Source: Mesonia sp. HuA40
GTDB lineage: Bacteria > Bacteroidota > Bacteroidia > Flavobacteriales > Flavobacteriaceae
Length of the DNA: 64,000 nt
Reading direction: 5' to 3'
NCBI RefSeq assembly: GCF_008017835.1
Contig: NZ_VRLT01000059.1
Coordinates: forward strand, 248,001-312,000
The notes beneath the pieces were generated by a model, which made no database searches, was not told the DNA's origin, and saw only the letters and a list, made by a program, of their open reading frames with translations. A program made the position numbers and the translations under genes. This document shows, piece after piece, positions 1 to 64,000 of the stretch. The stretch's first letter is position 1. Each line of letters opens with the position of its first letter.

Positions 1-502
1 ATTTTCCGTTACTAATTAAAGTATACTCTCGAGGTGCCTCAAAACTTAGATCAAACTCTATTTTATCGTTCATGTCATCTAAACTAGGTAACCAATGAGA
101 GGTATATTTGCCTTGTCCTTGCGAAAAAACTTGAGCTTTTTCTGGGATATCCCAGTTATTAAAATATAAAGTTTGTTGGGGTTTTGCCAGATATTTAAAT
201 TGAATAGAATATAAACTATCTGCTTTAAAATCATTATAAAACCATATTTTTTCAGATGTAGTTTTTACTGATATTTTCGAGGTTTTCAAAACTACTTCTT
301 CCATATTTTTAGCATCTAAAAAGATAGAATCGCATGCTTGATTTAGCATAAATTGAAGTTCTACCTCACCTACAACCTGCTTTTTAACGGGTTTAATTTT
401 TAAAAAAGCATTTATATTTTTAATATCTAAATGCGGCTGATTTTGGGCATAAATCAATTCCGTAAAGAAAAGAGGAAGAAGCAACAAATAAATCTTTTTC
501 AT
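1..502 (-). CDS. M1 family metallopeptidase, N-terminal part (runs off window)
   Basis: The reading frame opens at ATG 502-500 and stays open to base 1, giving about 167 residues. It begins with a signal peptide (MKKIYLLLLPLFF, then a likely cleavage after YAQ), so the enzyme is exported. The visible part matches the N-terminal beta-saddle domain of M1 aminopeptidases, including the segment GQGKYTSHWLPSLDDMNDK typical of Bacteroidota members. The catalytic HEXXH lies beyond the window and cannot be checked. The gene is divergent from recG, with about 100 bases between the two starts. Confidence 0.85.
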   Translation of the reverse strand, partial: MKKIYLLLLPLFFTELIYAQNQPHLDIKNINAFLKIKPVKKQVVGEVELQFMLNQACDSIFLDAKNMEEVVLKTSKISVKTTSEKIWFYNDFKADSLYSIQFKYLAKPQQTLYFNNWDIPEKAQVFSQGQGKYTSHWLPSLDDMNDKIEFDLSFEAPREYTLISNGK

Positions 503-571
503 AAAAGCGTTTTGGTGTTGAAAAATACAAAATTAATTGGTTTAAATTAACCTATTTTAAGGGCATTGTAG

Positions 572-602
572 TTGCGAAAACTTTTTACAAAAACTATCTT
601 AG
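572..602 (+). promoter_or_regulatory. putative recG promoter (TTG-N20-TATCTTAG)
   Basis: A TTG at 572-574 lies 20 bases before TATCTTAG at 595-602, close to the Bacteroidota consensus (-33 TTTG, 17-23 bases, -7 TAnnTTTG) with one mismatch. Only four bases separate the -7 element from the recG ATG, so the transcript would start at or near the A of ATG. Confidence 0.4.
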
Positions 603-606
603 CCTT

Positions 607-2712
607 ATGAATTCATCTTATTTATTAACTCCAATAGATTACCTCAAAGGAATTGGTCCAAATCGGGCTAAACTATTAAAGGAAGAACTGGGTATTTATA
701 CGTATTCAGATTTATTGAATTTCTTTCCTAACCGGTATATTGACAGAATTAAATATTACAAAATAAACGAGCTACAAAGAAATGATGCAGAAGTGCAAAT
801 TGTAGGTAAAATAACGCATTTAAAGACTATTGACCATGGTAAAACCAAACGCTTGGTTGCTAGTTTTACAGACAATACCGGTAGCCTAGAATTGGTTTGG
901 TTTAAGGGCATTAAATGGATAAGAGAATCGCTAAAATTAAACACAGCATATGTTATATTTGGTAAAATTAATTGGTTCAACGGGCAATTTTCTATACCCC
1001 ATCCAGACCTTAAAAGCCTTGAAGAACAGAAAAAAAGTCTAAGTGGCTTGATGCAGCCCATTTACCCTAGTACAGAAAAATTAAGTAAGCGTGGCGTGAG
1101 TAATAAGGTTATTTCTAAAGCCATAGAGAATCTAATTAAGTTATCTTACAAGCAATTTTCTGAAACTTTACCCGATTACCTTCTAAAAGAGCTAAATATG
1201 ATGCCTAAGGCAAAGGCCCTTTTATATATACACTTTCCAAAAAACGCTGAGTTATTAGCTCAAGCAAAATATAGACTAAAATTTGAAGAGTTATTTTATG
1301 TACAACTGCAACTCATACTAAAGAATAAAATAAGAAAACAAAAGATTAAAGGCTATGACTTCACAAAAGTAGGTAGCCTATTTACAGAGTTTTATGAGCA
1401 ACATTTACCCTTTACACTAACTAACGCTCAAAAACGAGTAGTAAAAGAGATTAGAAACGATATGGGCACTGGTGCTCAAATGAATAGACTTTTACAAGGT
1501 GATGTTGGTTCTGGAAAAACAATGGTAGCTTTTTTATCTTCTTTATTGGCTTTAGATAATGATTTTCAAGCTTGTATAATGGCGCCAACAGAAATTCTAG
1601 CCACTCAGCATTATCAGGGGTTACTAGAACTTTGCGCACCTATGAATATAGAAATAGAGTTGTTAACTGGATCAACTAAGAAAAAAGACCGCAAAAAAAT
1701 TCATGAAAGTCTGGAGTCTGGAGAGCTTAAAATACTTATTGGTACTCATGCACTTTTGGAGGATAAGGTGATTTTTAAAAATTTGGGCTTAGCTATTATT
1801 GATGAACAGCACCGATTTGGAGTTGCTCAACGTGCAAAATTATGGACCAAAAATCAATTACCACCTCACATTTTGGTCATGACCGCTACGCCAATACCAA
1901 GAACCCTTGCTATGAGTCTTTATGGCGATTTAGATATCTCTATAATTGATGAACTTCCACCCGGTAGAAAGCCTATCACAACAGTTCATCGTTATGATAA
2001 TAATAGGTTAAAAGTATTTCATTTTCTCAAAAAAGAAATTAAAAAAGGTAGACAAGTTTATATTGTTTACCCATTGATTCAAGAAAGTGAACATATGGAT
2101 TATAAAGACTTGATGGATGGATATGAAAGTATTGCTAGAGATTTTCCTATGCCAGAATATCAAATTTCGGTGGTTCACGGTCAAATGAAACCAGCTGACA
2201 AGGAGTTTGAGATGAATCGTTTTGTAAAAGGAGAAACCCAAATTATGGTAGCCACAACAGTTATAGAAGTGGGTGTTAACGTACCCAATGCAAGTGTAAT
2301 GGTGATTGAAAGTGCAGAGCGCTTTGGCTTATCGCAGCTACACCAGTTAAGAGGACGGGTGGGCCGTGGCGCAGAACAAAGCTTTTGTATTTTAATTACA
2401 GGGCAAAAACTATCTAATGATAGCAAAACCAGGTTAGAAGCAATGACTCAAACTAACGACGGTTTTAAACTATCTGAAGTTGATTTAAAACTGCGTGGAC
2501 CTGGAGATTTAATGGGCACCCAACAAAGTGGTATACTACAAATGAAAATTGCAGATATTGTTCAAGATCAAGATATTTTACAACAAGTCCGTCAATGGGC
2601 AAAGAAAATTATTGAAAAAGATGCTCGATTAGAACTCACTGAACATACCCGGGTAAAAAACACCTATTTGAATATTACCAAAAACAAAAAAAATTGGAAA
2701 TATATCAGTTAA
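607..2712 (+). CDS. recG: ATP-dependent DNA helicase RecG
   Basis: RecG remodels stalled replication forks and Holliday junctions in the cytoplasm. The 701-residue length is normal for the family. Residues 1-50 carry a helix-hairpin-helix-like start (YLKGIGPNRAKLL), followed by the OB-fold wedge domain that grips the junction. The motor has Walker A GDVGSGKT near residues 298-305, a DEQH box near 399-402, and helicase motif VI in QLRGRVGRG. The C-terminal segment DLKLRGPGDLMGTQQSG is characteristic of RecG. It is divergent from the M1 peptidase gene and has no obvious hairpin terminator downstream. Confidence 0.98.
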   Translation: MNSSYLLTPIDYLKGIGPNRAKLLKEELGIYTYSDLLNFFPNRYIDRIKYYKINELQRNDAEVQIVGKITHLKTIDHGKTKRLVASFTDNTGSLELVWFKGIKWIRESLKLNTAYVIFGKINWFNGQFSIPHPDLKSLEEQKKSLSGLMQPIYPSTEKLSKRGVSNKVISKAIENLIKLSYKQFSETLPDYLLKELNMMPKAKALLYIHFPKNAELLAQAKYRLKFEELFYVQLQLILKNKIRKQKIKGYDFTKVGSLFTEFYEQHLPFTLTNAQKRVVKEIRNDMGTGAQMNRLLQGDVGSGKTMVAFLSSLLALDNDFQACIMAPTEILATQHYQGLLELCAPMNIEIELLTGSTKKKDRKKIHESLESGELKILIGTHALLEDKVIFKNLGLAIIDEQHRFGVAQRAKLWTKNQLPPHILVMTATPIPRTLAMSLYGDLDISIIDELPPGRKPITTVHRYDNNRLKVFHFLKKEIKKGRQVYIVYPLIQESEHMDYKDLMDGYESIARDFPMPEYQISVVHGQMKPADKEFEMNRFVKGETQIMVATTVIEVGVNVPNASVMVIESAERFGLSQLHQLRGRVGRGAEQSFCILITGQKLSNDSKTRLEAMTQTNDGFKLSEVDLKLRGPGDLMGTQQSGILQMKIADIVQDQDILQQVRQWAKKIIEKDARLELTEHTRVKNTYLNITKNKKNWKYIS

Positions 2713-2785
2713 ACAATAATTTATAATATTGTATAATTCTACCGAAGCCAATGTATTTTTAAAGCTTTAATGAGAAAATAAATTT

Positions 2786-2793
2786 TATATTTG
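2786..2793 (+). promoter_or_regulatory. putative pheT promoter -7 element
   Basis: TATATTTG is a perfect match to TAnnTTTG, 26 bases before the pheT ATG. No clear -33 element is visible. Confidence 0.5.
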
Positions 2794-2819
2794 CTCCCCA
2801 TAAAACAAGATGATTACCT

Positions 2820-5240
2820 ATGAAAATTTCATATAACTGGATTAAAGAATTTATTAAAACAGATTGGAGTGCAGAAAAAATGGAGGTTTTACTTACAGAC
2901 CTAGGTCTTGAGGTAGAAGGTATTGATTATTATGAGTCTGTAAAAGGCGGTTTAGAAGGAATTGTAGTAGGCGAAGTCATTTCTTGTATCCAGCATCCCA
3001 ACGCCGATAAATTAAAGCTTACCCAAGTTAATATCGGTGAAAAGGAAAACTTACAAATTGTTTGTGGTGCCCCTAATGTTGCCGCAGGTCAAAAGGTGCC
3101 AGTGGCTACCATTGGGACCCAATTGTATGATGATAAAGGAGAGGCTTGGAAAATAAAGAAAGGTAAAATAAGAGGTGAACATAGCTTTGGAATGATATGC
3201 GCCGAAGATGAATTAGGATTAGGACAAAGTCATGAAGGGATTTTAGTGCTAGATAGTAAATTAAAACCAGGCACACCTTTAAATCAGGTTTTTGAAATAA
3301 CCTATGATAAGGTTTTTGAGATTGGCCTTACCCCTAATCGCGCTGATGCTATGAGTCATTTTGGTGTCGCAAGAGATATAAAAGCTGGTTTGCTAAGACA
3401 CGACATCAACGGTTCGCTAAATACACCCTCGGTAAGCAGTTTTTACGTAGAGAAACGTAGTCACCGCGTACAAATTGAAGTTCAAGATTATCAATTAACT
3501 CCTCGTTATTGCGGTATTACCCTTTCTGATGTTGAAGTAAAAGCATCTCCCACATGGATACAAGACAAATTAAAAGCAATAGGAATCACACCGAAAAACA
3601 ATATTGTTGATGCCACCAATTATGTAATGCATGAGCTTGGTCAACCCCTTCACGCTTTTGATGCTAAAGCTATTAAAGGTAAAAAGATTGAGGTTAAAAC
3701 GCTTGCTGCGAAAACAAAATTTACGACGCTAGATGGTGTAGAGCGTGAGCTTCACGAAGAAGATCTTATGATTTGTGACGCAGACGGCCCTATTTGTATG
3801 GCAGGGATTATGGGAGGTTTAAATTCTGGGGTAACTGAAAAAACTACTACCATATTTTTAGAAAGCGCGTACTTTAATCCGGTAAGCGTGAGAAAATCAG
3901 CTAAAAGACATGCTATAAACACTGATGCTTCGTTTCGATTTGAGCGCGGTGTAGATCCTCACATTACAGAATATGCCTTAAAACGAGCAGCGCTCTTAAT
4001 TCAAGAAATTGCAGGAGGCTTTGTTTCTAGTGATTTAGATGATATATACCCAAAAAAAATAAATGATTTTCAAGTATTTTTAACGTTTAAAAAAATAAAC
4101 TCCTTAGTAGGGCAAGAATTAGATCCTAGCATAATCAAGTCTATTTTGGCATCTTTAGATATTCGCGTCAATAACGTTACAGAAACCGGTTTAGGCCTTA
4201 CAATTCCTGCCTATCGTGTAGACGTGCAAAGAGAGGTTGATGTAATTGAAGAAATTTTAAGGGTTTATGGGTATAACAATATTGAATTTAGCGAAAAACT
4301 AAATGCAACCATAGCCAACACTAACCGATATGAAGATTTTAAAATACAAAATCTTATCGCTCAACAATTAGTGGCCCAAGGTTATCATGAAATGATGGCC
4401 AATTCACTAACCAAAGATTATACCGCTCTAAATAAAGATCTGGTAAAAGAAGAAAATGTAGAAATCCTAAATCCACTAAGTCAAGAACTAAGTGTAATGC
4501 GCCAATCTATGCTATTTAGCGGATTGGAAGCTATCGCCTATAATATAAATCGACAGAATACCGATCTTAAATTTTTTGAATTCGGGAAGATTTATCAAAA
4601 TAAAAAAGGATACAAAGAAAATAAGCAATTACAACTAATTGTTACAGGAAACAGAAAAGAAGATAATTGGGTTGAGACAACGAAACCAACCGATTTCTTC
4701 TACTTAAAGGGTATAGTAGAGTGCTTATTGTCTCGACTAAACATAACCAAATTCAATACTACCCCTACTGATTCTAATGATCTATCAGAAGGATTAACTT
4801 ATAGTATAAAGAATATCAAATTTGTAAGTTTTGGAGTTGTTAAAAAGTCAATTTTAAGAGAATTTGATATAGAACAAGAGGTACTAACGGCTAGTTTTAA
4901 TTGGGATGCGATAATAGAATTAATTAGCAAAACAAATGTTAAGTATGAACCTATTCCTAAATATCCTTCTTCAAGAAGAGATTTTGCCCTTTTGGTGGAT
5001 GAATCTGTAAAATTCAAGCAAATTTACGAGCTGGCTTTAAAAACGGAGAAAAAATGTTTGCAGTCTGTTGATTTATTTGATGTTTATCAAGGAAAAGAAT
5101 TACCAGAAAACAAAAAGAGTTATGCAGTAAGTTTTACTTTTTTAGATAAAAATAAAACTTTGACTGATAAACAAATAGATAAAGTAATGAATAAATTACA
5201 AAGACAACTGGCTAAAGAACTTGACGCCCAGTTGAGATAA
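2820..5240 (+). CDS. pheT: phenylalanine--tRNA ligase subunit beta
   Basis: This is the beta chain of the alpha2beta2 enzyme that charges tRNA-Phe; the alpha subunit gene (pheS) is not in this window. At 806 residues it is full length. Residues about 40-150 form the tRNA-binding EMAP-like domain (HPNADKLKL near residue 59). The B3/B4 editing region, the B5 domain and the catalytic-like core follow. The last 95 or so residues form the FDX-ACB anticodon-binding domain (YPSSRRDFAL near its start). The separation of pheT from pheS is common in Bacteroidota. Confidence 0.98.
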   Translation: MKISYNWIKEFIKTDWSAEKMEVLLTDLGLEVEGIDYYESVKGGLEGIVVGEVISCIQHPNADKLKLTQVNIGEKENLQIVCGAPNVAAGQKVPVATIGTQLYDDKGEAWKIKKGKIRGEHSFGMICAEDELGLGQSHEGILVLDSKLKPGTPLNQVFEITYDKVFEIGLTPNRADAMSHFGVARDIKAGLLRHDINGSLNTPSVSSFYVEKRSHRVQIEVQDYQLTPRYCGITLSDVEVKASPTWIQDKLKAIGITPKNNIVDATNYVMHELGQPLHAFDAKAIKGKKIEVKTLAAKTKFTTLDGVERELHEEDLMICDADGPICMAGIMGGLNSGVTEKTTTIFLESAYFNPVSVRKSAKRHAINTDASFRFERGVDPHITEYALKRAALLIQEIAGGFVSSDLDDIYPKKINDFQVFLTFKKINSLVGQELDPSIIKSILASLDIRVNNVTETGLGLTIPAYRVDVQREVDVIEEILRVYGYNNIEFSEKLNATIANTNRYEDFKIQNLIAQQLVAQGYHEMMANSLTKDYTALNKDLVKEENVEILNPLSQELSVMRQSMLFSGLEAIAYNINRQNTDLKFFEFGKIYQNKKGYKENKQLQLIVTGNRKEDNWVETTKPTDFFYLKGIVECLLSRLNITKFNTTPTDSNDLSEGLTYSIKNIKFVSFGVVKKSILREFDIEQEVLTASFNWDAIIELISKTNVKYEPIPKYPSSRRDFALLVDESVKFKQIYELALKTEKKCLQSVDLFDVYQGKELPENKKSYAVSFTFLDKNKTLTDKQIDKVMNKLQRQLAKELDAQLR

Positions 5241-5423
5241 AAAGAACTGAATTAATTAGCTTAATACCCCAATATTAGTGCTTTTTAAAAATAAAAAATC
5301 TTAATTTTTATAAGAATAAACACCATTTCTTATACCCTTTAATATTATTAAATTTTAAAAAAGACCACTTTTTTGCGGTTTAGGCTTTGATTGAAATAAA
5401 ATCTAGTTTATACCCCAATAAAA

Positions 5424-6638
5424 ATGAAAAATTCACATTTAATCAAGGCAGCCGAGAGGTTTGGCACTCCCCTTTATGTTTATGATACGCAAAAGATTCA
5501 GCAACAATTTTACCGCCTAAAAAATGCCTTCAATTCTATTGAACGATTAGAAATTAGGTATGCTGTAAAAGCATTATCCAATTTAAATATTCTCAACATT
5601 TTAAAGAAATGTGGGAGCGGATTAGATACCGTATCCATAGAAGAGATTAAATTAGGGTTACACGCAGGATTTGATCCGAAAAAGATTATTTTCACGCCAA
5701 ATGGAGTATGTTTTACAGAGTTAGAAGAAGCCGTAAGGCTAGGCGTTCAGATAAATATTGACAATTTAAATGTATTAGAAAAATTTGGAAATATCTATCC
5801 CGAAGTACCGGTTTGTTTACGTATAAATCCACATATTATGGCTGGCGGAAACACTAATATCTCTGTAGGCCATATAGACTCTAAATTTGGAATTTCTATC
5901 CACCAATTACCGCATATTTTACGCATAGTTGCCAATACTAAAATGAATATAAACGGGCTCCATATGCACACGGGTAGCGATATTTTAGATATTGGAGTGT
6001 TTCTTCGAGCAGCCGAAATCTTATTTGATACCGCCAGACATTTTAAAAATTTATCATTTCTTGATTTTGGTAGTGGTTTCAAGGTGGCTTACGGACCAAA
6101 TGATATAGAAACAGATATTGAAAACTTAGGAGAACAGCTAAGCAAACGATTTATGGATTTCTGTGAGTCTTATGGCAAAAAACTTGCCCTTACTTTTGAA
6201 CCTGGAAAGTTTTTGGTAAGCGAGGCAGGTTATTTTGTTGTAAAAACCAATGCAATTAAACAAACCACTTCGACCGTTTTTGCTCAAGTTGATTCTGGCT
6301 TTAATCACTTAATTAGACCGATGCTTTATGGAGCAAAACACGAAATTATAAATATCTCTCAACCCAAGAACCACAAACGCTTTTATTCGGTTGTAGGATA
6401 TATCTGTGAGACGGACACTTTTGCTAATAACCAACAAATAAGTGAAATCAACGAAGGTGATTATCTAGCCTTTAAGAATGCTGGAGCTTATTGCTTTTCA
6501 ATGGCAAGTAATTATAATTCTAGATTAAGGCCAGCCGAAGTGATGCTTTATAAAGAAGAGCTTTTCCTTATACGTGAAAGAGAAAAATTTGAGGATTTAA
6601 TCGATAAACAACTTTTACAACCATTGCCAGAATCATAA
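5424..6638 (+). CDS. lysA: diaminopimelate decarboxylase
   Basis: LysA decarboxylates meso-diaminopimelate to L-lysine, the last step of lysine synthesis. It is a PLP-dependent alanine-racemase-fold enzyme of 404 residues. The PLP lysine is K49 in YAVKALSN. Other family signatures are GLHMHTGSDI, the glycine-rich FLDFGSGFK, FEPGKFLV and the C-terminal GAYCFSMASNYN that contributes to substrate binding. The upstream gap of 183 bases carries no clear TAnnTTTG element. The DUF2007 gene follows after 25 bases and is probably cotranscribed. Confidence 0.96.
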   Translation: MKNSHLIKAAERFGTPLYVYDTQKIQQQFYRLKNAFNSIERLEIRYAVKALSNLNILNILKKCGSGLDTVSIEEIKLGLHAGFDPKKIIFTPNGVCFTELEEAVRLGVQINIDNLNVLEKFGNIYPEVPVCLRINPHIMAGGNTNISVGHIDSKFGISIHQLPHILRIVANTKMNINGLHMHTGSDILDIGVFLRAAEILFDTARHFKNLSFLDFGSGFKVAYGPNDIETDIENLGEQLSKRFMDFCESYGKKLALTFEPGKFLVSEAGYFVVKTNAIKQTTSTVFAQVDSGFNHLIRPMLYGAKHEIINISQPKNHKRFYSVVGYICETDTFANNQQISEINEGDYLAFKNAGAYCFSMASNYNSRLRPAEVMLYKEELFLIREREKFEDLIDKQLLQPLPES

Positions 6639-6663
6639 AATTATTGTATTTTACAAATAAAAA

Positions 6664-6888
6664 ATGGACACAATCTTAACTTTGATATATACTGGAAGCG
6701 ATGTCAACATTCAATATATACAGAATATTCTGGAAAAAGCTGGCATCAATAGTATTAAAAAAAATAATTATGAATCTGGATTAAGAGCTGGTTTCTATGG
6801 CGGCGATATTAATCAGGTACAACTATTTGTCCCAAAGGCCCACGAGTCAGAGGCAAAAAAGATTGTTCGAGCTACTTTTCCTGAATAA
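6664..6888 (+). CDS. DUF2007 family small protein
   Basis: This 74-residue soluble protein matches the DUF2007 (putative signal-transducing protein) family. It begins with a beta strand followed by an ILEKAGI helix, and ends with a segment typical of the family (VQLFVPKAHESEAKKIV), giving a ferredoxin-like pattern. The function is unknown. It follows lysA by 25 bases and ends at a strong hairpin terminator, so it is probably the last gene of a lysA transcript. No catalytic motif is visible. Confidence 0.85.
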   Translation: MDTILTLIYTGSDVNIQYIQNILEKAGINSIKKNNYESGLRAGFYGGDINQVQLFVPKAHESEAKKIVRATFPE

Positions 6889-6921
6889 AAAAAACCTTCT
6901 GAAGCTTCAGAAGGTTTTTTT
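6888..6921. terminator. bidirectional hairpin terminator
   Basis: A perfect 34-base palindrome centred between 6904 and 6905 has a 10-base GC-containing core flanked by A7 and T7. It sits between the convergent DUF2007 (plus) and M48 peptidase (minus) genes and can serve both. Confidence 0.9.
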
Positions 6922-6923
6922 AT

Positions 6924-7751
6924 CTATCTTTTAAATGTGGTGACTCCAAATTTTTTGGCTTCAGCCATAGCTTCATCGGCCCATACCTCAAGATTATTAA
7001 TTCTCGTATCGTTAGAAGGGTGAGTTGATAAAATCTCTGGAGGAGCTTGTCCGCCTTGAGCCTTCATGCGTCGCCACAAATCGGCTGCTTCGTGAGGATC
7101 ATAACCTGCTACAGCCATCAATGTAAGTCCTATTTTATCAGCTTCTGTTTCGTGACTCCTACTATAAGGTAACATTAAACCTACTTGTGTACCTATACCA
7201 TAAGCTTGATTAAGTAAAGCAGCATTTTCTTCGCTTACACCCGCTGCTTGAGATCCAACGGCGGTAGCCACAGCGCCTAATTGTTGTAATTGGCTCGCAC
7301 TCATACGCTGTTGACCATGATTGGCTAAAGCATGTGCTACTTCGTGGCCCATTACTACAGCCAAACCTGCCTCGCTTTTAGTTATGGGTAAAATTCCTGT
7401 GTAAACCACTATTTTACCTCCTGGCATACACCAAGCATTTACTTGATCATCTTTAACCAAATTATACTCCCATTGGTAACCTTCTAGATATCCTTGATAA
7501 CCATTGGCATTCAGCCAACGTTGCGCAGCGGTAGCAATTTTTTGTCCAACTGTTTTAACCATCCTAGATTCTGAGGTATTGTTAACAACCTGATTTTCTT
7601 GTAAAAACTGGTCGTATTGTTGAAAGGCCATTGGTAAAATTTGTGCATTAGGCACTAACGCCAATGTTTTTTTTCCCGTAAACGGATTTTGGCTACAGCC
7701 ACTCAAAATCAGAAAAATAAAACTTAAAAAAATTACAAATTTGTTTTTCAT
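6924..7751 (-). CDS. M48 family metallopeptidase lipoprotein
   Basis: This is a zinc peptidase of the M48 family (BepA/LoiP/YcaL-like), 275 residues. The lipobox is ILSGC with C19 as the lipidated cysteine, so it should be anchored in a membrane facing the periplasm. The zinc ligands are H136 and H140 of HEVAH, and the third ligand E203 lies in ETEAD. Enzymes of this type degrade misfolded outer-membrane proteins in Proteobacteria; the same role here is an inference. It converges with the DUF2007 gene and shares its terminator. Confidence 0.93.
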   Translation of the reverse strand: MKNKFVIFLSFIFLILSGCSQNPFTGKKTLALVPNAQILPMAFQQYDQFLQENQVVNNTSESRMVKTVGQKIATAAQRWLNANGYQGYLEGYQWEYNLVKDDQVNAWCMPGGKIVVYTGILPITKSEAGLAVVMGHEVAHALANHGQQRMSASQLQQLGAVATAVGSQAAGVSEENAALLNQAYGIGTQVGLMLPYSRSHETEADKIGLTLMAVAGYDPHEAADLWRRMKAQGGQAPPEILSTHPSNDTRINNLEVWADEAMAEAKKFGVTTFKR

Positions 7752-7885
7752 GGTAATTTAAATTTTGTTCCAATATAGAAAAATATGACAATATTCGTTT
7801 TTCCTTTATTAATGTTTTAACAATAAATACTCCATAAGAGTATGTATAAAACGGCACGAAACTTGTTTCTTCTAAAAGAAAAAAT

Positions 7886-8395
7886 ATGAAAAATTTAATT
7901 TTTATCGGGTTTACAATATTATTTGTAAGTTGTACTTCTCAAGCCCAAAAACAAAATGAAAATAATAAAATTGATAAAAAAATCATGAATAAAGAGGTAA
8001 ATTATTCAGTACAAAAAACTGAAAAGGAATGGCAATCTATTTTGACGCCAGAAGAATATCGAATTTTGCGACAAAAAGGAACAGAAAGACCGCATACAGG
8101 AGAGTATAATTTGCATTTTGAATCTGGTGAATACCATTGCAAAGCCTGTGATGCTTTATTGTTTGAAAGTGACACTAAATTTGACGCTCATTGTGGTTGG
8201 CCTAGTTTTGACAAAGCCATTGAGGGAAGTATAGAATATAAAAAAGACACCTCTTTAGGAATGATAAGAACTGAAATACTGTGTGCTTCTTGCGGCAGTC
8301 ATTTAGGTCATGTTTTTGATGATGGCCCTACCCAAACGGGAAAAAGATATTGCGTAAACTCAATAAGTATAAATTTTAAAGAAGAAGAAGAATGA
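7886..8395 (+). CDS. msrB: peptide-methionine (R)-S-oxide reductase, lipoprotein form
   Basis: MsrB reduces methionine-R-sulfoxide in proteins. The 169-residue chain starts with a lipoprotein signal (lipobox FVSC), then a 25-residue linker and the complete MsrB domain. Zinc-binding CxxC pairs are seen in CKAC and CASC. The catalytic cysteine is C156 in RYCVNS. The lipid anchor places repair in the periplasm or at the outer membrane rather than the cytoplasm. The last bases overlap the start of the next gene (ATGA), so the two are translationally coupled. Confidence 0.96.
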   Translation: MKNLIFIGFTILFVSCTSQAQKQNENNKIDKKIMNKEVNYSVQKTEKEWQSILTPEEYRILRQKGTERPHTGEYNLHFESGEYHCKACDALLFESDTKFDAHCGWPSFDKAIEGSIEYKKDTSLGMIRTEILCASCGSHLGHVFDDGPTQTGKRYCVNSISINFKEEEE

Positions 8396-8919
8396 AAAAA
8401 TTACTATTATTATTAGCCTTTCCTATTTTATGGAGTTGCGAAGGCGATCGAGGACCTATGGGTCCACCAGGCATAGACGGAACCAATATTCTAGGGCAAA
8501 CCTTTGAGTATGAAAACGTAGACTTTAATTATGATTTCAATGCTAATCTTTTTACACGTATACTGGATATACCGCCAGAAATTATTGTAGAGCCGTCTGA
8601 TGCTATACTGGTTTATCGTTTAGAAGTGCAAAATGTTAACGGAAATAGTGTTGAAACGTGGAGTCTTATCCCACAAAATTTTTTTTTACCAGAGGGGACT
8701 ATTCAATATGTTTACAACCACACCGATTTAGATGTTGAATTGCTAATAGATGGTAATTTTGATTTAAGTAACCTTGATTTTGGTTTTACAGATAATCAAG
8801 TTTTTCGCTTTGTTGTATTACCTTCAGACTTTGCAAAAGACCCTAAAAAAGATCTATCAACTTATGATCTATTAACTCGTGCACTCGAATCTGAAAAGCT
8901 AAGTCTGAAAGAGTTTTAG
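8392..8919 (+). CDS. lipoprotein with short collagen-like repeat
   Basis: This 175-residue protein of unknown function has a lipoprotein signal peptide (lipobox ILWSC) directly followed by four Gly-X-Y triplets (GDRGPMGPPGIDG). The rest is acidic, probably beta-rich, and has no recognisable catalytic motif. Such small collagen-like lipoproteins recur in Flavobacteriia. The start overlaps the msrB stop by four bases, so it belongs to the same transcript and probably the same compartment. Confidence 0.85.
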   Translation: MKKLLLLLAFPILWSCEGDRGPMGPPGIDGTNILGQTFEYENVDFNYDFNANLFTRILDIPPEIIVEPSDAILVYRLEVQNVNGNSVETWSLIPQNFFLPEGTIQYVYNHTDLDVELLIDGNFDLSNLDFGFTDNQVFRFVVLPSDFAKDPKKDLSTYDLLTRALESEKLSLKEF

Positions 8920-8934
8920 GTGAGGCATAAAAAA

Positions 8935-8988
8935 AATCCCTATAACATGTGGTAGATATTAAAGTCTACTCTTTTGGTTATGGGGATT
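8935..8988 (+). terminator. branched hairpin, likely terminator
   Basis: The outer arms 8935-8946 and 8977-8988 pair over 12 bases with one G-U wobble. An inner five-base stem (GTAGA 8952-8956 with TCTAC 8965-8969) sits inside. The structure lies 15 bases after the collagen-like lipoprotein gene. The following sequence (ATTGTTT) is only moderately T-rich, so it could be a terminator or a structured leader for lpdA. Confidence 0.55.
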
Positions 8989-9033
8989 ATTGTTTAAATT
9001 CGCAGCACATTACTACAGATAAAAAACAATACT

Positions 9034-10422
9034 ATGAGTAAATATGATGTCATTGTACTTGGAAGCGGTCCGGGTGGATATGTTACCGCAATTAGAGCTT
9101 CTCAATTAGGCTTTAAAACCGCTGTAATAGAAAAAGAAAGTCTAGGAGGGGTTTGCCTTAACTGGGGTTGTATCCCTACAAAAGCACTGCTTAAAAGTGC
9201 CGAGGTTTTTAACTATTTAAAGCATGCAGAAGATTATGGTTTAAAAGTTAAAGAAGCCGATAAAGATTTTGATGCCGTGGTAAAAAGAAGCCGTGATGTG
9301 GCCAACGGGATGAGTAAGGGTGTTCAATTTTTAATGAAAAAGAATAAAATTGATGTCATTGAAGGTTTCGGAAAGTTATTGAAAGGTAAAAAAGTAGAGG
9401 TTGCGAAAGATGACCAAACTAAAACCTACGAAGCAGATCATATTATTGTTGCTACGGGTGCAAGATCTAGAGAATTACCAAACCTACCGCAAGACGGTGA
9501 AAAAGTAATTGGATACCGCCAAGCTATGACCTTAAAAAAGCAACCTAAAAAAATGATTGTAGTAGGTTCTGGTGCTATAGGTGTTGAATTTGCCCATTTC
9601 TATAATGCCATGGGAACCGAGGTTACTATTGTAGAATATTTACCAAATCTTGTACCAGTTGAAGATATTGATGTTTCAAAGCAATTTGAAAAATCATTCA
9701 AGAAATCAGGTATAAAGGTTATGACCAATGCTTCTGTTGAGAAAGTAGATACCTCTGGAGAAGGTGTAAAAGCTACAGTTAAAACCAAAAAAGGAGAAGA
9801 AATTTTAGAAGCAGATATCGTTTTAAGTGCCGTAGGAATTAAAACGAACATTGAAAATATAGGATTGGAAGAAGTTGGTATTCAAGTCGATAAAGATAAA
9901 ATTCAGGTAAATGAATGGTACCAAACAAATGTTCCGGGTTATTATGCTATTGGTGATGTTACTCCAGGCCAAGCTTTAGCTCACGTAGCTTCCGCTGAAG
10001 GAATTCTTTGTGTTGAAAAAATAAAAGGAATGAAGGTTGAAGCCTTAGATTACGGCAATATTCCTGGCTGTACTTATGCTTCACCCGAAATTGCCAGCGT
10101 AGGATTAACTGAAAAGCAAGCAAAAGAACAAGGTTACGAAATTAAGGTGGGTAAATTCCCTTTCTCTGCCTCAGGAAAAGCTAGCGCTTCAGGTAAGAAA
10201 GATGGTTTTGTAAAAGTGATTTATGATGCTAAATATGGCGAATGGTTGGGTTGCCATATGATTGGTGCTGGTGTTACCGATATGATTGCCGAAGCTGTAT
10301 TGGGTAGAAAATTAGAAACTACCGGGCACGAAGTTTTAAAGGCCGTTCACCCTCACCCTACTATGAGTGAAGCGGTAATGGAGGCTACAGCAGATGCTTA
10401 TGATGAAGTTATTCATTTATAA
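9034..10422 (+). CDS. lpdA: dihydrolipoyl dehydrogenase
   Basis: This is the E3 flavoprotein of 2-oxoacid dehydrogenase complexes (pyruvate, 2-oxoglutarate, branched-chain) and possibly the glycine cleavage system. It has 462 residues and is complete. The FAD-binding motif is GSGPGGY near residue 10, the redox disulfide is C41/C46 in GVCLNWGC, and the NAD motif is GSGAIG near residue 178. The C-terminal active-site pair is in HPHPTMSEA. It stands alone; no E1 or E2 gene is nearby, so it probably serves several complexes. A strong bidirectional terminator follows. Confidence 0.98.
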   Translation: MSKYDVIVLGSGPGGYVTAIRASQLGFKTAVIEKESLGGVCLNWGCIPTKALLKSAEVFNYLKHAEDYGLKVKEADKDFDAVVKRSRDVANGMSKGVQFLMKKNKIDVIEGFGKLLKGKKVEVAKDDQTKTYEADHIIVATGARSRELPNLPQDGEKVIGYRQAMTLKKQPKKMIVVGSGAIGVEFAHFYNAMGTEVTIVEYLPNLVPVEDIDVSKQFEKSFKKSGIKVMTNASVEKVDTSGEGVKATVKTKKGEEILEADIVLSAVGIKTNIENIGLEEVGIQVDKDKIQVNEWYQTNVPGYYAIGDVTPGQALAHVASAEGILCVEKIKGMKVEALDYGNIPGCTYASPEIASVGLTEKQAKEQGYEIKVGKFPFSASGKASASGKKDGFVKVIYDAKYGEWLGCHMIGAGVTDMIAEAVLGRKLETTGHEVLKAVHPHPTMSEAVMEATADAYDEVIHL

Positions 10423-10437
10423 TCTAGGTTTATAAAG

Positions 10438-10476
10438 AAAAAAAGCCGAGAAGTTTAAAACTTCTCGGCTTTTTTT
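10438..10476. terminator. bidirectional hairpin terminator
   Basis: A perfect inverted repeat centred on base 10457 (core GCCGAGAAGTTT) is flanked by A7 and T7. It lies between convergent lpdA (plus) and the lipoprotein gene (minus). Confidence 0.92.
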
Positions 10477-10493
10477 GATTCACTTATTTTAAA

Positions 10494-11039
10494 CTATAAA
10501 GATGGGTTTACTTTAGCATCAAATTCCATATCTAAAGTAACCGTAATATTATTTGCATCTTCTGTACTTGTAAATTGTACAATTAATTTTAAATCTTCGG
10601 AGCTTATATATTCGTCTAAATAAGCATCTGTGGTATTTAAACTAATTCGCTCGACTCCCTTTGGCACATTATCTAAACTGGCCACCTGCATAATATCCAG
10701 TCCATCTTTACGAACGCTCAAAGTCACAGAGTCTACAAAATCAAAATTATTCTGGTCATCGGCGCTAACCAAAACAATATCGATATCGTCGAGTTCTATT
10801 TCTTCAACTTGATTTATAGCCTCATCTGTTCCTAGCTCTTTTTCTAACTCTGCACGCAGATTAATGCTAGTTTCAATTGGGAAGTTGAATGCATTAATTG
10901 GTAAATAGTCAACTGTTTTATTAACACTTACTGGGATATCATTAATGGTTCTAATTCTATCTATTACATCGTCATCGCTGCAAGCGCTAAAAAATAAGCT
11001 AAAGATTAAAAGGGGTAGAAATAAAAGTTTGTTTCGCAT
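10494..11039 (-). CDS. hypothetical lipoprotein
   Basis: This 181-residue protein is not assigned to a named family. It has a lipoprotein signal peptide ending in FFSACSDDD, and the run of aspartates right after the cysteine resembles the surface-export signal seen in Bacteroidota lipoproteins. The mature part looks like a small beta-sandwich with many acidic residues and alternating hydrophobic strands. It is a single-gene unit on the minus strand; a near-match to the -7 element (CATATTTG, 11065-11072) lies upstream. No function can be given. Confidence 0.8.
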   Translation of the reverse strand: MRNKLLFLPLLIFSLFFSACSDDDVIDRIRTINDIPVSVNKTVDYLPINAFNFPIETSINLRAELEKELGTDEAINQVEEIELDDIDIVLVSADDQNNFDFVDSVTLSVRKDGLDIMQVASLDNVPKGVERISLNTTDAYLDEYISSEDLKLIVQFTSTEDANNITVTLDMEFDAKVNPSL

Positions 11040-11168
11040 AATATTTTTGTTTTTAAATTATGAACAAATATGGTTAATACAAAACTTAATTTTTTTAAAA
11101 GCCTTCTTAAAACTTTCTTATAATAACGATTGGTATTCTAAAATAATAAAGTAAACTTTTAAGTTAAG

Positions 11169-11906
11169 TTATGAATCAATTTGTTTTAATTCTTGAAACC
11201 AAAATTGATTATCCCAAAAGCTTTGGTTTTTAAAGCAATCGTCTTTATCGTTACGTTTACTAGGCTGATAGCTTTGCATGATTTTATCTCCTAATTCAAA
11301 GGGTAGAGGAAATTTAAAATTGGGTCCGTCATAAACAAAAGTATGGAACTCCCCATTTTCTCCACAAGGATCAACTTCTTTTGGTAGATTGTTTAGAAAT
11401 TCCCTGTCATAAATTCTACCGCAAAAAGAAGCATCTAACTTTTTAGCACTTACTGCTATTACTATTGCTTTAAATCCTAAATCGATAAAATAATTGGCTA
11501 GGTTTTGTGTGTCTTCTTCCCATAGCGGAAAAATCGGTTCAACCCCTAATGGTCGATATTGTTTTTCTCTATACTCTTTTAAATCTTTTAATGCGATATC
11601 TCCAAAAACACTCGCTGTGAATCCTTCCGCTTTAAGCGAAGTAACTTTTTTTTTAACCGCTGCATTATAGGTGGTCATTGAAACATCTCCTTTTAAGCTA
11701 AGAAAATCTAAAGGTAAACCAAGGGATTTAGCTTGCTCTTCTACCAATGAGATAGGTACACCGTGCATGGTTACCCGATTTAGGTCTGCGTTATAGGTTG
11801 TTAGTAAAAGGTTAACGCTTAAGGATTTAGACTGTTGTAGTTTATAAAGAGCTAAGCAGGCATCTTTACCTGAGCTCCAATTTAAATAAGCTTTAGTTGT
11901 TTTCAT
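11169..11906 (-). CDS. Dph6-related ATP pyrophosphatase (PP-loop family)
   Basis: This 245-residue protein belongs to the diphthine--ammonia ligase-like (ATP_bind_4, DUF71) family. The PP-loop is at residues 11-15 (SSGKD), which binds the ATP phosphates. Other conserved pieces are a GDIALKDLKEYREK helix and the GENGEFHTFVYDGP motif typical of Dph6-like enzymes. Bacteria have no diphthamide, so the real amidation substrate is unknown. The start overlaps the end of aroQ by 14 bases, implying coupling. Confidence 0.85.
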   Translation of the reverse strand: MKTTKAYLNWSSGKDACLALYKLQQSKSLSVNLLLTTYNADLNRVTMHGVPISLVEEQAKSLGLPLDFLSLKGDVSMTTYNAAVKKKVTSLKAEGFTASVFGDIALKDLKEYREKQYRPLGVEPIFPLWEEDTQNLANYFIDLGFKAIVIAVSAKKLDASFCGRIYDREFLNNLPKEVDPCGENGEFHTFVYDGPNFKFPLPFELGDKIMQSYQPSKRNDKDDCFKNQSFWDNQFWFQELKQIDS

Positions 11907-12318
11907 GCTTTAAATAGTATATCGCCATAGCATAGCCTCTAAGTCCGAAGCCAGACAAGCTGGCCTTACAAACCGGGCTTAAATAAGAATGGTGACGAAA
12001 AGATTCGCGCGCATAAATATTTGAAATATGCACCTCGACAACTGGTGTTTGTATGGCCTTTACAGTGTCTGCCAATGCGATAGAGGTATGCGAATAGGCA
12101 GCTGCGTTGAGAATAATAGCATCTACCTTTTCTGCTGCAATTTGCAATGCATCAATTAAATCACCTTCGTAATTAGATTGAAGATAATCAATATTTATCT
12201 CTTTAAATTCTTGACGTAATTTATCTAAATAATTCTCGAAATTTGAAGTTCCGTAAATCTGAGGTTCACGTGTTCCCAGTAAATTTAAATTGGGTCCGTT
12301 TATGATAAGAATTTTCAT
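11893..12318 (-). CDS. aroQ: type II 3-dehydroquinate dehydratase
   Basis: AroQ dehydrates 3-dehydroquinate to 3-dehydroshikimate in the shikimate pathway; aroE, the next step, is at 35.8 kb in this window. The 141-residue length fits the dodecameric type II family. The N-terminal INGPNLNLLGTREPQIYG carries the active-site arginine and tyrosine. Later come the NAAAYSHTS loop, the VEVHISNIYARE strand and the FRHHSY histidine segment. It lies 10 bases after the barrel-protein gene and overlaps the Dph6-like gene, so the three are probably one transcript. Confidence 0.97.
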   Translation of the reverse strand: MKILIINGPNLNLLGTREPQIYGTSNFENYLDKLRQEFKEINIDYLQSNYEGDLIDALQIAAEKVDAIILNAAAYSHTSIALADTVKAIQTPVVEVHISNIYARESFRHHSYLSPVCKASLSGFGLRGYAMAIYYLKHENN

Positions 12319-12328
12319 TTTATTCGAT

Positions 12329-12814
12329 TTATAAGTCTAGAGATAAGCCTATCATTAAACTATTAAAATCGCTTGACTGAAAGGTTTCACTGTTTTTTGC
12401 AATTTTAAAACCATAATCTAAGCTCACTGTAAAATCTTTTAAAAGTTTCAAGCCTGCTCCTATACTTAAATCTAAGCCCAATCTATCTTTAAAATCACTG
12501 TTAGGTATATCAAAAATGTAAGTAGCTTGCGGACCCGCTTGCACATTTAAATTTGATAATAAATAATATTTTAAAACAACAGGAAAATAGAGTAAATTAT
12601 TGTCGCTAACATTTCCGTATAGCAAACTGGGTTTTAAAGCAAAACTATTACTTAAGGGTGCCTCAATATACAAACCTGCGTAGAACCCTTTTTCATCTTT
12701 ATTGTTGCTTTCAACGTTTAAATAACCTCCTGTAATTCCAGCTTGCATTGATTGCGCATAAGAAATGCTTAGCCCAGCCATAAAAACTAATAAAGCTAAA
12801 AATAATTTCTTCAT
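12329..12814 (-). CDS. outer-membrane beta-barrel protein
   Basis: A signal peptide (MKKLFLALLVFMAGLSISYAQ) precedes about 140 residues of alternating amphipathic strands, e.g. GITGGYLNVE, FYAGLYIEAP and LNVQAGPQATYIF, ending in an aromatic-rich strand (FNSLMIGLSLDL). This fits a small PorT/OmpX-like eight-stranded barrel of the outer membrane. No specific function can be inferred. It heads the minus-strand group with aroQ and the Dph6-like gene. A weak -7-like element (TACATTCG) lies upstream at 12839-12846. Confidence 0.82.
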   Translation of the reverse strand: MKKLFLALLVFMAGLSISYAQSMQAGITGGYLNVESNNKDEKGFYAGLYIEAPLSNSFALKPSLLYGNVSDNNLLYFPVVLKYYLLSNLNVQAGPQATYIFDIPNSDFKDRLGLDLSIGAGLKLLKDFTVSLDYGFKIAKNSETFQSSDFNSLMIGLSLDL

Positions 12815-13143
12815 TTTAGATTAATTTAAATTTTAAGCGAATGTACAAAAGAAATTGTAATCTTTTTCTGTAAGCCTTTATTTATTAAGCTTTGCAGTCT
12901 AAGCCTATACAAAGTTTATCAAGTTTTTTTATAGTTTAATTTTTTGTTAAATTTCATATTCCTAAAATCTCTTAAAAAAATCAATTTTTGATAATTGTTA
13001 CGCTCCAAAATTTCCTTTCATCCCCAAAAACATAAATTTTTAAATCAATTAGCCTTTAATTTGAATTAAATGAACACAATTTCTATAAATAAAATTTAAA
13101 ATATGGTGTTTAACTTTGCGCTAAATTTAAAACTACACAAAAG
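12815..13143. other. AT-rich divergent intergenic region
   Basis: These 329 bases lie between two divergently transcribed barrel-protein genes. Apart from the -7 element at 13111-13118 and the weak one at 12839-12846, nothing convincing is seen: no open frame, no strong hairpin and no RNA gene. Confidence 0.6.
13111..13118 (+). promoter_or_regulatory. putative promoter -7 element
   Basis: TAACTTTG matches TAnnTTTG exactly and lies 25 bases before the ATG of the barrel gene at 13144. Confidence 0.5.
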
Positions 13144-13734
13144 ATGAAAAAGTTTATTTTTAGCGCAATGGCAGTATTTAGCTTGACTTTTGCTCAAGCT
13201 CAAGAAACTGGAGAAAATCCAGGATTTAATTCTGGAGACATGTTTATTTCTGGTTCTGTAGGTTACAGCACCACAAAAAATCCAGATGACTCTAAAACCA
13301 GTAATTTTAATATTATCCCACGTTTTGGATATTTTGTAAATGACTTCTTTGCAGTAGGTGCACAATTGGGGTATAGTAAAAGTACCGCAGAAGATGCAAG
13401 AGGTCGTGATACCGTAGATAATTCTACTTTTGAAGTAGGAGTATTTGGTAGATATTATCTTTTACCTGGTAAACGTTTTACCCCTTATGGTGAATTAAAT
13501 TTGGGATATGGGCACACCAAAGATATTTTTGACAATAAAGTAAACGGTTTAAATGTTGGGGTTATGCCTGGTGTTAGTTACTTTTTATCAAGCAACTTTG
13601 CTATTGAGGCAAGTGTTGGAATCCTAGGTTATAGTTCGGCTAAACCGGATAGTGATGGAGCCGAAGCTACCAAACGTTTTGATTTTGGTATTGATACAAA
13701 TGATATAAATTTTGGACTTATTTATAAGTTTTAA
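13144..13734 (+). CDS. outer-membrane beta-barrel protein
   Basis: This 196-residue protein has a signal peptide (MKKFIFSAMAVFSLTFAQAQ). The body is a series of amphipathic strands such as ISGSVGYSTTK, FAVGAQLGYSKS, FGRYYLLPGK and LNLGYGH. It ends in INFGLIYKF, with the terminal phenylalanine expected for BAM-dependent insertion. The pattern fits an OmpX/OmpW-like barrel; no ligand or activity is evident. It is a single gene with its own promoter, and it converges on another barrel gene with which it shares a terminator. Confidence 0.85.
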   Translation: MKKFIFSAMAVFSLTFAQAQETGENPGFNSGDMFISGSVGYSTTKNPDDSKTSNFNIIPRFGYFVNDFFAVGAQLGYSKSTAEDARGRDTVDNSTFEVGVFGRYYLLPGKRFTPYGELNLGYGHTKDIFDNKVNGLNVGVMPGVSYFLSSNFAIEASVGILGYSSAKPDSDGAEATKRFDFGIDTNDINFGLIYKF

Positions 13735-13749
13735 AAAATTTAAGCCATT

Positions 13750-13785
13750 AAAAAAAGCGATTGAGTAACTCAATCGCTTTTTTTT
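13750..13785. terminator. bidirectional hairpin terminator
   Basis: AGCGATTGAGT at 13756-13766 pairs with ACTCAATCGCT, flanked by A and T runs. It serves the convergent barrel genes at 13144 and 13803. Confidence 0.9.
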
Positions 13786-13802
13786 CATTCTATAAATTCA
13801 TA

Positions 13803-14423
13803 TTATTTAAAAGTATACCCAATACCGAATTGCAAAACAGAGTTGTGTACATCTACATCTTTTATAATTTCACTAAACCCGTAGTTATAGCGCCCACTTA
13901 TAAAAAATCCGTTATCAAAAGCATACTCAAGACCAGCTGCTAAACTAATGTCAATATCTTCTGGTTCTAAAGCTCCATCAAGATCAATGTCGCCACCGTC
14001 GCTATTAGGTTTATAATCTATTTCGTTATTTACTAAGAAACCAATTTGTGGTCCTGCACTTACGCTTAAACCTTCAACCAAATATATTTTTGCAAGAAGA
14101 GGAATTTGAATATAATCTAATTGCACTTCGATATTTTCATCATTATCTAAAAAATTATCTTGATCTACACGAACTGCATCAAAACCTTGACCAGAGTATA
14201 ACACTTCACCTTGTACAGAAAAGCGCTCAGAAAAAGGAACTTCTGCTACAAAACCAGCATTAAAACTCGTTCTAGAATCTGGGCTATCAAAATCATCTCC
14301 AGTTACTGTAGCCAGGTTTACTCCCCCTTTTACACCTAATTTAACCAAATCTGAATTGGCTTGAGCTTGAGCGCCAAAAATTCCTGCTGCTGCAACTATG
14401 GCAGTTAAAACTAATTTTTTCAT
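13803..14423 (-). CDS. PorT-family outer-membrane beta-barrel protein
   Basis: This is a 206-residue exported protein (signal MKKLVLTAIVAAAGIFGAQAQA). The start VKLGVKGGVNLATVTGDDF and later strands such as FNAGFVAEVPF, SVQGEVLYSGQGF and SVSAGPQIGFLV are the standard pattern of Bacteroidota porin-family barrels of about 200 residues. A calcium-like acidic stretch (GGDIDLDGALEPEDID) lies in a loop. It ends in FGIGYTFK. The promoter element at 14448-14455 is a perfect match, so it is independently expressed. Confidence 0.88.
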   Translation of the reverse strand: MKKLVLTAIVAAAGIFGAQAQANSDLVKLGVKGGVNLATVTGDDFDSPDSRTSFNAGFVAEVPFSERFSVQGEVLYSGQGFDAVRVDQDNFLDNDENIEVQLDYIQIPLLAKIYLVEGLSVSAGPQIGFLVNNEIDYKPNSDGGDIDLDGALEPEDIDISLAAGLEYAFDNGFFISGRYNYGFSEIIKDVDVHNSVLQFGIGYTFK

Positions 14424-14447
14424 AATTTATTTTTTAAAGATTTATAG

Positions 14448-14455
14448 CAAACTTA
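14448..14455 (-). promoter_or_regulatory. putative promoter -7 element
   Basis: On the minus strand this reads TAAGTTTG, a perfect TAnnTTTG match, 24 bases before the start of the barrel gene at 14423. Confidence 0.5.
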
Positions 14456-14540
14456 CAGCGCAGTATCTTAAAGATATATTAAGTACTCACTAAAGTTTCC
14501 CTAATATCTAAAATACCCATTAAATGTTTATTTTTACGGT

Positions 14541-15443
14541 ATGAAATCTGGCCAACTCATTCAAAACTACAAGACTTACCTCAAGTTAGAACGCGGTTTA
14601 TCCTATAATTCTATCATTAATTATGAGTTAGATATTGTTAAATTAACCAAATTTTTAGAACAAGATAATTTATCGGAATCACTCGTTGAGGTTAAAAATA
14701 CCACCATTCATAGTTTTTTATTTGAGTTAAACAAAGTTGTTAATGCACGTTCTCAAGCCCGTATAATTTCTGGATTAAAGAGCTTTTTTGAATTTTTGGT
14801 GCACGAAAATTATCGAACAGATAACCCGATGGAATTAGTAGAAACACCTAAGATTGGTCGAAGATTACCCGACACACTGAGTGTTCAAGAAATAGATGCT
14901 ATTATTTCTGCCATTGATCTGAGTCATCCACAGGGTGAACGGAATCGCACTATTTTAGAGACCTTATATGGTTGCGGTCTGCGAGTTTCTGAGCTAATAA
15001 ACCTCAAGTTATCAGATTTATTTTTTGAAGAAGGTTTTATAAGAGTTACAGGAAAAGGTAACAAACAACGTTTGGTTCCAGTAACAGAAAGTCTTATTAC
15101 CTACATAATTTACTACATAAAAGAAATAAGAGTTTTAGATCCGGTAAAAGAAGAAAGCGTTGACATATTGTTTTTAAACAGAAGAGGCAGGCAGCTTACC
15201 CGAGCTATGATATTTACCCTCGTTAAAAATTTCTGCAAACTTGCTGGCATCAAAAAAAATATAAGTCCGCATACCTTTAGACATTCTTTTGCCACTCACC
15301 TTCTTGAAAATGGCGCAGATCTTCGCAGCATCCAGCAAATGTTAGGCCACGAAAGCATTACCACTACAGAGGTATATATGCATTTAGATAGATCACATTT
15401 AAAAACCGTAATGGAAAATTATCATCCACGAACTAAATATTAA
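14541..15443 (+). CDS. xerD: tyrosine recombinase XerD
   Basis: XerD resolves chromosome dimers at dif together with a partner recombinase and FtsK. The 300-residue length is standard. Residues 1-90 form the SAM-like core-binding domain, and the catalytic domain follows. The active-site residues are R148 (GLRVSEL), a lysine in GKGNKQRLVP, H244 and R247 (HTFRHSF), H270 (LGHES) and the nucleophile Y279 (EVYMH). It is preceded by TATTTTTA four bases before ATG, a one-mismatch -7 element. A decayed aldo/keto reductase follows. Confidence 0.97.
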   Translation: MKSGQLIQNYKTYLKLERGLSYNSIINYELDIVKLTKFLEQDNLSESLVEVKNTTIHSFLFELNKVVNARSQARIISGLKSFFEFLVHENYRTDNPMELVETPKIGRRLPDTLSVQEIDAIISAIDLSHPQGERNRTILETLYGCGLRVSELINLKLSDLFFEEGFIRVTGKGNKQRLVPVTESLITYIIYYIKEIRVLDPVKEESVDILFLNRRGRQLTRAMIFTLVKNFCKLAGIKKNISPHTFRHSFATHLLENGADLRSIQQMLGHESITTTEVYMHLDRSHLKTVMENYHPRTKY

Positions 15444-15468
15444 ACTTAACTTTTTTACTTTGCCTTTA

Positions 15469-16090
15469 CGGACTAGTTCTTACCTTTAAAATAAAAATGA
15501 TTATCTTTCTTTAAAAGAAGCTCCTATAATCAAAACTTGGGAAGCTATGTTTGAGGCAAAAAAGCAAGGCCTGGTTAAACATATTGGGGTTTCAAATTTT
15601 AGTATAAAGAAATTAAAAGATTTACTGGATAAAACAGAGGTTTATCCCGGAAATGAATCAAGTAGAACTCCACCCCTATTTATAACAAAATGAATTACAT
15701 AAATTTTGTACAGAAAATAATATTTTATTGATGGCATACTCACCTTTATGAAGTCAAAACCGAATACCAGAAATAAAGGCCGAAAACGAACCTTCCCTAT
15801 TAGAGAACGAAACTACCCTCTCAATAGCTGACCAGCAACGAGCAAATGCCGCACAGGTATTGATTAATTAACCTGTACAACGAGGAAATGCAGTTATACT
15901 CAAGTCTACCAATGTTAAGCGGTTAAAAGAGAATTTAAATAGCGTAACTATAAATTTAGACCACGAAGACTTAGAAAAAATTAAAAATTAAGACAATCAC
16001 TATCGATACGTTAATGGTGAATTTTTTGTAACTACAGGCAATCCTTATAGTAATATCTACGGCGAAAAATTTTTACAAAAAAAAGCTTAG
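15469..16090 (+). pseudogene. aldo/keto reductase remnant
   Basis: The translated remains are clearly an aldo/keto reductase of the diketogluconate-reductase type, lacking roughly the first third. The frame of bases 15505-15648 reads LSLKEAPIIKTWEAM, then GLVKHIGVSNFSIKKLKD. A one-base insertion in the G pair at 15649-15650 shifts the frame. The next frame reads MNQVELHPYL, FCTENNILLMAYSPL, QRGNAVILKSTN and HYRYVNGEFF, all family hallmarks. That second frame has four internal stops (first at 15683-15685, second at 15749-15751) before a final TAG at 16088-16090. The N-terminal catalytic region is gone, so no function remains. Confidence 0.93.
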
Positions 16091-16110
16091 CGAAATGCTA
16101 AGCTTTTTTT
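16079..16110. terminator. bidirectional hairpin terminator
   Basis: AAAGCTTAGC (16082-16091) pairs with GCTAAGCTTT (16097-16106) around the loop GAAAT, followed by a T run. It sits between the pseudogene and pepD and now mainly serves pepD. Confidence 0.85.
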
Positions 16111-16119
16111 AATTAGTTT

Positions 16120-17577
16120 TTATTTTTTTGGTATTTCTTTTAATGCTTCTAATAAAAATTTCCAAAATTTCTGTGTAGATGAAATACTCGCCCGCTCATC
16201 AGGTGAATGTGCACCTCTTATTGTAGGCCCAAAAGAAACCATGTCCATTTTTGGATAGTGGCTACCTATGATTCCACATTCTAATCCTGCGTGACATGCG
16301 GCTACATTGGCTTCTTCGCCATTCTGCCTTACATATAATTCTGCAAGATTTTTCACCATTTGCGAATTTGGATTAGGGGCCCAACCCGGATAATCCCCAC
16401 TTAAATCCACCTTAAAACCGCCTAATTCAAAACTAGCTTTTAAGCCAGACACCAAATTATGCTTCGAAGATTCAACAGAAGAACGCGTCAAGCAGAGTAT
16501 TTTAATTTTACCGGCACTTAAACTTACCTTAGCGATATTATTTGAAGTTTCAACCAAACCTTCAACGGCAGGACTCATTCTAAACACTCCATTATGTGCC
16601 GCGGCTAAACTATTTAATACCAATTTTTGATCGGCAACAGCCATTACTTCTTTAATGCTTTCGATCTCTTCAAATTGTATATTTAATTCTTCCTCTAATC
16701 CATTATATTCGGCCTTGATGGCCTGTGCAATATCATTAAAGCTTGCTTTAAATGCGTCTAATTGATCATTGGCTACAACTACCTTTGCAACACTTTCTCT
16801 AGGAATAGCATTTCTAAGGCCACCCCCTTGAATCTGGGCAACACGAAGTCCATTTTCTTGAGTAGCCAATAAAATTCTATTCATTAATTTATTAGCATTT
16901 CCTAAGCCTTTAATGATATCCATACCCGAATGACCTCCATTTAAACCATTCACAATAATTTTAAAAGTTGTAGAATCTGCTGGCGAATTTTCTTGATCAT
17001 AATTTCGCGTAGCAGTAAGATCTATACCACCGGCACACCCAATACCAATTTCATCATCTTCTTCGGTATCTAGATTAAGTAAAATAGTGCCTTCGAGAAT
17101 ACTGTCATCTAATTCTTTTGCTCCCGTCATTCCGGTTTCTTCATCAATGGTAAATAAAGCCTCAATTGCCGGATGCTCGATGGTATCGCTTTCAAGAATA
17201 GCCATAATAGTTGCTACTCCTAAGCCATTATCGGCTCCTAGGGTAGTTCCTTTTGCCTTCACCCAGTCTCCTTCAACGTACATTTCTATTCCTTGCGTAT
17301 CAAAATCAAACTCGGTGTCGTTATTTTTTTGATGAACCATATCAAGGTGAGACTGCAATACAATAGTTTGTCTGTCCTCATATCCTGGTGTAGCTGGCTT
17401 TTTTATCACTACATTTCCAATTTTATCAACTTGTGTTGGTAAATTTAATTTTTCACCAAAAGCTTTCATAAAGGCAATCACCCTTTCCTCTTTTTTTGAA
17501 GGCCTTGGGACAGCATTCAAATCGGCAAAATTATTCCAAATCGCTTTAGGTTCTAAATTTCTTATTTCTTCGTTCAT
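16120..17577 (-). CDS. pepD: aminoacyl-histidine dipeptidase (cytosol non-specific dipeptidase)
   Basis: PepD is a cytosolic zinc dipeptidase of the M20 family that splits X-His and other dipeptides. Metal and active-site segments are QSHLDMVHQKN, ADNGLGVA, DEETGMTGA and CHAGLECG. The frame is open up to a GTG at 17601, but that codon overlaps a perfect -7 promoter element (TACCTTTG, 17601-17608 on the minus strand). The ATG at 17577 (MNEEIRNLEPKAIW) is therefore the better start, giving 485 residues, as usual for the family. Confidence 0.96.
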   Translation of the reverse strand: MNEEIRNLEPKAIWNNFADLNAVPRPSKKEERVIAFMKAFGEKLNLPTQVDKIGNVVIKKPATPGYEDRQTIVLQSHLDMVHQKNNDTEFDFDTQGIEMYVEGDWVKAKGTTLGADNGLGVATIMAILESDTIEHPAIEALFTIDEETGMTGAKELDDSILEGTILLNLDTEEDDEIGIGCAGGIDLTATRNYDQENSPADSTTFKIIVNGLNGGHSGMDIIKGLGNANKLMNRILLATQENGLRVAQIQGGGLRNAIPRESVAKVVVANDQLDAFKASFNDIAQAIKAEYNGLEEELNIQFEEIESIKEVMAVADQKLVLNSLAAAHNGVFRMSPAVEGLVETSNNIAKVSLSAGKIKILCLTRSSVESSKHNLVSGLKASFELGGFKVDLSGDYPGWAPNPNSQMVKNLAELYVRQNGEEANVAACHAGLECGIIGSHYPKMDMVSFGPTIRGAHSPDERASISSTQKFWKFLLEALKEIPKK

Positions 17578-17600
17578 GCTCTGTATTTTTATATATTTCA

Positions 17601-17608
17601 CAAAGGTA
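17601..17608 (-). promoter_or_regulatory. putative pepD promoter -7 element
   Basis: TACCTTTG on the minus strand fits TAnnTTTG exactly. It is 23 bases before ATG 17577 and rules out a start at the upstream GTG. Confidence 0.5.
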
Positions 17609-17658
17609 TTGTTTCTGTAAGAAGAATAAAAATATACCCGTTTTTATTGGTTTTTCTT

Positions 17659-17666
17659 TACATTTG
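17659..17666 (+). promoter_or_regulatory. putative promoter -7 element of the DUF3810 gene
   Basis: TACATTTG is a perfect match located 11 bases before the TTG start at 17678, implying a very short leader. Confidence 0.45.
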
Positions 17667-17677
17667 AAATAAAAAAT

Positions 17678-18757
17678 TTGAAAAGAAAAGTTCTCATTGC
17701 TTTTGCAATTTTCTTACCCATTCAAATTATGTTATTGCAGTTGTTAAAAACACAACCACAATGGGTAGAACAATATTACAGTCAAGGTATTTATCCTTAT
17801 CTCGCCAGTTTACTTCGTTTGGCTTTTGGTTTTATACCCTTTTCTGTAGGTGATGTTTTATATGGGGTGCTTATTTTTATCAGTCTTCGCTGGATTTATA
17901 AGCGTATTAAAAATAAATTTCGTGCATTTAGCAAATGGGCAGTAGAGTTATTAGCTTTCTTTTCTATCCTAATATTTTTTTTCCATTTATTTTGGGGATA
18001 TAATTTTTATAGGCAACCTTTGCACCACAGCCTTCAGCTTAAAGCAGATTATAATTTACCCGAATTAAAAAATTATACCGAGCATTTAATTGAAAAAACA
18101 AATGAACTTCAGTTACAACTCACCCAAAATGAAAACGAACCAGTAGTATTTTATTTTCATAAATTTGAGGTTGGGCGATTAATGACAGAAGGCTACCAGC
18201 ATTTGGCCAAAACCAATGCAAATTTCATTTATGAAAATCCCAGTATAAAGCCCTCATTACTAAGTATTCCCTTAAGCTATATGGGGTTTAATGGTTATTT
18301 AAATCCATTAACTAACGAGGCGCAAGTTAATATGCAAATACCTTTATTTAAGCTACCCACCACTACCAGTCATGAGATGGGCCATCAAATTGGGTATGCT
18401 AAAGAAAATGAGGCTAATTTTATGGCTTGCAAAGTAAGTATGAATCATAACAATACTGCCATACGTTATGCTGGTTATGCTTTTGCTTTGCAATATTGCT
18501 TAGGCGATCTTATGCAAAAAGACCCCTGTCAAGCCGATAATTTAATTGGTTTGCTTAATGCTGGTGTACTCCAAAATTACCGAGATGTAAGTGATTTCTG
18601 GCAGGCGCATAAAAATCCGTTGGAACCACTTTTTAAGTCATTTTATAATCAATTTTTAAAAGCCAACAATCAACCAATGGGAATGAAAAGTTATAATTAT
18701 GTCGTTGCTTTATTGGTTAATGATTTTTATCAGAATAAAACTCCTTCTACTTATTAA
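17678..18757 (+). CDS. DUF3810 family membrane protein with zinc-peptidase motif
   Basis: This 359-residue protein is predicted to have three N-terminal membrane helices (about residues 5-23, 45-75 and 88-108), then a soluble domain. That domain carries H232EMGH236, followed by an ENEANFMAC helix whose glutamate could be the third zinc ligand, as in gluzincin peptidases. DUF3810 proteins are common in Bacteroidota and some Firmicutes; their substrate is unknown. The start is TTG, chosen because no ATG lies in frame nearby and the promoter element fits. Confidence 0.85.
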   Translation: MKRKVLIAFAIFLPIQIMLLQLLKTQPQWVEQYYSQGIYPYLASLLRLAFGFIPFSVGDVLYGVLIFISLRWIYKRIKNKFRAFSKWAVELLAFFSILIFFFHLFWGYNFYRQPLHHSLQLKADYNLPELKNYTEHLIEKTNELQLQLTQNENEPVVFYFHKFEVGRLMTEGYQHLAKTNANFIYENPSIKPSLLSIPLSYMGFNGYLNPLTNEAQVNMQIPLFKLPTTTSHEMGHQIGYAKENEANFMACKVSMNHNNTAIRYAGYAFALQYCLGDLMQKDPCQADNLIGLLNAGVLQNYRDVSDFWQAHKNPLEPLFKSFYNQFLKANNQPMGMKSYNYVVALLVNDFYQNKTPSTY

Positions 18758-18879
18758 ACCTTCGCTTGTTAAGTAAAACGATCTCGTTCCTAATTAATGA
18801 ATCGAGCGTATTTAATGGAAGAATTCAAAAGAGCTAGGTTAATTTATTTTATTATTTTTAGGCCTTTAATTTAAAGAGA

Positions 18880-21846
18880 ATGAGGAATCTTTTAACCTAT
18901 TTTGGGGTATTGCTTCTATTTACTACAGCGCAAGCCCAAGAATATTTCCCTAAAAACGATGGGGTAAAAAGCAGGTACGATGCCTATACCTTATATCAAA
19001 ATGGAATTATTCACAATCCGAATGAAAAACCTTTTAAAGGAGATTTACTTGTTTTTAAGGGCAAGATTGTGAAAATAGCAAAACAAATTACTGTTGAAGA
19101 CAATTATATTTCCTTAAACTTAGATGGTAAACACCTATATCCCTCTTTTATTGATTTAACCAGTGAATTTGGTATCAAAAAGCCTACAAAAAAACAGGCT
19201 AAAAAAGGTAACGGTTATGATGCCACTAGGGCAGGCCATTATTGGAATGACCATATACGACCAGAGACTAATGCCAGCCAGTTTTTTAAATATGAAGAAG
19301 AGGAAGCTAAGAAACTTCTGCAAATTGGTTTTGGTGTAGTTAATACACATTATCCCGATGGAATTATGCGCGGCACCTCTAGTCTTGTAAGCTTAGTTAA
19401 AAACCAAGGCGCAATACAAAGTATAATAAAGAAAAAAGCAAGTACAGTTCTTTCTTTTGATAAAAGCGTTCTCTCTAATCAAATGTATCCTACCTCTACT
19501 ATGGGAGCAATGGCATTAATTAGACAAACTTATTTAGATGCCAATTGGTATAAAAACAATATTTCAGATTATCAAGATTTAGCACTAGAGGCTTTGATAA
19601 AACAAGAAAATTTACCTCAAATTTTTATTACCGACAATGGTTTAGATGAACTCCGGGCTATAAAAATAGGCGAAGAGTTTGGTAAAAAATATTTAGTCAA
19701 GGGTAACGGGTTTGAGTTTGAAAATTTAAGTACGTTAAGAAAAATGGGGAATACGATAATTGCACCCCTTGACTTTCCTAAACCATACACAATTAGTCAT
19801 CCACACGTTGCAGAAAAAATTAGTCTCAAGAAACTGAAAAGATGGGATCAAGCACCGGCAAATTTAATGCTACTGCATAAAAATGAAATTCCATTTACCA
19901 TAACAACCTACGGATTAGATGATCTCAGTTTATTTAAAAGCAATTTATTGTTGGCTATAAAATACGGCCTACCTCAAGAGGTTGCTTTGGCTTCATTAAC
20001 AAGCTTGCCCGCCAAATTGCTTCAGCAAAATAATAAAATAGGAAGCTTGCATACAGAGAAGTTAGCTAACTTTTTCATCACAGATACACCCTATTTCAAT
20101 AAAAATAGCAATGTATTAGCCCATGTTGTACAAGGAGAGCTTCATAACTTAAACGCGCTTGAAACGATTAACATAATTGGCAAGTATAGCGTTAATCATA
20201 AAGACTTTCCGCTTTCGTTAGTTTATGGACCTGAAAAAAAACAACCCACTAAATTGCTATGGAATGAAGAAAAAATAGATTTTAAGCACAAGCAACTAGC
20301 TAATGATCACACTATAATTTTTGAAATTCCGCAATCCACTGAAGTGGGCATGTATAGGTTACTAATTAAAGCGCCTAACCAAAAACAGCATTTAAATTTA
20401 TGGTTAAACACTCCAAATGGGAAGCAACATAAATTAACTGCTATGCATAATGCAGAATTTAATGAGGAGCAAGAAAAGAAAGAGCAGAAACCAGAAAACG
20501 AACCAAACTTTGCTTCTATTTCTTTTCCTAATATGGCCTATGGATTTAAAACCTTACCAGAAACCAAAAAATATTTGATTAAAAACGCTACCCTATGGAC
20601 CAATGAGGAGCTGGGAATTATCGAAAACTATGATGTTTTAATTAAAGACGGTTTAATTCATAAAATAGGACAAGATTTATCAAGTCGTAATGCCATTATA
20701 ATAGATGCGAAGGGCAAACACTTAACTTCAGGAATTATCGACGAACATTCACATATTGCAGCCTCTGCTGTTAATGAAGCTGGTCATAATTCAACCGCAG
20801 AAGTGCAAATGGAAGATGTTATAGATCCTACAGATATAAACATTTACAGAAACTTAGCTGGTGGCGTAACTACTATCCAGTTATTACACGGTTCGGCCAA
20901 TCCAATTGGTGGTCAATCGGCTATACTAAAATTACGCTGGGGGCATCAACCCGATGAGCTTATCTTTAAACAAGCCCCTAAATTTATCAAGTTTGCATTG
21001 GGTGAGAACGTGAAACAATCCAATTGGGGAAACGGTTATCGATTTCCGCAAACCCGTATGGGGGTCGAACAAGTTTATATAGATTACTTTAATCAGGCTT
21101 TAGCCTACGAGCATGAGAAAAACAACAATCCAACCTATCGAAAAGATATCGAATTAGAGACTTTGTTAGAGATTATTCGCTCTAAGCGTTTTATCTCGTG
21201 TCACTCGTATGTTCAAAGTGAAATCAATATGCTTATGAAAGTGGCCGAACAATTCGGTTTTACCGTAAATACATTCACCCATATTTTAGAAGGATATAAA
21301 GTTGCCGATAAGATGAAGAAACATGGAGCAGGTGCCTCAACTTTTTCTGATTGGTGGGCTTATAAGTATGAAGTAAATGATGCCATACCGTTTAATGCCG
21401 CTATTTTACACAATCAAGGCGTTGTAACTGCCATTAACTCTGATGATGCCGAAATGAGCCGAAGGCTAAATCAAGAAGCTGCCAAAACTATTAAATACGG
21501 AGGTTTAAGTGAGGAAGAAGCCTGGAAAACAGTAACGCTTAACCCCGCCAAATTATTACATATTGATAATTATGTGGGAAGTATAAAAGAAGGGAAACAC
21601 GCCGATTTGGTATTATGGAGTGATCATCCTTTATCTATCTACGCTAAAGCGGAAAAAACTTTTGTAGATGGTAAATTGTATTTTGATTTAGAGAAAGACA
21701 AATTACTTCGTGCTCAAAACAATACCTTGAAAAATAAATTGATACAAAAAACTTTAGATGCCAATCAAAGCGGGTTAGAAACGCAAGATGTTGTTGAAGA
21801 TGAAAAAATACTAATGCATTGCGACACTTTAGAAGAAAGAATTTAA
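18880..21846 (+). CDS. secreted two-domain amidohydrolase family protein
   Basis: This 988-residue exported protein (signal MRNLLTYFGVLLLFTTAQAQ) carries two amidohydrolase-superfamily domains. The second half (from about residue 560) has the metal motif H623-S-H625 in DEHSHI, later histidines in FISCHSYVQSE and FTHILEGYK, the aspartate in NSDDAEMSRR, and the classical C-terminus GSIKEGKHADLVLW. The first half looks like the same fold, but the HxH position reads YPSFIDLTSEFG, so it probably cannot bind the metal pair. The substrate is unknown. The next gene encodes another degenerate domain and is four bases away. Confidence 0.88.
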   Translation: MRNLLTYFGVLLLFTTAQAQEYFPKNDGVKSRYDAYTLYQNGIIHNPNEKPFKGDLLVFKGKIVKIAKQITVEDNYISLNLDGKHLYPSFIDLTSEFGIKKPTKKQAKKGNGYDATRAGHYWNDHIRPETNASQFFKYEEEEAKKLLQIGFGVVNTHYPDGIMRGTSSLVSLVKNQGAIQSIIKKKASTVLSFDKSVLSNQMYPTSTMGAMALIRQTYLDANWYKNNISDYQDLALEALIKQENLPQIFITDNGLDELRAIKIGEEFGKKYLVKGNGFEFENLSTLRKMGNTIIAPLDFPKPYTISHPHVAEKISLKKLKRWDQAPANLMLLHKNEIPFTITTYGLDDLSLFKSNLLLAIKYGLPQEVALASLTSLPAKLLQQNNKIGSLHTEKLANFFITDTPYFNKNSNVLAHVVQGELHNLNALETINIIGKYSVNHKDFPLSLVYGPEKKQPTKLLWNEEKIDFKHKQLANDHTIIFEIPQSTEVGMYRLLIKAPNQKQHLNLWLNTPNGKQHKLTAMHNAEFNEEQEKKEQKPENEPNFASISFPNMAYGFKTLPETKKYLIKNATLWTNEELGIIENYDVLIKDGLIHKIGQDLSSRNAIIIDAKGKHLTSGIIDEHSHIAASAVNEAGHNSTAEVQMEDVIDPTDINIYRNLAGGVTTIQLLHGSANPIGGQSAILKLRWGHQPDELIFKQAPKFIKFALGENVKQSNWGNGYRFPQTRMGVEQVYIDYFNQALAYEHEKNNNPTYRKDIELETLLEIIRSKRFISCHSYVQSEINMLMKVAEQFGFTVNTFTHILEGYKVADKMKKHGAGASTFSDWWAYKYEVNDAIPFNAAILHNQGVVTAINSDDAEMSRRLNQEAAKTIKYGGLSEEEAWKTVTLNPAKLLHIDNYVGSIKEGKHADLVLWSDHPLSIYAKAEKTFVDGKLYFDLEKDKLLRAQNNTLKNKLIQKTLDANQSGLETQDVVEDEKILMHCDTLEERI

Positions 21847-21850
21847 AATT

Positions 21851-23158
21851 ATGAAATCATTCTATTCCAATAGCCTACTAATAATTTTGTTGTTATTTAC
21901 AATAATCGTAAAAGCACAACAAACCCCTGGAGCAATACAAAAAAAAGCCATTAGCATACAAGGGGCCACTCTACACAATGGTAAAGGAGGCGTTATTCAA
22001 GATTCTCGTATAGACTTTAATAATGGCAAGATTACATACATCGGTCAAAATAATGAAAATCATCCATTAGATTCTGAAACAAAAATAATTAAAGCCAATA
22101 ACCAACATATTTATCCAGGTTTTGTTGTACCTAATAGCACTTTAGGATTGGTAGAGATTGATGCAGTAAAAGCTTCTAAAGATGAAAATGAAACCGGTAG
22201 TTTTTTACCCCATATACGTAGTTTAATCGCATACAACACCGAAAGTAAAGTGGTTGAATCTATGCGTCCAAACGGTGTTCTTATTGCCGAAATTACACCT
22301 AGAGGCGGACGTATATCGGGTACATCATCGGTTGTTCAACTTGATGCTTGGAACTGGGAAGATGCTTATATAAATAAAGACCATGGAATACATCTTAATT
22401 GGCCATCTGTATATAAAAGAATTAGTCACTTAGATAAAAAGAAAAAAATTACAAAAGATTTAAACAATTACACCAAAGAAATCAACAAGCTTAAACTATA
22501 CTTTAATCAAGCAAAGAGTTATAAGCCAAAAGATATAACCACAAAAAGCATTGCATTTGAAGCGGTTAAACCTGTTTTTAGCAAGGAAAAAACCTTATAC
22601 ATTCACGCCAACACAAAACAGCAAATCACAGATATTCTTTTATTCAAAGAAGAATTACAAATTCCTAAAATTGTAGTGGTGGGTGGTTATGAAGCTTTAA
22701 GTTTTGCTAGCGAACTTAAAAAAGCTCAAATTCCAGTATTAGTTAATCGTCCGCATAGCTTGCCAAGACAAGACGATGAGGATTATGATGCTCCTTTTAA
22801 ATTGGCCACTCAATTAATGAAAGCCGGACTTCTAGTTGGACTTGAACCTAGTGGTGATATGGAGCGAATGAATGCCAGAAATCTTCCCTTCTATGCAGGT
22901 ACTTGTGCCGCTTATGGACTCTCAAAAGAAGAAGCATTACAGCTCATAACCTATAACAATGCGCAAATATTAGGCATTAATAACATTTATGGATCACTAG
23001 AAGTAGGCAAATCGGCTACTTTGTTTATAAGCGAAGGTGATGCTCTAGATATACGCGGAAACAAATTAACGCATGCATTTATTGATGGCCGAGCGGTAAG
23101 TTTAGAAACACACCAAACCAAGCTTTACGATCGTTATAAAAATAAATATAAAAAATAG
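21851..23158 (+). CDS. secreted amidohydrolase-like protein, metal site lost
   Basis: This is a 435-residue exported protein (signal ending VKAQQ). The N-terminal sandwich and the C-terminal segment (YGSLEVGKSATLFISEGD) show the amidohydrolase/imidazolonepropionase fold. The strand that normally ends in HxH reads YPGFVVPNSTLGLVE, so the usual metal ligands are absent and it may be a non-catalytic partner. It starts four bases after the two-domain amidohydrolase stop, in one operon. The pairing suggests the two proteins form a periplasmic complex; this is inference. Confidence 0.85.
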   Translation: MKSFYSNSLLIILLLFTIIVKAQQTPGAIQKKAISIQGATLHNGKGGVIQDSRIDFNNGKITYIGQNNENHPLDSETKIIKANNQHIYPGFVVPNSTLGLVEIDAVKASKDENETGSFLPHIRSLIAYNTESKVVESMRPNGVLIAEITPRGGRISGTSSVVQLDAWNWEDAYINKDHGIHLNWPSVYKRISHLDKKKKITKDLNNYTKEINKLKLYFNQAKSYKPKDITTKSIAFEAVKPVFSKEKTLYIHANTKQQITDILLFKEELQIPKIVVVGGYEALSFASELKKAQIPVLVNRPHSLPRQDDEDYDAPFKLATQLMKAGLLVGLEPSGDMERMNARNLPFYAGTCAAYGLSKEEALQLITYNNAQILGINNIYGSLEVGKSATLFISEGDALDIRGNKLTHAFIDGRAVSLETHQTKLYDRYKNKYKK

Positions 23159-23172
23159 TCTACGACTCGCTT

Positions 23173-23973
23173 ATGAATCATAAAAGTATAGCCAGCACCC
23201 AAAACAAGAGTATTAAGCGTTTAATTCAATTACAGGAAAAGTCGAGAACAAGACTAAAAGAAGGTAAATTTGTAATTGAAGGTGCTCGTGAGATTGAACT
23301 TGCGGTGCAGGCTGGCTACCAATTATTAGAGCTGTATTATTGTAACCAAATACTAGGAAATGATAAAGATTTAAGCTTAAAATTTGAGGCATTTGAAAAA
23401 ATTGAAATTAGTTTAGAGGTATATAAAAAAATCGCTTATCGTGGAAGCACAGAAGGGTTAATTGCGGTGGCTGCATCTAAACCACATCTGCTTGCAGATT
23501 TAGAATTTAAACGGGAAAATCCGCTTTTACTAGTCGCCGAAGCGCCTGAAAAACCAGGGAATATTGGTGCGTTGTTACGTACTGCAGATGCCGCTAATGT
23601 AGATGCGGTTTGTATAGCCAATCCTAAAACCGATATTTATAACCCTAATATAATTCGGTCAAGTGTAGGCTGTGTATTTACCAATCAGATTGCTAGCGGA
23701 ACTACAACTGAGATTATAAACTATTTAAAAGACAGTGAAATTGCTATTTACACGGCAATTTTACAAGATTCATCAATCTATACCAAACAAAATTTTACGA
23801 ATTCAACTGCATTGGTAGTAGGTACAGAAGACAAAGGCTTAAGTGAAGCCTGGCGAAAAGCGGCAACAAAAAACATTCATATCCCTATGCAAGGAAAAAT
23901 TGACTCCATGAATGTCTCGGTCGCTGCCGGAATATTAATCTTTGAAGCAAAGCGTCAACGCGACTTTAAATAA
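23173..23973 (+). CDS. TrmH-family (SpoU) RNA 2'-O-methyltransferase
   Basis: This 266-residue SPOUT-class enzyme methylates a ribose in rRNA or tRNA. Residues 1-100 form a substrate-binding L30e-like domain. The catalytic part has motif 1 EKPGNIGALLRTADA, motif 2 GTEDKGLSEAW and motif 3 IPMQGKIDSMNVSVAAGI, which together form the trefoil knot that binds SAM. Similarity is to RlmB/TsnR-type members, and the exact target base is not decidable. It begins 14 bases after the amidohydrolase-like gene. Confidence 0.93.
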   Translation: MNHKSIASTQNKSIKRLIQLQEKSRTRLKEGKFVIEGAREIELAVQAGYQLLELYYCNQILGNDKDLSLKFEAFEKIEISLEVYKKIAYRGSTEGLIAVAASKPHLLADLEFKRENPLLLVAEAPEKPGNIGALLRTADAANVDAVCIANPKTDIYNPNIIRSSVGCVFTNQIASGTTTEIINYLKDSEIAIYTAILQDSSIYTKQNFTNSTALVVGTEDKGLSEAWRKAATKNIHIPMQGKIDSMNVSVAAGILIFEAKRQRDFK

Positions 23974-24130
23974 TTATCCGCTTAAGCGAAAAGACATCGG
24001 TTTTAATGGATTTTACAGCAATGCTTAACAATAAAATTTTTAGTTGACAATTATCATATAACCACTTAAAACAAACCTTGGTTATTCTTATATTACTAAA
24101 TATATTGCACCATAAATCATATATTATTTT

Positions 24131-25366
24131 ATGAACCCAAGCATTTTGTTTTATTTACTCATTGGTATTTTGATTTTTCATTTTGTATTCGATCAAATAT
24201 TGGGTGTTCTAAACGCAAAACATTTTAAGGATAAATTACCGCCAAAACTACAGGATATTTATAATGACAAAGCCTATTCAAGCTCACAAGAATATAAAAA
24301 AACACGTTATAAATTTGGTGTACTTACCGCAAGTTTCTCGCTGCTAATTACTTTGGCTTTTTTCTTCTTAGATGGTTTTGCATGGGTTGATTCTTTTGCC
24401 AGAAATTTTAGCGAGCATCCTATAATTGTGGCGCTAATATTTTTTGGAGTAATTATGTTGGTAAACGATCTACTAACTACTCCCTTTAGCTATTATAGTA
24501 CCTTTGTTATTGAAGAGCGCTACGGGTTTAATAAAACTACCAAAAAAACCTTTTTTATAGATAAGTTAAAGGCTTGGGTTTTGACAGGTATTTTAGGTGG
24601 GGTTATGCTAGCCCTAATTATAAAACTATATCAAATTACCGGCGAGAATTTCTGGATTTATGCGTGGATTTTGATAGGCATTTTTTCTATATTCATCAAT
24701 ATGTTTTACAGTAAACTTATTGTGCCTTTATTCAATAAACAAACGCCGTTAAATCCAGGTAGTTTACGTGATAAAATCGAAATCTATGCCAGGCAGGTAG
24801 GTTTTGTTTTGTCTAATATTTATATTATAGATGGCTCTAAAAGAAGTACAAAAGCCAATGCTTATTTTTCAGGATTTGGAAAAGAAAAAAGAATCACCTT
24901 GTATGATACTCTTGTTAATAACTTAACCGAAGAAGAAATCGTGGCGGTTTTAGCACACGAAGTGGGGCATTATAAAAAGCGGCATATTTTATTTAACCTC
25001 TTTATTTCTTTGCTCACCACAGGATTTACTTTGTGGTTGTTCTCGCTTTTTGTAGGAAATCCATTGTTTTCTGAAGCGCTAGGTGTAAGTCAGCCCAGTT
25101 TTCACGTTGGTCTTATTGCATTTGGTATTCTTTACACTCCAATTTCTGTGGTAACCGGTTTATTGATGAATATGTTAAGTAGAAAATTTGAATATCAAGC
25201 CGATGATTATGCTCAACAAACTTATGGAGCACAACCCTTAATATCTGCATTAAAAAAATTATCCAGTAGTAGTTTTAGCAATTTAACGCCCCACCCCTAC
25301 TACGTTTTTATATATTATTCGCACCCAAGCCTTTTACAACGAATTAATAATTTAGAAAAATCATAG
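24131..25366 (+). CDS. M48 family membrane metalloprotease (Ste24/CAAX protease-like)
   Basis: This 411-residue integral membrane zinc protease resembles Ste24. Several membrane helices precede the catalytic site H276-E-x-x-H280 (LAHEVGHYKKRH). The third ligand is the glutamate of EYQADDYAQ. The N-terminal YNDKAYSSSQEYKKTRYKFG segment is typical of the peptidase M48 N-terminal region (CAAX-type). Bacteria have no prenylated CAAX substrates, so a membrane quality-control role is likely but inferred. The stop is 20 bases before the RelA/SpoT gene. Confidence 0.95.
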   Translation: MNPSILFYLLIGILIFHFVFDQILGVLNAKHFKDKLPPKLQDIYNDKAYSSSQEYKKTRYKFGVLTASFSLLITLAFFFLDGFAWVDSFARNFSEHPIIVALIFFGVIMLVNDLLTTPFSYYSTFVIEERYGFNKTTKKTFFIDKLKAWVLTGILGGVMLALIIKLYQITGENFWIYAWILIGIFSIFINMFYSKLIVPLFNKQTPLNPGSLRDKIEIYARQVGFVLSNIYIIDGSKRSTKANAYFSGFGKEKRITLYDTLVNNLTEEEIVAVLAHEVGHYKKRHILFNLFISLLTTGFTLWLFSLFVGNPLFSEALGVSQPSFHVGLIAFGILYTPISVVTGLLMNMLSRKFEYQADDYAQQTYGAQPLISALKKLSSSSFSNLTPHPYYVFIYYSHPSLLQRINNLEKS

Positions 25367-25374
25367 ACTTTTAG

Positions 25375-25382
25375 TATCTTAG
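25375..25382 (+). promoter_or_regulatory. putative -7 element before relA/spoT
   Basis: TATCTTAG (one mismatch to TAnnTTTG) lies exactly four bases before ATG 25387, the same motif and spacing as at recG. It would give a leaderless message. Confidence 0.3.
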
Positions 25383-25386
25383 ATTT

Positions 25387-27597
25387 ATGATAAGTGAACA
25401 AGAATTAGAACTAGAAAACAAGAAAATAGCCCAAGAATACAAGGAGCTATTGCGTATAAGCTATCGACAGTTGAGTGATGAAGATAAAAAACTCATTCGT
25501 AAGGCTTTCGATGTTGCGGTAGATGCACATAAAGAGCAACGTAGAAAATCTGGCGAAGCTTATATTTTTCATCCAATTGCGGTAGCCAAAATTGTTGCAT
25601 CAGAAATTGGTTTAGATGCCACGTCAATTGCAGCAGCCTTGCTACACGATGTTGTTGAAGATACGGCCTATACCAAAGAAGACATTGCCGAGATGTTTGG
25701 CGACGTGGTAGCTAAGATTGTTGAGGGTCTTACTAAAATAACCAATCTTAAGCCCGAAAAAGATATCTCGCTGCAAGCCGAAAATTTTAGAAAGATGTTG
25801 CTTACGCTGAATGATGACATTCGGGTTATCATTATAAAAATTGCAGATAGGTTGCACAATATGCAGACAATGGAGTCGATGCGTGATGACAAACAAGTTA
25901 AAATAGCATCAGAAACATTGTATATCTATGCCCCTTTAGCACATCGAATTGGCCTCTACAATATTAAAACCGAATTAGAAGATTTAAGTCTTAAATACAC
26001 CGAACCCGAAGTTTATCAAGAAATACTTGATAAAATGAAAGAAAGTAAAGAAGACCAGGATCTCTACATTCAAGAATTTTCAAACATTATTTCTAATGCT
26101 TTAGAAAAAGAAGCAATTGAATTTGAAATAAAAGGAAGACCCAAATCTATTTTTTCGATTCGTAAGAAAATTATCAAACAAAACATTGCCTTTGAGGAGA
26201 TTTATGACAAATTTGCTATTCGCATTATATATAAAAGCACCCCAGATCAGGAAAAGTTTTTGGCTTGGAAAATTTATTCTATAGTTACAGATTTTTTTAG
26301 ACCTAACCCTACTCGATTACGCGACTGGATTTCTTCACCAAAATCAACTGGCTACGAAGCACTGCATATCACCGTTATGGGGCCAAAAGGGCGCTGGGTA
26401 GAAGTTCAAATACGCAGCGAGCGTATGAATGAAATTGCAGAGAAAGGTTATGCTGCCCATTACAAATACAAGCATGGAGCCGAGCAAGAGGATGAAAATC
26501 TAGAACAATGGCTCAACAAACTGCAGGAGGCACTAGAAAATAGCGAGGGTAATGCTGTAGATTTTGTCGAAGAATTTAAGTTAAATTTATACTCGAAGGA
26601 AATTTTTGTTTTCACCCCTCAAGGTCAAATTAAATCTTTACCTAAAGGAGCTTCTCCGCTTGATTTTGCTTTTAGCATTCACACTGATGTTGGCTTAAAA
26701 ACTAGAGGAGCTAAAGTGAATGGCAAATTAGTACCTTTAAGTCACGTTTTAAAAAGTGGAGATCAAGTAGAGATAATTACTTCAGAGAATATTAAGCCCA
26801 ATAAAAATTGGCTTGATTATGCCACCACGGGAAGAGCGCGTTCTAAAATTAAATCGGCTTTAAAAGAAGATAGAAAAATCTTAGCCGAGAACGGCAAGGC
26901 CGCTTTAAGAAGAAAACTAAGATCTTTAAAAATTCCCTTTAACGAGCAAACTATTACCCAGCTGGTAAGGTATTTTAAATTAAAAACCAGTTTAGATTTA
27001 TTTTATCGAGTAGGTATTGGCTCCATTGACAACGTGGCCCTAAAAGAATTTAGTGCCTCTCGTAGTAATGCATTTGTAAATTATTTTAAAAACAAGATAA
27101 GAAAACCCAGTATACCAGAAGATATACATAAGGAAGAAATTACTACCCAATATGACCTACTGGTCTTTGGCAAAGATAACGACAAATTACCTTACAAACT
27201 TGCACATTGCTGTAACCCAATACCTGGTGATGATGTTTTCGGATTTTTGACCACCACAGAAGGGATAAAAGTTCATAAAAAAGATTGCCCTAACGCCATC
27301 CAATTACAAAGTAATTACGCTTACCGTATTATAAGTGCGAAATGGATAGACTCTACTCAAGAAGAATTTAAAGCTGTAATAAAGTTAACCGGTTTAGATG
27401 ATTTGGGGTTAGTGAGTCACATCACTAAGGAAATATCAAACAACCTTCACGTTAATATGCAGGAGATCAGCTTTAAAAGTAATCACTCGGTTTTTGAAGG
27501 AAAAATCACCGTGATCGTGAAAAATAAAACCATTTTGAAGAAATTAATGGAGCGCTTGAAAAAAATTAAGGGAATAAACAAAGTAACCCGTGAATAA
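25387..27597 (+). CDS. rsh: bifunctional (p)ppGpp synthase/hydrolase
   Basis: This RelA/SpoT homologue of 736 residues makes and degrades the alarmone (p)ppGpp. The hydrolase domain is intact: H62-P and the H87-D88...E91-D92 signature (LLHDVVEDT). The synthetase domain follows with RDWISSPKSTGYEALH. Then come a TGS domain (VFTPQGQIKSLPKGASPLDFAF), a conserved CCNPIPGD segment and a C-terminal ACT domain. Intact residues in both halves suggest it is the single Rsh enzyme typical of Bacteroidota. fur follows after 24 bases. Confidence 0.97.
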   Translation: MISEQELELENKKIAQEYKELLRISYRQLSDEDKKLIRKAFDVAVDAHKEQRRKSGEAYIFHPIAVAKIVASEIGLDATSIAAALLHDVVEDTAYTKEDIAEMFGDVVAKIVEGLTKITNLKPEKDISLQAENFRKMLLTLNDDIRVIIIKIADRLHNMQTMESMRDDKQVKIASETLYIYAPLAHRIGLYNIKTELEDLSLKYTEPEVYQEILDKMKESKEDQDLYIQEFSNIISNALEKEAIEFEIKGRPKSIFSIRKKIIKQNIAFEEIYDKFAIRIIYKSTPDQEKFLAWKIYSIVTDFFRPNPTRLRDWISSPKSTGYEALHITVMGPKGRWVEVQIRSERMNEIAEKGYAAHYKYKHGAEQEDENLEQWLNKLQEALENSEGNAVDFVEEFKLNLYSKEIFVFTPQGQIKSLPKGASPLDFAFSIHTDVGLKTRGAKVNGKLVPLSHVLKSGDQVEIITSENIKPNKNWLDYATTGRARSKIKSALKEDRKILAENGKAALRRKLRSLKIPFNEQTITQLVRYFKLKTSLDLFYRVGIGSIDNVALKEFSASRSNAFVNYFKNKIRKPSIPEDIHKEEITTQYDLLVFGKDNDKLPYKLAHCCNPIPGDDVFGFLTTTEGIKVHKKDCPNAIQLQSNYAYRIISAKWIDSTQEEFKAVIKLTGLDDLGLVSHITKEISNNLHVNMQEISFKSNHSVFEGKITVIVKNKTILKKLMERLKKIKGINKVTRE

Positions 27598-27602
27598 AAG
27601 CT

Positions 27603-27610
27603 TAAATTTG
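27603..27610 (+). promoter_or_regulatory. putative fur promoter -7 element
   Basis: TAAATTTG is a perfect match 11 bases before the fur ATG. It would let fur-purA be expressed apart from the upstream gene, with a very short leader. Confidence 0.4.
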
Positions 27611-27621
27611 CATTTTTAATT

Positions 27622-28077
27622 ATGGAAGCAAATCAGTCAAAAGAAAATCATCAAGCCATTGTAAAAAATGTCTTTACTAAGTATTTAGAGGAAAAGAAGC
27701 ACCGTAAAACCCCCGAGCGTTTTGCTATTCTTCAAGAAATATATGCAAGTGAAGATCATTTTGATATCGAATCGCTGTACATTACCATGAAGAATAAGAA
27801 TTATCGGGTAAGTAGAGCTACGCTATATAACACAATAGAGCTTTTATTGGAATGCGGACTGGTTAGAAAGCATCAATTTGGAAAAAATCAGGCTCAATAC
27901 GAAAAATCATATTTTGACAAACAACATGATCATGTAATACTCACCGATACCGGTGAAGTGATTGAGTTTTGCGATCCACGAATACAATCAATTAAACAAA
28001 CAATAGAAGAAGTTTTCGATATAGAGATAAATAACCATTCACTCTATTTCTACGGAACAAAAAAAACACCTAAATAA
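27622..28077 (+). CDS. fur: Fur family transcriptional regulator
   Basis: Fur-type repressors sense metal and control iron or related regulons. The 151-residue chain has the winged-helix N-terminus ([14 protein letters not shown], then the recognition helix [14 protein letters not shown]) and the dimerisation domain with the regulatory-site segment [20 protein letters not shown]. The structural-zinc CxxC found in many Fur proteins (as in ICxxCG) is replaced by ILTDTG, so that site is absent. It ends eight bases before purA, so the two are probably cotranscribed. Confidence 0.93.
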
Positions 28078-28085
28078 CATATTTT

Positions 28086-29357
28086 ATGGCAGTAGACTTG
28101 CTATTAGGACTCCAATGGGGAGATGAAGGTAAAGGAAAAATTGTTGACGTACTTACCTCAAATTATGATATCATTGCTCGCTTTCAAGGTGGGCCAAATG
28201 CAGGGCATACTTTAGAGTTTGATGGTATTAAGCACGTTTTACACACTATACCTTCTGGTATATTTCACCCCAATACTATAAATTTAGTGGGTAACGGTGT
28301 AGTGATTGACCCTGTGATTTTTAAAAAAGAGCTTGACAATTTAAATCAGTTTGATCTAGAACTTAAAAAAAGTTTACTGATTTCGAGAAAAGCACATATC
28401 ATTTTGCCAACACATCGTTTGCTTGACGCGGCTTCAGAAACCGCTAAGGGTAAGGCTAAAATTGGTTCTACATTAAAAGGAATTGGACCAACTTATATGG
28501 ATAAAACCGGGAGAAACGGTTTACGTATAGGTGATTTAGAACTCAATAACTGGAAAGAAAAATATAGACAATTGGCCGATAAGCACGAAGCGATGATTTC
28601 GTTTTATGATGTGGACATTCAATATAATTTAGAAGAGCTAGAAACCGAATTTTTTACAGCCGTAGAACGACTAAAAGAACTGCAGTTCATCGATTCTGAA
28701 GAATATATTTATCAAGCTCAACAATCTGGTAAAACTATCTTGGCCGAAGGTGCTCAAGGTTCCCTATTAGATATTGATTTTGGCACCTATCCATTTGTCA
28801 CCTCAAGCAATACAACTGCTGCTGGTGCTTGCACCGGTCTAGGCGTGGCTCCTAACAAAATTCAAGAAGTTATGGGTATTTTTAAAGCCTATACCACCCG
28901 TGTTGGTAGTGGCCCTTTTCCCACAGAATTATTTGATGAAAATGGAGAAAAAATGGCAAAAGTAGGTAGGGAATTTGGAGCTACTACTGGTCGCCCAAGA
29001 AGATGTGGTTGGTTAGATTTAATAGCTTTAAAATATGCCGTACAAGTTAATGGGGTTACCCAACTCATGATGATGAAGGGCGATGTATTGAGTGGGTTTG
29101 AGGAACTAAAAATTTGTACCGCATATACGTATCAAGGTGAAAAAATTCAACATTTCCCCTACACCATTGAGGATGAGAGTCTTGAACCAATTTATGAAAC
29201 ATTACCAGGCTGGGAAGAAGATTTAACACAAATAAATAAGGAAGATGATTTTCCAGATAATTTTAAAAGGTATATCGAGTATATAGAAGATTTTATACAA
29301 GTCCCTATAAAAATTGTTTCGGTAGGACCAGATAGAAAACAAACTATTATACGCTAG
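28086..29357 (+). CDS. purA: adenylosuccinate synthetase
   Basis: PurA joins IMP and aspartate, using GTP, in the first step from IMP to AMP. The 423 residues are full length. The P-loop-like GLQWGDEGKGKIVD is at the N-terminus and carries the catalytic aspartate. Other signatures are GPNAGHTL with the catalytic histidine, GIGPTYMDK, QGSLLDIDFGTYPFVTSS and TTGRPRRCGWLD. It lies directly behind fur and ends at a hairpin terminator. (p)ppGpp is a known inhibitor of PurA, which makes the nearby rsh gene worth noting. Confidence 0.98.
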   Translation: MAVDLLLGLQWGDEGKGKIVDVLTSNYDIIARFQGGPNAGHTLEFDGIKHVLHTIPSGIFHPNTINLVGNGVVIDPVIFKKELDNLNQFDLELKKSLLISRKAHIILPTHRLLDAASETAKGKAKIGSTLKGIGPTYMDKTGRNGLRIGDLELNNWKEKYRQLADKHEAMISFYDVDIQYNLEELETEFFTAVERLKELQFIDSEEYIYQAQQSGKTILAEGAQGSLLDIDFGTYPFVTSSNTTAAGACTGLGVAPNKIQEVMGIFKAYTTRVGSGPFPTELFDENGEKMAKVGREFGATTGRPRRCGWLDLIALKYAVQVNGVTQLMMMKGDVLSGFEELKICTAYTYQGEKIQHFPYTIEDESLEPIYETLPGWEEDLTQINKEDDFPDNFKRYIEYIEDFIQVPIKIVSVGPDRKQTIIR

Positions 29358-29362
29358 AATAT

Positions 29363-29397
29363 AAAAAACGCTTCAAATAAAAATTGGAGCGTTTTTT
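29363..29397 (+). terminator. hairpin terminator after purA
   Basis: AAAAACGCTTCAA (from 29363) pairs with TTGGAGCGTTTTTT (29384-29397) with one G-U wobble. A T6 run ends the hairpin, five bases after the purA stop. Confidence 0.8.
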
Positions 29398-29429
29398 GCC
29401 AATAGAAAATTTTTGAAACACTTTAAAGC

Positions 29430-31121
29430 TTGAAAAATTCATCTCTCTTTTTAATTTTATTTGCGTGCATTACCATTGGCTATGCGCAAGAAAACAAAAT
29501 TGATTATACCAGCGATAGAACCATAACCGATGAGGATAAATACCCCGGCGCCCTACTCTTTAGTAAAGTAGACAATCAGGTATTTTTCACTCACGAAGGA
29601 ATTAATGTTTGGTGTGATCAAGCCATTTTTTATGAAAAAGATCAGTTTTTCAAGGCGCTAGGAAATGTAAAGATGAAGCAAGGCGACTCCATTACATTAA
29701 CTAGTAAATATGCCGAGTATGACGGGGAAACGCAATTTGCATTTGCCAGCAATCAAGTTAATCTACAAACAAAAACCAGCAGACTCACAACAGATACGTT
29801 ATTTTTTAAACGTGATGTGCAACAAGTTTTTTATAGAAGTGGAGGAACTGTTAGGGATTCGGCAACTACAATAACCAGTAAGGTAGGTCGTTATTTTCTA
29901 GAGCAAGAAAAATTAAGCTTTTTGCACGATGTTCTGGTTAAAAATCCAGAATACACTATTAATTCTAGTCAGCTAAACTACTTTACACAAAGCAAACATG
30001 CCTATTTGTATGGTCCTTCTACCATTACTGGAAAAGAAACCCAAATTTATTGTGAGCGTGGTTTTTATGATACCCAAAGAGATGAAGGCTATTTTGTAAA
30101 AAATTCTACCGTAAATTATAAGAATAGAAAATTAGAGGGAGACAGCATTTATTTTAACCGAAGTAAAAATTTTGCTTCGGCTACTAATAACATTCGGGTG
30201 ACAGATACCATTAATCACTCTGTACTCACGGGACATTATGCAGAGGTGTACCGCGAAAAAGACTCCGTTTTTATAACAAAAAGAGCATTGGGTGCAATAA
30301 AACAAGAAAATGACACTTTATTTGTGCATAGCGATACCTTAATGATTACCGGACCTACTAAACAGCGACTTATTCGCGGATTTAGAGATACTCGTTTTTA
30401 TAAAAAGGATATGAACGGGAAATGTGATTCTATTGTTGTAAATGAGCAATTAGGTATTTCAAAACTTTTGGGAAAACCAGTTGTCTTTTCTGGTGAAAAT
30501 CAATTAACAGGAGACACCATTCACCTACTCAACCATCCAAAAACCAACAAACTCGATAGTTTAAAAGTCTTTTATAACGCTTTTATGATTCAAAAAGATA
30601 GCCTTGGCGGATACAATCAAGTCAAGGGAAAAGAAATGTTCGGATTATTTGAAAACGATGAACTAAAAGAAGTTAACTTTATCAAAAACACAGAAACCAT
30701 ATTTTACAGTAGAGATGATAAGCAACAACTCATCGGGATAAATACCGTTATTTCTTCTTCAATTAAAATAGAATTTCAAGACCAAGAAATTACTAAGATT
30801 TATTATTACAAAAATCCGAAACAAATCCTTTATAGAGAAGGAGACCTTCCTAAAAATGCTCGTAAGCTAAAAGGTTTTAATTGGCGAGGAGAAGAGCGTT
30901 TACAATCAAAAAATGACCTTTTTAAAGATAAACCTACTCCCACCCTAACAAAAATAGAAGGAATACCTTTACCATCTAATGAAGAACCCAATTTCTTCAA
31001 TAATCAAAAAGGTGAAAAGATAAAAGAAAAAATTCATGAAAGTTCCCGGTTGAATAAAGAATTGCTCGCCCCTCGTGAGGAGGATAAAATGATTTACGAA
31101 ACTGAACCCGAAGAAAATTAA
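29430..31121 (+). CDS. OstA-like (LptA/LptD N-domain-like) periplasmic protein
   Basis: This 563-residue exported protein (signal MKNSSLFLILFACITIGYAQ) starts at TTG. The body is a long series of short repeating strands such as WCDQAIFYEKDQFFKALGNV, LEGDSIYFNRSKNFASATNN and LTGDTIHLLNH. This is the beta-jellyroll (OstA) repeat that in LptA and LptD carries lipopolysaccharide across the periplasm. There is no C-terminal barrel, so it would be a bridge component; the LPS role is inferred from the fold. It is followed by an aminotransferase gene after 21 bases. Confidence 0.88.
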   Translation: MKNSSLFLILFACITIGYAQENKIDYTSDRTITDEDKYPGALLFSKVDNQVFFTHEGINVWCDQAIFYEKDQFFKALGNVKMKQGDSITLTSKYAEYDGETQFAFASNQVNLQTKTSRLTTDTLFFKRDVQQVFYRSGGTVRDSATTITSKVGRYFLEQEKLSFLHDVLVKNPEYTINSSQLNYFTQSKHAYLYGPSTITGKETQIYCERGFYDTQRDEGYFVKNSTVNYKNRKLEGDSIYFNRSKNFASATNNIRVTDTINHSVLTGHYAEVYREKDSVFITKRALGAIKQENDTLFVHSDTLMITGPTKQRLIRGFRDTRFYKKDMNGKCDSIVVNEQLGISKLLGKPVVFSGENQLTGDTIHLLNHPKTNKLDSLKVFYNAFMIQKDSLGGYNQVKGKEMFGLFENDELKEVNFIKNTETIFYSRDDKQQLIGINTVISSSIKIEFQDQEITKIYYYKNPKQILYREGDLPKNARKLKGFNWRGEERLQSKNDLFKDKPTPTLTKIEGIPLPSNEEPNFFNNQKGEKIKEKIHESSRLNKELLAPREEDKMIYETEPEEN

Positions 31122-31142
31122 TCAATTTATAATTGTTTATTA

Positions 31143-32321
31143 GTGAAGTTAGATTTTTTAAAATATCAAGCTCAAACCACTCCTCACCCGCTTGGATTAG
31201 AAATAAGCTATGCCAAAGGAAGTTACATTTACACCACCAATAATGAAGCCCATTTAGATTTTGTTGCAGGAGTTTCAGCCTGTAGTATAGGGCATTGTCA
31301 TCCCGAAGTAATAAAAGCTATAAAAACACAAGCAGATAAATATTTGCATGTGATGGTATATGGAGAGTATGCCCAAAAGCCGGCTGTAGATTACACTAAA
31401 CATTTAGCACAACTATTACCTATTCCGCAAGCTTCAACCTATTTAGTTAACAGTGGAACAGAAGCCATAGAAGGTGCTATTAAATTGGCGCGAAGAGCGA
31501 CCGGGCGAAAAGAAATTATCGCAGCCAAAAACGCTTATCACGGTAATACTATGGGCGCATTAAGTTTAATGGATTTTGAAGAGCGAAAGGCACCATTTTA
31601 CCCACTAATACCAGAAATTAAGCATATTGCTTTTAATAAAACCGATCAACTTAATCAAATATCCTCCGACACAGCTGCCGTTATATTGGAAACCATTCAA
31701 GGAGGAGCGGGTGTTATAGAGCCCACAAACAATTATCTCAAAAAAGTTAAAAGTCGTTGTGAAGAAGTTGGGGCTTTATTGATTTTAGATGAAATACAGC
31801 CAGGTTTCGGAAGAACAGGATTTTTATTTGCTTTTCAAAAATATAATGTGATACCCGATATTTTAGTAATCGGGAAAGGAATGGCTGGCGGCCTACCCGT
31901 TGGCGCTTTTGTTGCGCAACGTAAATTGATGAATTTACTAAGCGATAATCCCAAAATGGGGCACATCACCACTTTTGGAGGTAATCCGCTAATAGCGGCA
32001 GCATCCTTGGCTACCTTAAAAGTTGTGGAAAAACCAGAATTTCTAAAGGCAGTTATAGAAAAAGAAAAACTCTTCAAGAAGCTGTTGCAGCATCAATTAA
32101 TACAAGAGATACGTGGCACCGGCCTAATGTTAGCCTTAATTATGAAAGATGAAGAAACGGCTAATGAATTGATTTTAAGAGCGAAAAAAGAATATTTAAT
32201 TTTATTTTGGCTTTTATTCGAAAAACGCGCCGTACGAATAACTCCACCACTAACAATTAACCATAAAGATATTGAAAAAGGATGTAAAATTATCTTAGGT
32301 ATTTTAGATGATCTGGTATAA
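31143..32321 (+). CDS. class III aminotransferase (acetylornithine aminotransferase-like)
   Basis: This is a PLP enzyme of fold type I, 392 residues, starting at GTG. Signatures are the PLP-phosphate site VNSGTEAIEGAIKLARRATG, AYHGNTMGALSL, the DEIQPGFGRTG strand, the PLP lysine in VIGKGMAGGLPVGAFVA and TFGGNPLIAAA. It is annotated in relatives simply as an aspartate aminotransferase-family protein; the substrate is an omega-amino donor that cannot be read from sequence. It is distinct from the ornithine aminotransferase at 38.7 kb. Confidence 0.9.
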   Translation: MKLDFLKYQAQTTPHPLGLEISYAKGSYIYTTNNEAHLDFVAGVSACSIGHCHPEVIKAIKTQADKYLHVMVYGEYAQKPAVDYTKHLAQLLPIPQASTYLVNSGTEAIEGAIKLARRATGRKEIIAAKNAYHGNTMGALSLMDFEERKAPFYPLIPEIKHIAFNKTDQLNQISSDTAAVILETIQGGAGVIEPTNNYLKKVKSRCEEVGALLILDEIQPGFGRTGFLFAFQKYNVIPDILVIGKGMAGGLPVGAFVAQRKLMNLLSDNPKMGHITTFGGNPLIAAASLATLKVVEKPEFLKAVIEKEKLFKKLLQHQLIQEIRGTGLMLALIMKDEETANELILRAKKEYLILFWLLFEKRAVRITPPLTINHKDIEKGCKIILGILDDLV

Positions 32322-32377
32322 GTTTTGTTAATTACTTTGTTAACAAGAATAACTTAAAACCCTTTATTTTATTATTT

Positions 32378-32409
32378 TTTGAACTTAACTTTATGTTTAA
32401 CAAGCTTTG
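32378..32409 (+). promoter_or_regulatory. putative promoter of the TPR gene (TTTG-N20-AAGCTTTG)
   Basis: TTTG at 32378-32381 is 20 bases upstream of AAGCTTTG (32402-32409), a one-mismatch -7 element. Again only four bases separate it from ATG 32414. Confidence 0.4.
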
Positions 32410-32413
32410 AACT

Positions 32414-33802
32414 ATGTTTTTGAATCATAACGAAGAACCCAATTTCTCTATCAATCGATTTGAATCGATGCTCAAAACAAATGATATTTTGTTTTTTGAT
32501 TCCATAGAATTTGAAAATATTATTCATCATTATCTTGACTTAGGCAAGCTTTCTTTAGCCAAAAAAGCTATTCGTTTAGGTCTTGACCAGCACCCGCAAT
32601 CTACGCAACTTTTATTATTTAAAGTAGAGGTTAGCATTATGGAGAATAAGCTGGGTGATGCCAATCAAATATTAAATAAGCTTGAACAAATTGAGCCTTC
32701 TAACGAAGAGATTTATATTCAAAAAGCTAATATCTATTCTAAAAGAGACGACCATAAAACCGCTATACAGTTACTAAAAAAAGCCCTTCATTTGTCAAAA
32801 GATTTATCAGATGTTCACGCCCTATTAGCTATGGAATATATGTTTGAGGAAGACTTTGATAATGCTAAAATACATTATATGGCTTGCTTAAAAGATGACC
32901 CAGAAGATTATGCTTCTTTGCATAATGTAATATATTGTTTTGATGTTTTAGGTGAAAATAAACAAGCCATCGAATTTTTATTAAACTACCTAGATAAAAA
33001 TCCGTATTGTGAGGTTGCTTGGCATCAATTGGGAAAGGCTTATAATAAAGAAGGTAATTTAAATAAAGCTTTAGAAGCTTTTGATTATGCTTTATTGGCC
33101 GATGAATATTTTATGGGTGCTTACTTTGAAAAGGGAAAGGTGCTTGAAAAAATGAATAGAATTCAAGAAGCAATAAGAAATTATCAAATAACCTTAGAGC
33201 TAGAAGACCCTTCTGCTTATGCTTATTTACGCATAGGTAAATGTTATGAAAAACTTGAAATTTTAGATGTGGCTTTACATTATTTACAAAAAGCTACTAC
33301 CGAAGACCCTTTACTAGATAAAGCTTGGCTAGCTATTACTGATTTTTTCTATAAACAAAAAAACTACCGTAAAGCACTATATTTTATAGAAAAAGCAATT
33401 GAAATTGATCAAGAAAATGTAAGGTACTGGAAACTTTATGCAAAAATCAATCATAAATTAAATTTTCTAGAAGAAGCAGAAAAAGGTTATAAACAAAGTA
33501 TAGAACTAGGCAATTACGAATTAGAAACTTGGATTGCTCACGCTAACGTTTTAATTGAAATTGGGGAGGTAGAATCCGCTTTAAGCGTGATGAAAAAGGC
33601 AGAAGAGTTTTATCCGGAATCAGAAGAAGTGATTTATAGGTTAGCGGCACTTTACTTTTTAAACAATAAAGGTACTCTAGGCTATAAATACTTGGTAAAA
33701 GCGCTTGAAATTAACAAAGAATTTTTAACTGTAATATATCCGCTGTTTAAAACGATATTTGACAGACCTAGTATTCAAGATATTATTAAATCTTACCAAT
33801 AA
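32414..33802 (+). CDS. tetratricopeptide repeat protein
   Basis: This is a cytosolic 462-residue protein made almost wholly of TPR units (about ten), visible in repeats such as AWHQLGKAYNKEGNLNKALEAF, YLRIGKCYEKLEILDVALHY and KALYFIEKAIEIDQENVRYW. There is no signal peptide or membrane helix. TPR superhelices bind protein partners; which one is not evident. It has its own likely promoter and is followed, after 37 bases, by the DUF368 pair. Confidence 0.92.
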   Translation: MFLNHNEEPNFSINRFESMLKTNDILFFDSIEFENIIHHYLDLGKLSLAKKAIRLGLDQHPQSTQLLLFKVEVSIMENKLGDANQILNKLEQIEPSNEEIYIQKANIYSKRDDHKTAIQLLKKALHLSKDLSDVHALLAMEYMFEEDFDNAKIHYMACLKDDPEDYASLHNVIYCFDVLGENKQAIEFLLNYLDKNPYCEVAWHQLGKAYNKEGNLNKALEAFDYALLADEYFMGAYFEKGKVLEKMNRIQEAIRNYQITLELEDPSAYAYLRIGKCYEKLEILDVALHYLQKATTEDPLLDKAWLAITDFFYKQKNYRKALYFIEKAIEIDQENVRYWKLYAKINHKLNFLEEAEKGYKQSIELGNYELETWIAHANVLIEIGEVESALSVMKKAEEFYPESEEVIYRLAALYFLNNKGTLGYKYLVKALEINKEFLTVIYPLFKTIFDRPSIQDIIKSYQ

Positions 33803-33839
33803 GCCATACTAATTTTCCATCGCAGTAAATTATCAAATT

Positions 33840-34772
33840 ATGAGTAGAAATACTAAAGACTACATTAAAATTAGTCTTAAGGGAATCGCTATGGGAATTG
33901 CAGATACAATTCCCGGTGTCTCTGGAGGTACAATTGCATTTATCACTGGAATTTATGAAGAACTTGTTTCTAGTATTTCCAATGTTAATTTTAGGCTTTT
34001 TCAAGTGTGGCAAACGGAAGGTTTTTGGTCTTTTTGGAAAAAATTAAATGGTGGATTTCTTCTAGCCCTCTTAACAGGAATTTTAATTAGCATTTTTAGC
34101 TTTATGCGACTGGCTAATTTTCTTTTAAAAACAGAACCTCTATTGGTATGGTCATTCTTTTTTGGCTTGGTTCTAGCGAGTATAATTTTGGTTGGCAGAG
34201 AAATAAATAATTGGCGAGGTGCTACCCTTATAACATTAATTATAGGTGCAGCTATCGCTTACGGAATAACCATTTTACCTCCAGCCACACAGAATTCTAG
34301 TTATTGGTATTTGTTTTTGTCTGGCGCTTTTGCTGTTTGTGCAATGATTTTACCAGGTATAAGCGGTGCATTTATTTTAGTATTATTAGGTAGCTATCAA
34401 ACCATCACGCAGGCAGTTCACGATTTTGATTTTAAACGGATACTAGCGGTAGCCCTAGGGGCTATAATGGGATTGCTAAGTTTTTCAAGAGTACTAAAAT
34501 GGCTTTTTAAAAATTATAAGAATTTAACCTTGGCCTTGTTAACGGGATTCATTGCAGGATCCTTGAACAAAATTTGGCCCTGGAAAAACACCATAGATTC
34601 AATTACCATAAGAGAAAAAACAATTGTTTTAGCAGAACAATCTGTATTGCCAAATAACTTTATCGGAGAGCCAAAAACATGGAGTTGTATTTTGTTAATG
34701 CTTCTTGGTTTTTTTAGTATCTTGTTTTTAGAAAGAATAGCCGCTAAAAAACAAACCAAAAATGCAAAATAA
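33840..34772 (+). CDS. DUF368 membrane protein (PopT-type polyprenyl-phosphate transporter), copy 1
   Basis: This 310-residue polytopic protein has the DUF368 signature GIAMGIADTIPGVSGGTIAF near residues 14-35, repeated in pseudo-symmetric form later (CAMILPGISGAFILVLLGSY). Members of DUF368 (PopT) have been shown in other bacteria to return undecaprenyl phosphate across the cytoplasmic membrane for reuse in envelope synthesis. It overlaps the next DUF368 gene by 11 bases. The two differ clearly in sequence, so this is an old duplication. Confidence 0.92.
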   Translation: MSRNTKDYIKISLKGIAMGIADTIPGVSGGTIAFITGIYEELVSSISNVNFRLFQVWQTEGFWSFWKKLNGGFLLALLTGILISIFSFMRLANFLLKTEPLLVWSFFFGLVLASIILVGREINNWRGATLITLIIGAAIAYGITILPPATQNSSYWYLFLSGAFAVCAMILPGISGAFILVLLGSYQTITQAVHDFDFKRILAVALGAIMGLLSFSRVLKWLFKNYKNLTLALLTGFIAGSLNKIWPWKNTIDSITIREKTIVLAEQSVLPNNFIGEPKTWSCILLMLLGFFSILFLERIAAKKQTKNAK

Positions 34773-35775
34773 GCGAAGTTTTAAAGATAAAGTCTTTCTC
34801 GTTTTAAAAGGATTGGCTATGGGTGCAGCTAATAAAGTACCTGGTGTTTCTGGTGGCATTGTTGCCTTTGTAGCAGGATTTTATGAAGAATTTATCTACT
34901 CGCTCCAAAAATTTAATCGAAAAGCCCTACTCTTACTCTACAAGAAACGCTATAAAAGTTTTTTAAACTATATAAACGCCTCTTTTCTAGGTCTTTTGGT
35001 TCTAGGAATGGTTATCAGTTATTTTTCGGTTTCTAAATTATTAGATTACTTTTTACTTCATTATGAGTTATACGTTTGGTCGGGTTTTTTTGGTATGATA
35101 ATCGGATCCATTTTTTACATTGCAAAAGATTTTAAAATTAAATCTCTTCGGCATGTGCTCTTTATTACTTTAGGATTATTATTAGGAGGCGGCATTAGTC
35201 TTTTAGAACCCGCAACTGAGAATGACAACCTTTGGTTTGTCTTTTTTTGTGGTGTTATTGGGGTTTCGGGAATGACTTTACCAGGTCTTTCTGGGTCATT
35301 TATCCTTATATTAGTAGGCAATTATGTACTGCTTTTAGTTGATTCTGTAAATGCGCTTTTTGATACTTTAAAAGATTTTGCATCGCTAGACTTTAGTTTT
35401 ACTGAAGATCAAAAACGAATGCATTTATTAAAAATATTAACTAGTTTTACTGCAGGATCTGTAGTTGGGTTAGTCACACTCTCGCACCTACTTGGCTATG
35501 TACTAAAGCATTATAAAAATATAACTTTTGCTACAATAATAGGGTTTATAACAGGTTCTTTAGGTGTTGTTTGGCCATGGAAAGAAAAAGTCTATAAATT
35601 GGATATGCAAGGGCAACGGTTAACAGATGCAAATGGAAATTTTATCATAGATAACTATGACAGATATCTTCCTAATTTTCAAGATACTCAGAATTATATC
35701 GCTTTAATTTTTATCCTTTTAGGGATATTATTGGTGTACGGTTTAGGTCTTTACGGAACAAAAACCAAAAAATAA
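34762..35775 (+). CDS. DUF368 membrane protein (PopT-type), copy 2
   Basis: This second DUF368 protein has 337 residues. The first signature is LAMGAANKVPGVSGGIVAFV and the internal repeat is SGMTLPGLSGSFILILVGNY. About nine or ten hydrophobic segments are visible. Compared with copy 1 it has a longer loop before the last helix (residues about 280-310, polar and tyrosine-rich). Its start lies inside the end of copy 1, so expression is coupled; the pair may act on different lipid carriers or as a heteromer. aroE starts two bases after its stop. Confidence 0.92.
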   Translation: MQNKRSFKDKVFLVLKGLAMGAANKVPGVSGGIVAFVAGFYEEFIYSLQKFNRKALLLLYKKRYKSFLNYINASFLGLLVLGMVISYFSVSKLLDYFLLHYELYVWSGFFGMIIGSIFYIAKDFKIKSLRHVLFITLGLLLGGGISLLEPATENDNLWFVFFCGVIGVSGMTLPGLSGSFILILVGNYVLLLVDSVNALFDTLKDFASLDFSFTEDQKRMHLLKILTSFTAGSVVGLVTLSHLLGYVLKHYKNITFATIIGFITGSLGVVWPWKEKVYKLDMQGQRLTDANGNFIIDNYDRYLPNFQDTQNYIALIFILLGILLVYGLGLYGTKTKK

Positions 35776-35777
35776 AA

Positions 35778-36506
35778 ATGATGAAAAAATACGGATTAAT
35801 TGGTAAGAATATAGGGTACTCAAAATCTAAAACTTTTTTTCAGGATAAGTTTATCCAAGAAAATGTTGATGCAACTTATAATAATTTTGAGCTAAATGAA
35901 ATAAATGAATTGCCCAATTTATTAACAAAAAACAACCTTGACGGATTTAATGTTACCATACCTTTTAAAGAAAGTATTATTCCCTACTTAGATGAATTAT
36001 CTGATGAAGCCTCTAAAATAAAAGCAGTAAATACCGTTAAAGTAATAGATCATAAAAAAATTGGCTACAACACCGATGCCTTCGGATTTATGAAAGCTTT
36101 ATTTCCTATATTAGAAAGCAATCATTCGCGAGCTTTAATATTAGGTACAGGAGGTGCATCAAAAGCGGTAGCCTACGCTCTTGAAGCTATGGGGATTGAA
36201 TATAAGTTTGTAGGTAGAACGCCTAAAGAAGACCAGTTGAATTATGAGGATTTAAATGAAAATGATATTGATGACCATAAACTTATAATTAATGCAACAC
36301 CACTAGGCACTTATCCAGATATCAAACAATCTCCTAAAATACCCTATGATGCCTTAAGTAAAACTCATCTCTTATACGATTTGGTATACAACCCTACATT
36401 AACGGAGTTTCTAGCAAAAGGTAAAATAAGAGGAGCAAAAATTGCTAATGGTCAAGCGATGCTACTGCATCAAGCTAATCGATCTTGGTCTATTTGGCAG
36501 GAATAA
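35778..36506 (+). CDS. aroE: shikimate dehydrogenase
   Basis: AroE reduces 3-dehydroshikimate to shikimate with NADPH, the step after AroQ. At 242 residues it is short compared with about 270 in E. coli but complete. The substrate-binding part has YGLIGKNIGYSKSKTFF and the catalytic lysine motif NVTIPFKES. NTDAFGF and the nucleotide-binding loop GTGGASKAV follow, then NATPLGTYPD and the C-terminal NGQAMLLHQA. A tandem ATGATG gives two possible starts (35778 or 35781). Confidence 0.96.
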   Translation: MMKKYGLIGKNIGYSKSKTFFQDKFIQENVDATYNNFELNEINELPNLLTKNNLDGFNVTIPFKESIIPYLDELSDEASKIKAVNTVKVIDHKKIGYNTDAFGFMKALFPILESNHSRALILGTGGASKAVAYALEAMGIEYKFVGRTPKEDQLNYEDLNENDIDDHKLIINATPLGTYPDIKQSPKIPYDALSKTHLLYDLVYNPTLTEFLAKGKIRGAKIANGQAMLLHQANRSWSIWQE

Positions 36507-36582
36507 TTTCACCTCTTTTAGATATGCTCATTTCTTAAGCTTTAAGTGATAAACAACCTAAGGTCTTTAAAATTACATTTTT

Positions 36583-36614
36583 TTTGCAGAAACAAGCCTT
36601 TAATAGTATCTTTC
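36583..36614 (+). promoter_or_regulatory. putative promoter of the DUF349 gene (TTTG-N20-TATCTTTC)
   Basis: TTTG at 36583-36586 is 20 bases before TATCTTTC (36607-36614), a one-mismatch -7 element, 32 bases from the ATG at 36647. Confidence 0.4.
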
Positions 36615-36646
36615 CACATTATTTACGAACCTAAACATTGAAAAAT

Positions 36647-38629
36647 ATGTCTGATAAAGAAGCAAATCGAAAAAGTACTGAGAATCAAGAAAACATAGAA
36701 AATTCTAAAAACTCTCAGCAAAATGTGCAACCATCTGGTAACGATACAGAAGAAGTGGAGAAGCAAATAACTGACGCCCAGACTAACGCCAGTGCTACAT
36801 CAGACCATAATCCAGAACCAAAACAAGATTCAGATAAAATACATGATGAGTTAGATGAGACTTTGGCCGAAGAGAGTGAAGATGAGGATTTACAAAAACG
36901 CCATGAAATTGAAATGAAAGACTATCACGCCATGACTATGAATGAGTTGGTCATGGAGCTGGATGAGCTTTTAAAATCTGAGAAAATTCAAGCAATACGC
37001 GACCACGTTCAAGAAATCAAATTAGAATTTGATAGCAAATTTGATGAAGAAATGGAGCAGAAAAAGGAAGATTTCTTAGAAGAAGGCGGTAATATTATAG
37101 ATTTTCATTATTCAAGTCCTACTAAAAAGCGTTTTAACGAAGTCTACTTTAAATATAAAGAACAGCGCAACAAACATTTTGAAGAATTAAGGAAAAACTT
37201 AAATCAAAATCTTAAAGAGCGCTTAGCCATTATCGAAGAGCTAAAAGGAATGATTGGCGACAGTGCCGACATGAATAATAGCTTCGCCAAATTCAAACAA
37301 TTACAAGAGCGTTGGAAAAAAGCCGGACCAGTACCTAGAGAAGATTATAAAGATATTTGGAGAACTTACCACCACCACGTTGAGGTGTTTTATGATTTTT
37401 TACATTTAGACCGTGAGTTTAGAGATTTAGACTTTAAACACAACTTAGATCAAAAGTTAAAAATGATCGCTAGAGCGGAAGAACTTACACAAGAGACTAA
37501 CATTAATAGAGCTTTTAGAGAGCTACAAATGTTACATAAAATGTGGAAAGAAGAAGTAGGACCGGTTGCCAAAGAATATAGAGAGGATATTTGGGAAAGG
37601 TTTAGTGCAGCAACAAAAAAAATTCACGAAAACAGGCAAGCTTATTTTGAAGAACTAGACAAAGGACGCGAGAAGAATCTTGAAAAAAAGAATGAAATAA
37701 TTGACAATATAAAAAATATTGCCCAAGAAGAAATCGCCTCTCACAAACAAGCGCAAGCCAACATCAAAAAAATTGAATCCTTACGCGAGGAGTTTTTTAA
37801 AGCGGGTAAAGTACCCAAGAAAAATGCAGATGAAAGCTGGAAACGCTTTAAGGAAAACGTTAGGGCTTTTAACCGAAAGAAAAATGCTTTTTATAAAAAT
37901 TTAAAAAAAGAACAATATGAAAATTTGAATAAAAAGCTTGAACTGGTTCAAATAGCCGAAGAAAATAAGGATAATCTAGAGTTTAAGATAACCACTCCCC
38001 TAATGAAACGTATTCAAAGTGAGTGGAAAAAAATTGGACACGTCCCAAGAAAAGATAGTGATAAAATATGGAAAAGATTTAAAAAAGCTTGCAACCATTA
38101 TTTCAATAGACTTCACGAAAAACAAAATGAAGAAAATAAAGATGAAATGCAGGCTTTTGAAAAGAAAAAAGAGTTGCTTGAAAAGGTAAAAAACTTAACT
38201 CTTCCTCAAGACCACCAAGAAGCTCTTGTACTTATAAAAGAGCAAATTAACATTTGGAAAGATTTAGGACACGTTCCTTTTAAAATGAAGTACATTGAAG
38301 GTAAATTCAATAAAGCCCTAGATCAACTATTTAAACAGTTAGATATCTCAAAACGAGAATCAGAGCTGTTAAAGTATGAAAATAAACTACAATCTTTAGA
38401 TCACGCTGATAGTGCAGATAAGTTGAGAAAAGAAGAATTTTTTATAAGAAAACGTATCGAAGAAACCGATCAAGAGATTATACAGCTAGAAAATAATATG
38501 CAGTTCTTTTCAAATGCAGATGAGAGCAATCCGCTATTTAAAGAGGTTTTAAAAAATATAGAAAGAAAAAAACAAGAGCTAGGTACTTGGGAAGCCAAGT
38601 TAAAAAAACTTAGAACTATTGATAACTAG
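36647..38629 (+). CDS. DUF349 domain-containing protein
   Basis: This large cytosolic protein of 660 residues starts at ATG 36647; a TTG three codons upstream is less likely. The first 90 residues are acidic, low in complexity and probably disordered. The rest is built of about five alpha-helical DUF349 repeats, each with a core like LQERWKKAGPVPREDYKDIW, IQSEWKKIGHVPRKDSDKIW or INIWKDLGHVPFK, and ends in a long coiled coil. No enzyme motif is present. DUF349 proteins are of unknown function. A bidirectional terminator follows. Confidence 0.9.
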   Translation: MSDKEANRKSTENQENIENSKNSQQNVQPSGNDTEEVEKQITDAQTNASATSDHNPEPKQDSDKIHDELDETLAEESEDEDLQKRHEIEMKDYHAMTMNELVMELDELLKSEKIQAIRDHVQEIKLEFDSKFDEEMEQKKEDFLEEGGNIIDFHYSSPTKKRFNEVYFKYKEQRNKHFEELRKNLNQNLKERLAIIEELKGMIGDSADMNNSFAKFKQLQERWKKAGPVPREDYKDIWRTYHHHVEVFYDFLHLDREFRDLDFKHNLDQKLKMIARAEELTQETNINRAFRELQMLHKMWKEEVGPVAKEYREDIWERFSAATKKIHENRQAYFEELDKGREKNLEKKNEIIDNIKNIAQEEIASHKQAQANIKKIESLREEFFKAGKVPKKNADESWKRFKENVRAFNRKKNAFYKNLKKEQYENLNKKLELVQIAEENKDNLEFKITTPLMKRIQSEWKKIGHVPRKDSDKIWKRFKKACNHYFNRLHEKQNEENKDEMQAFEKKKELLEKVKNLTLPQDHQEALVLIKEQINIWKDLGHVPFKMKYIEGKFNKALDQLFKQLDISKRESELLKYENKLQSLDHADSADKLRKEEFFIRKRIEETDQEIIQLENNMQFFSNADESNPLFKEVLKNIERKKQELGTWEAKLKKLRTIDN

Positions 38630-38636
38630 CTGATAT

Positions 38637-38667
38637 AAAAAAGGGTGTTTTAATAACACCCTTTTTT
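38637..38667. terminator. bidirectional hairpin terminator
   Basis: GGGTGTT (38643-38649) pairs with AACACCC (38655-38661), flanked by A6 and T6. It lies between the convergent DUF349 and rocD genes. Confidence 0.9.
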
Positions 38668-38687
38668 ATTCTTTATATTATTACTCA

Positions 38688-39977
38688 TTAAATTTGGCCT
38701 TCAAACTTAGACAAGGTTTTGGTAATAATAGCTATACACTCATCCAGTTGTTCTTTGGTAATAACCAAAGGGGGAGCAAAGCGAATAATATTACCGTGTG
38801 TAGGCTTTGCCAGCAAACCGTTTTCTTTTAAATCAACACATATATTCCAAGCAGTACTACTTTCTTCTGTGTCGTTAATAACAATTGCATTCAATAAACC
38901 TTTACCTCTTACCAAGTTAACTACTTTAGAATTTGCGATATATTTATTCATTTCGGCTCTAAAATAATCTCCGAGCTTGCGTGCATTCTGAATTAAATTT
39001 TCATCGTATACCACTTCAAGTGCCGCGATAGCAGTTTCACAAGCCACAGGGTTCCCTCCAAAGGTAGAACCGTGTTGCCCAGGCTGTATTACATCCATAA
39101 CTTCATTATCGGCTAAAACTGCAGAAACAGGATACACTCCACCCGACAACGCTTTTCCTAAAATTAAAATATCTGGTCTTACATAAGTTTCAGATTGTTG
39201 CTCACATTTATTCTGGCAAGTACAATTACCGCAAACAGCTAATAAAGATCCCGTTCTGGCAATACCAGTTTGTATTTCATCGGCGATAAATAATACACCA
39301 TACTTTTTACATAGTTTTCGCGCTTCACTTAGATAGTCTTCGCTTGGAACAAATACCCCAGCTTCACCTTGTATAGGCTCGACCAAAAAACCGGCTACGT
39401 TCGGTGTATTTTTTAGTGCCTCTTCCAGTTGTTCCAAATTATCATAACCCACCTTTAAAAAACCAGGCGTGTAAGGCCCAAAGTTCTTTCGTGCACCCTC
39501 GTCATTACTAAAAGAAATTACAGTTGTTGTTCTACCGTGAAAATTATTTTCAGCTACAATTATTTGCGCCTCATTTTCATGAATCCCTTTCTTTTCGTAA
39601 GCCCACTTTCTACAAATTTTAATAGCAGTTTCAACCGCTTCTGCACCTGTATTCATTGGGAGTAACTTATCAAAACCAAAATATTCGGTTGCAAATTTCT
39701 CATATTTACCAAGTACATCATTATGAAATGCACGTGAGGTAAGCGTCAAAGTTTCAGCTTGTTTAGTCATAGCCCCAATAATTTTTGGATGACAATGACC
39801 TTGATTCACCGCTGAATAGGCCGATAAAAAATCATAATATTTTTTATCTTCTACATCCCACATAAAAACTCCTTCACCTTTCTTTAATACGGCAGGTAAT
39901 GGATGATAATTATGGGCACCGTGTTTTTCTTCTAACTCAATTGCTTGTTGAGATGATTTAATTGTTACAACTGACAT
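38688..39977 (-). CDS. rocD: ornithine--oxo-acid transaminase
   Basis: RocD converts ornithine and 2-oxoglutarate to glutamate semialdehyde and glutamate. It has 429 residues. Family features are the N-terminal [65 protein letters not shown] and the PLP lysine in [18 protein letters not shown]. Just before that lysine there is an extra cysteine-rich loop ([13 protein letters not shown], about residues 243-255) not present in the canonical enzyme. A one-mismatch -7 element (TAAGTTTA) lies upstream at 39999-40006. Confidence 0.95.
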
Positions 39978-40108
39978 GCTTTTTTCTTTTTTCTTTCTTA
40001 AACTTAATTTGATTCCTGCTTATTGGGGAGAAATCACCCATTTTTTTGATATGTTTGCAAAATACTAAATGTTTAGGATAATCTAAACCTCTTCATCACA
40101 AAACTTAG

Positions 40109-40116
40109 TATTTTTG
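40109..40116 (+). promoter_or_regulatory. putative rlmD -7 element
   Basis: TATTTTTG is a perfect TAnnTTTG match just four bases before the rlmD ATG. It implies a leaderless transcript. Confidence 0.4.
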
Positions 40117-40120
40117 AGCT

Positions 40121-41530
40121 ATGGCAAGAAGAAATAAAAACAAGATATTTGAAAATGTAACAGTTACCGAGGCAGGAGCAAAAGGGAAAGCAGTTGCAAA
40201 AGCACCCGATGGTAAAGTTATTTTTATAGATAATGCCGTTCCCGGCGATATCGCTACAGTGCAAACTTTCAAGAAAAGAAAAGCTTATTATTTCGCCAAA
40301 GCAACGGAATTCGCAAAATTATCTGACAGAAGAACCGAACCAGAGTGTCAACATTTTGGTACTTGCGGAGGTTGTAAGTGGCAACATATGAATTATGAAT
40401 CTCAATTACATTTCAAAGAAAAAGAGGTGTTCAATCAGCTTACCCGCATTGGCAAAGTAGAACCATTAGAGATTATTCCCATTTTAGGGAGCCAAAAAAA
40501 ATATTTTTATCGAAATAAAATGGAGTTTTCATTTAGCGACAGCCGTTGGTTGACCTTGGATGAAATAAATAGCGAAAAAGAAATTCAAGACAGGAATGCG
40601 CTTGGTTTTCATATTCCTGGCATGTGGGATAAAATTCTAGATATTAAAAAATGTCACCTTCAACAAGACCCTAGCAACGCTATAAGGAATGGGGTGAAAA
40701 GTTTTGCCAGTGAGCAGGGCGTCAGCTTTTTCAATCCGCGCAAGCAAGAGGGTCTTTTACGCACTTTAATGATAAGGACCTCCTCTACAGGTGAAGTGAT
40801 GGTTTTGGTACAATTCTATTATAGAGATGAAGAGAAAATAAATCTAATTTTAAATTATTTAAAAAATAATTTTCCAGAAATCACATCGCTTTTATACGTC
40901 ATTAATGAAAAAGGAAATGACACTATTTATGATCAAGAGGTTTTGTGCTTTGCTGGTCGCGATTATATTATCGAGGCAATGGAAGGCTTGCAGTTTAAGA
41001 TTACAGCAAAATCTTTTTACCAAACCAACTCTGCTCAAGCCTATGAACTCTATAAAATAACGCGTAATTTTGCTGAGTTAACGGGAAATGAATTGGTTTA
41101 TGATTTATATACCGGTACGGGTACTATTGCACAGTTTGTTGCTAAAGAAGCTAAAAAAGTTGTTGGCGTTGAAGTGGTTCCCGAAGCCATCGAAGATGCC
41201 AAGGCGAATGCCAAAAATAACAATATAAAAAATACCAATTTTTTTGTAGGCGATATGCGTAAAGTCTTTACAAAAGACTTTATTGCACAAAATGGAACAC
41301 CCGATGTTATAATTACCGATCCGCCTAGAGAGGGTATGCATAAAGATGTGGTTGAGCAAATTATTAATATAAAACCCCAGCGTATTGTATATGTAAGCTG
41401 TAATGCGGCCACTCAAGCTCGAGATTTACAAATGTTAGATGCCTTATACCAAGTTACAAAAACACAAGCCGTAGATATGTTTCCTCAAACCCATCACGTT
41501 GAAAACGTTGTACAACTTGAATTGCGATGA
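40121..41530 (+). CDS. rlmD: 23S rRNA (uracil-C5)-methyltransferase, RlmD family
   Basis: This SAM-dependent enzyme methylates a uracil in 23S rRNA (U1939 in E. coli). It has 469 residues. An N-terminal TRAM domain (about residues 8-65) binds RNA. Then comes a 4Fe-4S site with C76, C82 and C85 (CQHFGTCGGC) and a fourth cysteine in IKKCHLQQ. The methyltransferase core carries YDLYTGTGTIAQFVA, DPPREGMH and the catalytic cysteine segment IVYVSCNAATQARDL. It overlaps the DUF6452 gene by four bases (ATGA). Confidence 0.95.
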   Translation: MARRNKNKIFENVTVTEAGAKGKAVAKAPDGKVIFIDNAVPGDIATVQTFKKRKAYYFAKATEFAKLSDRRTEPECQHFGTCGGCKWQHMNYESQLHFKEKEVFNQLTRIGKVEPLEIIPILGSQKKYFYRNKMEFSFSDSRWLTLDEINSEKEIQDRNALGFHIPGMWDKILDIKKCHLQQDPSNAIRNGVKSFASEQGVSFFNPRKQEGLLRTLMIRTSSTGEVMVLVQFYYRDEEKINLILNYLKNNFPEITSLLYVINEKGNDTIYDQEVLCFAGRDYIIEAMEGLQFKITAKSFYQTNSAQAYELYKITRNFAELTGNELVYDLYTGTGTIAQFVAKEAKKVVGVEVVPEAIEDAKANAKNNNIKNTNFFVGDMRKVFTKDFIAQNGTPDVIITDPPREGMHKDVVEQIINIKPQRIVYVSCNAATQARDLQMLDALYQVTKTQAVDMFPQTHHVENVVQLELR

Positions 41531-42042
41531 GAAATAGATCAATTATAGGTATTTTATTATTGGTGATAATCAGTTTTTACGGATGTCAAAAAGATGATAT
41601 TTGCTCCGGGGCTACCCCTACTACACCTTTATTAGTCATTAAGTTTTTAGACATCGAAAACCCTATTGAAGCCAAAACAGTTAATCGGCTTCAAGTTTAT
41701 GACCAATTAAATTTCAACCCTTTATTTGATGCACCTGTTACTGATTCTATCGTAAAAATTCCACTTCAAACCGGGCAAAACAATACCAAATTTATTTTTA
41801 AAAAAGATATTCCGGCCAATCCCGAGGGGATTGACAACGCTAATGCTGATAGCTTACAATTCACCTACGCGCCAGTAGAAGAATATGTGAATAGAGCTTG
41901 CGGTTTTAAAGTAGTCTTTTATGAATTAGAAGCATTTTTAACCCAAGAAAATCAAGATGAAAACTGGATTAAAAATATTGAAGTTATACAACCCAATAAC
42001 ATTCTAAATGAACAAGAAACTCACCTTTATATTTATCATTAA
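41527..42042 (+). CDS. DUF6452 family lipoprotein
   Basis: This 171-residue lipoprotein has the signal peptide MRNRSIIGILLLVIISFYGC. The mature part begins QKDDICSG and looks like a beta-sandwich (PLLVIKFLDIENP, FTYAPVEEYVNRACGFKVVFY). It matches the Bacteroidota family DUF6452, whose function is unknown. It is coupled to rlmD through ATGA and overlaps the following DUF6048 gene by 35 bases, so all three are one transcript. Confidence 0.85.
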   Translation: MRNRSIIGILLLVIISFYGCQKDDICSGATPTTPLLVIKFLDIENPIEAKTVNRLQVYDQLNFNPLFDAPVTDSIVKIPLQTGQNNTKFIFKKDIPANPEGIDNANADSLQFTYAPVEEYVNRACGFKVVFYELEAFLTQENQDENWIKNIEVIQPNNILNEQETHLYIYH

Positions 42043-42706
42043 TATTTGTTTTTGTAGCTTGTTAGGTTTTGCACAACAAACTGACTCTCTTACCACTAGC
42101 AAAACACAAGACAAATTTGGTATACGTGTTGGATTAGATCTAGCAAAAATAACCCGAAGTTTTTTAGATGATGACTATGAAGGGGTCGAAATTACCACTG
42201 ATTATAGAATTGGCAAAAAATTATTTTTGGCTGGGGAAATAGGAAATGAAAAAAAGGTTTACGACGAGGATTACCTATACGGAAATACACAAGGCCAGTA
42301 TATTAAATTAGGTGTAAATTATAATGCCTATGAGAACTGGGGTAATATGCAAAATGAAATTTATGCCGGCTTTAGGTATGGCTATGCCAATTTTACTCAG
42401 CAATTAGATGCTTTTGAAATTTACAATACAGATTTATTTTTTCCAAGAGACCTAAGAACAGTAAATCGTGAATTTAAAAATCTCTCTGCTCATTGGGTTG
42501 AAATACAGGGTGGCGCAAAAGCCGAAATTTTAAACAATTTATTTCTTGGCATACATCTTCAATTAAAAGTATTGCTAAACCAAAAAGAACCAGATGGTTT
42601 TGGAAATCTCTATATTCCAGGTTTTCATCGCGTTAACGCCAATAGTTCTATAGGGGTTGGTTACGGTTATTCTTTAAGCTACCTTATCCCTATAACTAAA
42701 AAGTAA
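42008..42706 (+). CDS. DUF6048 family outer-membrane beta-barrel protein
   Basis: This exported 232-residue protein (signal MNKKLTFIFIINICFCSLLGFAQ) has amphipathic strands such as GIRVGLDLAKITRSF, IYAGFRYGYANFT and VEIQGGAKAEILNNLFLGIHL. It ends in a barrel-like pattern with GVGYGYSLSYLIPI. It fits DUF6048, a predicted outer-membrane barrel usually encoded right after DUF6452. The signal peptide begins at 42008, so the 35-base overlap with the previous gene appears genuine. A functional link between lipoprotein and barrel is likely but unproven. Confidence 0.87.
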   Translation: MNKKLTFIFIINICFCSLLGFAQQTDSLTTSKTQDKFGIRVGLDLAKITRSFLDDDYEGVEITTDYRIGKKLFLAGEIGNEKKVYDEDYLYGNTQGQYIKLGVNYNAYENWGNMQNEIYAGFRYGYANFTQQLDAFEIYNTDLFFPRDLRTVNREFKNLSAHWVEIQGGAKAEILNNLFLGIHLQLKVLLNQKEPDGFGNLYIPGFHRVNANSSIGVGYGYSLSYLIPITKK

Positions 42707-42710
42707 AAAA

Positions 42711-43442
42711 TTAGTTAGCCCATTTTTTTCTTGCCTTTTCGAGATCTTCTGGTATATCAATACCAATTACAGGTTTATCGGTAATTACCATTTTTATAGT
42801 TTTACCATATTCTAAATAACGAAGACATTCAATTTTCTCCGCGGCTTCTAAATCGAGCATAGGTAGCTTGGCAAAGTCTAGTAATGCTTGTTTTCTAAAA
42901 GCATAAATCCCTATATGTTTGTAATGTGTAATCTTTTTATCCTCATCTCTAACAAAAGGGATTACAGATCTTGAAAAATAAAGCGCTTTTTGTTCTCTGT
43001 CTACAATCACTTTAACATTGTTAGGATTTTCAATATCCTGTTTATCGTGCAGCGGAGTCATTAAAGAAGCTAAATCTACCTGTTGTCTCGAATCATTTTT
43101 AAATACTTCAAGAAGCGCCGCCAGTATAGAAGAAGAGGTAAAAGGCTCATCTCCTTGTACATTCACTACTATATCGGCATCAATATGAGCAACGGCCTCG
43201 GCAATTCTGTCGCTTCCGCAGGCATGCTCTTTAATACTCTTAAACGCTTTACCTCCATTAGTTATAATCTCGTTAAATATTATATCGCTATCGGTAACCA
43301 CAATCACATCATCAAAAAGATTGGTATTACAAGTGGCTTGGTAGGTACGTAAAATAACACTAGCCCCACAAAGATCTTGCATTAATTTACCTGGAAAACG
43401 ACTGGCGTCGTAGCGCGCCGGAATCATCGCTATTACTTTCAT
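42711..43442 (-). CDS. kdsB: 3-deoxy-manno-octulosonate cytidylyltransferase
   Basis: KdsB activates Kdo with CTP to CMP-Kdo for lipid A/LPS core synthesis in the cytosol. It has 243 residues. Signatures are the nucleotide-binding [22 protein letters not shown], the metal-binding [10 protein letters not shown] and [14 protein letters not shown]. It lies 32 bases downstream of the helicase gene on the same strand and is probably cotranscribed. Its presence shows that this organism makes Kdo-containing LPS. Confidence 0.97.
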
Positions 43443-43474
43443 ACTTTAACTATTTTTGGCGAAATTTACGCTTT

Positions 43475-44896
43475 TTAATCCGTAAAGAAACTATTTTTAA
43501 AGCCAATAAGATAAACTTGCTTTTTGGCACGCGTACAAGCGGTGTATAGCCATCTTAAGTATTCCTTATCTACTTCATCCCTTACAAAAGGTTGTTCTAT
43601 AAAAACAGTATCCCACTGTCCTCCTTGTGCTTTATGGCAAGTCATAGCATAACTAAATTTTACTTGTAAAGCATTGAAATAGGGGTTGTTTTTAACCTTA
43701 AGAAATTTCTTGTATTTTGTAGATTCATCGGCATAATCTTTCATCACTTCATTATACAATGTATTGGCCTGCCCGTAGGGTAAAGAAGCTGCATTAATTT
43801 GCAAAGTATCTAACATAATAACCGTTTCAAATGGCTTCATTTTAGGGTAGTCAACCATTTGCACCTTAACTTCGGCAAATCTAAAACCATACAATTCTTT
43901 CACGGCAAAAATCTCGAGAATTTCAATGATATCACCATTGGCAATAAAGCCTGCTTCAGAATTAGGTTTAAGCCAGAAGTAGTTATTTTTTACCACCATT
44001 AAAAAATCTCCTGCAGCAATTTCGCTTTCGCGGAATAAAATTCGAGATCGAATTTGTTCGTTGTAAATATTGGCTCTTTTATTAGACATAACTACGATGG
44101 CAGTTTCTTCATGCCCCTTGTTATCATATGAGGCGTTAATAGCATCCATAATCTCATAACCATCTACAAGGCGAATAAAATCTTTTCCTGTTTTATTAAA
44201 CTGGAAATTAGCGAAATCACCATCTTTTATTTGCTCTCGTAAAGCGGTTGCATTCTCAAGAATAAGAGACAGTTCTTCTTGGCGCATCACTTGAGTCAAT
44301 TCTATTTCGTCTACCGTTTTATGGTACTGTCTAGAGAGTGTTTCGGCATCTAATGCCGGACTAAGGTTATGATGTACTGGCGGAAGCTGTGCGGTATCTC
44401 CAATAAATAGGAGCTTACAATTTTGACCATTATAAACATATTCAATTAAATCATCAAGCAGTGAAGCATCTAATAGACCCGTATTACTTAATGTTGAATC
44501 AGATATCATACTGGCTTCATCTACAATAAAAACCGCGTTCTTATGCTTATTTTTTTGTAATGTAAAACTTATTTTACCTCCACTCGATTTTTTAGGGTAA
44601 TAAATTTTACGATGAATGGTTTGTGCTGGGTAATTTGAATAATTACCCATAACCTTGGCCGCTCTTCCCGTTGGGGCCATAAGGATAGGAGTAGCATTGA
44701 TATGCCATAAGCTTTTGACTATAGTACCAATTAAACTTGTTTTTCCTGTACCTGCATACCCCTTTAGCACAAACATTAATTCATTATCTTTAGAAACAAG
44801 AAAATGGCTTAATTTTTGGAGGGCGCTTTCTTGTTTTAAATTAGGGGAATGAGAAAAAGATTTAATTAGAAGTTTAAAAAATTCTGGGGCTGTCAT
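43475..44896 (-). CDS. RecD-like ATP-dependent helicase/exonuclease
   Basis: This superfamily 1B helicase of 473 residues has Walker A GYAGTGKT at residues 46-53, Walker B FIVDEASM and a DTAQLPPV motif III. The C-terminal UvrD-like region reads MTCHKAQGGQWDTVFIEQP, followed by a LRWLYTACTRAKK motif VI. It lacks the long N-terminal domains of full RecD2, so it is a short stand-alone type common in Bacteroidota. Its job in repair or replication is inferred from the motor only. Its promoter is back to back with that of the gene at 45014. Confidence 0.92.
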   Translation of the reverse strand: MTAPEFFKLLIKSFSHSPNLKQESALQKLSHFLVSKDNELMFVLKGYAGTGKTSLIGTIVKSLWHINATPILMAPTGRAAKVMGNYSNYPAQTIHRKIYYPKKSSGGKISFTLQKNKHKNAVFIVDEASMISDSTLSNTGLLDASLLDDLIEYVYNGQNCKLLFIGDTAQLPPVHHNLSPALDAETLSRQYHKTVDEIELTQVMRQEELSLILENATALREQIKDGDFANFQFNKTGKDFIRLVDGYEIMDAINASYDNKGHEETAIVVMSNKRANIYNEQIRSRILFRESEIAAGDFLMVVKNNYFWLKPNSEAGFIANGDIIEILEIFAVKELYGFRFAEVKVQMVDYPKMKPFETVIMLDTLQINAASLPYGQANTLYNEVMKDYADESTKYKKFLKVKNNPYFNALQVKFSYAMTCHKAQGGQWDTVFIEQPFVRDEVDKEYLRWLYTACTRAKKQVYLIGFKNSFFTD

Positions 44897-44914
44897 AAAT
44901 GAGGCTTAAATTTT

Positions 44915-44942
44915 CAAAGATAAAAAACGCATTTTTAACCAA
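44915..44942 (-). promoter_or_regulatory. putative helicase promoter (TTG-N17-TATCTTTG)
   Basis: On the minus strand TTG (44942-44940) is followed after 17 bases by TATCTTTG (44922-44915), a perfect -7 element, 18 bases before the helicase ATG. Confidence 0.55.
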
Positions 44943-44948
44943 TGAAAC

Positions 44949-44978
44949 TTTTGCGAACAAAAAAAAATTGTAGATTTG
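44949..44978 (+). promoter_or_regulatory. putative promoter (TTTTG-N17-TAGATTTG)
   Basis: TTTTG at 44949-44953 and TAGATTTG at 44971-44978 make a two-part Bacteroidota promoter 35 bases before the ATG at 45014. It is divergent from the helicase promoter, with the two -33 elements six bases apart. Confidence 0.6.
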
Positions 44979-45013
44979 TGCACATACACGTTTAGTAAAT
45001 AAAAAGAAATCAT

Positions 45014-45661
45014 ATGAAACTTGTTATTCAATTAATTTTATGGGTGGTAATTGGGTTTTTAGGTTACCTAACCTTTAATTCAATTTATGACCCCATTCAG
45101 TTTAACAAAATTAAAGAAAAGCGTTATCAACAGGTAATTAATAAATTAAAAGATATTCGAGAAGCACAATTGGCACATAAACAAGTTACTGGTGTTTTCT
45201 CTGATGATTTTGATGGGTTGGTAAAATTTATAGACACCGCAAAATTTACAGTAACTCAGCGTAGAGACACTACCGTTCTAGATGAAGAGTACAAAAAAAC
45301 ATATGGTGTAGACCAGTATAAAAGTATTACGCTTATAGATACTTTAGGTTATGTACCGGTTAAAGATTCTTTGTTTAAGCAAAAAGATTACAAGAATTTA
45401 AAATATGTACCCACCACCGATAATTCTGTAACATTTGAAATTGAGGCGGGGAAAATAAAGAAAAGAAATGCTATTATTCCGGTATTTGAGGTGAAAGTAG
45501 CTAAAGATAAAATTTTAGCCGATCAAGATCCTGATTTAGTAATGCAGGAAAAGCAAGTGATTTCTGTAGATGGTGTAAACGGTGAATACCTTAAGATTGG
45601 TTCAATGACTGAAGTTAATACCAATGGAAACTGGCCAAAAGTATACGGATCTAGTGAATAA
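45014..45661 (+). CDS. conserved hypothetical protein, single N-terminal membrane helix
   Basis: This 215-residue protein begins with one hydrophobic helix (residues 4-22, LVIQLILWVVIGFLGYLTF). A helical segment (KEKRYQQVINKLKDIREAQ) follows, then a soluble domain of unknown fold. The layout, one helix running into a long amphipathic helix, resembles pilin-like proteins, but no cleavage motif is present and I do not assign it. It heads a set of three genes with the DUF3822 gene and rsmD. Confidence 0.75.
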   Translation: MKLVIQLILWVVIGFLGYLTFNSIYDPIQFNKIKEKRYQQVINKLKDIREAQLAHKQVTGVFSDDFDGLVKFIDTAKFTVTQRRDTTVLDEEYKKTYGVDQYKSITLIDTLGYVPVKDSLFKQKDYKNLKYVPTTDNSVTFEIEAGKIKKRNAIIPVFEVKVAKDKILADQDPDLVMQEKQVISVDGVNGEYLKIGSMTEVNTNGNWPKVYGSSE

Positions 45662-46451
45662 TACACCTACTAAAATAAATTATAGTTTATCCATCTTGAT
45701 TGCTCAAGATGGATTTTCTTTTTTTGTGAAAGATCAAAATGGTATTCTTTTTCAAAAAGAGAAATGGTCAACAAACAGCTTAAGTATAGCAGAAATACTA
45801 AAACTTCTCGAGCAGGAATTCCTTCCTCAAATAAAAGATTTCAGAGAAGCTATTAAACAACTCAAGGTGACTTACGCTAACAGACTTTTTACTGTAGTCC
45901 CTACCCCCTACTATACCAAATTAAGCGCCGCTCAATATTTACAATATAATATTAAAATTCTAGCTACAGACGAGGTATATTCAGATACTATTAAACCTCT
46001 AGATCTAAGTTTAATTTTTATACCCTTTACAGCAATTAACAACTTTTTTATAGAAAATTTTGGCGATTTCAACTTTAATCATCTGGCCTCAAATATAATA
46101 GAAAAAACACACGAGATAGCAAAAAAAAATATAGCGCAAGATTTCACTACAACAGTTACTGCTTTTACAGATTATTTTTTTCTGTGCATATATCAGGGAG
46201 ATAAATTAAAATTGTGTAATGTGTACCCTTATATTTCAAATGAAGACTTTTTGTACTATACGCTTTTTGTATTTGAACAATTGAGTATCTCACCACAAGA
46301 AATTCCATTGCAATTCTTATCTCCTCTTAACCAAGAAAGTGCTTTATACAAATTAATGTATAAATATTTTGTAAACGTTAAAATACAAAAAGAAATAACA
46401 GATACTAAAAATCTAGAAACAAAACAGAGCTTCATTCATTTATATTCATAA
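45654..46451 (+). CDS. DUF3822 family protein
   Basis: This protein of about 266 residues matches DUF3822, a Bacteroidota family with an actin-like-ATPase-like arrangement but no assigned function. The frame extends back to an ATG at 45624, deep inside the previous gene. The GTG at 45654, overlapping the previous stop by eight bases (GTGAATAA), gives a more natural start just before NNTPTKINYSLSI. It sits directly before rsmD with a four-base gap, and that neighbourhood is common in Flavobacteriia. Confidence 0.8.
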   Translation: MNNTPTKINYSLSILIAQDGFSFFVKDQNGILFQKEKWSTNSLSIAEILKLLEQEFLPQIKDFREAIKQLKVTYANRLFTVVPTPYYTKLSAAQYLQYNIKILATDEVYSDTIKPLDLSLIFIPFTAINNFFIENFGDFNFNHLASNIIEKTHEIAKKNIAQDFTTTVTAFTDYFFLCIYQGDKLKLCNVYPYISNEDFLYYTLFVFEQLSISPQEIPLQFLSPLNQESALYKLMYKYFVNVKIQKEITDTKNLETKQSFIHLYS

Positions 46452-46455
46452 AGTT

Positions 46456-46992
46456 ATGAGAATCATTTCAGGAAAGTTTAAAAGTAAACGCATAATAGCT
46501 CCTAAGAAATTGCCTATTCGGCCAACAACCGATATCGCCAAGGAAGGCCTGTTTAATATTTTAAATAATACTTATAATTTTACAGAATTAATCGTACTGG
46601 ATTTATTTGCTGGTTCTGGTAATATTTGCTACGAATTTGCTTCAAGAGGTTGCACTGAAATCACGGCAGTTGACAAGCACTATAATTGCATAAAATTTAT
46701 AAATGAAACCAGCGCATCTTTAGGAATTCAAATTAATACTATAAAAAAAGATGTTTACACCTATTTAAAAATCGCTAATCAAACTTTTGATTTAATTTTT
46801 GCAGACCCTCCTTACGATTTTACCACAGACCAATTTGAAGAACTTGTACAGTTAGTATTTAACCAACAACACCTTAAAGACGAAGGAATACTTATAATAG
46901 AGCATCCAAAAACCACGCCTTTATCAAGTTTAGCCAATTTCATAGACGAACGGCGCTATGGCGGATCTGTTTTTAGTTTTTTTAAAAAATAA
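46456..46992 (+). CDS. rsmD: 16S rRNA (guanine(966)-N2)-methyltransferase
   Basis: RsmD methylates G966 of 16S rRNA using SAM. It has 178 residues. The N-terminal MRIISGKFKSKRI and RPTTDIAKEGLFNIL are family hallmarks. The SAM loop is LDLFAGSGNICYEFASRG and the catalytic motif is FADPPYDF. Its stop codon abuts the 3' end of the RNase P RNA gene on the other strand. The T-rich tail of that RNA's terminator is therefore encoded by the final codons of rsmD (FSFFKK). Confidence 0.95.
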   Translation: MRIISGKFKSKRIIAPKKLPIRPTTDIAKEGLFNILNNTYNFTELIVLDLFAGSGNICYEFASRGCTEITAVDKHYNCIKFINETSASLGIQINTIKKDVYTYLKIANQTFDLIFADPPYDFTTDQFEELVQLVFNQQHLKDEGILIIEHPKTTPLSSLANFIDERRYGGSVFSFFKK

Positions 46993-46993
46993 A

Positions 46994-47290
46994 GTAGGCC
47001 TATAAGCCGGATTCTGTTTTTCTAAAAAGAAAATCTTATCATTTATCTGGAGTTTTTGTTACCAAAAACCTCTAGCTGTCTACCCTCCAACAATGACCGA
47101 GCAAGTCTTAAAGTCGGTTTACATGACATTGCACCGTATAGAGTTTACCTGATTTCACTACAGCATAACCTGTACATTCTTTCTGTTGCACTTGTCCTAA
47201 TTTCACAATTGATGGCCGTTAACCATTATACTGCTCTGTGGTGTCCGGACTTTCCTCTTTTAATAAATTAAAAGCGATAAGACGGCCTAC
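46994..47290 (-). ncRNA. rnpB: RNase P RNA (bacterial class A)
   Basis: The minus strand carries the hallmarks of RNase P RNA, the catalytic RNA that matures tRNA 5' ends. Near its 5' end is GAGGAAAGTCCGGAC (complement of about 47244-47258). The 3' region has ACAGAATCCGGCTTATAGGCC (47016-46996). The terminal P1 helix is formed by GTAGGCC (47290-47284) with GGCCTAC (47000-46994). The length of about 297 bases is short but in range for Bacteroidota. A perfect -7 element lies upstream. An open frame on the plus strand across this region is not a gene. Confidence 0.95.
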
Positions 47291-47297
47291 TTTTTTG

Positions 47298-47305
47298 CAA
47301 AGATA
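47298..47305 (-). promoter_or_regulatory. putative rnpB promoter -7 element
   Basis: On the minus strand this reads TATCTTTG, a perfect match placed seven bases before the expected RNA 5' end at 47290. It independently supports the consensus used elsewhere in the window. Confidence 0.6.
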
Positions 47306-47402
47306 ATATTTAATTTAAAAGCTAACCTAGACAGCTCAAATTTACTTTTTATGCTTCTAAATTTAAGTCATTTTGAGAAAGCATAATTTTAAAATAATCT
47401 GC

Positions 47403-47410
47403 TATATTTG
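47403..47410 (+). promoter_or_regulatory. putative dnaX -7 element
   Basis: TATATTTG ends two bases before ATG 47413 and five before ATG 47416. Transcription would begin at or inside this ATGATG pair, so the second ATG is the likelier start. Confidence 0.4.
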
Positions 47411-47412
47411 CG

Positions 47413-49133
47413 ATGATGGAACATTTTATAGTATCAGCAAGAAAATATAGACCAGAATCTTTTGAGGATGTGGTAGGTCAGCGCGCAATTACCAATACAT
47501 TGCAAAACGCGATTAATAACAACCATTTAGCTCAAGCACTTCTTTTTACAGGGCCTCGAGGTGTTGGTAAAACTACTTGTGCTCGAATTTTAGCAAAGAA
47601 AATCAATCAACAAGCGCAAAACGAAATAGAGCAAGATTTTGCATTTAACATTTTTGAACTTGATGCGGCTTCAAACAACTCTGTTGATGATATTCGTTCT
47701 CTAACCGATCAAGTACGCATTCCCCCTCAAACGGGAAAGTATAAGGTTTATATTATTGATGAGGTACATATGCTTTCTACTAGTGCTTTTAATGCGTTTT
47801 TAAAAACTTTAGAAGAACCTCCAAACCACGCCATTTTTATTTTAGCGACTACCGAAAAACATAAAATTATTCCAACAATTTTATCGCGCTGTCAAATATT
47901 CGATTTTAAGCGAATAAGTGTTTTAGATGCTAAAAATCATTTGGCTAAAATAGCTCAACAAGAAGGAATACAGGCCGAAGATGATGCTTTACACATAATT
48001 GCCCAAAAAGCAGATGGGGCCATGCGCGATGCACTTTCAATATATGATAGGGTTGTTAGTTTTAGTGGTTCAAATTTGACTAGGCAAGCTGTGGCCGAAA
48101 ATTTAAACGTTTTAGACTATGATGTTTATTTTGAGGCAACCACGCACATCCTTAACCAAAATATACCGCAACTTCTTTTGCAATTTAATTCGGTGCTAGC
48201 TAAGGGCTTTGACGGTCAACATTATATTGCAGGTTTAGCTGCCCATTTTAGAGATTTATTTATTTGTAAAGAACAAAGCACAATTGCACTTTTAGAAGTA
48301 GGGGAGCAAATTAAAAAGAAATATTTTGAACAAGCCCAACTAGCGAACACTGATTTTTTAAAAGAAGCAATTGAATTAGCAAATTCCTGTGATCTCAAGT
48401 ATAAGGGAGCGCAGAACCAGAGACTTTTGGTAGAATTATGCTTAATGCAACTCGCTTCGATTACAGAAGGTAAAAAAAAAACGCTGAACCCTACATAATT
48501 CCTGCCAGTAACTTTGTTTCGGTTAAAAAAGAACAAAAACAGGTTATTGAAACACAAGAACACGTCCACGCTAAAGTTGATAATGTAAAAGATCAAAAAA
48601 CACCTTACAAGCAAGATCACAACCCACCACCCGCTTCTAACTTAAATAAAGTTAATAGCAAAACTAAACCAAAATCCGTTTCTGGTTTATCTTTAAAGAG
48701 TATCGACAAGAAAAAGGAACTGAAGCAGAAAAAACTGCAACGAGAAGAAAACCAGCCCAAAAAATTAAATGAAAGTTTTACGGAGAGCGAAGCCCTATTG
48801 GCATGGGATGAATATGTTCTAAAATTAAAAAAGAAAGGGGAAAAAATTCTAGCCTCAATTCTAGAAACCGATAGGCCTAGTCTTAAAGATAAAACCTTAC
48901 ATATCACACTTCCCAACAGTACAATGAAGGTTGAACTAGAAAGAGCACAAGGACCGCTAATTAGTTATATTCGTAATCAGGTAAAAAACTCGTTTGTAGA
49001 TTTATCAATTGCGGTTAATGAAGAGGTCGCCAAAAAATATGCATTCACAAGCCGTGAAAAATTTGACAAATTAGTGCAAAAGAATTCCAACCTAGAAAAA
49101 CTAAGAAAATTGTTTGATTTAGATATAAAATAA
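47413..49133 (+). CDS. dnaX: DNA polymerase III subunit gamma/tau, interrupted by an A10 frameshift site
   Basis: DnaX is the clamp-loader ATPase. The zero frame gives 361 residues ending at TAA 48496-48498, with Walker A GPRGVGKT (47-54), DEVH Walker B and the SRC sensor (LSRCQIF). This is the gamma-like part. An A10 run at 48472-48481 lies in its last codons. The -1 frame continues from there (NAEPYIIPASNF) for about 217 codons to TAA 49131-49133 and encodes the tau tail (LLAWDEYVLKLKKKGEK, then LEKLRKLFDLDIK). A -1 slip or one extra A joins them. The cysteine zinc module usually found between Walker A and Walker B is absent. The likely start is ATG 47416. Confidence 0.9.
48472..48481 (+). 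other. A10 slippage site in dnaX
   Basis: Ten consecutive A bases begin exactly on a codon boundary (codon 354). The zero frame stops five codons later, while the -1 frame is open for the whole tau tail. The purine-rich AGAAGG lies just upstream; no strong downstream hairpin is seen. Confidence 0.7.
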
Positions 49134-49134
49134 T

Positions 49135-49716
49135 ATGTTAGGACTTAAATTACCAACAGACCCAAGATGGGTGAATATAGCCGAAAAAAATATAGAGGAA
49201 ATTTTAATAGATCATGCATTTTGCGAGCAAAAAGCAGCGTCTACGGCTATTTCATTAATTGTTAGTTTTCCTGAATATAAAGATTTAGTTAAAGAAATGA
49301 TAAGTCTAGTTCAAGAAGAAATGAGTCATTTTAAAATGGTTCACGATCTTATTTTAGAACGAGGTTTCGCTTTAGGAAGAGATCGAAAGGACGAATATGT
49401 TATAGAATTACTTAAATTTTTCCCAAAGGGAGGAAGCCGAATAAACCAAATGGTACATCGTTTGCTTTATGCTGCACTAATAGAAGCTAGAAGTTGTGAA
49501 AGATTCAAGTTACTATCTGAGCAATTAAAAGATAAAGATTTGCGCTTATTCTATAAAAAATTAATGATTAGTGAAGCTAACCACTATACTATGTTTTTAA
49601 AATTTGCCAGAAAATATGGTGATTTAGAAACCGTAAATAAAAAGTGGAACGAACTTTTGGAGTATGAAGCAGAAATAATGAAAAAACTTGGTAAAACACA
49701 TAGCATTCATGGATAA
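49135..49716 (+). CDS. miaE: tRNA-(ms2io6A)-hydroxylase MiaE-like protein
   Basis: MiaE is a non-haem diiron monooxygenase that hydroxylates the isopentenyl side chain of ms2i6A at tRNA position 37. It has 193 residues in an all-helical ferritin-like fold. Iron ligands can be placed in EEMSHFKMVH (ExxH), in LIEARSCERF and in ISEANHYTMF (ExxH). It begins one base after the dnaX stop in the tau frame. The tight spacing supports that frame as the translated end of dnaX. Confidence 0.92.
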   Translation: MLGLKLPTDPRWVNIAEKNIEEILIDHAFCEQKAASTAISLIVSFPEYKDLVKEMISLVQEEMSHFKMVHDLILERGFALGRDRKDEYVIELLKFFPKGGSRINQMVHRLLYAALIEARSCERFKLLSEQLKDKDLRLFYKKLMISEANHYTMFLKFARKYGDLETVNKKWNELLEYEAEIMKKLGKTHSIHG

Positions 49717-50326
49717 CAAAATGCAACAACATTGGGAAGACGTCTATAAAAACAAACCCTTGAATACCGTTAGTTGGTACCAGCCCAATGTAGATACTTT
49801 TAAAAAGGTAGCTCAGCGTGTAAAGTTGAATGCAAATTCGGTCATAATTGACATAGGAGGCGGCGATAGTTTTGTTGCCGATTTTCTTATTGAAAATGGG
49901 TTTAAAAATGCAAATGTTCTCGACATATCCAAAAAGGCGATTGAAAGAGCGAAAAAAAGATTAAATGCAAATGCTAATAAAATCAATTGGATAATTAGCG
50001 ATATAACAAATTTTGAAACATCAAATAGATTTGATTTGTGGTATGATCGGGCAGCTTTTCATTTTCTTAACGACGAAAATCAAATTGATGAATATGCTAA
50101 ACGAGCTGCTGAGTATGTAGCTGAGAATGGCTATCTGGCCATTGCTAGCTTTAGTAAAAATGGTCCAGAAAAATGTAGTGGCTTACCGGTTAAACAACAT
50201 AACCAAGACTCTTTAAAAAAAATTTTTGGAAACAACTTTAAGCTTATTGATTTTTTTGAAGAAGATCATCAAACACCCAGCCAAAAAAACCAAAATTTCA
50301 CTATATGTATTTTTCAAAAAAAATAA
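49709..50326 (+). CDS. class I SAM-dependent methyltransferase
   Basis: A Rossmann-fold methyltransferase of about 205 residues. The SAM site is VIIDIGGGDSFVADFLIENG, followed by the acidic strand end NVLDISKKAIERAKKR; a later LWYDRAAFHFLNDE resembles motif IV of small-molecule methyltransferases (the TPMT/methyltransf_25 group). The substrate is unknown. The frame is open from ATG 49688, but ATG 49709 overlaps the miaE stop by only eight bases and is preferred; ATG 49721 is also possible (MQQHWEDVYKNKPL). Confidence 0.88.
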   Translation: MDNKMQQHWEDVYKNKPLNTVSWYQPNVDTFKKVAQRVKLNANSVIIDIGGGDSFVADFLIENGFKNANVLDISKKAIERAKKRLNANANKINWIISDITNFETSNRFDLWYDRAAFHFLNDENQIDEYAKRAAEYVAENGYLAIASFSKNGPEKCSGLPVKQHNQDSLKKIFGNNFKLIDFFEEDHQTPSQKNQNFTICIFQKK

Positions 50327-50333
50327 AATCAGA

Positions 50334-50498
50334 ATGACTAAAAAAACCTCGCTGTTATTATTACTGTTTTGCCTCTTTCTTTTCGTAGCGAATTTATTCA
50401 CTTGGCATATAGAAGGATTCTATTTTAGAGGATTTGGTTTATTAATGATGCTGACTATTTTTTATTTGCGTTTTAGGAAAATACCTCCTAAAGATTAA
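50334..50498 (+). CDS. small two-helix membrane protein
   Basis: A 54-residue protein starting at ATG 50334, seven bases after the methyltransferase stop. It has two hydrophobic helices (LLLLLFCLFLFVANLF and GFGLLMMLTIFYL) joined by a short polar turn, and a basic C-terminus (RFRKIPPKD). The frame extends further upstream to 50226, but that part overlaps the methyltransferase gene and looks like shadow coding. No family is recognised. Its stop overlaps the ppx stop on the other strand by four bases, and no terminator separates them. Confidence 0.65.
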   Translation: MTKKTSLLLLLFCLFLFVANLFTWHIEGFYFRGFGLLMMLTIFYLRFRKIPPKD

Positions 50499-51400
50499 AA
50501 TATAGTTTGTTGCTGTTCTTCATTGTACATATATTTAATAATACCATCGGCTAAACCAATTTTAGGCACATAAACTTTACGTGCCCTACTCCATTTCATA
50601 GTAGACAAATAAATTTTAGTCGCTGGTATTATCACATCGGCACGATCTTCGTTCTGATTAAGCTTAACAATTCGCTCTTCATAGGTTAAGGAGGTTAGCA
50701 GTTGATAATAAGAACTTAAATAAAAGTAACTCAAAGGTTTGCCTATTTTTTTACCACTGCTCTTAAATATATTGTTGATATTACCTCCAGAACCAATTAA
50801 GGAAATCTTTGTATATCCTTTCGTTACATTCTGTATCCATAATTTCATTTCATTCCACAAACTTTCTTCAACTCTGTCATTGAGTAAACGCACTGTTCCT
50901 ATTTTAAAAGATTTTGAAGCCAATTTTTCTCCTTCCGTAAAGAAACTGAGCTCGGTGCTTCCTCCGCCTACGTCGACATACAAGTAGTTTTTATCATTTT
51001 GAATTAGATTTCTCAAGTCTGTAGTGGCAATCATGGCAGCCTCGTGGTCACCATCTATAATTTCGATATCTATACCTGTTTCGGCTTTAATATCTTGTGC
51101 CAATTCTTGGCCGTTTTCTGCATCACGCATCGCCGAAGTAGCACAAGCTTTGTATTGAATAACTTTATGAGATTTCATTAATAATGAAAAGGCTTGCATG
51201 GTGTCACGCATTCTCTTTTTATTTGACTCTGAAACTTTTCCCTTTAAAAAAACATCTTCACCCAAACGAATAGGAACCCGAACCAATGAAGTTTTTTTAA
51301 AGATCGGGGGTTGTTCGTGGGGTTCAGTTATGGTTGCAATAAGCAAACGTACTGCATTTGATCCAATGTCTATTGCGGCGTATTTCTTTATGCTAAGCAT
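50495..51400 (-). CDS. ppx: exopolyphosphatase (Ppx/GppA family)
   Basis: This family hydrolyses polyphosphate or pppGpp. The 301-residue protein has the ASKHA phosphate-binding loops AAIDIGSNAVRLLI near the N-terminus and YVDVGGGSTELSFF in the second domain. It lacks the C-terminal HD-like domain of long E. coli Ppx, so it is the short form. It sits 15 bases after ppk1, which points to polyphosphate as the substrate. It is the last gene of the pyrR-to-ppx run. Confidence 0.95.
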   Translation of the reverse strand: MLSIKKYAAIDIGSNAVRLLIATITEPHEQPPIFKKTSLVRVPIRLGEDVFLKGKVSESNKKRMRDTMQAFSLLMKSHKVIQYKACATSAMRDAENGQELAQDIKAETGIDIEIIDGDHEAAMIATTDLRNLIQNDKNYLYVDVGGGSTELSFFTEGEKLASKSFKIGTVRLLNDRVEESLWNEMKLWIQNVTKGYTKISLIGSGGNINNIFKSSGKKIGKPLSYFYLSSYYQLLTSLTYEERIVKLNQNEDRADVIIPATKIYLSTMKWSRARKVYVPKIGLADGIIKYMYNEEQQQTIF

Positions 51401-51415
51401 AACAATGTAGTTTTT

Positions 51416-53485
51416 TTAATTTATCTTTTCTAAATAGTAGTCATAAGTTGCAAATTGACTGCGTACTGCAGGCTCTTGCTGCGGTACATAAAGGTTGTTT
51501 TCTTGTGCAGAGAATTTCCTGGCTTTTACATTATCTTTCCAACAAATCTCAAAGGTCTCGATAAGCTCCCTCTGAAGGTTTTCTTGATAAACGGGACAAG
51601 AAATTTCAACCCGATAATCTAAATTTCTAGTCATCCAGTCTGCCGACGATATATAAACTTTAGGCAGATTGGCATTATTAAAGATAAATAATCTAGGATG
51701 CTCTAAATATTTATCTACAATACTTATGGCTTCAATATTTTCGCTCATTCCAGGCACTCCAGGAATTAAGCAGCAAATACCTCTAACAATTAATTTAATT
51801 TTAACTCCTTCATTACTGGCTTCGTATAGCTTGTCAATCAACTTATAATCCGATAAACTATTCAGTTTTAATTGAATTCCACTAGGCAAGCCTTGTCTTG
51901 CATTATCTATCTCTTGTTGAATTAACCTTGTGAATGTATTGCGAGAGTAATGCGGTGAAACTATAAGATGTTTGTATTTAGAAACCTTGTAATTGGTTTC
52001 AAAAAAATCGAAGACTTGATTCACCTCTTTTAAGATATCTTGATTACAAGTAAACAGCGTGAAATCTGTATAAATTTTCGCCGTATTTTCATTAAAATTT
52101 CCCGTACTAATAAATCCGTACCTCTTTTTCTTTTTTCCTTCTATACGTTCTACAACACAGGCCTTTGCATGTACTTTTAAACCAGGAACTCCAAATATTA
52201 AATTTACCCCCTCACGCTGCATCTGTTCAGCATAACGGATGTTGTTGGCCTCGTCAAAACGCGCTCTTAACTCAATTGATACTGTTACTTTTTTTCCATT
52301 TTTCACAGCATTTACCAAAGAACTGGCGATATGAGAAACTTCTGCGAGTCTATATATAGTAATTTTAATAGACTTCACCTTAGGATCGATTGCTGCTTCT
52401 CGCAGGAATTTAACCGTATAAGAAAAGGTATGGTAAGGCGTATATTGCAGATAGTCTTTTTGTGCAATAGCTTTTAAAAGACTTTCTTGTAGTGGCAAAT
52501 CTTTAATGGGTAAAGCGGGTACCTTTTTATATAATAAATGTTTCGCTCCTAGGCTAGGAAACTTCATGTAATCCCGCCTATTGTGATAACGCCCCCCAGG
52601 GATAATACTATCTGAATGATCTAAGCCCATTTTAGTAAGTAAATACTTCAGCGTTTCACGCGGTATGGTTTTATCATAAACAAAGCGCACCGGCTCACCT
52701 ATAATCCTATCTTTTATACTGCTTAACAATTTTTCAATATAACTTTTATCTAAATCACCCGCCATATCCAATTCTGCATCGCGGGTAATTTTAATCATAT
52801 GTGCCGTTATACTTTTAAAGTCAAAAATATTCAGTAAATTTTTTAGATTATAACGTATTATATCATCTAGAATAATTAAATATTTCCGGTCGTCATTAGA
52901 AGGCAACTCAACAAATCTATCTATACCCCTAGGAATTTCAATTAGCACATAACGCTTGGTTCTATTTACCTCATCGGGGTTTTTTAAATGCATAGTAATA
53001 GCTAAGTAGGCCGCACTACCTTTTAAACTAGGCATTTCTTCAAGATCATCTAAAATTATTGTAACTAAAGCTGGACTTACCTTTTGTAGAAAATAATCTT
53101 TTAAAAAAGCTGCTTGTTCTTGATTTACTTCGTTTTCACGGATGATAAATATGTTATTGACCTCTAGTTCTTCTTGAATTGCTTTTAATATTTCTAAACT
53201 CTGGGCTTGTTGCTCAATAACTATTTGAGTGATTTGTTTTAATAATTTCTTTGCACTAATTCCGCCTAAAGCTTTCTTGGCTCCTTTACCCGCTTGCATA
53301 ATTCTCTTGACCGTAGCGTAGCGTACTTTGAAAAATTCGTCTAAATTGTTAGAAAAAATACCTAAAAACCTTAATCGCTCAATTAACGGCACACTTTTAT
53401 CGGCCGCTTCTTGCAAAACGCGGGCATTAAATTGAAGCCAACTAATTTCTCTATTGGTGTACTTAAAATCAGTCTTTTTACTCAT
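51416..53485 (-). CDS. ppk1: polyphosphate kinase 1
   Basis: Ppk1 polymerises the gamma-phosphate of ATP into polyphosphate at the inner membrane. It has 689 residues, full length. The N-terminal domain starts YTNREISWLQFNARVLQEA. The phospholipase-D-like catalytic part has the autophosphorylated H439 in KVHAKACVV, followed by GFISTGNFNENTAKIYTDF. The second histidine segment is YLEHPRLFIF. It overlaps sixA by eight bases and precedes ppx, so synthesis and breakdown of polyphosphate are encoded together. Confidence 0.98.
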   Translation of the reverse strand: MSKKTDFKYTNREISWLQFNARVLQEAADKSVPLIERLRFLGIFSNNLDEFFKVRYATVKRIMQAGKGAKKALGGISAKKLLKQITQIVIEQQAQSLEILKAIQEELEVNNIFIIRENEVNQEQAAFLKDYFLQKVSPALVTIILDDLEEMPSLKGSAAYLAITMHLKNPDEVNRTKRYVLIEIPRGIDRFVELPSNDDRKYLIILDDIIRYNLKNLLNIFDFKSITAHMIKITRDAELDMAGDLDKSYIEKLLSSIKDRIIGEPVRFVYDKTIPRETLKYLLTKMGLDHSDSIIPGGRYHNRRDYMKFPSLGAKHLLYKKVPALPIKDLPLQESLLKAIAQKDYLQYTPYHTFSYTVKFLREAAIDPKVKSIKITIYRLAEVSHIASSLVNAVKNGKKVTVSIELRARFDEANNIRYAEQMQREGVNLIFGVPGLKVHAKACVVERIEGKKKKRYGFISTGNFNENTAKIYTDFTLFTCNQDILKEVNQVFDFFETNYKVSKYKHLIVSPHYSRNTFTRLIQQEIDNARQGLPSGIQLKLNSLSDYKLIDKLYEASNEGVKIKLIVRGICCLIPGVPGMSENIEAISIVDKYLEHPRLFIFNNANLPKVYISSADWMTRNLDYRVEISCPVYQENLQRELIETFEICWKDNVKARKFSAQENNLYVPQQEPAVRSQFATYDYYLEKIN

Positions 53486-53978
53486 TTCGAAGGTTTTTAG
53501 GATATAAGCAATAATCTACACTACCCTGTTTTAATTTACTCCAATCTTCTGTGTCTGGAAAATCTATTTTAACTAAACCTGTCGTAGGAATATTAATAAT
53601 TGACTTATCACCCCAAAGATTAACAAGATTTGTAAACGCTGGATTATGACCAAATAAAATAATAGTATTGTATTTATTATGCTGTTGCTGAATTATATCA
53701 ATTAGATTTTCATGGTTAAAAGTGTACAACGCATCTAGTCTTTTAAATTCACTTTCCGAGACATTCAATCCTTGTTTGAACAATTGAGCTGTTGTTATGG
53801 CTCTAGTGGCTGTACTACTTAGCACTAGCATTTTACTTGTGACCTTTAAATTGGGTTTTAGTGCATCCAAAACTAAATTTGCATCTCTAAAAGCCCGTTT
53901 CTTTAGGGGGCGCATTTTATCTGGCAAATTTTCTTTCCACGAAGATTTACCGTGACGAACAAGAATTAAACTTTTCAT
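53478..53978 (-). CDS. sixA: SixA-like histidine phosphatase
   Basis: This 166-residue histidine-phosphatase-superfamily protein has the catalytic R-H9-G in LILVRHGKSSW, a conserved arginine in SSTATRAITTAQ and the second histidine in ILFGHNPAFTNL. SixA acts on phosphohistidine in phosphotransfer proteins. It overlaps ppk1, whose reaction passes through a phosphohistidine, so a link to Ppk1 is conceivable but only inferred. It starts four bases after pdxH. Confidence 0.9.
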   Translation of the reverse strand: MKSLILVRHGKSSWKENLPDKMRPLKKRAFRDANLVLDALKPNLKVTSKMLVLSSTATRAITTAQLFKQGLNVSESEFKRLDALYTFNHENLIDIIQQQHNKYNTIILFGHNPAFTNLVNLWGDKSIINIPTTGLVKIDFPDTEDWSKLKQGSVDYCLYPKNLRNE

Positions 53979-53982
53979 AAAT

Positions 53983-54636
53983 TTAAGGGGCTAAGCGTTT
54001 TTTACTCCAATTGTTCTCTCCATTTTTGCTAAATAAAAATCTATCATGCAAACGATTGGCTCTACCTTGCCAAAATTCTATTTCTGTAGGCTTTATTAAG
54101 TAACCTCCCCAGTGATCTGGACGTTTTATTTCTTTATTATTTTCTGTAACCTCTTTTTCTAAAGCACTTAACTTAGCCTCCAAATACTCTCTATTAGGAA
54201 TTTCGTGACTTTGATTAGATACAATTGCGCCCATTTGACTTCCCTTGGGCCTAGAATAAAAATAGGCATCAGATTCTATGGCATCTACTTTTTGGGCCAA
54301 ACCCTTAATTATCACTTGACGTTCAGCTTGAGGCCAAAAAAAGCTAAGACTCACCTTATTGTTTTCGGCTATGGCCTGCCCTTTATTGCTATTATAATTA
54401 GTGTAAAAAACAAAGCCATTTTTAGAAAAAGATTTTAGTAAAACAACTCGTGATTTAGGAAAACCATCTGTTTCTATGGTTGTTAAGTTAACCGCGTTCA
54501 CTTCGTCTGCTAAACTATTTTGATCAATCTCTTTGAACCACTCCGCAAAGAGCAACATAGGATCCTTATTTTCTTTATCGAGATCTAAAGAAAATTTTTC
54601 ATAGGATTTTCGGTAGTCGTGTAGTTTATTTTCCAT
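53983..54636 (-). CDS. pdxH: pyridoxamine 5'-phosphate oxidase
   Basis: PdxH is an FMN enzyme that oxidises pyridoxamine or pyridoxine phosphate to PLP. It has 217 residues. FMN-binding segments include SRVVLLKSFSKNGFVFYTNY, SLSFFWPQAERQVIIKG and RPKGSQMGAIVSNQS. The C-terminal LHDRFLFSKN, then WSKKRLAP, is the family end. There is a likely internal promoter just upstream. Several PLP enzymes in this window (LysA, RocD, the class III aminotransferase) depend on its product. Confidence 0.97.
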   Translation of the reverse strand: MENKLHDYRKSYEKFSLDLDKENKDPMLLFAEWFKEIDQNSLADEVNAVNLTTIETDGFPKSRVVLLKSFSKNGFVFYTNYNSNKGQAIAENNKVSLSFFWPQAERQVIIKGLAQKVDAIESDAYFYSRPKGSQMGAIVSNQSHEIPNREYLEAKLSALEKEVTENNKEIKRPDHWGGYLIKPTEIEFWQGRANRLHDRFLFSKNGENNWSKKRLAP

Positions 54637-54670
54637 ACTGCAATTTACAAGATTATCAGTTAAGGAAAAA

Positions 54671-54678
54671 CAAATTTA
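54671..54678 (-). promoter_or_regulatory. putative internal promoter -7 element before pdxH
   Basis: TAAATTTG on the minus strand is a perfect match 34 bases before the pdxH ATG; it overlaps the rnz stop codon. It could start a pdxH-sixA-ppk1-ppx transcript. Confidence 0.35.
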
Positions 54679-55584
54679 ATCAAAAGTAATAGTTAGACCA
54701 TCTTGAGCACAAATCACATTCTCAAAAAACTCCTGCGCTTCAATTTTAAAATTATTAATGTCATCATAGCGGGTAGAATAATGCCCTAGAATCAATTGTT
54801 GAACCTGTGCCTTTTTGGCGATTATGGCTGCTTGTTTGGCCGTAGAATGCATTGTAGAAGCACAAAGATAGGCGTGGCTTTCTAGAAAAGTTGCTTCGTG
54901 GTATAAAGCGGTTGCATTTTTTATTTGTTCAACTATTATAGGGTAGTATGCCGTATCACTGCAAAATGCATAACTTTTTGTAGGTTTAGGTGGTGCGGTT
55001 AATTTTTCATTGGGAATTAAATCGCCATTTTCAAGAAGTATATCTTTGCCTTTTACGATACTTTTATAATAGGCTTTATCTATTTCATAATTTAAAACCT
55101 CATTCATCAGAAGCTTTCGATCGCCCGGCTTTTCTTTAAATAAGAAACCGTTAGTATAAACACGATGATTTAGAGGTATAGTCTCAACAATTACTTTATC
55201 ATCTTCTAAAAGTACCTGAGGTTCCTCGGATTCAAGTTCGTGAAAATATAAATTATAACAAGTCCAAGATTTTGAATATTTTAATTGTAGAACAATTATT
55301 TCTTTAATTCCTTTAGGGCCATATATATGTAAATCTGTTTTTCGGCCCAATAAATTAAAGGTAGAAATAAGTCCTATCAAACCAAAAAAATGGTCACCAT
55401 GTAGATGGGATATAAATATATGTTTTATACGTGAAAATTTTACTTTGTTTTTTCTTAACTGTACTTGAGTGCCTTCACCACAATCTATTAAAAATAGATG
55501 GTTTTTGATTTGCAAAACCTGTGATGTAGTATGATTAAAAGTTCTTGGGGTTGCCGAATAACAACCCAGTACAGTAAGCTGCAT
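54676..55584 (-). CDS. rnz: ribonuclease Z
   Basis: RNase Z is the endonuclease that trims tRNA 3' trailers; rnpB, for the 5' ends, is also in this window. The 302-residue metallo-beta-lactamase protein has H60-L-H62-G-D64-H65 in ISHLHGDHFFG. Later metal ligands lie in FCSDTAYY, EATFLESHA and LILGHYSTRY. This is the short dimeric form. It begins 10 bases after the STAS-like gene. Confidence 0.96.
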   Translation of the reverse strand: MQLTVLGCYSATPRTFNHTTSQVLQIKNHLFLIDCGEGTQVQLRKNKVKFSRIKHIFISHLHGDHFFGLIGLISTFNLLGRKTDLHIYGPKGIKEIIVLQLKYSKSWTCYNLYFHELESEEPQVLLEDDKVIVETIPLNHRVYTNGFLFKEKPGDRKLLMNEVLNYEIDKAYYKSIVKGKDILLENGDLIPNEKLTAPPKPTKSYAFCSDTAYYPIIVEQIKNATALYHEATFLESHAYLCASTMHSTAKQAAIIAKKAQVQQLILGHYSTRYDDINNFKIEAQEFFENVICAQDGLTITFD

Positions 55585-55594
55585 AAATAGTGTA

Positions 55595-55933
55595 TTAAAA
55601 TGCGTCTAGATCACGTTCTATTTCTTCCATTTGAATCACATCCGCGGCTTCCTTTAAGGTTGGAACAACAATTAATTCTTCTGGCACCCGATCAATCATT
55701 ATAGTATCATTCACTAAAACAAAAGAGCATTTTTGTTTTCTGTGTTGATTAGATATACTTAAAAATAGAAGTAATTCTTCAAGCTCTAAGGTTCCGTATT
55801 TTAGAATATCAACAACCAAGTTCTTATTGCTAAAATCTTTGGGTATGCAATTCTTCAGGTAACTTACAAAAGACCTGATATCATTTTTTTCATCGCGCAA
55901 CAATGAATAGTTCTCTTTATTTTCTACAATCAT
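55595..55933 (-). CDS. small STAS-like protein
   Basis: This 112-residue cytosolic protein has no clear named family. The order of predicted strands and helices (KNLVVDILKYGTLELEEL, then CSFVLVNDTI, then VPTLKEAADVIQ) resembles anti-sigma-factor antagonist (STAS) domains. The usual phosphorylatable serine of the DSSG motif is not evident; the corresponding segment is YGTLELEE. It overlaps the end of pyrB by four bases and lies 10 bases before rnz. The function is unknown and the STAS assignment is tentative. Confidence 0.75.
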   Translation of the reverse strand: MIVENKENYSLLRDEKNDIRSFVSYLKNCIPKDFSNKNLVVDILKYGTLELEELLLFLSISNQHRKQKCSFVLVNDTIMIDRVPEELIVVPTLKEAADVIQMEEIERDLDAF

Positions 55934-56862
55934 AATTGTTTTATTTTAGCTGCCAATAGGTAAATTACTGCCATCCTAACAGCCACACCATTTTCAACTT
56001 GGTCAAGGATAATAGCTTGATCAGAATCAGCTAATTCACTAGATAATTCTACCCCCCTATTAATGGGTCCCGGATGCATAATCACAAGTTCTTTATTTAG
56101 CTTTTCCAGTCGCTTTTTTGTGAGGCCGAATTGTTTTACATATTCTTTGGTACTCGGAAAGTAATTAACGTCCATACGTTCATTTTGAACCCTCAACATA
56201 TTAGCCACATCACACCAAGCCAAAGCCTTATCTAGATTTGTTTCAACTTTTACACCTAGTTTATGTAAATGCTTTGGGATTAGCGTTTTTGGTCCGCAAA
56301 CCATTACCTTTGCATCCATTTTTTTTAGTGCGTAGATATTACTTAAAGCAACGCGGCTATGAAGTATATCCCCAACAATCAGTACTCTTTTGCCGCCAAT
56401 ATCACCCAGTTCCTCTTGTATTGAAAAGGCATCTAATAAGGCTTGTGTAGGGTGTTCGTGAGCGCCATCTCCAGCATTAATAATACTGGCATCTACTTGC
56501 TTTGAAAGAAAGATACCGGCTCCAGGGTTAGGGTGACGCATAACCACCATATCTACTTTCATTGCTAAAATATTATTTACAGTATCTACTAGAGTTTCCC
56601 CTTTTTTAACCGATGAAGAAGCTGCCGAAAAGTTAACTACATCTGCACTTAACCGCTTCTCTGCTAATTCAAACGATAATCTTGTTCTTGTGCTATTTTC
56701 AAAAAACAAATTAGCAATTGTAACATCTCTAAGCGAAGGTACTTTTTTTATAGGCCTATTGATAACCTCTTTAAAATGCTTAGCCGTTTTAAAAATTAAC
56801 TCTATATCTTCTTTTTTTAGGTATTTAATACCCAATAAGTGATTTACACTAAGCTCACTCAT
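55930..56862 (-). CDS. pyrB: aspartate carbamoyltransferase catalytic subunit
   Basis: PyrB joins carbamoyl phosphate and aspartate, the committed step of pyrimidine synthesis. It has 310 residues. The carbamoyl-phosphate site is FFENSTRTRLSFELA, followed by HPTQALLDAF and GDILHSRVALSN. The aspartate-binding segment HPGPINRGVEL is near the C-terminus. No pyrI regulatory gene is adjacent. The start overlaps the pyrR stop by four bases, so PyrR and PyrB are produced together. Confidence 0.98.
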   Translation of the reverse strand: MSELSVNHLLGIKYLKKEDIELIFKTAKHFKEVINRPIKKVPSLRDVTIANLFFENSTRTRLSFELAEKRLSADVVNFSAASSSVKKGETLVDTVNNILAMKVDMVVMRHPNPGAGIFLSKQVDASIINAGDGAHEHPTQALLDAFSIQEELGDIGGKRVLIVGDILHSRVALSNIYALKKMDAKVMVCGPKTLIPKHLHKLGVKVETNLDKALAWCDVANMLRVQNERMDVNYFPSTKEYVKQFGLTKKRLEKLNKELVIMHPGPINRGVELSSELADSDQAIILDQVENGVAVRMAVIYLLAAKIKQL

Positions 56863-57404
56863 ATTTTATTTTTTACTATATATACACTATCTTCCCCATT
56901 ATTCTCTTTCCAGTTTACCTCAACACGCTCTTGATTAATAGCATCTACTTGTACCCCGTTATAATCTGGTTGAATGGGTAAGTGCCTACTGAATCGTCTA
57001 TCAATAAGAGTAAGAAGTTCTATTTCTTTTGGTCTACCAAATGATTGAATGGCCGTAAGAGCCGCGCGGATACTTCTTCCCGTATACAAAACGTCGTCAA
57101 TAAAAATTACATTTTTGTCTTCTACTAAAAAATCAATATGCGTTTTATTGGCTTCAAGAGGTTTCTCCCCTCTCCTAAAGTCATCTCGGTAAAAAGTTAT
57201 ATCTAATTGGCCCAATTGTAAAGTTTCAATGCCATATTGTTTTTCTAAAATTGCAGCAATACGCTCGGCCAGATATATACCTCTAGGTTGAATCCCGATA
57301 AGCACACAATTGTTAAATTTTGCGTGTTTCTCAAGTAATTGACAAGCTAAACGCTGTAAGATTATTTCAATTTCTTTAGCATTTAAAAGAATTCTTTGAC
57401 TCAT
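56859..57404 (-). CDS. pyrR: PyrR bifunctional pyrimidine regulator / uracil phosphoribosyltransferase
   Basis: This 181-residue PRTase-fold protein has the PRPP loop VIFIDDVLYTGRSIRAAL (about residues 94-111). The N-terminal region and the QPRGIYLAERIA helix match PyrR. In Bacilli PyrR binds leader RNA to attenuate pyr operons; here the leader from the likely promoter (57431-57438) is only about 20 bases with no hairpin. Attenuation at this operon is therefore unlikely, and the enzyme activity or another target is more probable. Confidence 0.95.
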   Translation of the reverse strand: MSQRILLNAKEIEIILQRLACQLLEKHAKFNNCVLIGIQPRGIYLAERIAAILEKQYGIETLQLGQLDITFYRDDFRRGEKPLEANKTHIDFLVEDKNVIFIDDVLYTGRSIRAALTAIQSFGRPKEIELLTLIDRRFSRHLPIQPDYNGVQVDAINQERVEVNWKENNGEDSVYIVKNKI

Positions 57405-57430
57405 TGGTGTGATTAATCTTATAATTAGAG

Positions 57431-57438
57431 CAAATGTA
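57431..57438 (-). promoter_or_regulatory. putative pyrR operon promoter -7 element
   Basis: TACATTTG on the minus strand is a perfect match 26 bases before the pyrR ATG. Confidence 0.5.
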
Positions 57439-57562
57439 GTTAAATTTATTTTTTAGATTAACTCCTAGCGTTCATAAAATTAAATTATCTAACCTTATGT
57501 AATTGTGAAAATCTCTGTTAATAAATACTTCTGCTATCTAGAGTTTAATTAATAGAATAAGA

Positions 57563-57570
57563 TATATTTG
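57563..57570 (+). promoter_or_regulatory. putative dnaN promoter -7 element
   Basis: TATATTTG is a perfect match 31 bases before the preferred dnaN ATG (57602). Confidence 0.5.
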
Positions 57571-57601
57571 TAATAGATAAATCTTTTGAATGATTGAAAA
57601 T

Positions 57602-58717
57602 ATGAAATTTATAGTCTCTAGTTCTTACCTATTAAAACAATTACAAGTTTTAGGTGGTGTAATAAACAATAACAATACTTTACCGATTTTAGATAATTTT
57701 TTATTTGAGCTTAATCAATCTGAGCTTGTAGTATCGGCTTCAGATTTAGAAACTACTATGTCTGCCAAACTTGAAGTAGATTCTAATGCCGAAGGAAAAA
57801 TAGCTATACCAGCTAAACTATTATTGGATACACTAAAAACTTTTCCTGAACAGCCACTTACTTTCGTAGCAGAAAACAATACGTTAGAGCTTAGCTCTAG
57901 CCACGGTAAATATGCCTTGGCTTATGCCGATGGTGATGAATTTCCAAAAGCTGTAGAACTAGATCAACCCAATAGCACCAAGGTTCCTGCAGAGGTTTTA
58001 GCAACAGCCATAAGCAAAACCTTATTTGCATCTGGTAACGATGATTTAAGACCTGTCATGAGTGGAGTTTATTTTCAGTTTTCACCAGAAGGCCTAACTT
58101 TTGTAGCTACAGATGCGCATAAATTAGTAAAGTATAAGCGAGAAGATGTATCTGCACAAACAGAAGCATCTTATATTATGCCTAAAAAGCCATTAAATTT
58201 ACTTAAAAGTATTTTGGGGAATAGTGATAGTGATGTTTTATTGTCTTACGACGAATCTAACGCCAGATTTATTTTAGATGAAACTGAATTGGTCTGCCGA
58301 TTAATCGATGGTAAATACCCTAATTATGAAGCTGTAATACCTAAAGAAAATCCGAACAAACTCATAATTGATCGCACCCAATTTTTAAATTCTGTAAAAC
58401 GGGTTTCAATTTTTTCAAATAAAACAACGCATCAGGTAAAGCTTAAAATTGCTGGTGCAGAATTAAATATTTCTGCAGAAGATGTTGATTATAGCAACAA
58501 AGCAGAAGAAAGACTTACTTGTGATTACCAAGGAGACGATATGCAAATTGGATTTAATTCAAGATTTTTAACCGAAATGTTGAATAACTTAAATGCCAAA
58601 GAAGTAATGTTAGAAATGAGTTTACCCAATAGAGCAGGAATTCTAACCCCTAAGGATGGTCTTGATGAAGGTGAACACGTAACCATGCTTGTAATGCCAG
58701 TAATGCTCAACAACTAA
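57602..58717 (+). CDS. dnaN: DNA polymerase III subunit beta (sliding clamp)
   Basis: DnaN is the ring-shaped dimer that tethers the polymerase to DNA. Three repeated clamp domains of about 120 residues each are visible: MKFIVSSSYLLKQLQVLGG at the start, then GVYFQFSPEGLTFVATDAHKL, then the last domain ending in MLVMPVMLNN. The frame opens at ATG 57590 (MIENMKF), but ATG 57602 gives the usual family start and 371 residues. It lies far from dnaA and has its own terminator. Confidence 0.97.
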   Translation: MKFIVSSSYLLKQLQVLGGVINNNNTLPILDNFLFELNQSELVVSASDLETTMSAKLEVDSNAEGKIAIPAKLLLDTLKTFPEQPLTFVAENNTLELSSSHGKYALAYADGDEFPKAVELDQPNSTKVPAEVLATAISKTLFASGNDDLRPVMSGVYFQFSPEGLTFVATDAHKLVKYKREDVSAQTEASYIMPKKPLNLLKSILGNSDSDVLLSYDESNARFILDETELVCRLIDGKYPNYEAVIPKENPNKLIIDRTQFLNSVKRVSIFSNKTTHQVKLKIAGAELNISAEDVDYSNKAEERLTCDYQGDDMQIGFNSRFLTEMLNNLNAKEVMLEMSLPNRAGILTPKDGLDEGEHVTMLVMPVMLNN

Positions 58718-58740
58718 AAATAGCATCACATAATATTATT

Positions 58741-58770
58741 AAAGGCAATGAATTTCATTGCCTTTTTTTT
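58741..58770 (+). terminator. hairpin terminator after dnaN
   Basis: AAAGGCAATGA (58741-58751) pairs with TCATTGCCTTT (58755-58765), followed by a T run to 58770. Confidence 0.9.
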
Positions 58771-58798
58771 GCGTTAAATTTATACTAAACAGTACGAT

Positions 58799-58806
58799 TA
58801 AATTTG
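58799..58806 (+). promoter_or_regulatory. putative promoter -7 element
   Basis: TAAATTTG lies 39 bases before ATG 58846. It argues against an upstream TTG start at 58804, which would be inside the promoter. Confidence 0.45.
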
Positions 58807-58845
58807 AATTCTTTGAGCTTTATACTAAATTCAAACAAAAAAATT

Positions 58846-59139
58846 ATGGAATATAAAACATTATCACAAGCGATGAATCAATTAAAGGAAAAAGGGTATA
58901 CCTATGATTTTAATTTGTTGGATGAGCACATCGAAAATAAAAAAGACAAAGAGAATTATAAACCAAATGAATTTGAAATAGACAAAGTATATAGATTTGA
59001 AGGAATGTCTAACCCTTCAGATAATTCTATACTTTACGCTATAACAACCAAAAATGGCAAAAAAGGATTATTGACGGATGCCTATGGCACCTATAGCGGC
59101 CAAATCTCTCAAGAACTTCTTGATAAATTAAAACGCTAA
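58846..59139 (+). CDS. small conserved protein, often labelled phosphoribosylpyrophosphate synthetase
   Basis: This 97-residue soluble protein starts MEYKTLSQAMNQLKEKGYTY. Small proteins of this type are frequent in Flavobacteriia and are labelled phosphoribosylpyrophosphate synthetase in databases. No PRPP-synthetase motif is present, so I regard that label as unsupported. The body is acidic, followed by a small beta sheet (DKVYRFEGMSNPSDNSILYA). The start at 58846 is chosen because the upstream TTG overlaps a -7 element. It lies near dps, which has its own promoter. Confidence 0.78.
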   Translation: MEYKTLSQAMNQLKEKGYTYDFNLLDEHIENKKDKENYKPNEFEIDKVYRFEGMSNPSDNSILYAITTKNGKKGLLTDAYGTYSGQISQELLDKLKR

Positions 59140-59191
59140 CACAATAAGTTAATCTTATATTAAATAATATATCAATAACTTTTATTTATAC

Positions 59192-59199
59192 TATATTTG
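59192..59199 (+). promoter_or_regulatory. putative dps promoter -7 element
   Basis: TATATTTG is a perfect match 21 bases before ATG 59221, and excludes the in-frame TTG at 59197 as the start. Confidence 0.5.
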
Positions 59200-59220
59200 T
59201 TTAAAATTAAAAATGAAAAT

Positions 59221-59718
59221 ATGAGCTACTTAAATCTAAACAACGAAAAGACAAGTAAAACAGTGAAACAGTTGGATGTTTTGCTGGCCGATTACCATAT
59301 GTATTACCAAAAGTTAAGAAACTTTCATTGGAATATTGTGGGTACTAGTTTTTTCTATTTACACGAGCAGTTTGAAGATATGTATAACGATGCAAAGGAA
59401 AAAATTGATGAAATTGCAGAACGTATTTTAACCCTTAGATACCAACCCTCCAGTAACTATTCAGAATATTTAGATTTGTCAAACATTAAAGAATCGACTT
59501 CTAAAAAAACTGATAAAGCTATGGTAAAAGAACTTTTAGAGGATCATGGTAAGATTTTAAAGCAAATGCGTTTGGTAGTTGAGAAAGCTGATGAAGCCGA
59601 AGATGAAGGTACAATTGATATGATTGGAGCATATATTGGTGAATTAGAAAAAACCAGTTGGATGCTAGATGCTTGGTCAATGAAAACCGAAGACACCCAT
59701 AAAGCTATTGATGCATAA
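59221..59718 (+). CDS. dps: Dps-family DNA-protecting ferritin-like protein
   Basis: Dps forms 12-subunit shells that oxidise and store iron and shield DNA in stress. The 165-residue chain (start MSYLNLNNEKTSK) has the inter-subunit ferroxidase residues in LRNFHWNIVGTSFFYLHEQF and MYNDAKEKIDEIAERIL, and ends in the helix with TSWMLDAWSM. The N-terminal tail is short, so DNA binding may be weak. The mscS gene starts 10 bases downstream and is probably cotranscribed. Confidence 0.95.
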   Translation: MSYLNLNNEKTSKTVKQLDVLLADYHMYYQKLRNFHWNIVGTSFFYLHEQFEDMYNDAKEKIDEIAERILTLRYQPSSNYSEYLDLSNIKESTSKKTDKAMVKELLEDHGKILKQMRLVVEKADEAEDEGTIDMIGAYIGELEKTSWMLDAWSMKTEDTHKAIDA

Positions 59719-59728
59719 ATCTCCTTAG

Positions 59729-60634
59729 ATGAAATTAGACTCGGTTTTTAACATTACAGATGCCGTAGCCGATTTATGGAATAAATTAGGCGGATGGTTG
59801 GATGCCCTAATACTAAAATTGCCAAATATAATTTTGGCAATTTTAGTATTAATCGTCTTTTACTTTTTGGCAAAATACATCGTTAAAATAATTAAACGAC
59901 TGTTAGAGCATAAAAATGTAGCACGCTCTATCATTAACATTTCAACAAGTGTTGTTAAAGTCATTGTAATTTCTATTGGTTTTTTCGTGGCCTTGGGCGT
60001 TTTAGATTTAAACAAAGTTTTAACCTCTGTGTTAGCTGGTGCTGGGGTAGTTGGTCTAGCCATAGGTTTGGCCCTTCAAGGCACCCTACATAATACATTC
60101 TCTGGAGTTATACTTAGTTTTAGACCAGAATTAGAAGTTGGAGATTGGATTGAGTCAAATGGTTTTGCAGGTGAGGTTATAGAAGTAAATTTACGTAATG
60201 TTGTCATTAAGCAATCAGATAATAATTTGGTGGTTATACCTAATGTGAAAATTGTTGAAAATCCTTTTAAAAATTTCTCTAACACCAAAAGATCACGTGT
60301 TTCACTGACTTGCGGAGTAGGTTATGAATCCGATTTAGAAAGTGTTGAGAAAATCGCTAAATCGACAATCGCTGAATTATTTAGTCAGGAAAACTTAGAA
60401 GAAGTTGAATTGGCTTATACAGAATTTGGTGATAGCTCCATTAATTTCATAATTCGTTTTTGGACCGATGTCTCTAAACAACGGGATGTTCTTTTTGCTA
60501 AGCATAAGGCTATTGTAGCGCTTAAGAAAGCTTTTGATGAAAATGACATCAATATACCTTTCCCTATAAGAACATTAGATTTTGGCAAAAACAAATTCAG
60601 ATCTGAAACTATATCTTTTCAGCAAAAAACATAG
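59729..60634 (+). CDS. small-conductance mechanosensitive channel (MscS family)
   Basis: MscS channels open under membrane tension and release solutes on hypo-osmotic shock. It has 301 residues, typical length. Three membrane helices lie at about residues 28-50, 65-88 and 93-125. The third carries the pore pattern GAGVVGLAIGLALQGTLHN. The cytoplasmic beta domain follows (EVGDWIESNGFAGEVIEVNL, then VVIPNVKIVENPFKN) and the C-terminal alpha-beta portion is complete. A bidirectional terminator closes the dps-mscS unit. Confidence 0.95.
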   Translation: MKLDSVFNITDAVADLWNKLGGWLDALILKLPNIILAILVLIVFYFLAKYIVKIIKRLLEHKNVARSIINISTSVVKVIVISIGFFVALGVLDLNKVLTSVLAGAGVVGLAIGLALQGTLHNTFSGVILSFRPELEVGDWIESNGFAGEVIEVNLRNVVIKQSDNNLVVIPNVKIVENPFKNFSNTKRSRVSLTCGVGYESDLESVEKIAKSTIAELFSQENLEEVELAYTEFGDSSINFIIRFWTDVSKQRDVLFAKHKAIVALKKAFDENDINIPFPIRTLDFGKNKFRSETISFQQKT

Positions 60635-60650
60635 AATTTATTTAATATCA

Positions 60651-60690
60651 AAAAAAGAGTCAGGCACTTGTTTATGCCTGACTCTTTTTT
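60651..60690. terminator. bidirectional hairpin terminator
   Basis: A 16-base perfect stem (core GAGTCAGGCA / TGCCTGACTC) with an eight-base loop is flanked by A6 and T6. It is shared by the mscS gene and the minus-strand outer-membrane gene. Confidence 0.93.
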
Positions 60691-60692
60691 AT

Positions 60693-63600
60693 TTAGAAAC
60701 TAACTCCAAAACCGAAACTAAAGCGCCAACCTTCATCTCCGTGAAATAGATTTAAAGTACCGTTTACAGCGTTGGCCGAGGTAATAAAAACACCACCACC
60801 ATAATCTGGATGCCACTTACTACTTTCTTCTCCATCTAACCATACTCTACCTAAATCGGCACCACCGAACACCCCAATTTGAAATGGCAAAAATCGTGTT
60901 GTAAATTGATTAAAACTATACCGCAAATCTGCACCGGTAACTAAAAAAGATTCTCCTGTAAACCGTTCATTTCTATACCCTCTTAATCCATTGTCGCCAC
61001 CTAGTTGCGCTCCTTGATAAAATTCAAAATCATCACCAAGAAGGACTTTTGAATTTAAATGAGTTTTTAATACCAGTTTTCTATTGGTAGAAATAGCATT
61101 ATAAAATAAAATGGAGGGTTCTATTCTCCCAAAATACCTTTCTGTATTTTTGGTATTAAGGGTAGCACCTAGATTTAATTTAAACTTCATTCCTCGTGAT
61201 GGGTTTAAATAATTATCATAACTCTCATAGGTATAACTGGCATCGAATTTTGCAAAGTATTTCCGTTCAAATAAATTAGGATCGCTTAGTGAAGCTATTT
61301 CAGAAATATAACGATTAGGTGAGTCATCTAATTCTACGGTTTCAAAACCTAAACTACCTTCAAAGATACTGCCGAAAGGAGTTCTATTTATAGCTCCGAC
61401 CTCTACTTCTCTCCGACTTAACTTAACTCTATTAAAGTCAAAACTTTTATCTTGTGTGTACTCTTGGTTTTGCGTATTATTTCCTAAACCAAAATAATTT
61501 ACGGCAAAATTATGACTGGTAATTCGGCCTTTGGCCCATAAATTATAGTTTCCAAAGATATTCGCCCATTCTCCTCTCCCTTCTAAATCAAATCCCTTTG
61601 TAGCAAAATAATATCCGGCTTTTAATTTGTATTGAGAAGAGTATGGGTTACGTTTAAATTTATTGATGGTATAGGTACCTTGCAGGCCTATGATTGCACC
61701 GTCATCTGGGTTATAGCCCAAGGCGGGTAATATGGTAGATGCGTTATATATACGTTTATCCTTATCAAAATTATTTATTTCATAACTATCCGTTAATCTA
61801 ATTTTTGCATTTATGGCTTCATCAAAGGTATTAGGTAAAGACTTATGATCATAGATCTTTAAATTATATTTATTATAGACCTTGTAAATATCATTATTTT
61901 GGCCTCCAATAATTTTTAAATGAATTGGGTTTCGCCCCTTCCCATCAATTAAAAACTCATCGTCATCATCTAAACCATAAACCCATATTTCATTTGTCTC
62001 GCTTTTTCTATAAACCTTATCGCTAACCAAGTATTTTCTTTTTCCCTTTATGTTTCTGTAAACAGCAATACGCGTATCTCCATTCTTTAGCCTAGTAATA
62101 TCAATAAAATCATCTTTATCTGTGGCGGTCACGATTGCCAGTTTGGCTATAAAAGCATAATAATTAATGGCTATTTCGGCTATATTATCTCTTCTTTTCT
62201 TTAAGGTTTCTAGTATATACTTAGTTGATTCGTGTTGATATATTTCTTTAGGAAGTCTTTTAAAAGCTATTTCGATGTCTTCATCTTTCAAATTTTGTTG
62301 AATAAATTTAGATTGTTGAATCCAAGCTCCTTTTCCTTGATTTTGAATTAAAGTACGGTCTAATCCGGCTGCAGCCGAATTAAACCAAGCTAAATCTTTA
62401 ATCATGGGCTCATAAGTCCCAAATTGATTGGCAAAACCCGCTATTCCTCTAACCGTGGCAAAAAAAGCACCATCGTAATTAGAAAATACTTGATCGCGAT
62501 CTCGTGGTATAGGATAAAAAACTTTATCACCATTTGGCATTTTATTTTCACCCCATCTCCATTGATCTTGGTGCCTATCCCAATCGCCCAAAAGCATATC
62601 AAACAATCTGGCGCGTATATAAGCAGACTCGTCTAATTTATACTCTTCATCCCTTCTAAGGTGCTCAAATAAACCTGAACTGCTTTGAATATCTTTATTC
62701 GGATTGTTGAATTTACCAGAACCTACCCAATCATCTTCAGGCCTTTCAACAAGCATATATATTTCATCGCCATACTCGTCATTATAGTTCCCTAAAGTGG
62801 CTTGTTTTGGAATGTAAAACAATTTAGGATTGGTATGAGCTACACCAATAGCTTTAGCCAGTGTAGGCACAACAAGAAATCCATAAGGATGTGCAGCCGT
62901 ATAAAAATCTTCAATAGCTTCTTGAGCTAAAGTATTTTTGAAATCATCTTTAATTTTTTTATCCTTAAAGGCGACCGTTTGTAAAAATTGAAGTGCATTC
63001 TTTTTTAATGCTCGTAAATTATAATCCCTTCCTTGTTTATCCTCCAATCGCAAAGATTTAGTCTGATGGCCACCTCCTGCACGAACAACTTTTAATCCGC
63101 CGTAGAGTGTATCTAGAAAAGCAACTGGCACTTGAATCTCCTGGTAATAGAGATCTCTGTAATGATTCCCCCAAATACTGGTGAATAATTTGTTTTTTTC
63201 TTTTTCTTGGTCTGCGTTTTTATAGATTGATGCTTTGATGAATTTTTGTTTATATTTTGTAAAATCTTTTATAAACCGATCTGGACTTTTTCTGGGTGGA
63301 AAAACTTCTTTTCGATAAATTTCATTTAACTTTCCTTCTTTTAAATTATAAAATCGAACAAAGGTAGAACCATCTTTAAAAATATCATATACCGCTATGC
63401 CTTGACCAGGATAGGCAAATAGCCCTGTATTTCTTAAGTTGGCATAAGATAATTTAGAACCAGATCCAGAAACTATTTGATGTACTCCCTCAAAAATATT
63501 GTACTGCAAATTGTGCTCATGCCCCGAAACAAAAATTACATTCTCGTATTCGTGAGCAATAGTAGATAAACGATCAACCATAGATTTATAACGCTCGTTT

Positions 63601-64000
63601 TGAGCGTCCTGAATACTTACTCCGCCAGTTGTGCGTATCAACGCAGCTAAAGAACCTAGAATGGGTAATGGTATGGTTTTTTGTGAAGGATAAAGATGCC
63701 TTTCAATTGGATAAGTACCGCCATGTACACCGTTAGTATAAAGCGGGTGGTGTGTAGCCACAACAACATTCTTATTTTGATTTTTCTTTAATTCTGATTC
63801 AAATTCTTGCAAGAAAGCCTCTCTTGTTTTAATTTCTGGGCAATTATCATTAATAGTAGGGCTTTTATCCCAGTTTTCTAAATACCATTGCGTATCTAAA
63901 ATAATTAAGGCCACATCATCTGAAATATCCCGCACCTCAAAACCACATCCTGTTTTGGGTGCCCAAGTATCTTTTTTATTGGGCATATGTTTGGCAATAA
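60693..64000 (-). CDS. metallophosphoesterase - kinase-like - Omp85 barrel fusion (N-terminus beyond window)
   Basis: The frame is open to the right edge, so the true start is outside; a methionine at 63986 is internal. About 1,100 residues are visible. First comes the C-terminal half of a calcineurin-like phosphoesterase: VVATHHPLYTNG and VSGHEHNLQYN supply metal histidines. A middle region (about 63100-62100) carries GGGHQTKSLRLEDKQGRD, LLGDWDRHQDQWRW and FYPIPRDRDQVF, which resemble the lysine, catalytic loop and metal loop of CotH/HipA-like atypical kinases. The last 350 residues are an Omp85/surface-antigen barrel (YYFATKGFDLEGRGEW, then GLRGYRNERFTGE) ending in FGVSF. It is an outer-membrane protein; its substrate is unknown. 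Confidence 0.88.
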   Translation of the reverse strand, partial: IAKHMPNKKDTWAPKTGCGFEVRDISDDVALIILDTQWYLENWDKSPTINDNCPEIKTREAFLQEFESELKKNQNKNVVVATHHPLYTNGVHGGTYPIERHLYPSQKTIPLPILGSLAALIRTTGGVSIQDAQNERYKSMVDRLSTIAHEYENVIFVSGHEHNLQYNIFEGVHQIVSGSGSKLSYANLRNTGLFAYPGQGIAVYDIFKDGSTFVRFYNLKEGKLNEIYRKEVFPPRKSPDRFIKDFTKYKQKFIKASIYKNADQEKEKNKLFTSIWGNHYRDLYYQEIQVPVAFLDTLYGGLKVVRAGGGHQTKSLRLEDKQGRDYNLRALKKNALQFLQTVAFKDKKIKDDFKNTLAQEAIEDFYTAAHPYGFLVVPTLAKAIGVAHTNPKLFYIPKQATLGNYNDEYGDEIYMLVERPEDDWVGSGKFNNPNKDIQSSSGLFEHLRRDEEYKLDESAYIRARLFDMLLGDWDRHQDQWRWGENKMPNGDKVFYPIPRDRDQVFSNYDGAFFATVRGIAGFANQFGTYEPMIKDLAWFNSAAAGLDRTLIQNQGKGAWIQQSKFIQQNLKDEDIEIAFKRLPKEIYQHESTKYILETLKKRRDNIAEIAINYYAFIAKLAIVTATDKDDFIDITRLKNGDTRIAVYRNIKGKRKYLVSDKVYRKSETNEIWVYGLDDDDEFLIDGKGRNPIHLKIIGGQNNDIYKVYNKYNLKIYDHKSLPNTFDEAINAKIRLTDSYEINNFDKDKRIYNASTILPALGYNPDDGAIIGLQGTYTINKFKRNPYSSQYKLKAGYYFATKGFDLEGRGEWANIFGNYNLWAKGRITSHNFAVNYFGLGNNTQNQEYTQDKSFDFNRVKLSRREVEVGAINRTPFGSIFEGSLGFETVELDDSPNRYISEIASLSDPNLFERKYFAKFDASYTYESYDNYLNPSRGMKFKLNLGATLNTKNTERYFGRIEPSILFYNAISTNRKLVLKTHLNSKVLLGDDFEFYQGAQLGGDNGLRGYRNERFTGESFLVTGADLRYSFNQFTTRFLPFQIGVFGGADLGRVWLDGEESSKWHPDYGGGVFITSANAVNGTLNLFHGDEGWRFSFGFGVSF

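Follow-up and report, generated by a model that had tools for sequence, protein, structure and literature searches.

Within the window (the whole 64,000-nucleotide stretch of Mesonia sp. HuA40 DNA that was analysed), dnaX is laid out as two open reading frames that meet at a run of ten adenines (Table 1). The gene encodes the DnaX gamma/tau clamp loader, with an N-terminal gamma part and a conserved C-terminal tail. The gamma part matches TIGR02397 (dnaX_nterm) over residues 7-347 (E 2.4e-115) and covers positions 1-367 of NF011531 (E 8.1e-187), and the tail covers positions 414-613 of the 614 in the same model (E 2e-19). Taken separately, the two parts score 622.8 and 69.9 bits against NF011531, both under its full-length cut-off of 685 bits, as is expected for halves. 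An earlier note, made from the sequence alone, had described a zero frame that ends just past the A10 run to give a 361-residue gamma-like product, a -1 frame open from the run onward for about 217 codons as a tau tail, and a next gene starting one base past the tau-frame stop. This anatomy is borne out: the tail amounts to 216 residues and a stop, and a single base separates the end of that stop (49133) from the following ATG (49135). Both non-tau frames are closed near the run, at codons 1 and 4 after it. The first ATG, GTG or TTG in the tail frame lies about 105 codons into the tail, and an internal open reading frame of 111 residues begins at TTG 48798.

Table 1. Features of the dnaX locus and its surroundings (positions in the window).
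Feature	Positions	Strand	Evidence
rsmD open reading frame, convergent with the RNase P RNA	46456-46992		
RNase P RNA, class A	46987-47293	-	RF00010, 224 bits
dnaX, both open reading frames	47413-49133	+	
dnaX zero frame, encoding a 361-aa gamma-like product	47413-48498	+	TIGR02397 and NF011531 matches
A10 run, putatively slippery; first A at codon position 1 (GGT AAA AAA AAA ACG)	48472-48481	+	
Tau tail, -1 frame, 216 aa (coding without stop 48483-49130) plus TAA 49131-49133	48483-49133	+	NF011531 match, dN/dS
TGA closing the third frame (entered when the run loses one base or gains two)	48485-48487	+	
TAA closing the zero frame, within sequence coding YIIPA in the tau frame	48496-48498	+	
MiaE-type tRNA hydroxylase, next gene	49135-49716	+	PF06175, E 1.5e-44
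Ppx/GppA-family exopolyphosphatase and polyphosphate kinase 1 genes	50495-53485	-	

The run is the sole A10 or T10 of the window, which also holds two A9 and two T9 runs. By composition alone such runs should be commoner: 100 dinucleotide shuffles of the window gave a mean of 12.13 A10/T10 runs, every one having at least one, and the window thus lies below chance. What goes beyond chance is conservation, since exactly ten adenines stand at the same codon site of dnaX in 16 of the 16 genus genomes searched, one genome per species. The earlier note had proposed looking at this site in close relatives, and the comparison shows the split gene to be shared by the window's genome and two other species (gamma identity 99% and 95%). 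In the 13 remaining genomes, all of other species with a gamma part 80-81% identical, dnaX is uninterrupted and its zero frame is that of tau; the run is read there as GGA GAA AAA AAA AAN in 11 and GGC CAA AAA AAA AAG in 2. Tau is thus contained in one frame in 13 of 16 genomes because the phase of the A10, and not its length, differs.

The run is not peculiar to the genus. An even draw of the phylum comprised 148 genomes at least 90% complete, dnaX was found in 146, and the site was taken from all of these, the run being scored as the longest A-run in the 280-nt stretch that ends the gamma part. In 108 of the 146 genes it is A9-A11 (A9 in 38, A10 in 63, A11 in 7), in 37 it is at most A7 (15 of them without even a run of four), and in none is it A8, a bimodal distribution. 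The window's own class has A9-A11 in 36 of 37 genes. Outside the window's family the position of the run differs by as much as about 100 nt; in L236, L249, L261 and L270 it lies more than 70 nt further on. Elsewhere in the 146 census genes no run of nine or more occurs, either in the 150,360 nt of gamma-coding sequence upstream or in the 69,171 nt that follow the site window. Of ten loci from a GC-rich group, nine have A10 and one has A9, although AAA makes up only 26% of the lysine codons elsewhere in the seven loci counted (GC 0.58). Genes with neither an A-run of at least four nor an interruption of tau include L224, L230, L238, L251, L256-L258, L260 and L265 among others; L239 of the census is likewise intact.

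Split open reading frames accompany the long runs: of the genes that could be scored, 44 of 107 with a long run are split and 0 of 37 with a short one (Fisher 1.5e-7, a value that is too small for rows that are related); L244, which is cut before the site, and L216, whose tail runs off its contig, are left out of this table. The wrong frames are also closed sooner next to a long run: whichever non-tau frame stays open longer ends at a median of 4.5 codons, and within 7 codons in 88 of 108 genes, versus a median of 34.5 codons, and 4 of 22 within 7, next to A4-A7. Exceptions are 20 long-run genes with one frame open beyond 7 codons, for as many as 86 codons in L187. This last locus belongs to the same family of the window's class as L201, which has an intact gene with A7 where L187 has A9, and the slippage site may be decaying in that family.

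The frame in which the tail lies was classified in a larger set of 192 dnaX loci, reduced to 182 by removing 4 whose match ended early (L190, L193, L194 and L206, with A9-A10, three split and one intact) and 6 with identical stretches; the stretch shared by L010 and L060 is identical over 660 nt, and if this marks them as one species, the window's genus takes in Haloflavibacter putidus. Part of the set was picked for its splits (18 of the 19 loci from one batch and 8 of the others from a second), and therefore its run lengths and stops are representative and its class fractions are not. L120 is placed in class 0 by default, the tail of L142 runs off its contig, and L056 is cut. Nine or more adenines are present in 181 of the 182 distinct genes, and both non-tau frames are shut within 7 codons in 94.5%, versus 25% and 21% at random positions; elsewhere in the same genes, 182,715 nt of gamma sequence contain 1 run of A9 or more and 23 of A8 or more, and 86,325 nt of tail contain 3 of A9 or more. 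To pass from the upstream frame into the tau tail, no shift is needed in 126 genes, one extra nucleotide in 47, and one fewer or two extra in 9 (the -1/+2 class: L098, L116, L143, L146, L147, L152, L155, L158 and L162). Among the 107 scorable census genes with A9 or more, the same classes number 63, 43 and 1.

Parsimony on a quick protein tree counts 31 class changes as built, and 29, 26 and 19 when branches with SH-aLRT below 80, 90 and 95 are collapsed; changes between split and intact alone number 29 as built and 26, 21 and 14 after the same collapses. By eye, from comparison with neighbours, the switch was made in three ways: in the window's clade the phase altered ahead of the run, in L072 and L129, for example, a base was lost after it, and in L047 and L098 the run itself changed in length. 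Two Flavobacterium loci, L129 and L131, are split. The reverse arrangement is one state of a switching system, and the earlier contrast between it and the arrangement of Thermus holds in part: the window does have the reverse arrangement, but not as a fixed alternative, both being found around the same A10 within the genus. Two further ideas were set aside. The seeming preference of the -1/+2 class for longer runs (6 of 9 have A11 or more) is trivial, in that one extra A alone would put an intact A10 gene there, and it carries no information on the rate of slippage. Full neutrality of the three frames is not borne out, their classes being unequal in both samples.

We propose that a programmed slippage site, on whose A10 RNA polymerase slips, lets dnaX yield both clamp-loader subunits, and we put the probability of this reading at about 0.78. 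Slippage would produce mRNAs with varying numbers of adenines. Those with 10 (or 10+3n) would be read to the nearby TAA and give the 361-residue gamma; those with 11 (or 8) would join the tail frame and give tau; and those with 9 or 12 would meet the TGA immediately and give another gamma-length product. The slipped mRNAs would be spread over all frames, and both products would arise whatever the frame of the template. This could explain why the template frame has been switched repeatedly and the run length and nearby stops have been kept, because slippage would supply both products regardless. The proposal of the earlier note that gamma lies in the zero frame and tau would be reached by slippage on the A10, the reverse of E. 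coli, fits these data. What the analysis shows is the anatomy of the locus, its conservation, shifts in both directions, purifying selection on the tail and the lack of a consistent structure downstream; the occurrence of slippage in this species, its transcriptional nature and the proportions of gamma and tau are inferred.

The main competitor is programmed -1 ribosomal frameshifting on the run, with faithful transcripts and tau made by the shifted ribosomes. An A_AAA_AAA heptamer stands in phase in the window (any A10 at this phase contains one), A_AAA_AAG is found in 7 of the 13 intact genus genomes, and the only lysine tRNA seen in the window's genome is tRNA-Lys(UUU), accounting for 2 of 38 tRNAs in a draft that is incomplete for tRNAs (no tRNA-Ile is seen). 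A sole tRNA-Lys has been linked with ribosomal slipping of the E. coli type (PMC5009743). In the window, the 60 nt beginning 3 nt past the run fold with a z of +0.67, and no stem-loop of the E. coli type was found there. Across 108 long-run genes no consistent downstream RNA structure emerges: the mean z is -0.29 versus -0.13 for gamma controls (p 0.36), slightly stronger than tail controls (0.05, p 0.04), with a few strong folds (z below -2 in 10% of the genes, and -3.4 in L174).

According to section 10 of PMC3711429, mixed shift directions among orthologues point to transcriptional realignment and a single direction to ribosomal frameshifting. The orthologues compared here do not keep to one direction: 47 need +1 nt to reach the tail, whereas nine need -1/+2 nt, a shift the other way on the same run. 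By that rule, therefore, the site would be transcriptional. The bimodal run length also speaks against frameshifting, and slippage by E. coli RNA polymerase is reported to be undetectable on runs shorter than eight adenines (PMC6260861). Since the relatives need different slips and share no consistent structure, the sequences favour Thermus-type transcriptional slippage, and we regard -1 ribosomal frameshifting as rather unlikely. As at a Thermus-type site, A9 or more is kept in relatives (16/16 in the genus, 108/146 in the phylum) and stops are close by; a zero frame that encodes tau is found in 13 of the 16 genus genomes and not in the window. Against transcriptional slippage we would count the rarity of the -1/+2 class, with 9 genes of 182 and a single one among the 107 of the census; the frames are therefore not equivalent.

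Another observation that counts against polymerase slippage, in that it resembles a frameshift stimulator, is a GGAG next to the run in many relatives. It was surveyed in the 151 loci whose gamma part shares at least 70% identity with that of the window. Where the run starts at the second position of a codon, the preceding glycine codon is GGA in 104 of 110 cases, compared with 33% of all gamma-part glycines in these loci. Of 14 further glycine columns, compared across 93 loci of equal length, none exceeds 58% in uniformity, and glycine before glutamate elsewhere is GGA in 68 of 182 cases in these genes and in 19 of 58 in the open reading frames of the window. The excess over these controls indicates that GGAG is kept at a synonymous site, although binomial values from this survey come out too small because the loci are related. 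It abuts the run in 83 of 111 intact genes and in 16 of 31 and 4 of 9 genes of the two split classes; L008, L052 and L129 are examples. As support for frameshifting the motif is weakened by its absence before the run in the window's clade, and by the report that ribosomes of Bacteroidia do not recognise Shine-Dalgarno sequences (PMC9976891), because of which a stimulator like that of E. coli would be unlikely. Our guess would be a context effect at the level of the polymerase; bases adjoining A5/T5 reporters have been reported to alter slippage, in work comparing the RNA polymerases of T7 and E. coli (PMC6260861).

We consider it improbable that the split reflects a real indel by which tau was lost, leaving gamma alone or a tail expressed separately from an internal start. 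The 111-residue frame from TTG 48798 could serve such a start, but the tail is conserved over all 216 codons from the run, a long way upstream of the first start codon. Compared with L006, it aligns with no gap at a dN/dS of 0.04 (dS 0.46), next to 0.05 for the gamma part, and tau is therefore still under selection in the split clade, which rules out a pseudogene; in other split pairs the tail gives 0.12-0.24 in seven and is not computable in two. The same kind of split recurs across the phylum, in 44 of the 107 long-run genes that could be scored, which also speaks against a loss. The dropping of one A in sequencing or assembly, to which the earlier note had given first place among the alternatives, can be discarded, for although homopolymers are error-prone and the contig of L120 (Winogradskyella immobilis) breaks off inside the run (A13) at this very site, the same split, in the same frame and with a conserved tail, is present in diverged sequence in two congeneric species, and all 16 genus genomes have A10, the 13 intact ones included, with the phase differing outside the run.

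Polymerase slippage on the A10 can be extended, tentatively and with less than even confidence, to the phylum at large. Bacteroidota dnaX might be frame-agnostic: slippage on A9-A11 would fill all frames, the frame of the DNA would be only weakly selected, with at least 19 switches in the sampled genes, run length and the two flanking stops would be held, and in the window's family the synonymously conserved GGAG would tune slippage by the polymerase.

The two-ORF dnaX with A10 is itself already known, and the comparative pattern is the addition made here. A GeneTack survey of 2013 described 17 such genes from 12 genera, nine of them with A10, and proposed transcriptional realignment; none of the 17 was annotated, according to its text (PMC3711429). 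The window resembles these genes in its gamma-length open reading frame, its -1-type transition to tau and its A10 junction, and some species of the survey may coincide with genomes sampled here. The text of the survey treats split genes with -1 shifts only, whereas here intact relatives and splits of the other direction are found as well (PMC3711429). In Thermus thermophilus dnaX, both products come from slipped mRNAs, as proposed for the window; the run, A9 there, is likewise of about the length of the RNA-DNA hybrid and has close stops in both frames, but the zero frame encodes tau in Thermus and gamma in the window (PMC1088944, PMC5009743). The arrangement of Thermus occurs in 126 of the 182 genes sampled, a set partly chosen for splits. 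With E. coli dnaX the window shares the principle of one gene and two products, gamma being a truncated tau; unlike E. coli, where A_AAA_AAG is accompanied by stimulators, it has an A10, a reversed order of products and no downstream structure that we could find (PMC5009743). Reversal of roles through one nucleotide is noted in PMC5009743. In the open-licence literature we found no report of a phylum-wide run, of repeated switching or both split directions in dnaX, or of the GGAG.

In E. coli, the standing of gamma alongside tau was long a matter of controversy (PMC5009743). A putative slippage site that is kept over much of a phylum, GC-rich genomes included, through many switches and with the wrong frames mostly closed, would argue, on evolutionary grounds, for the importance of both products. 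It would also offer a natural case in which the reading frame of an essential gene drifts at the level of DNA, with close relatives in opposite arrangements available for direct comparison. Split dnaX genes are prone to be annotated as truncated.

As to the neighbourhood, the RNase P RNA lies between rsmD and dnaX and overlaps the 3' end of the rsmD open reading frame by six bases, and the exopolyphosphatase and polyphosphate kinase 1 genes adjoin.
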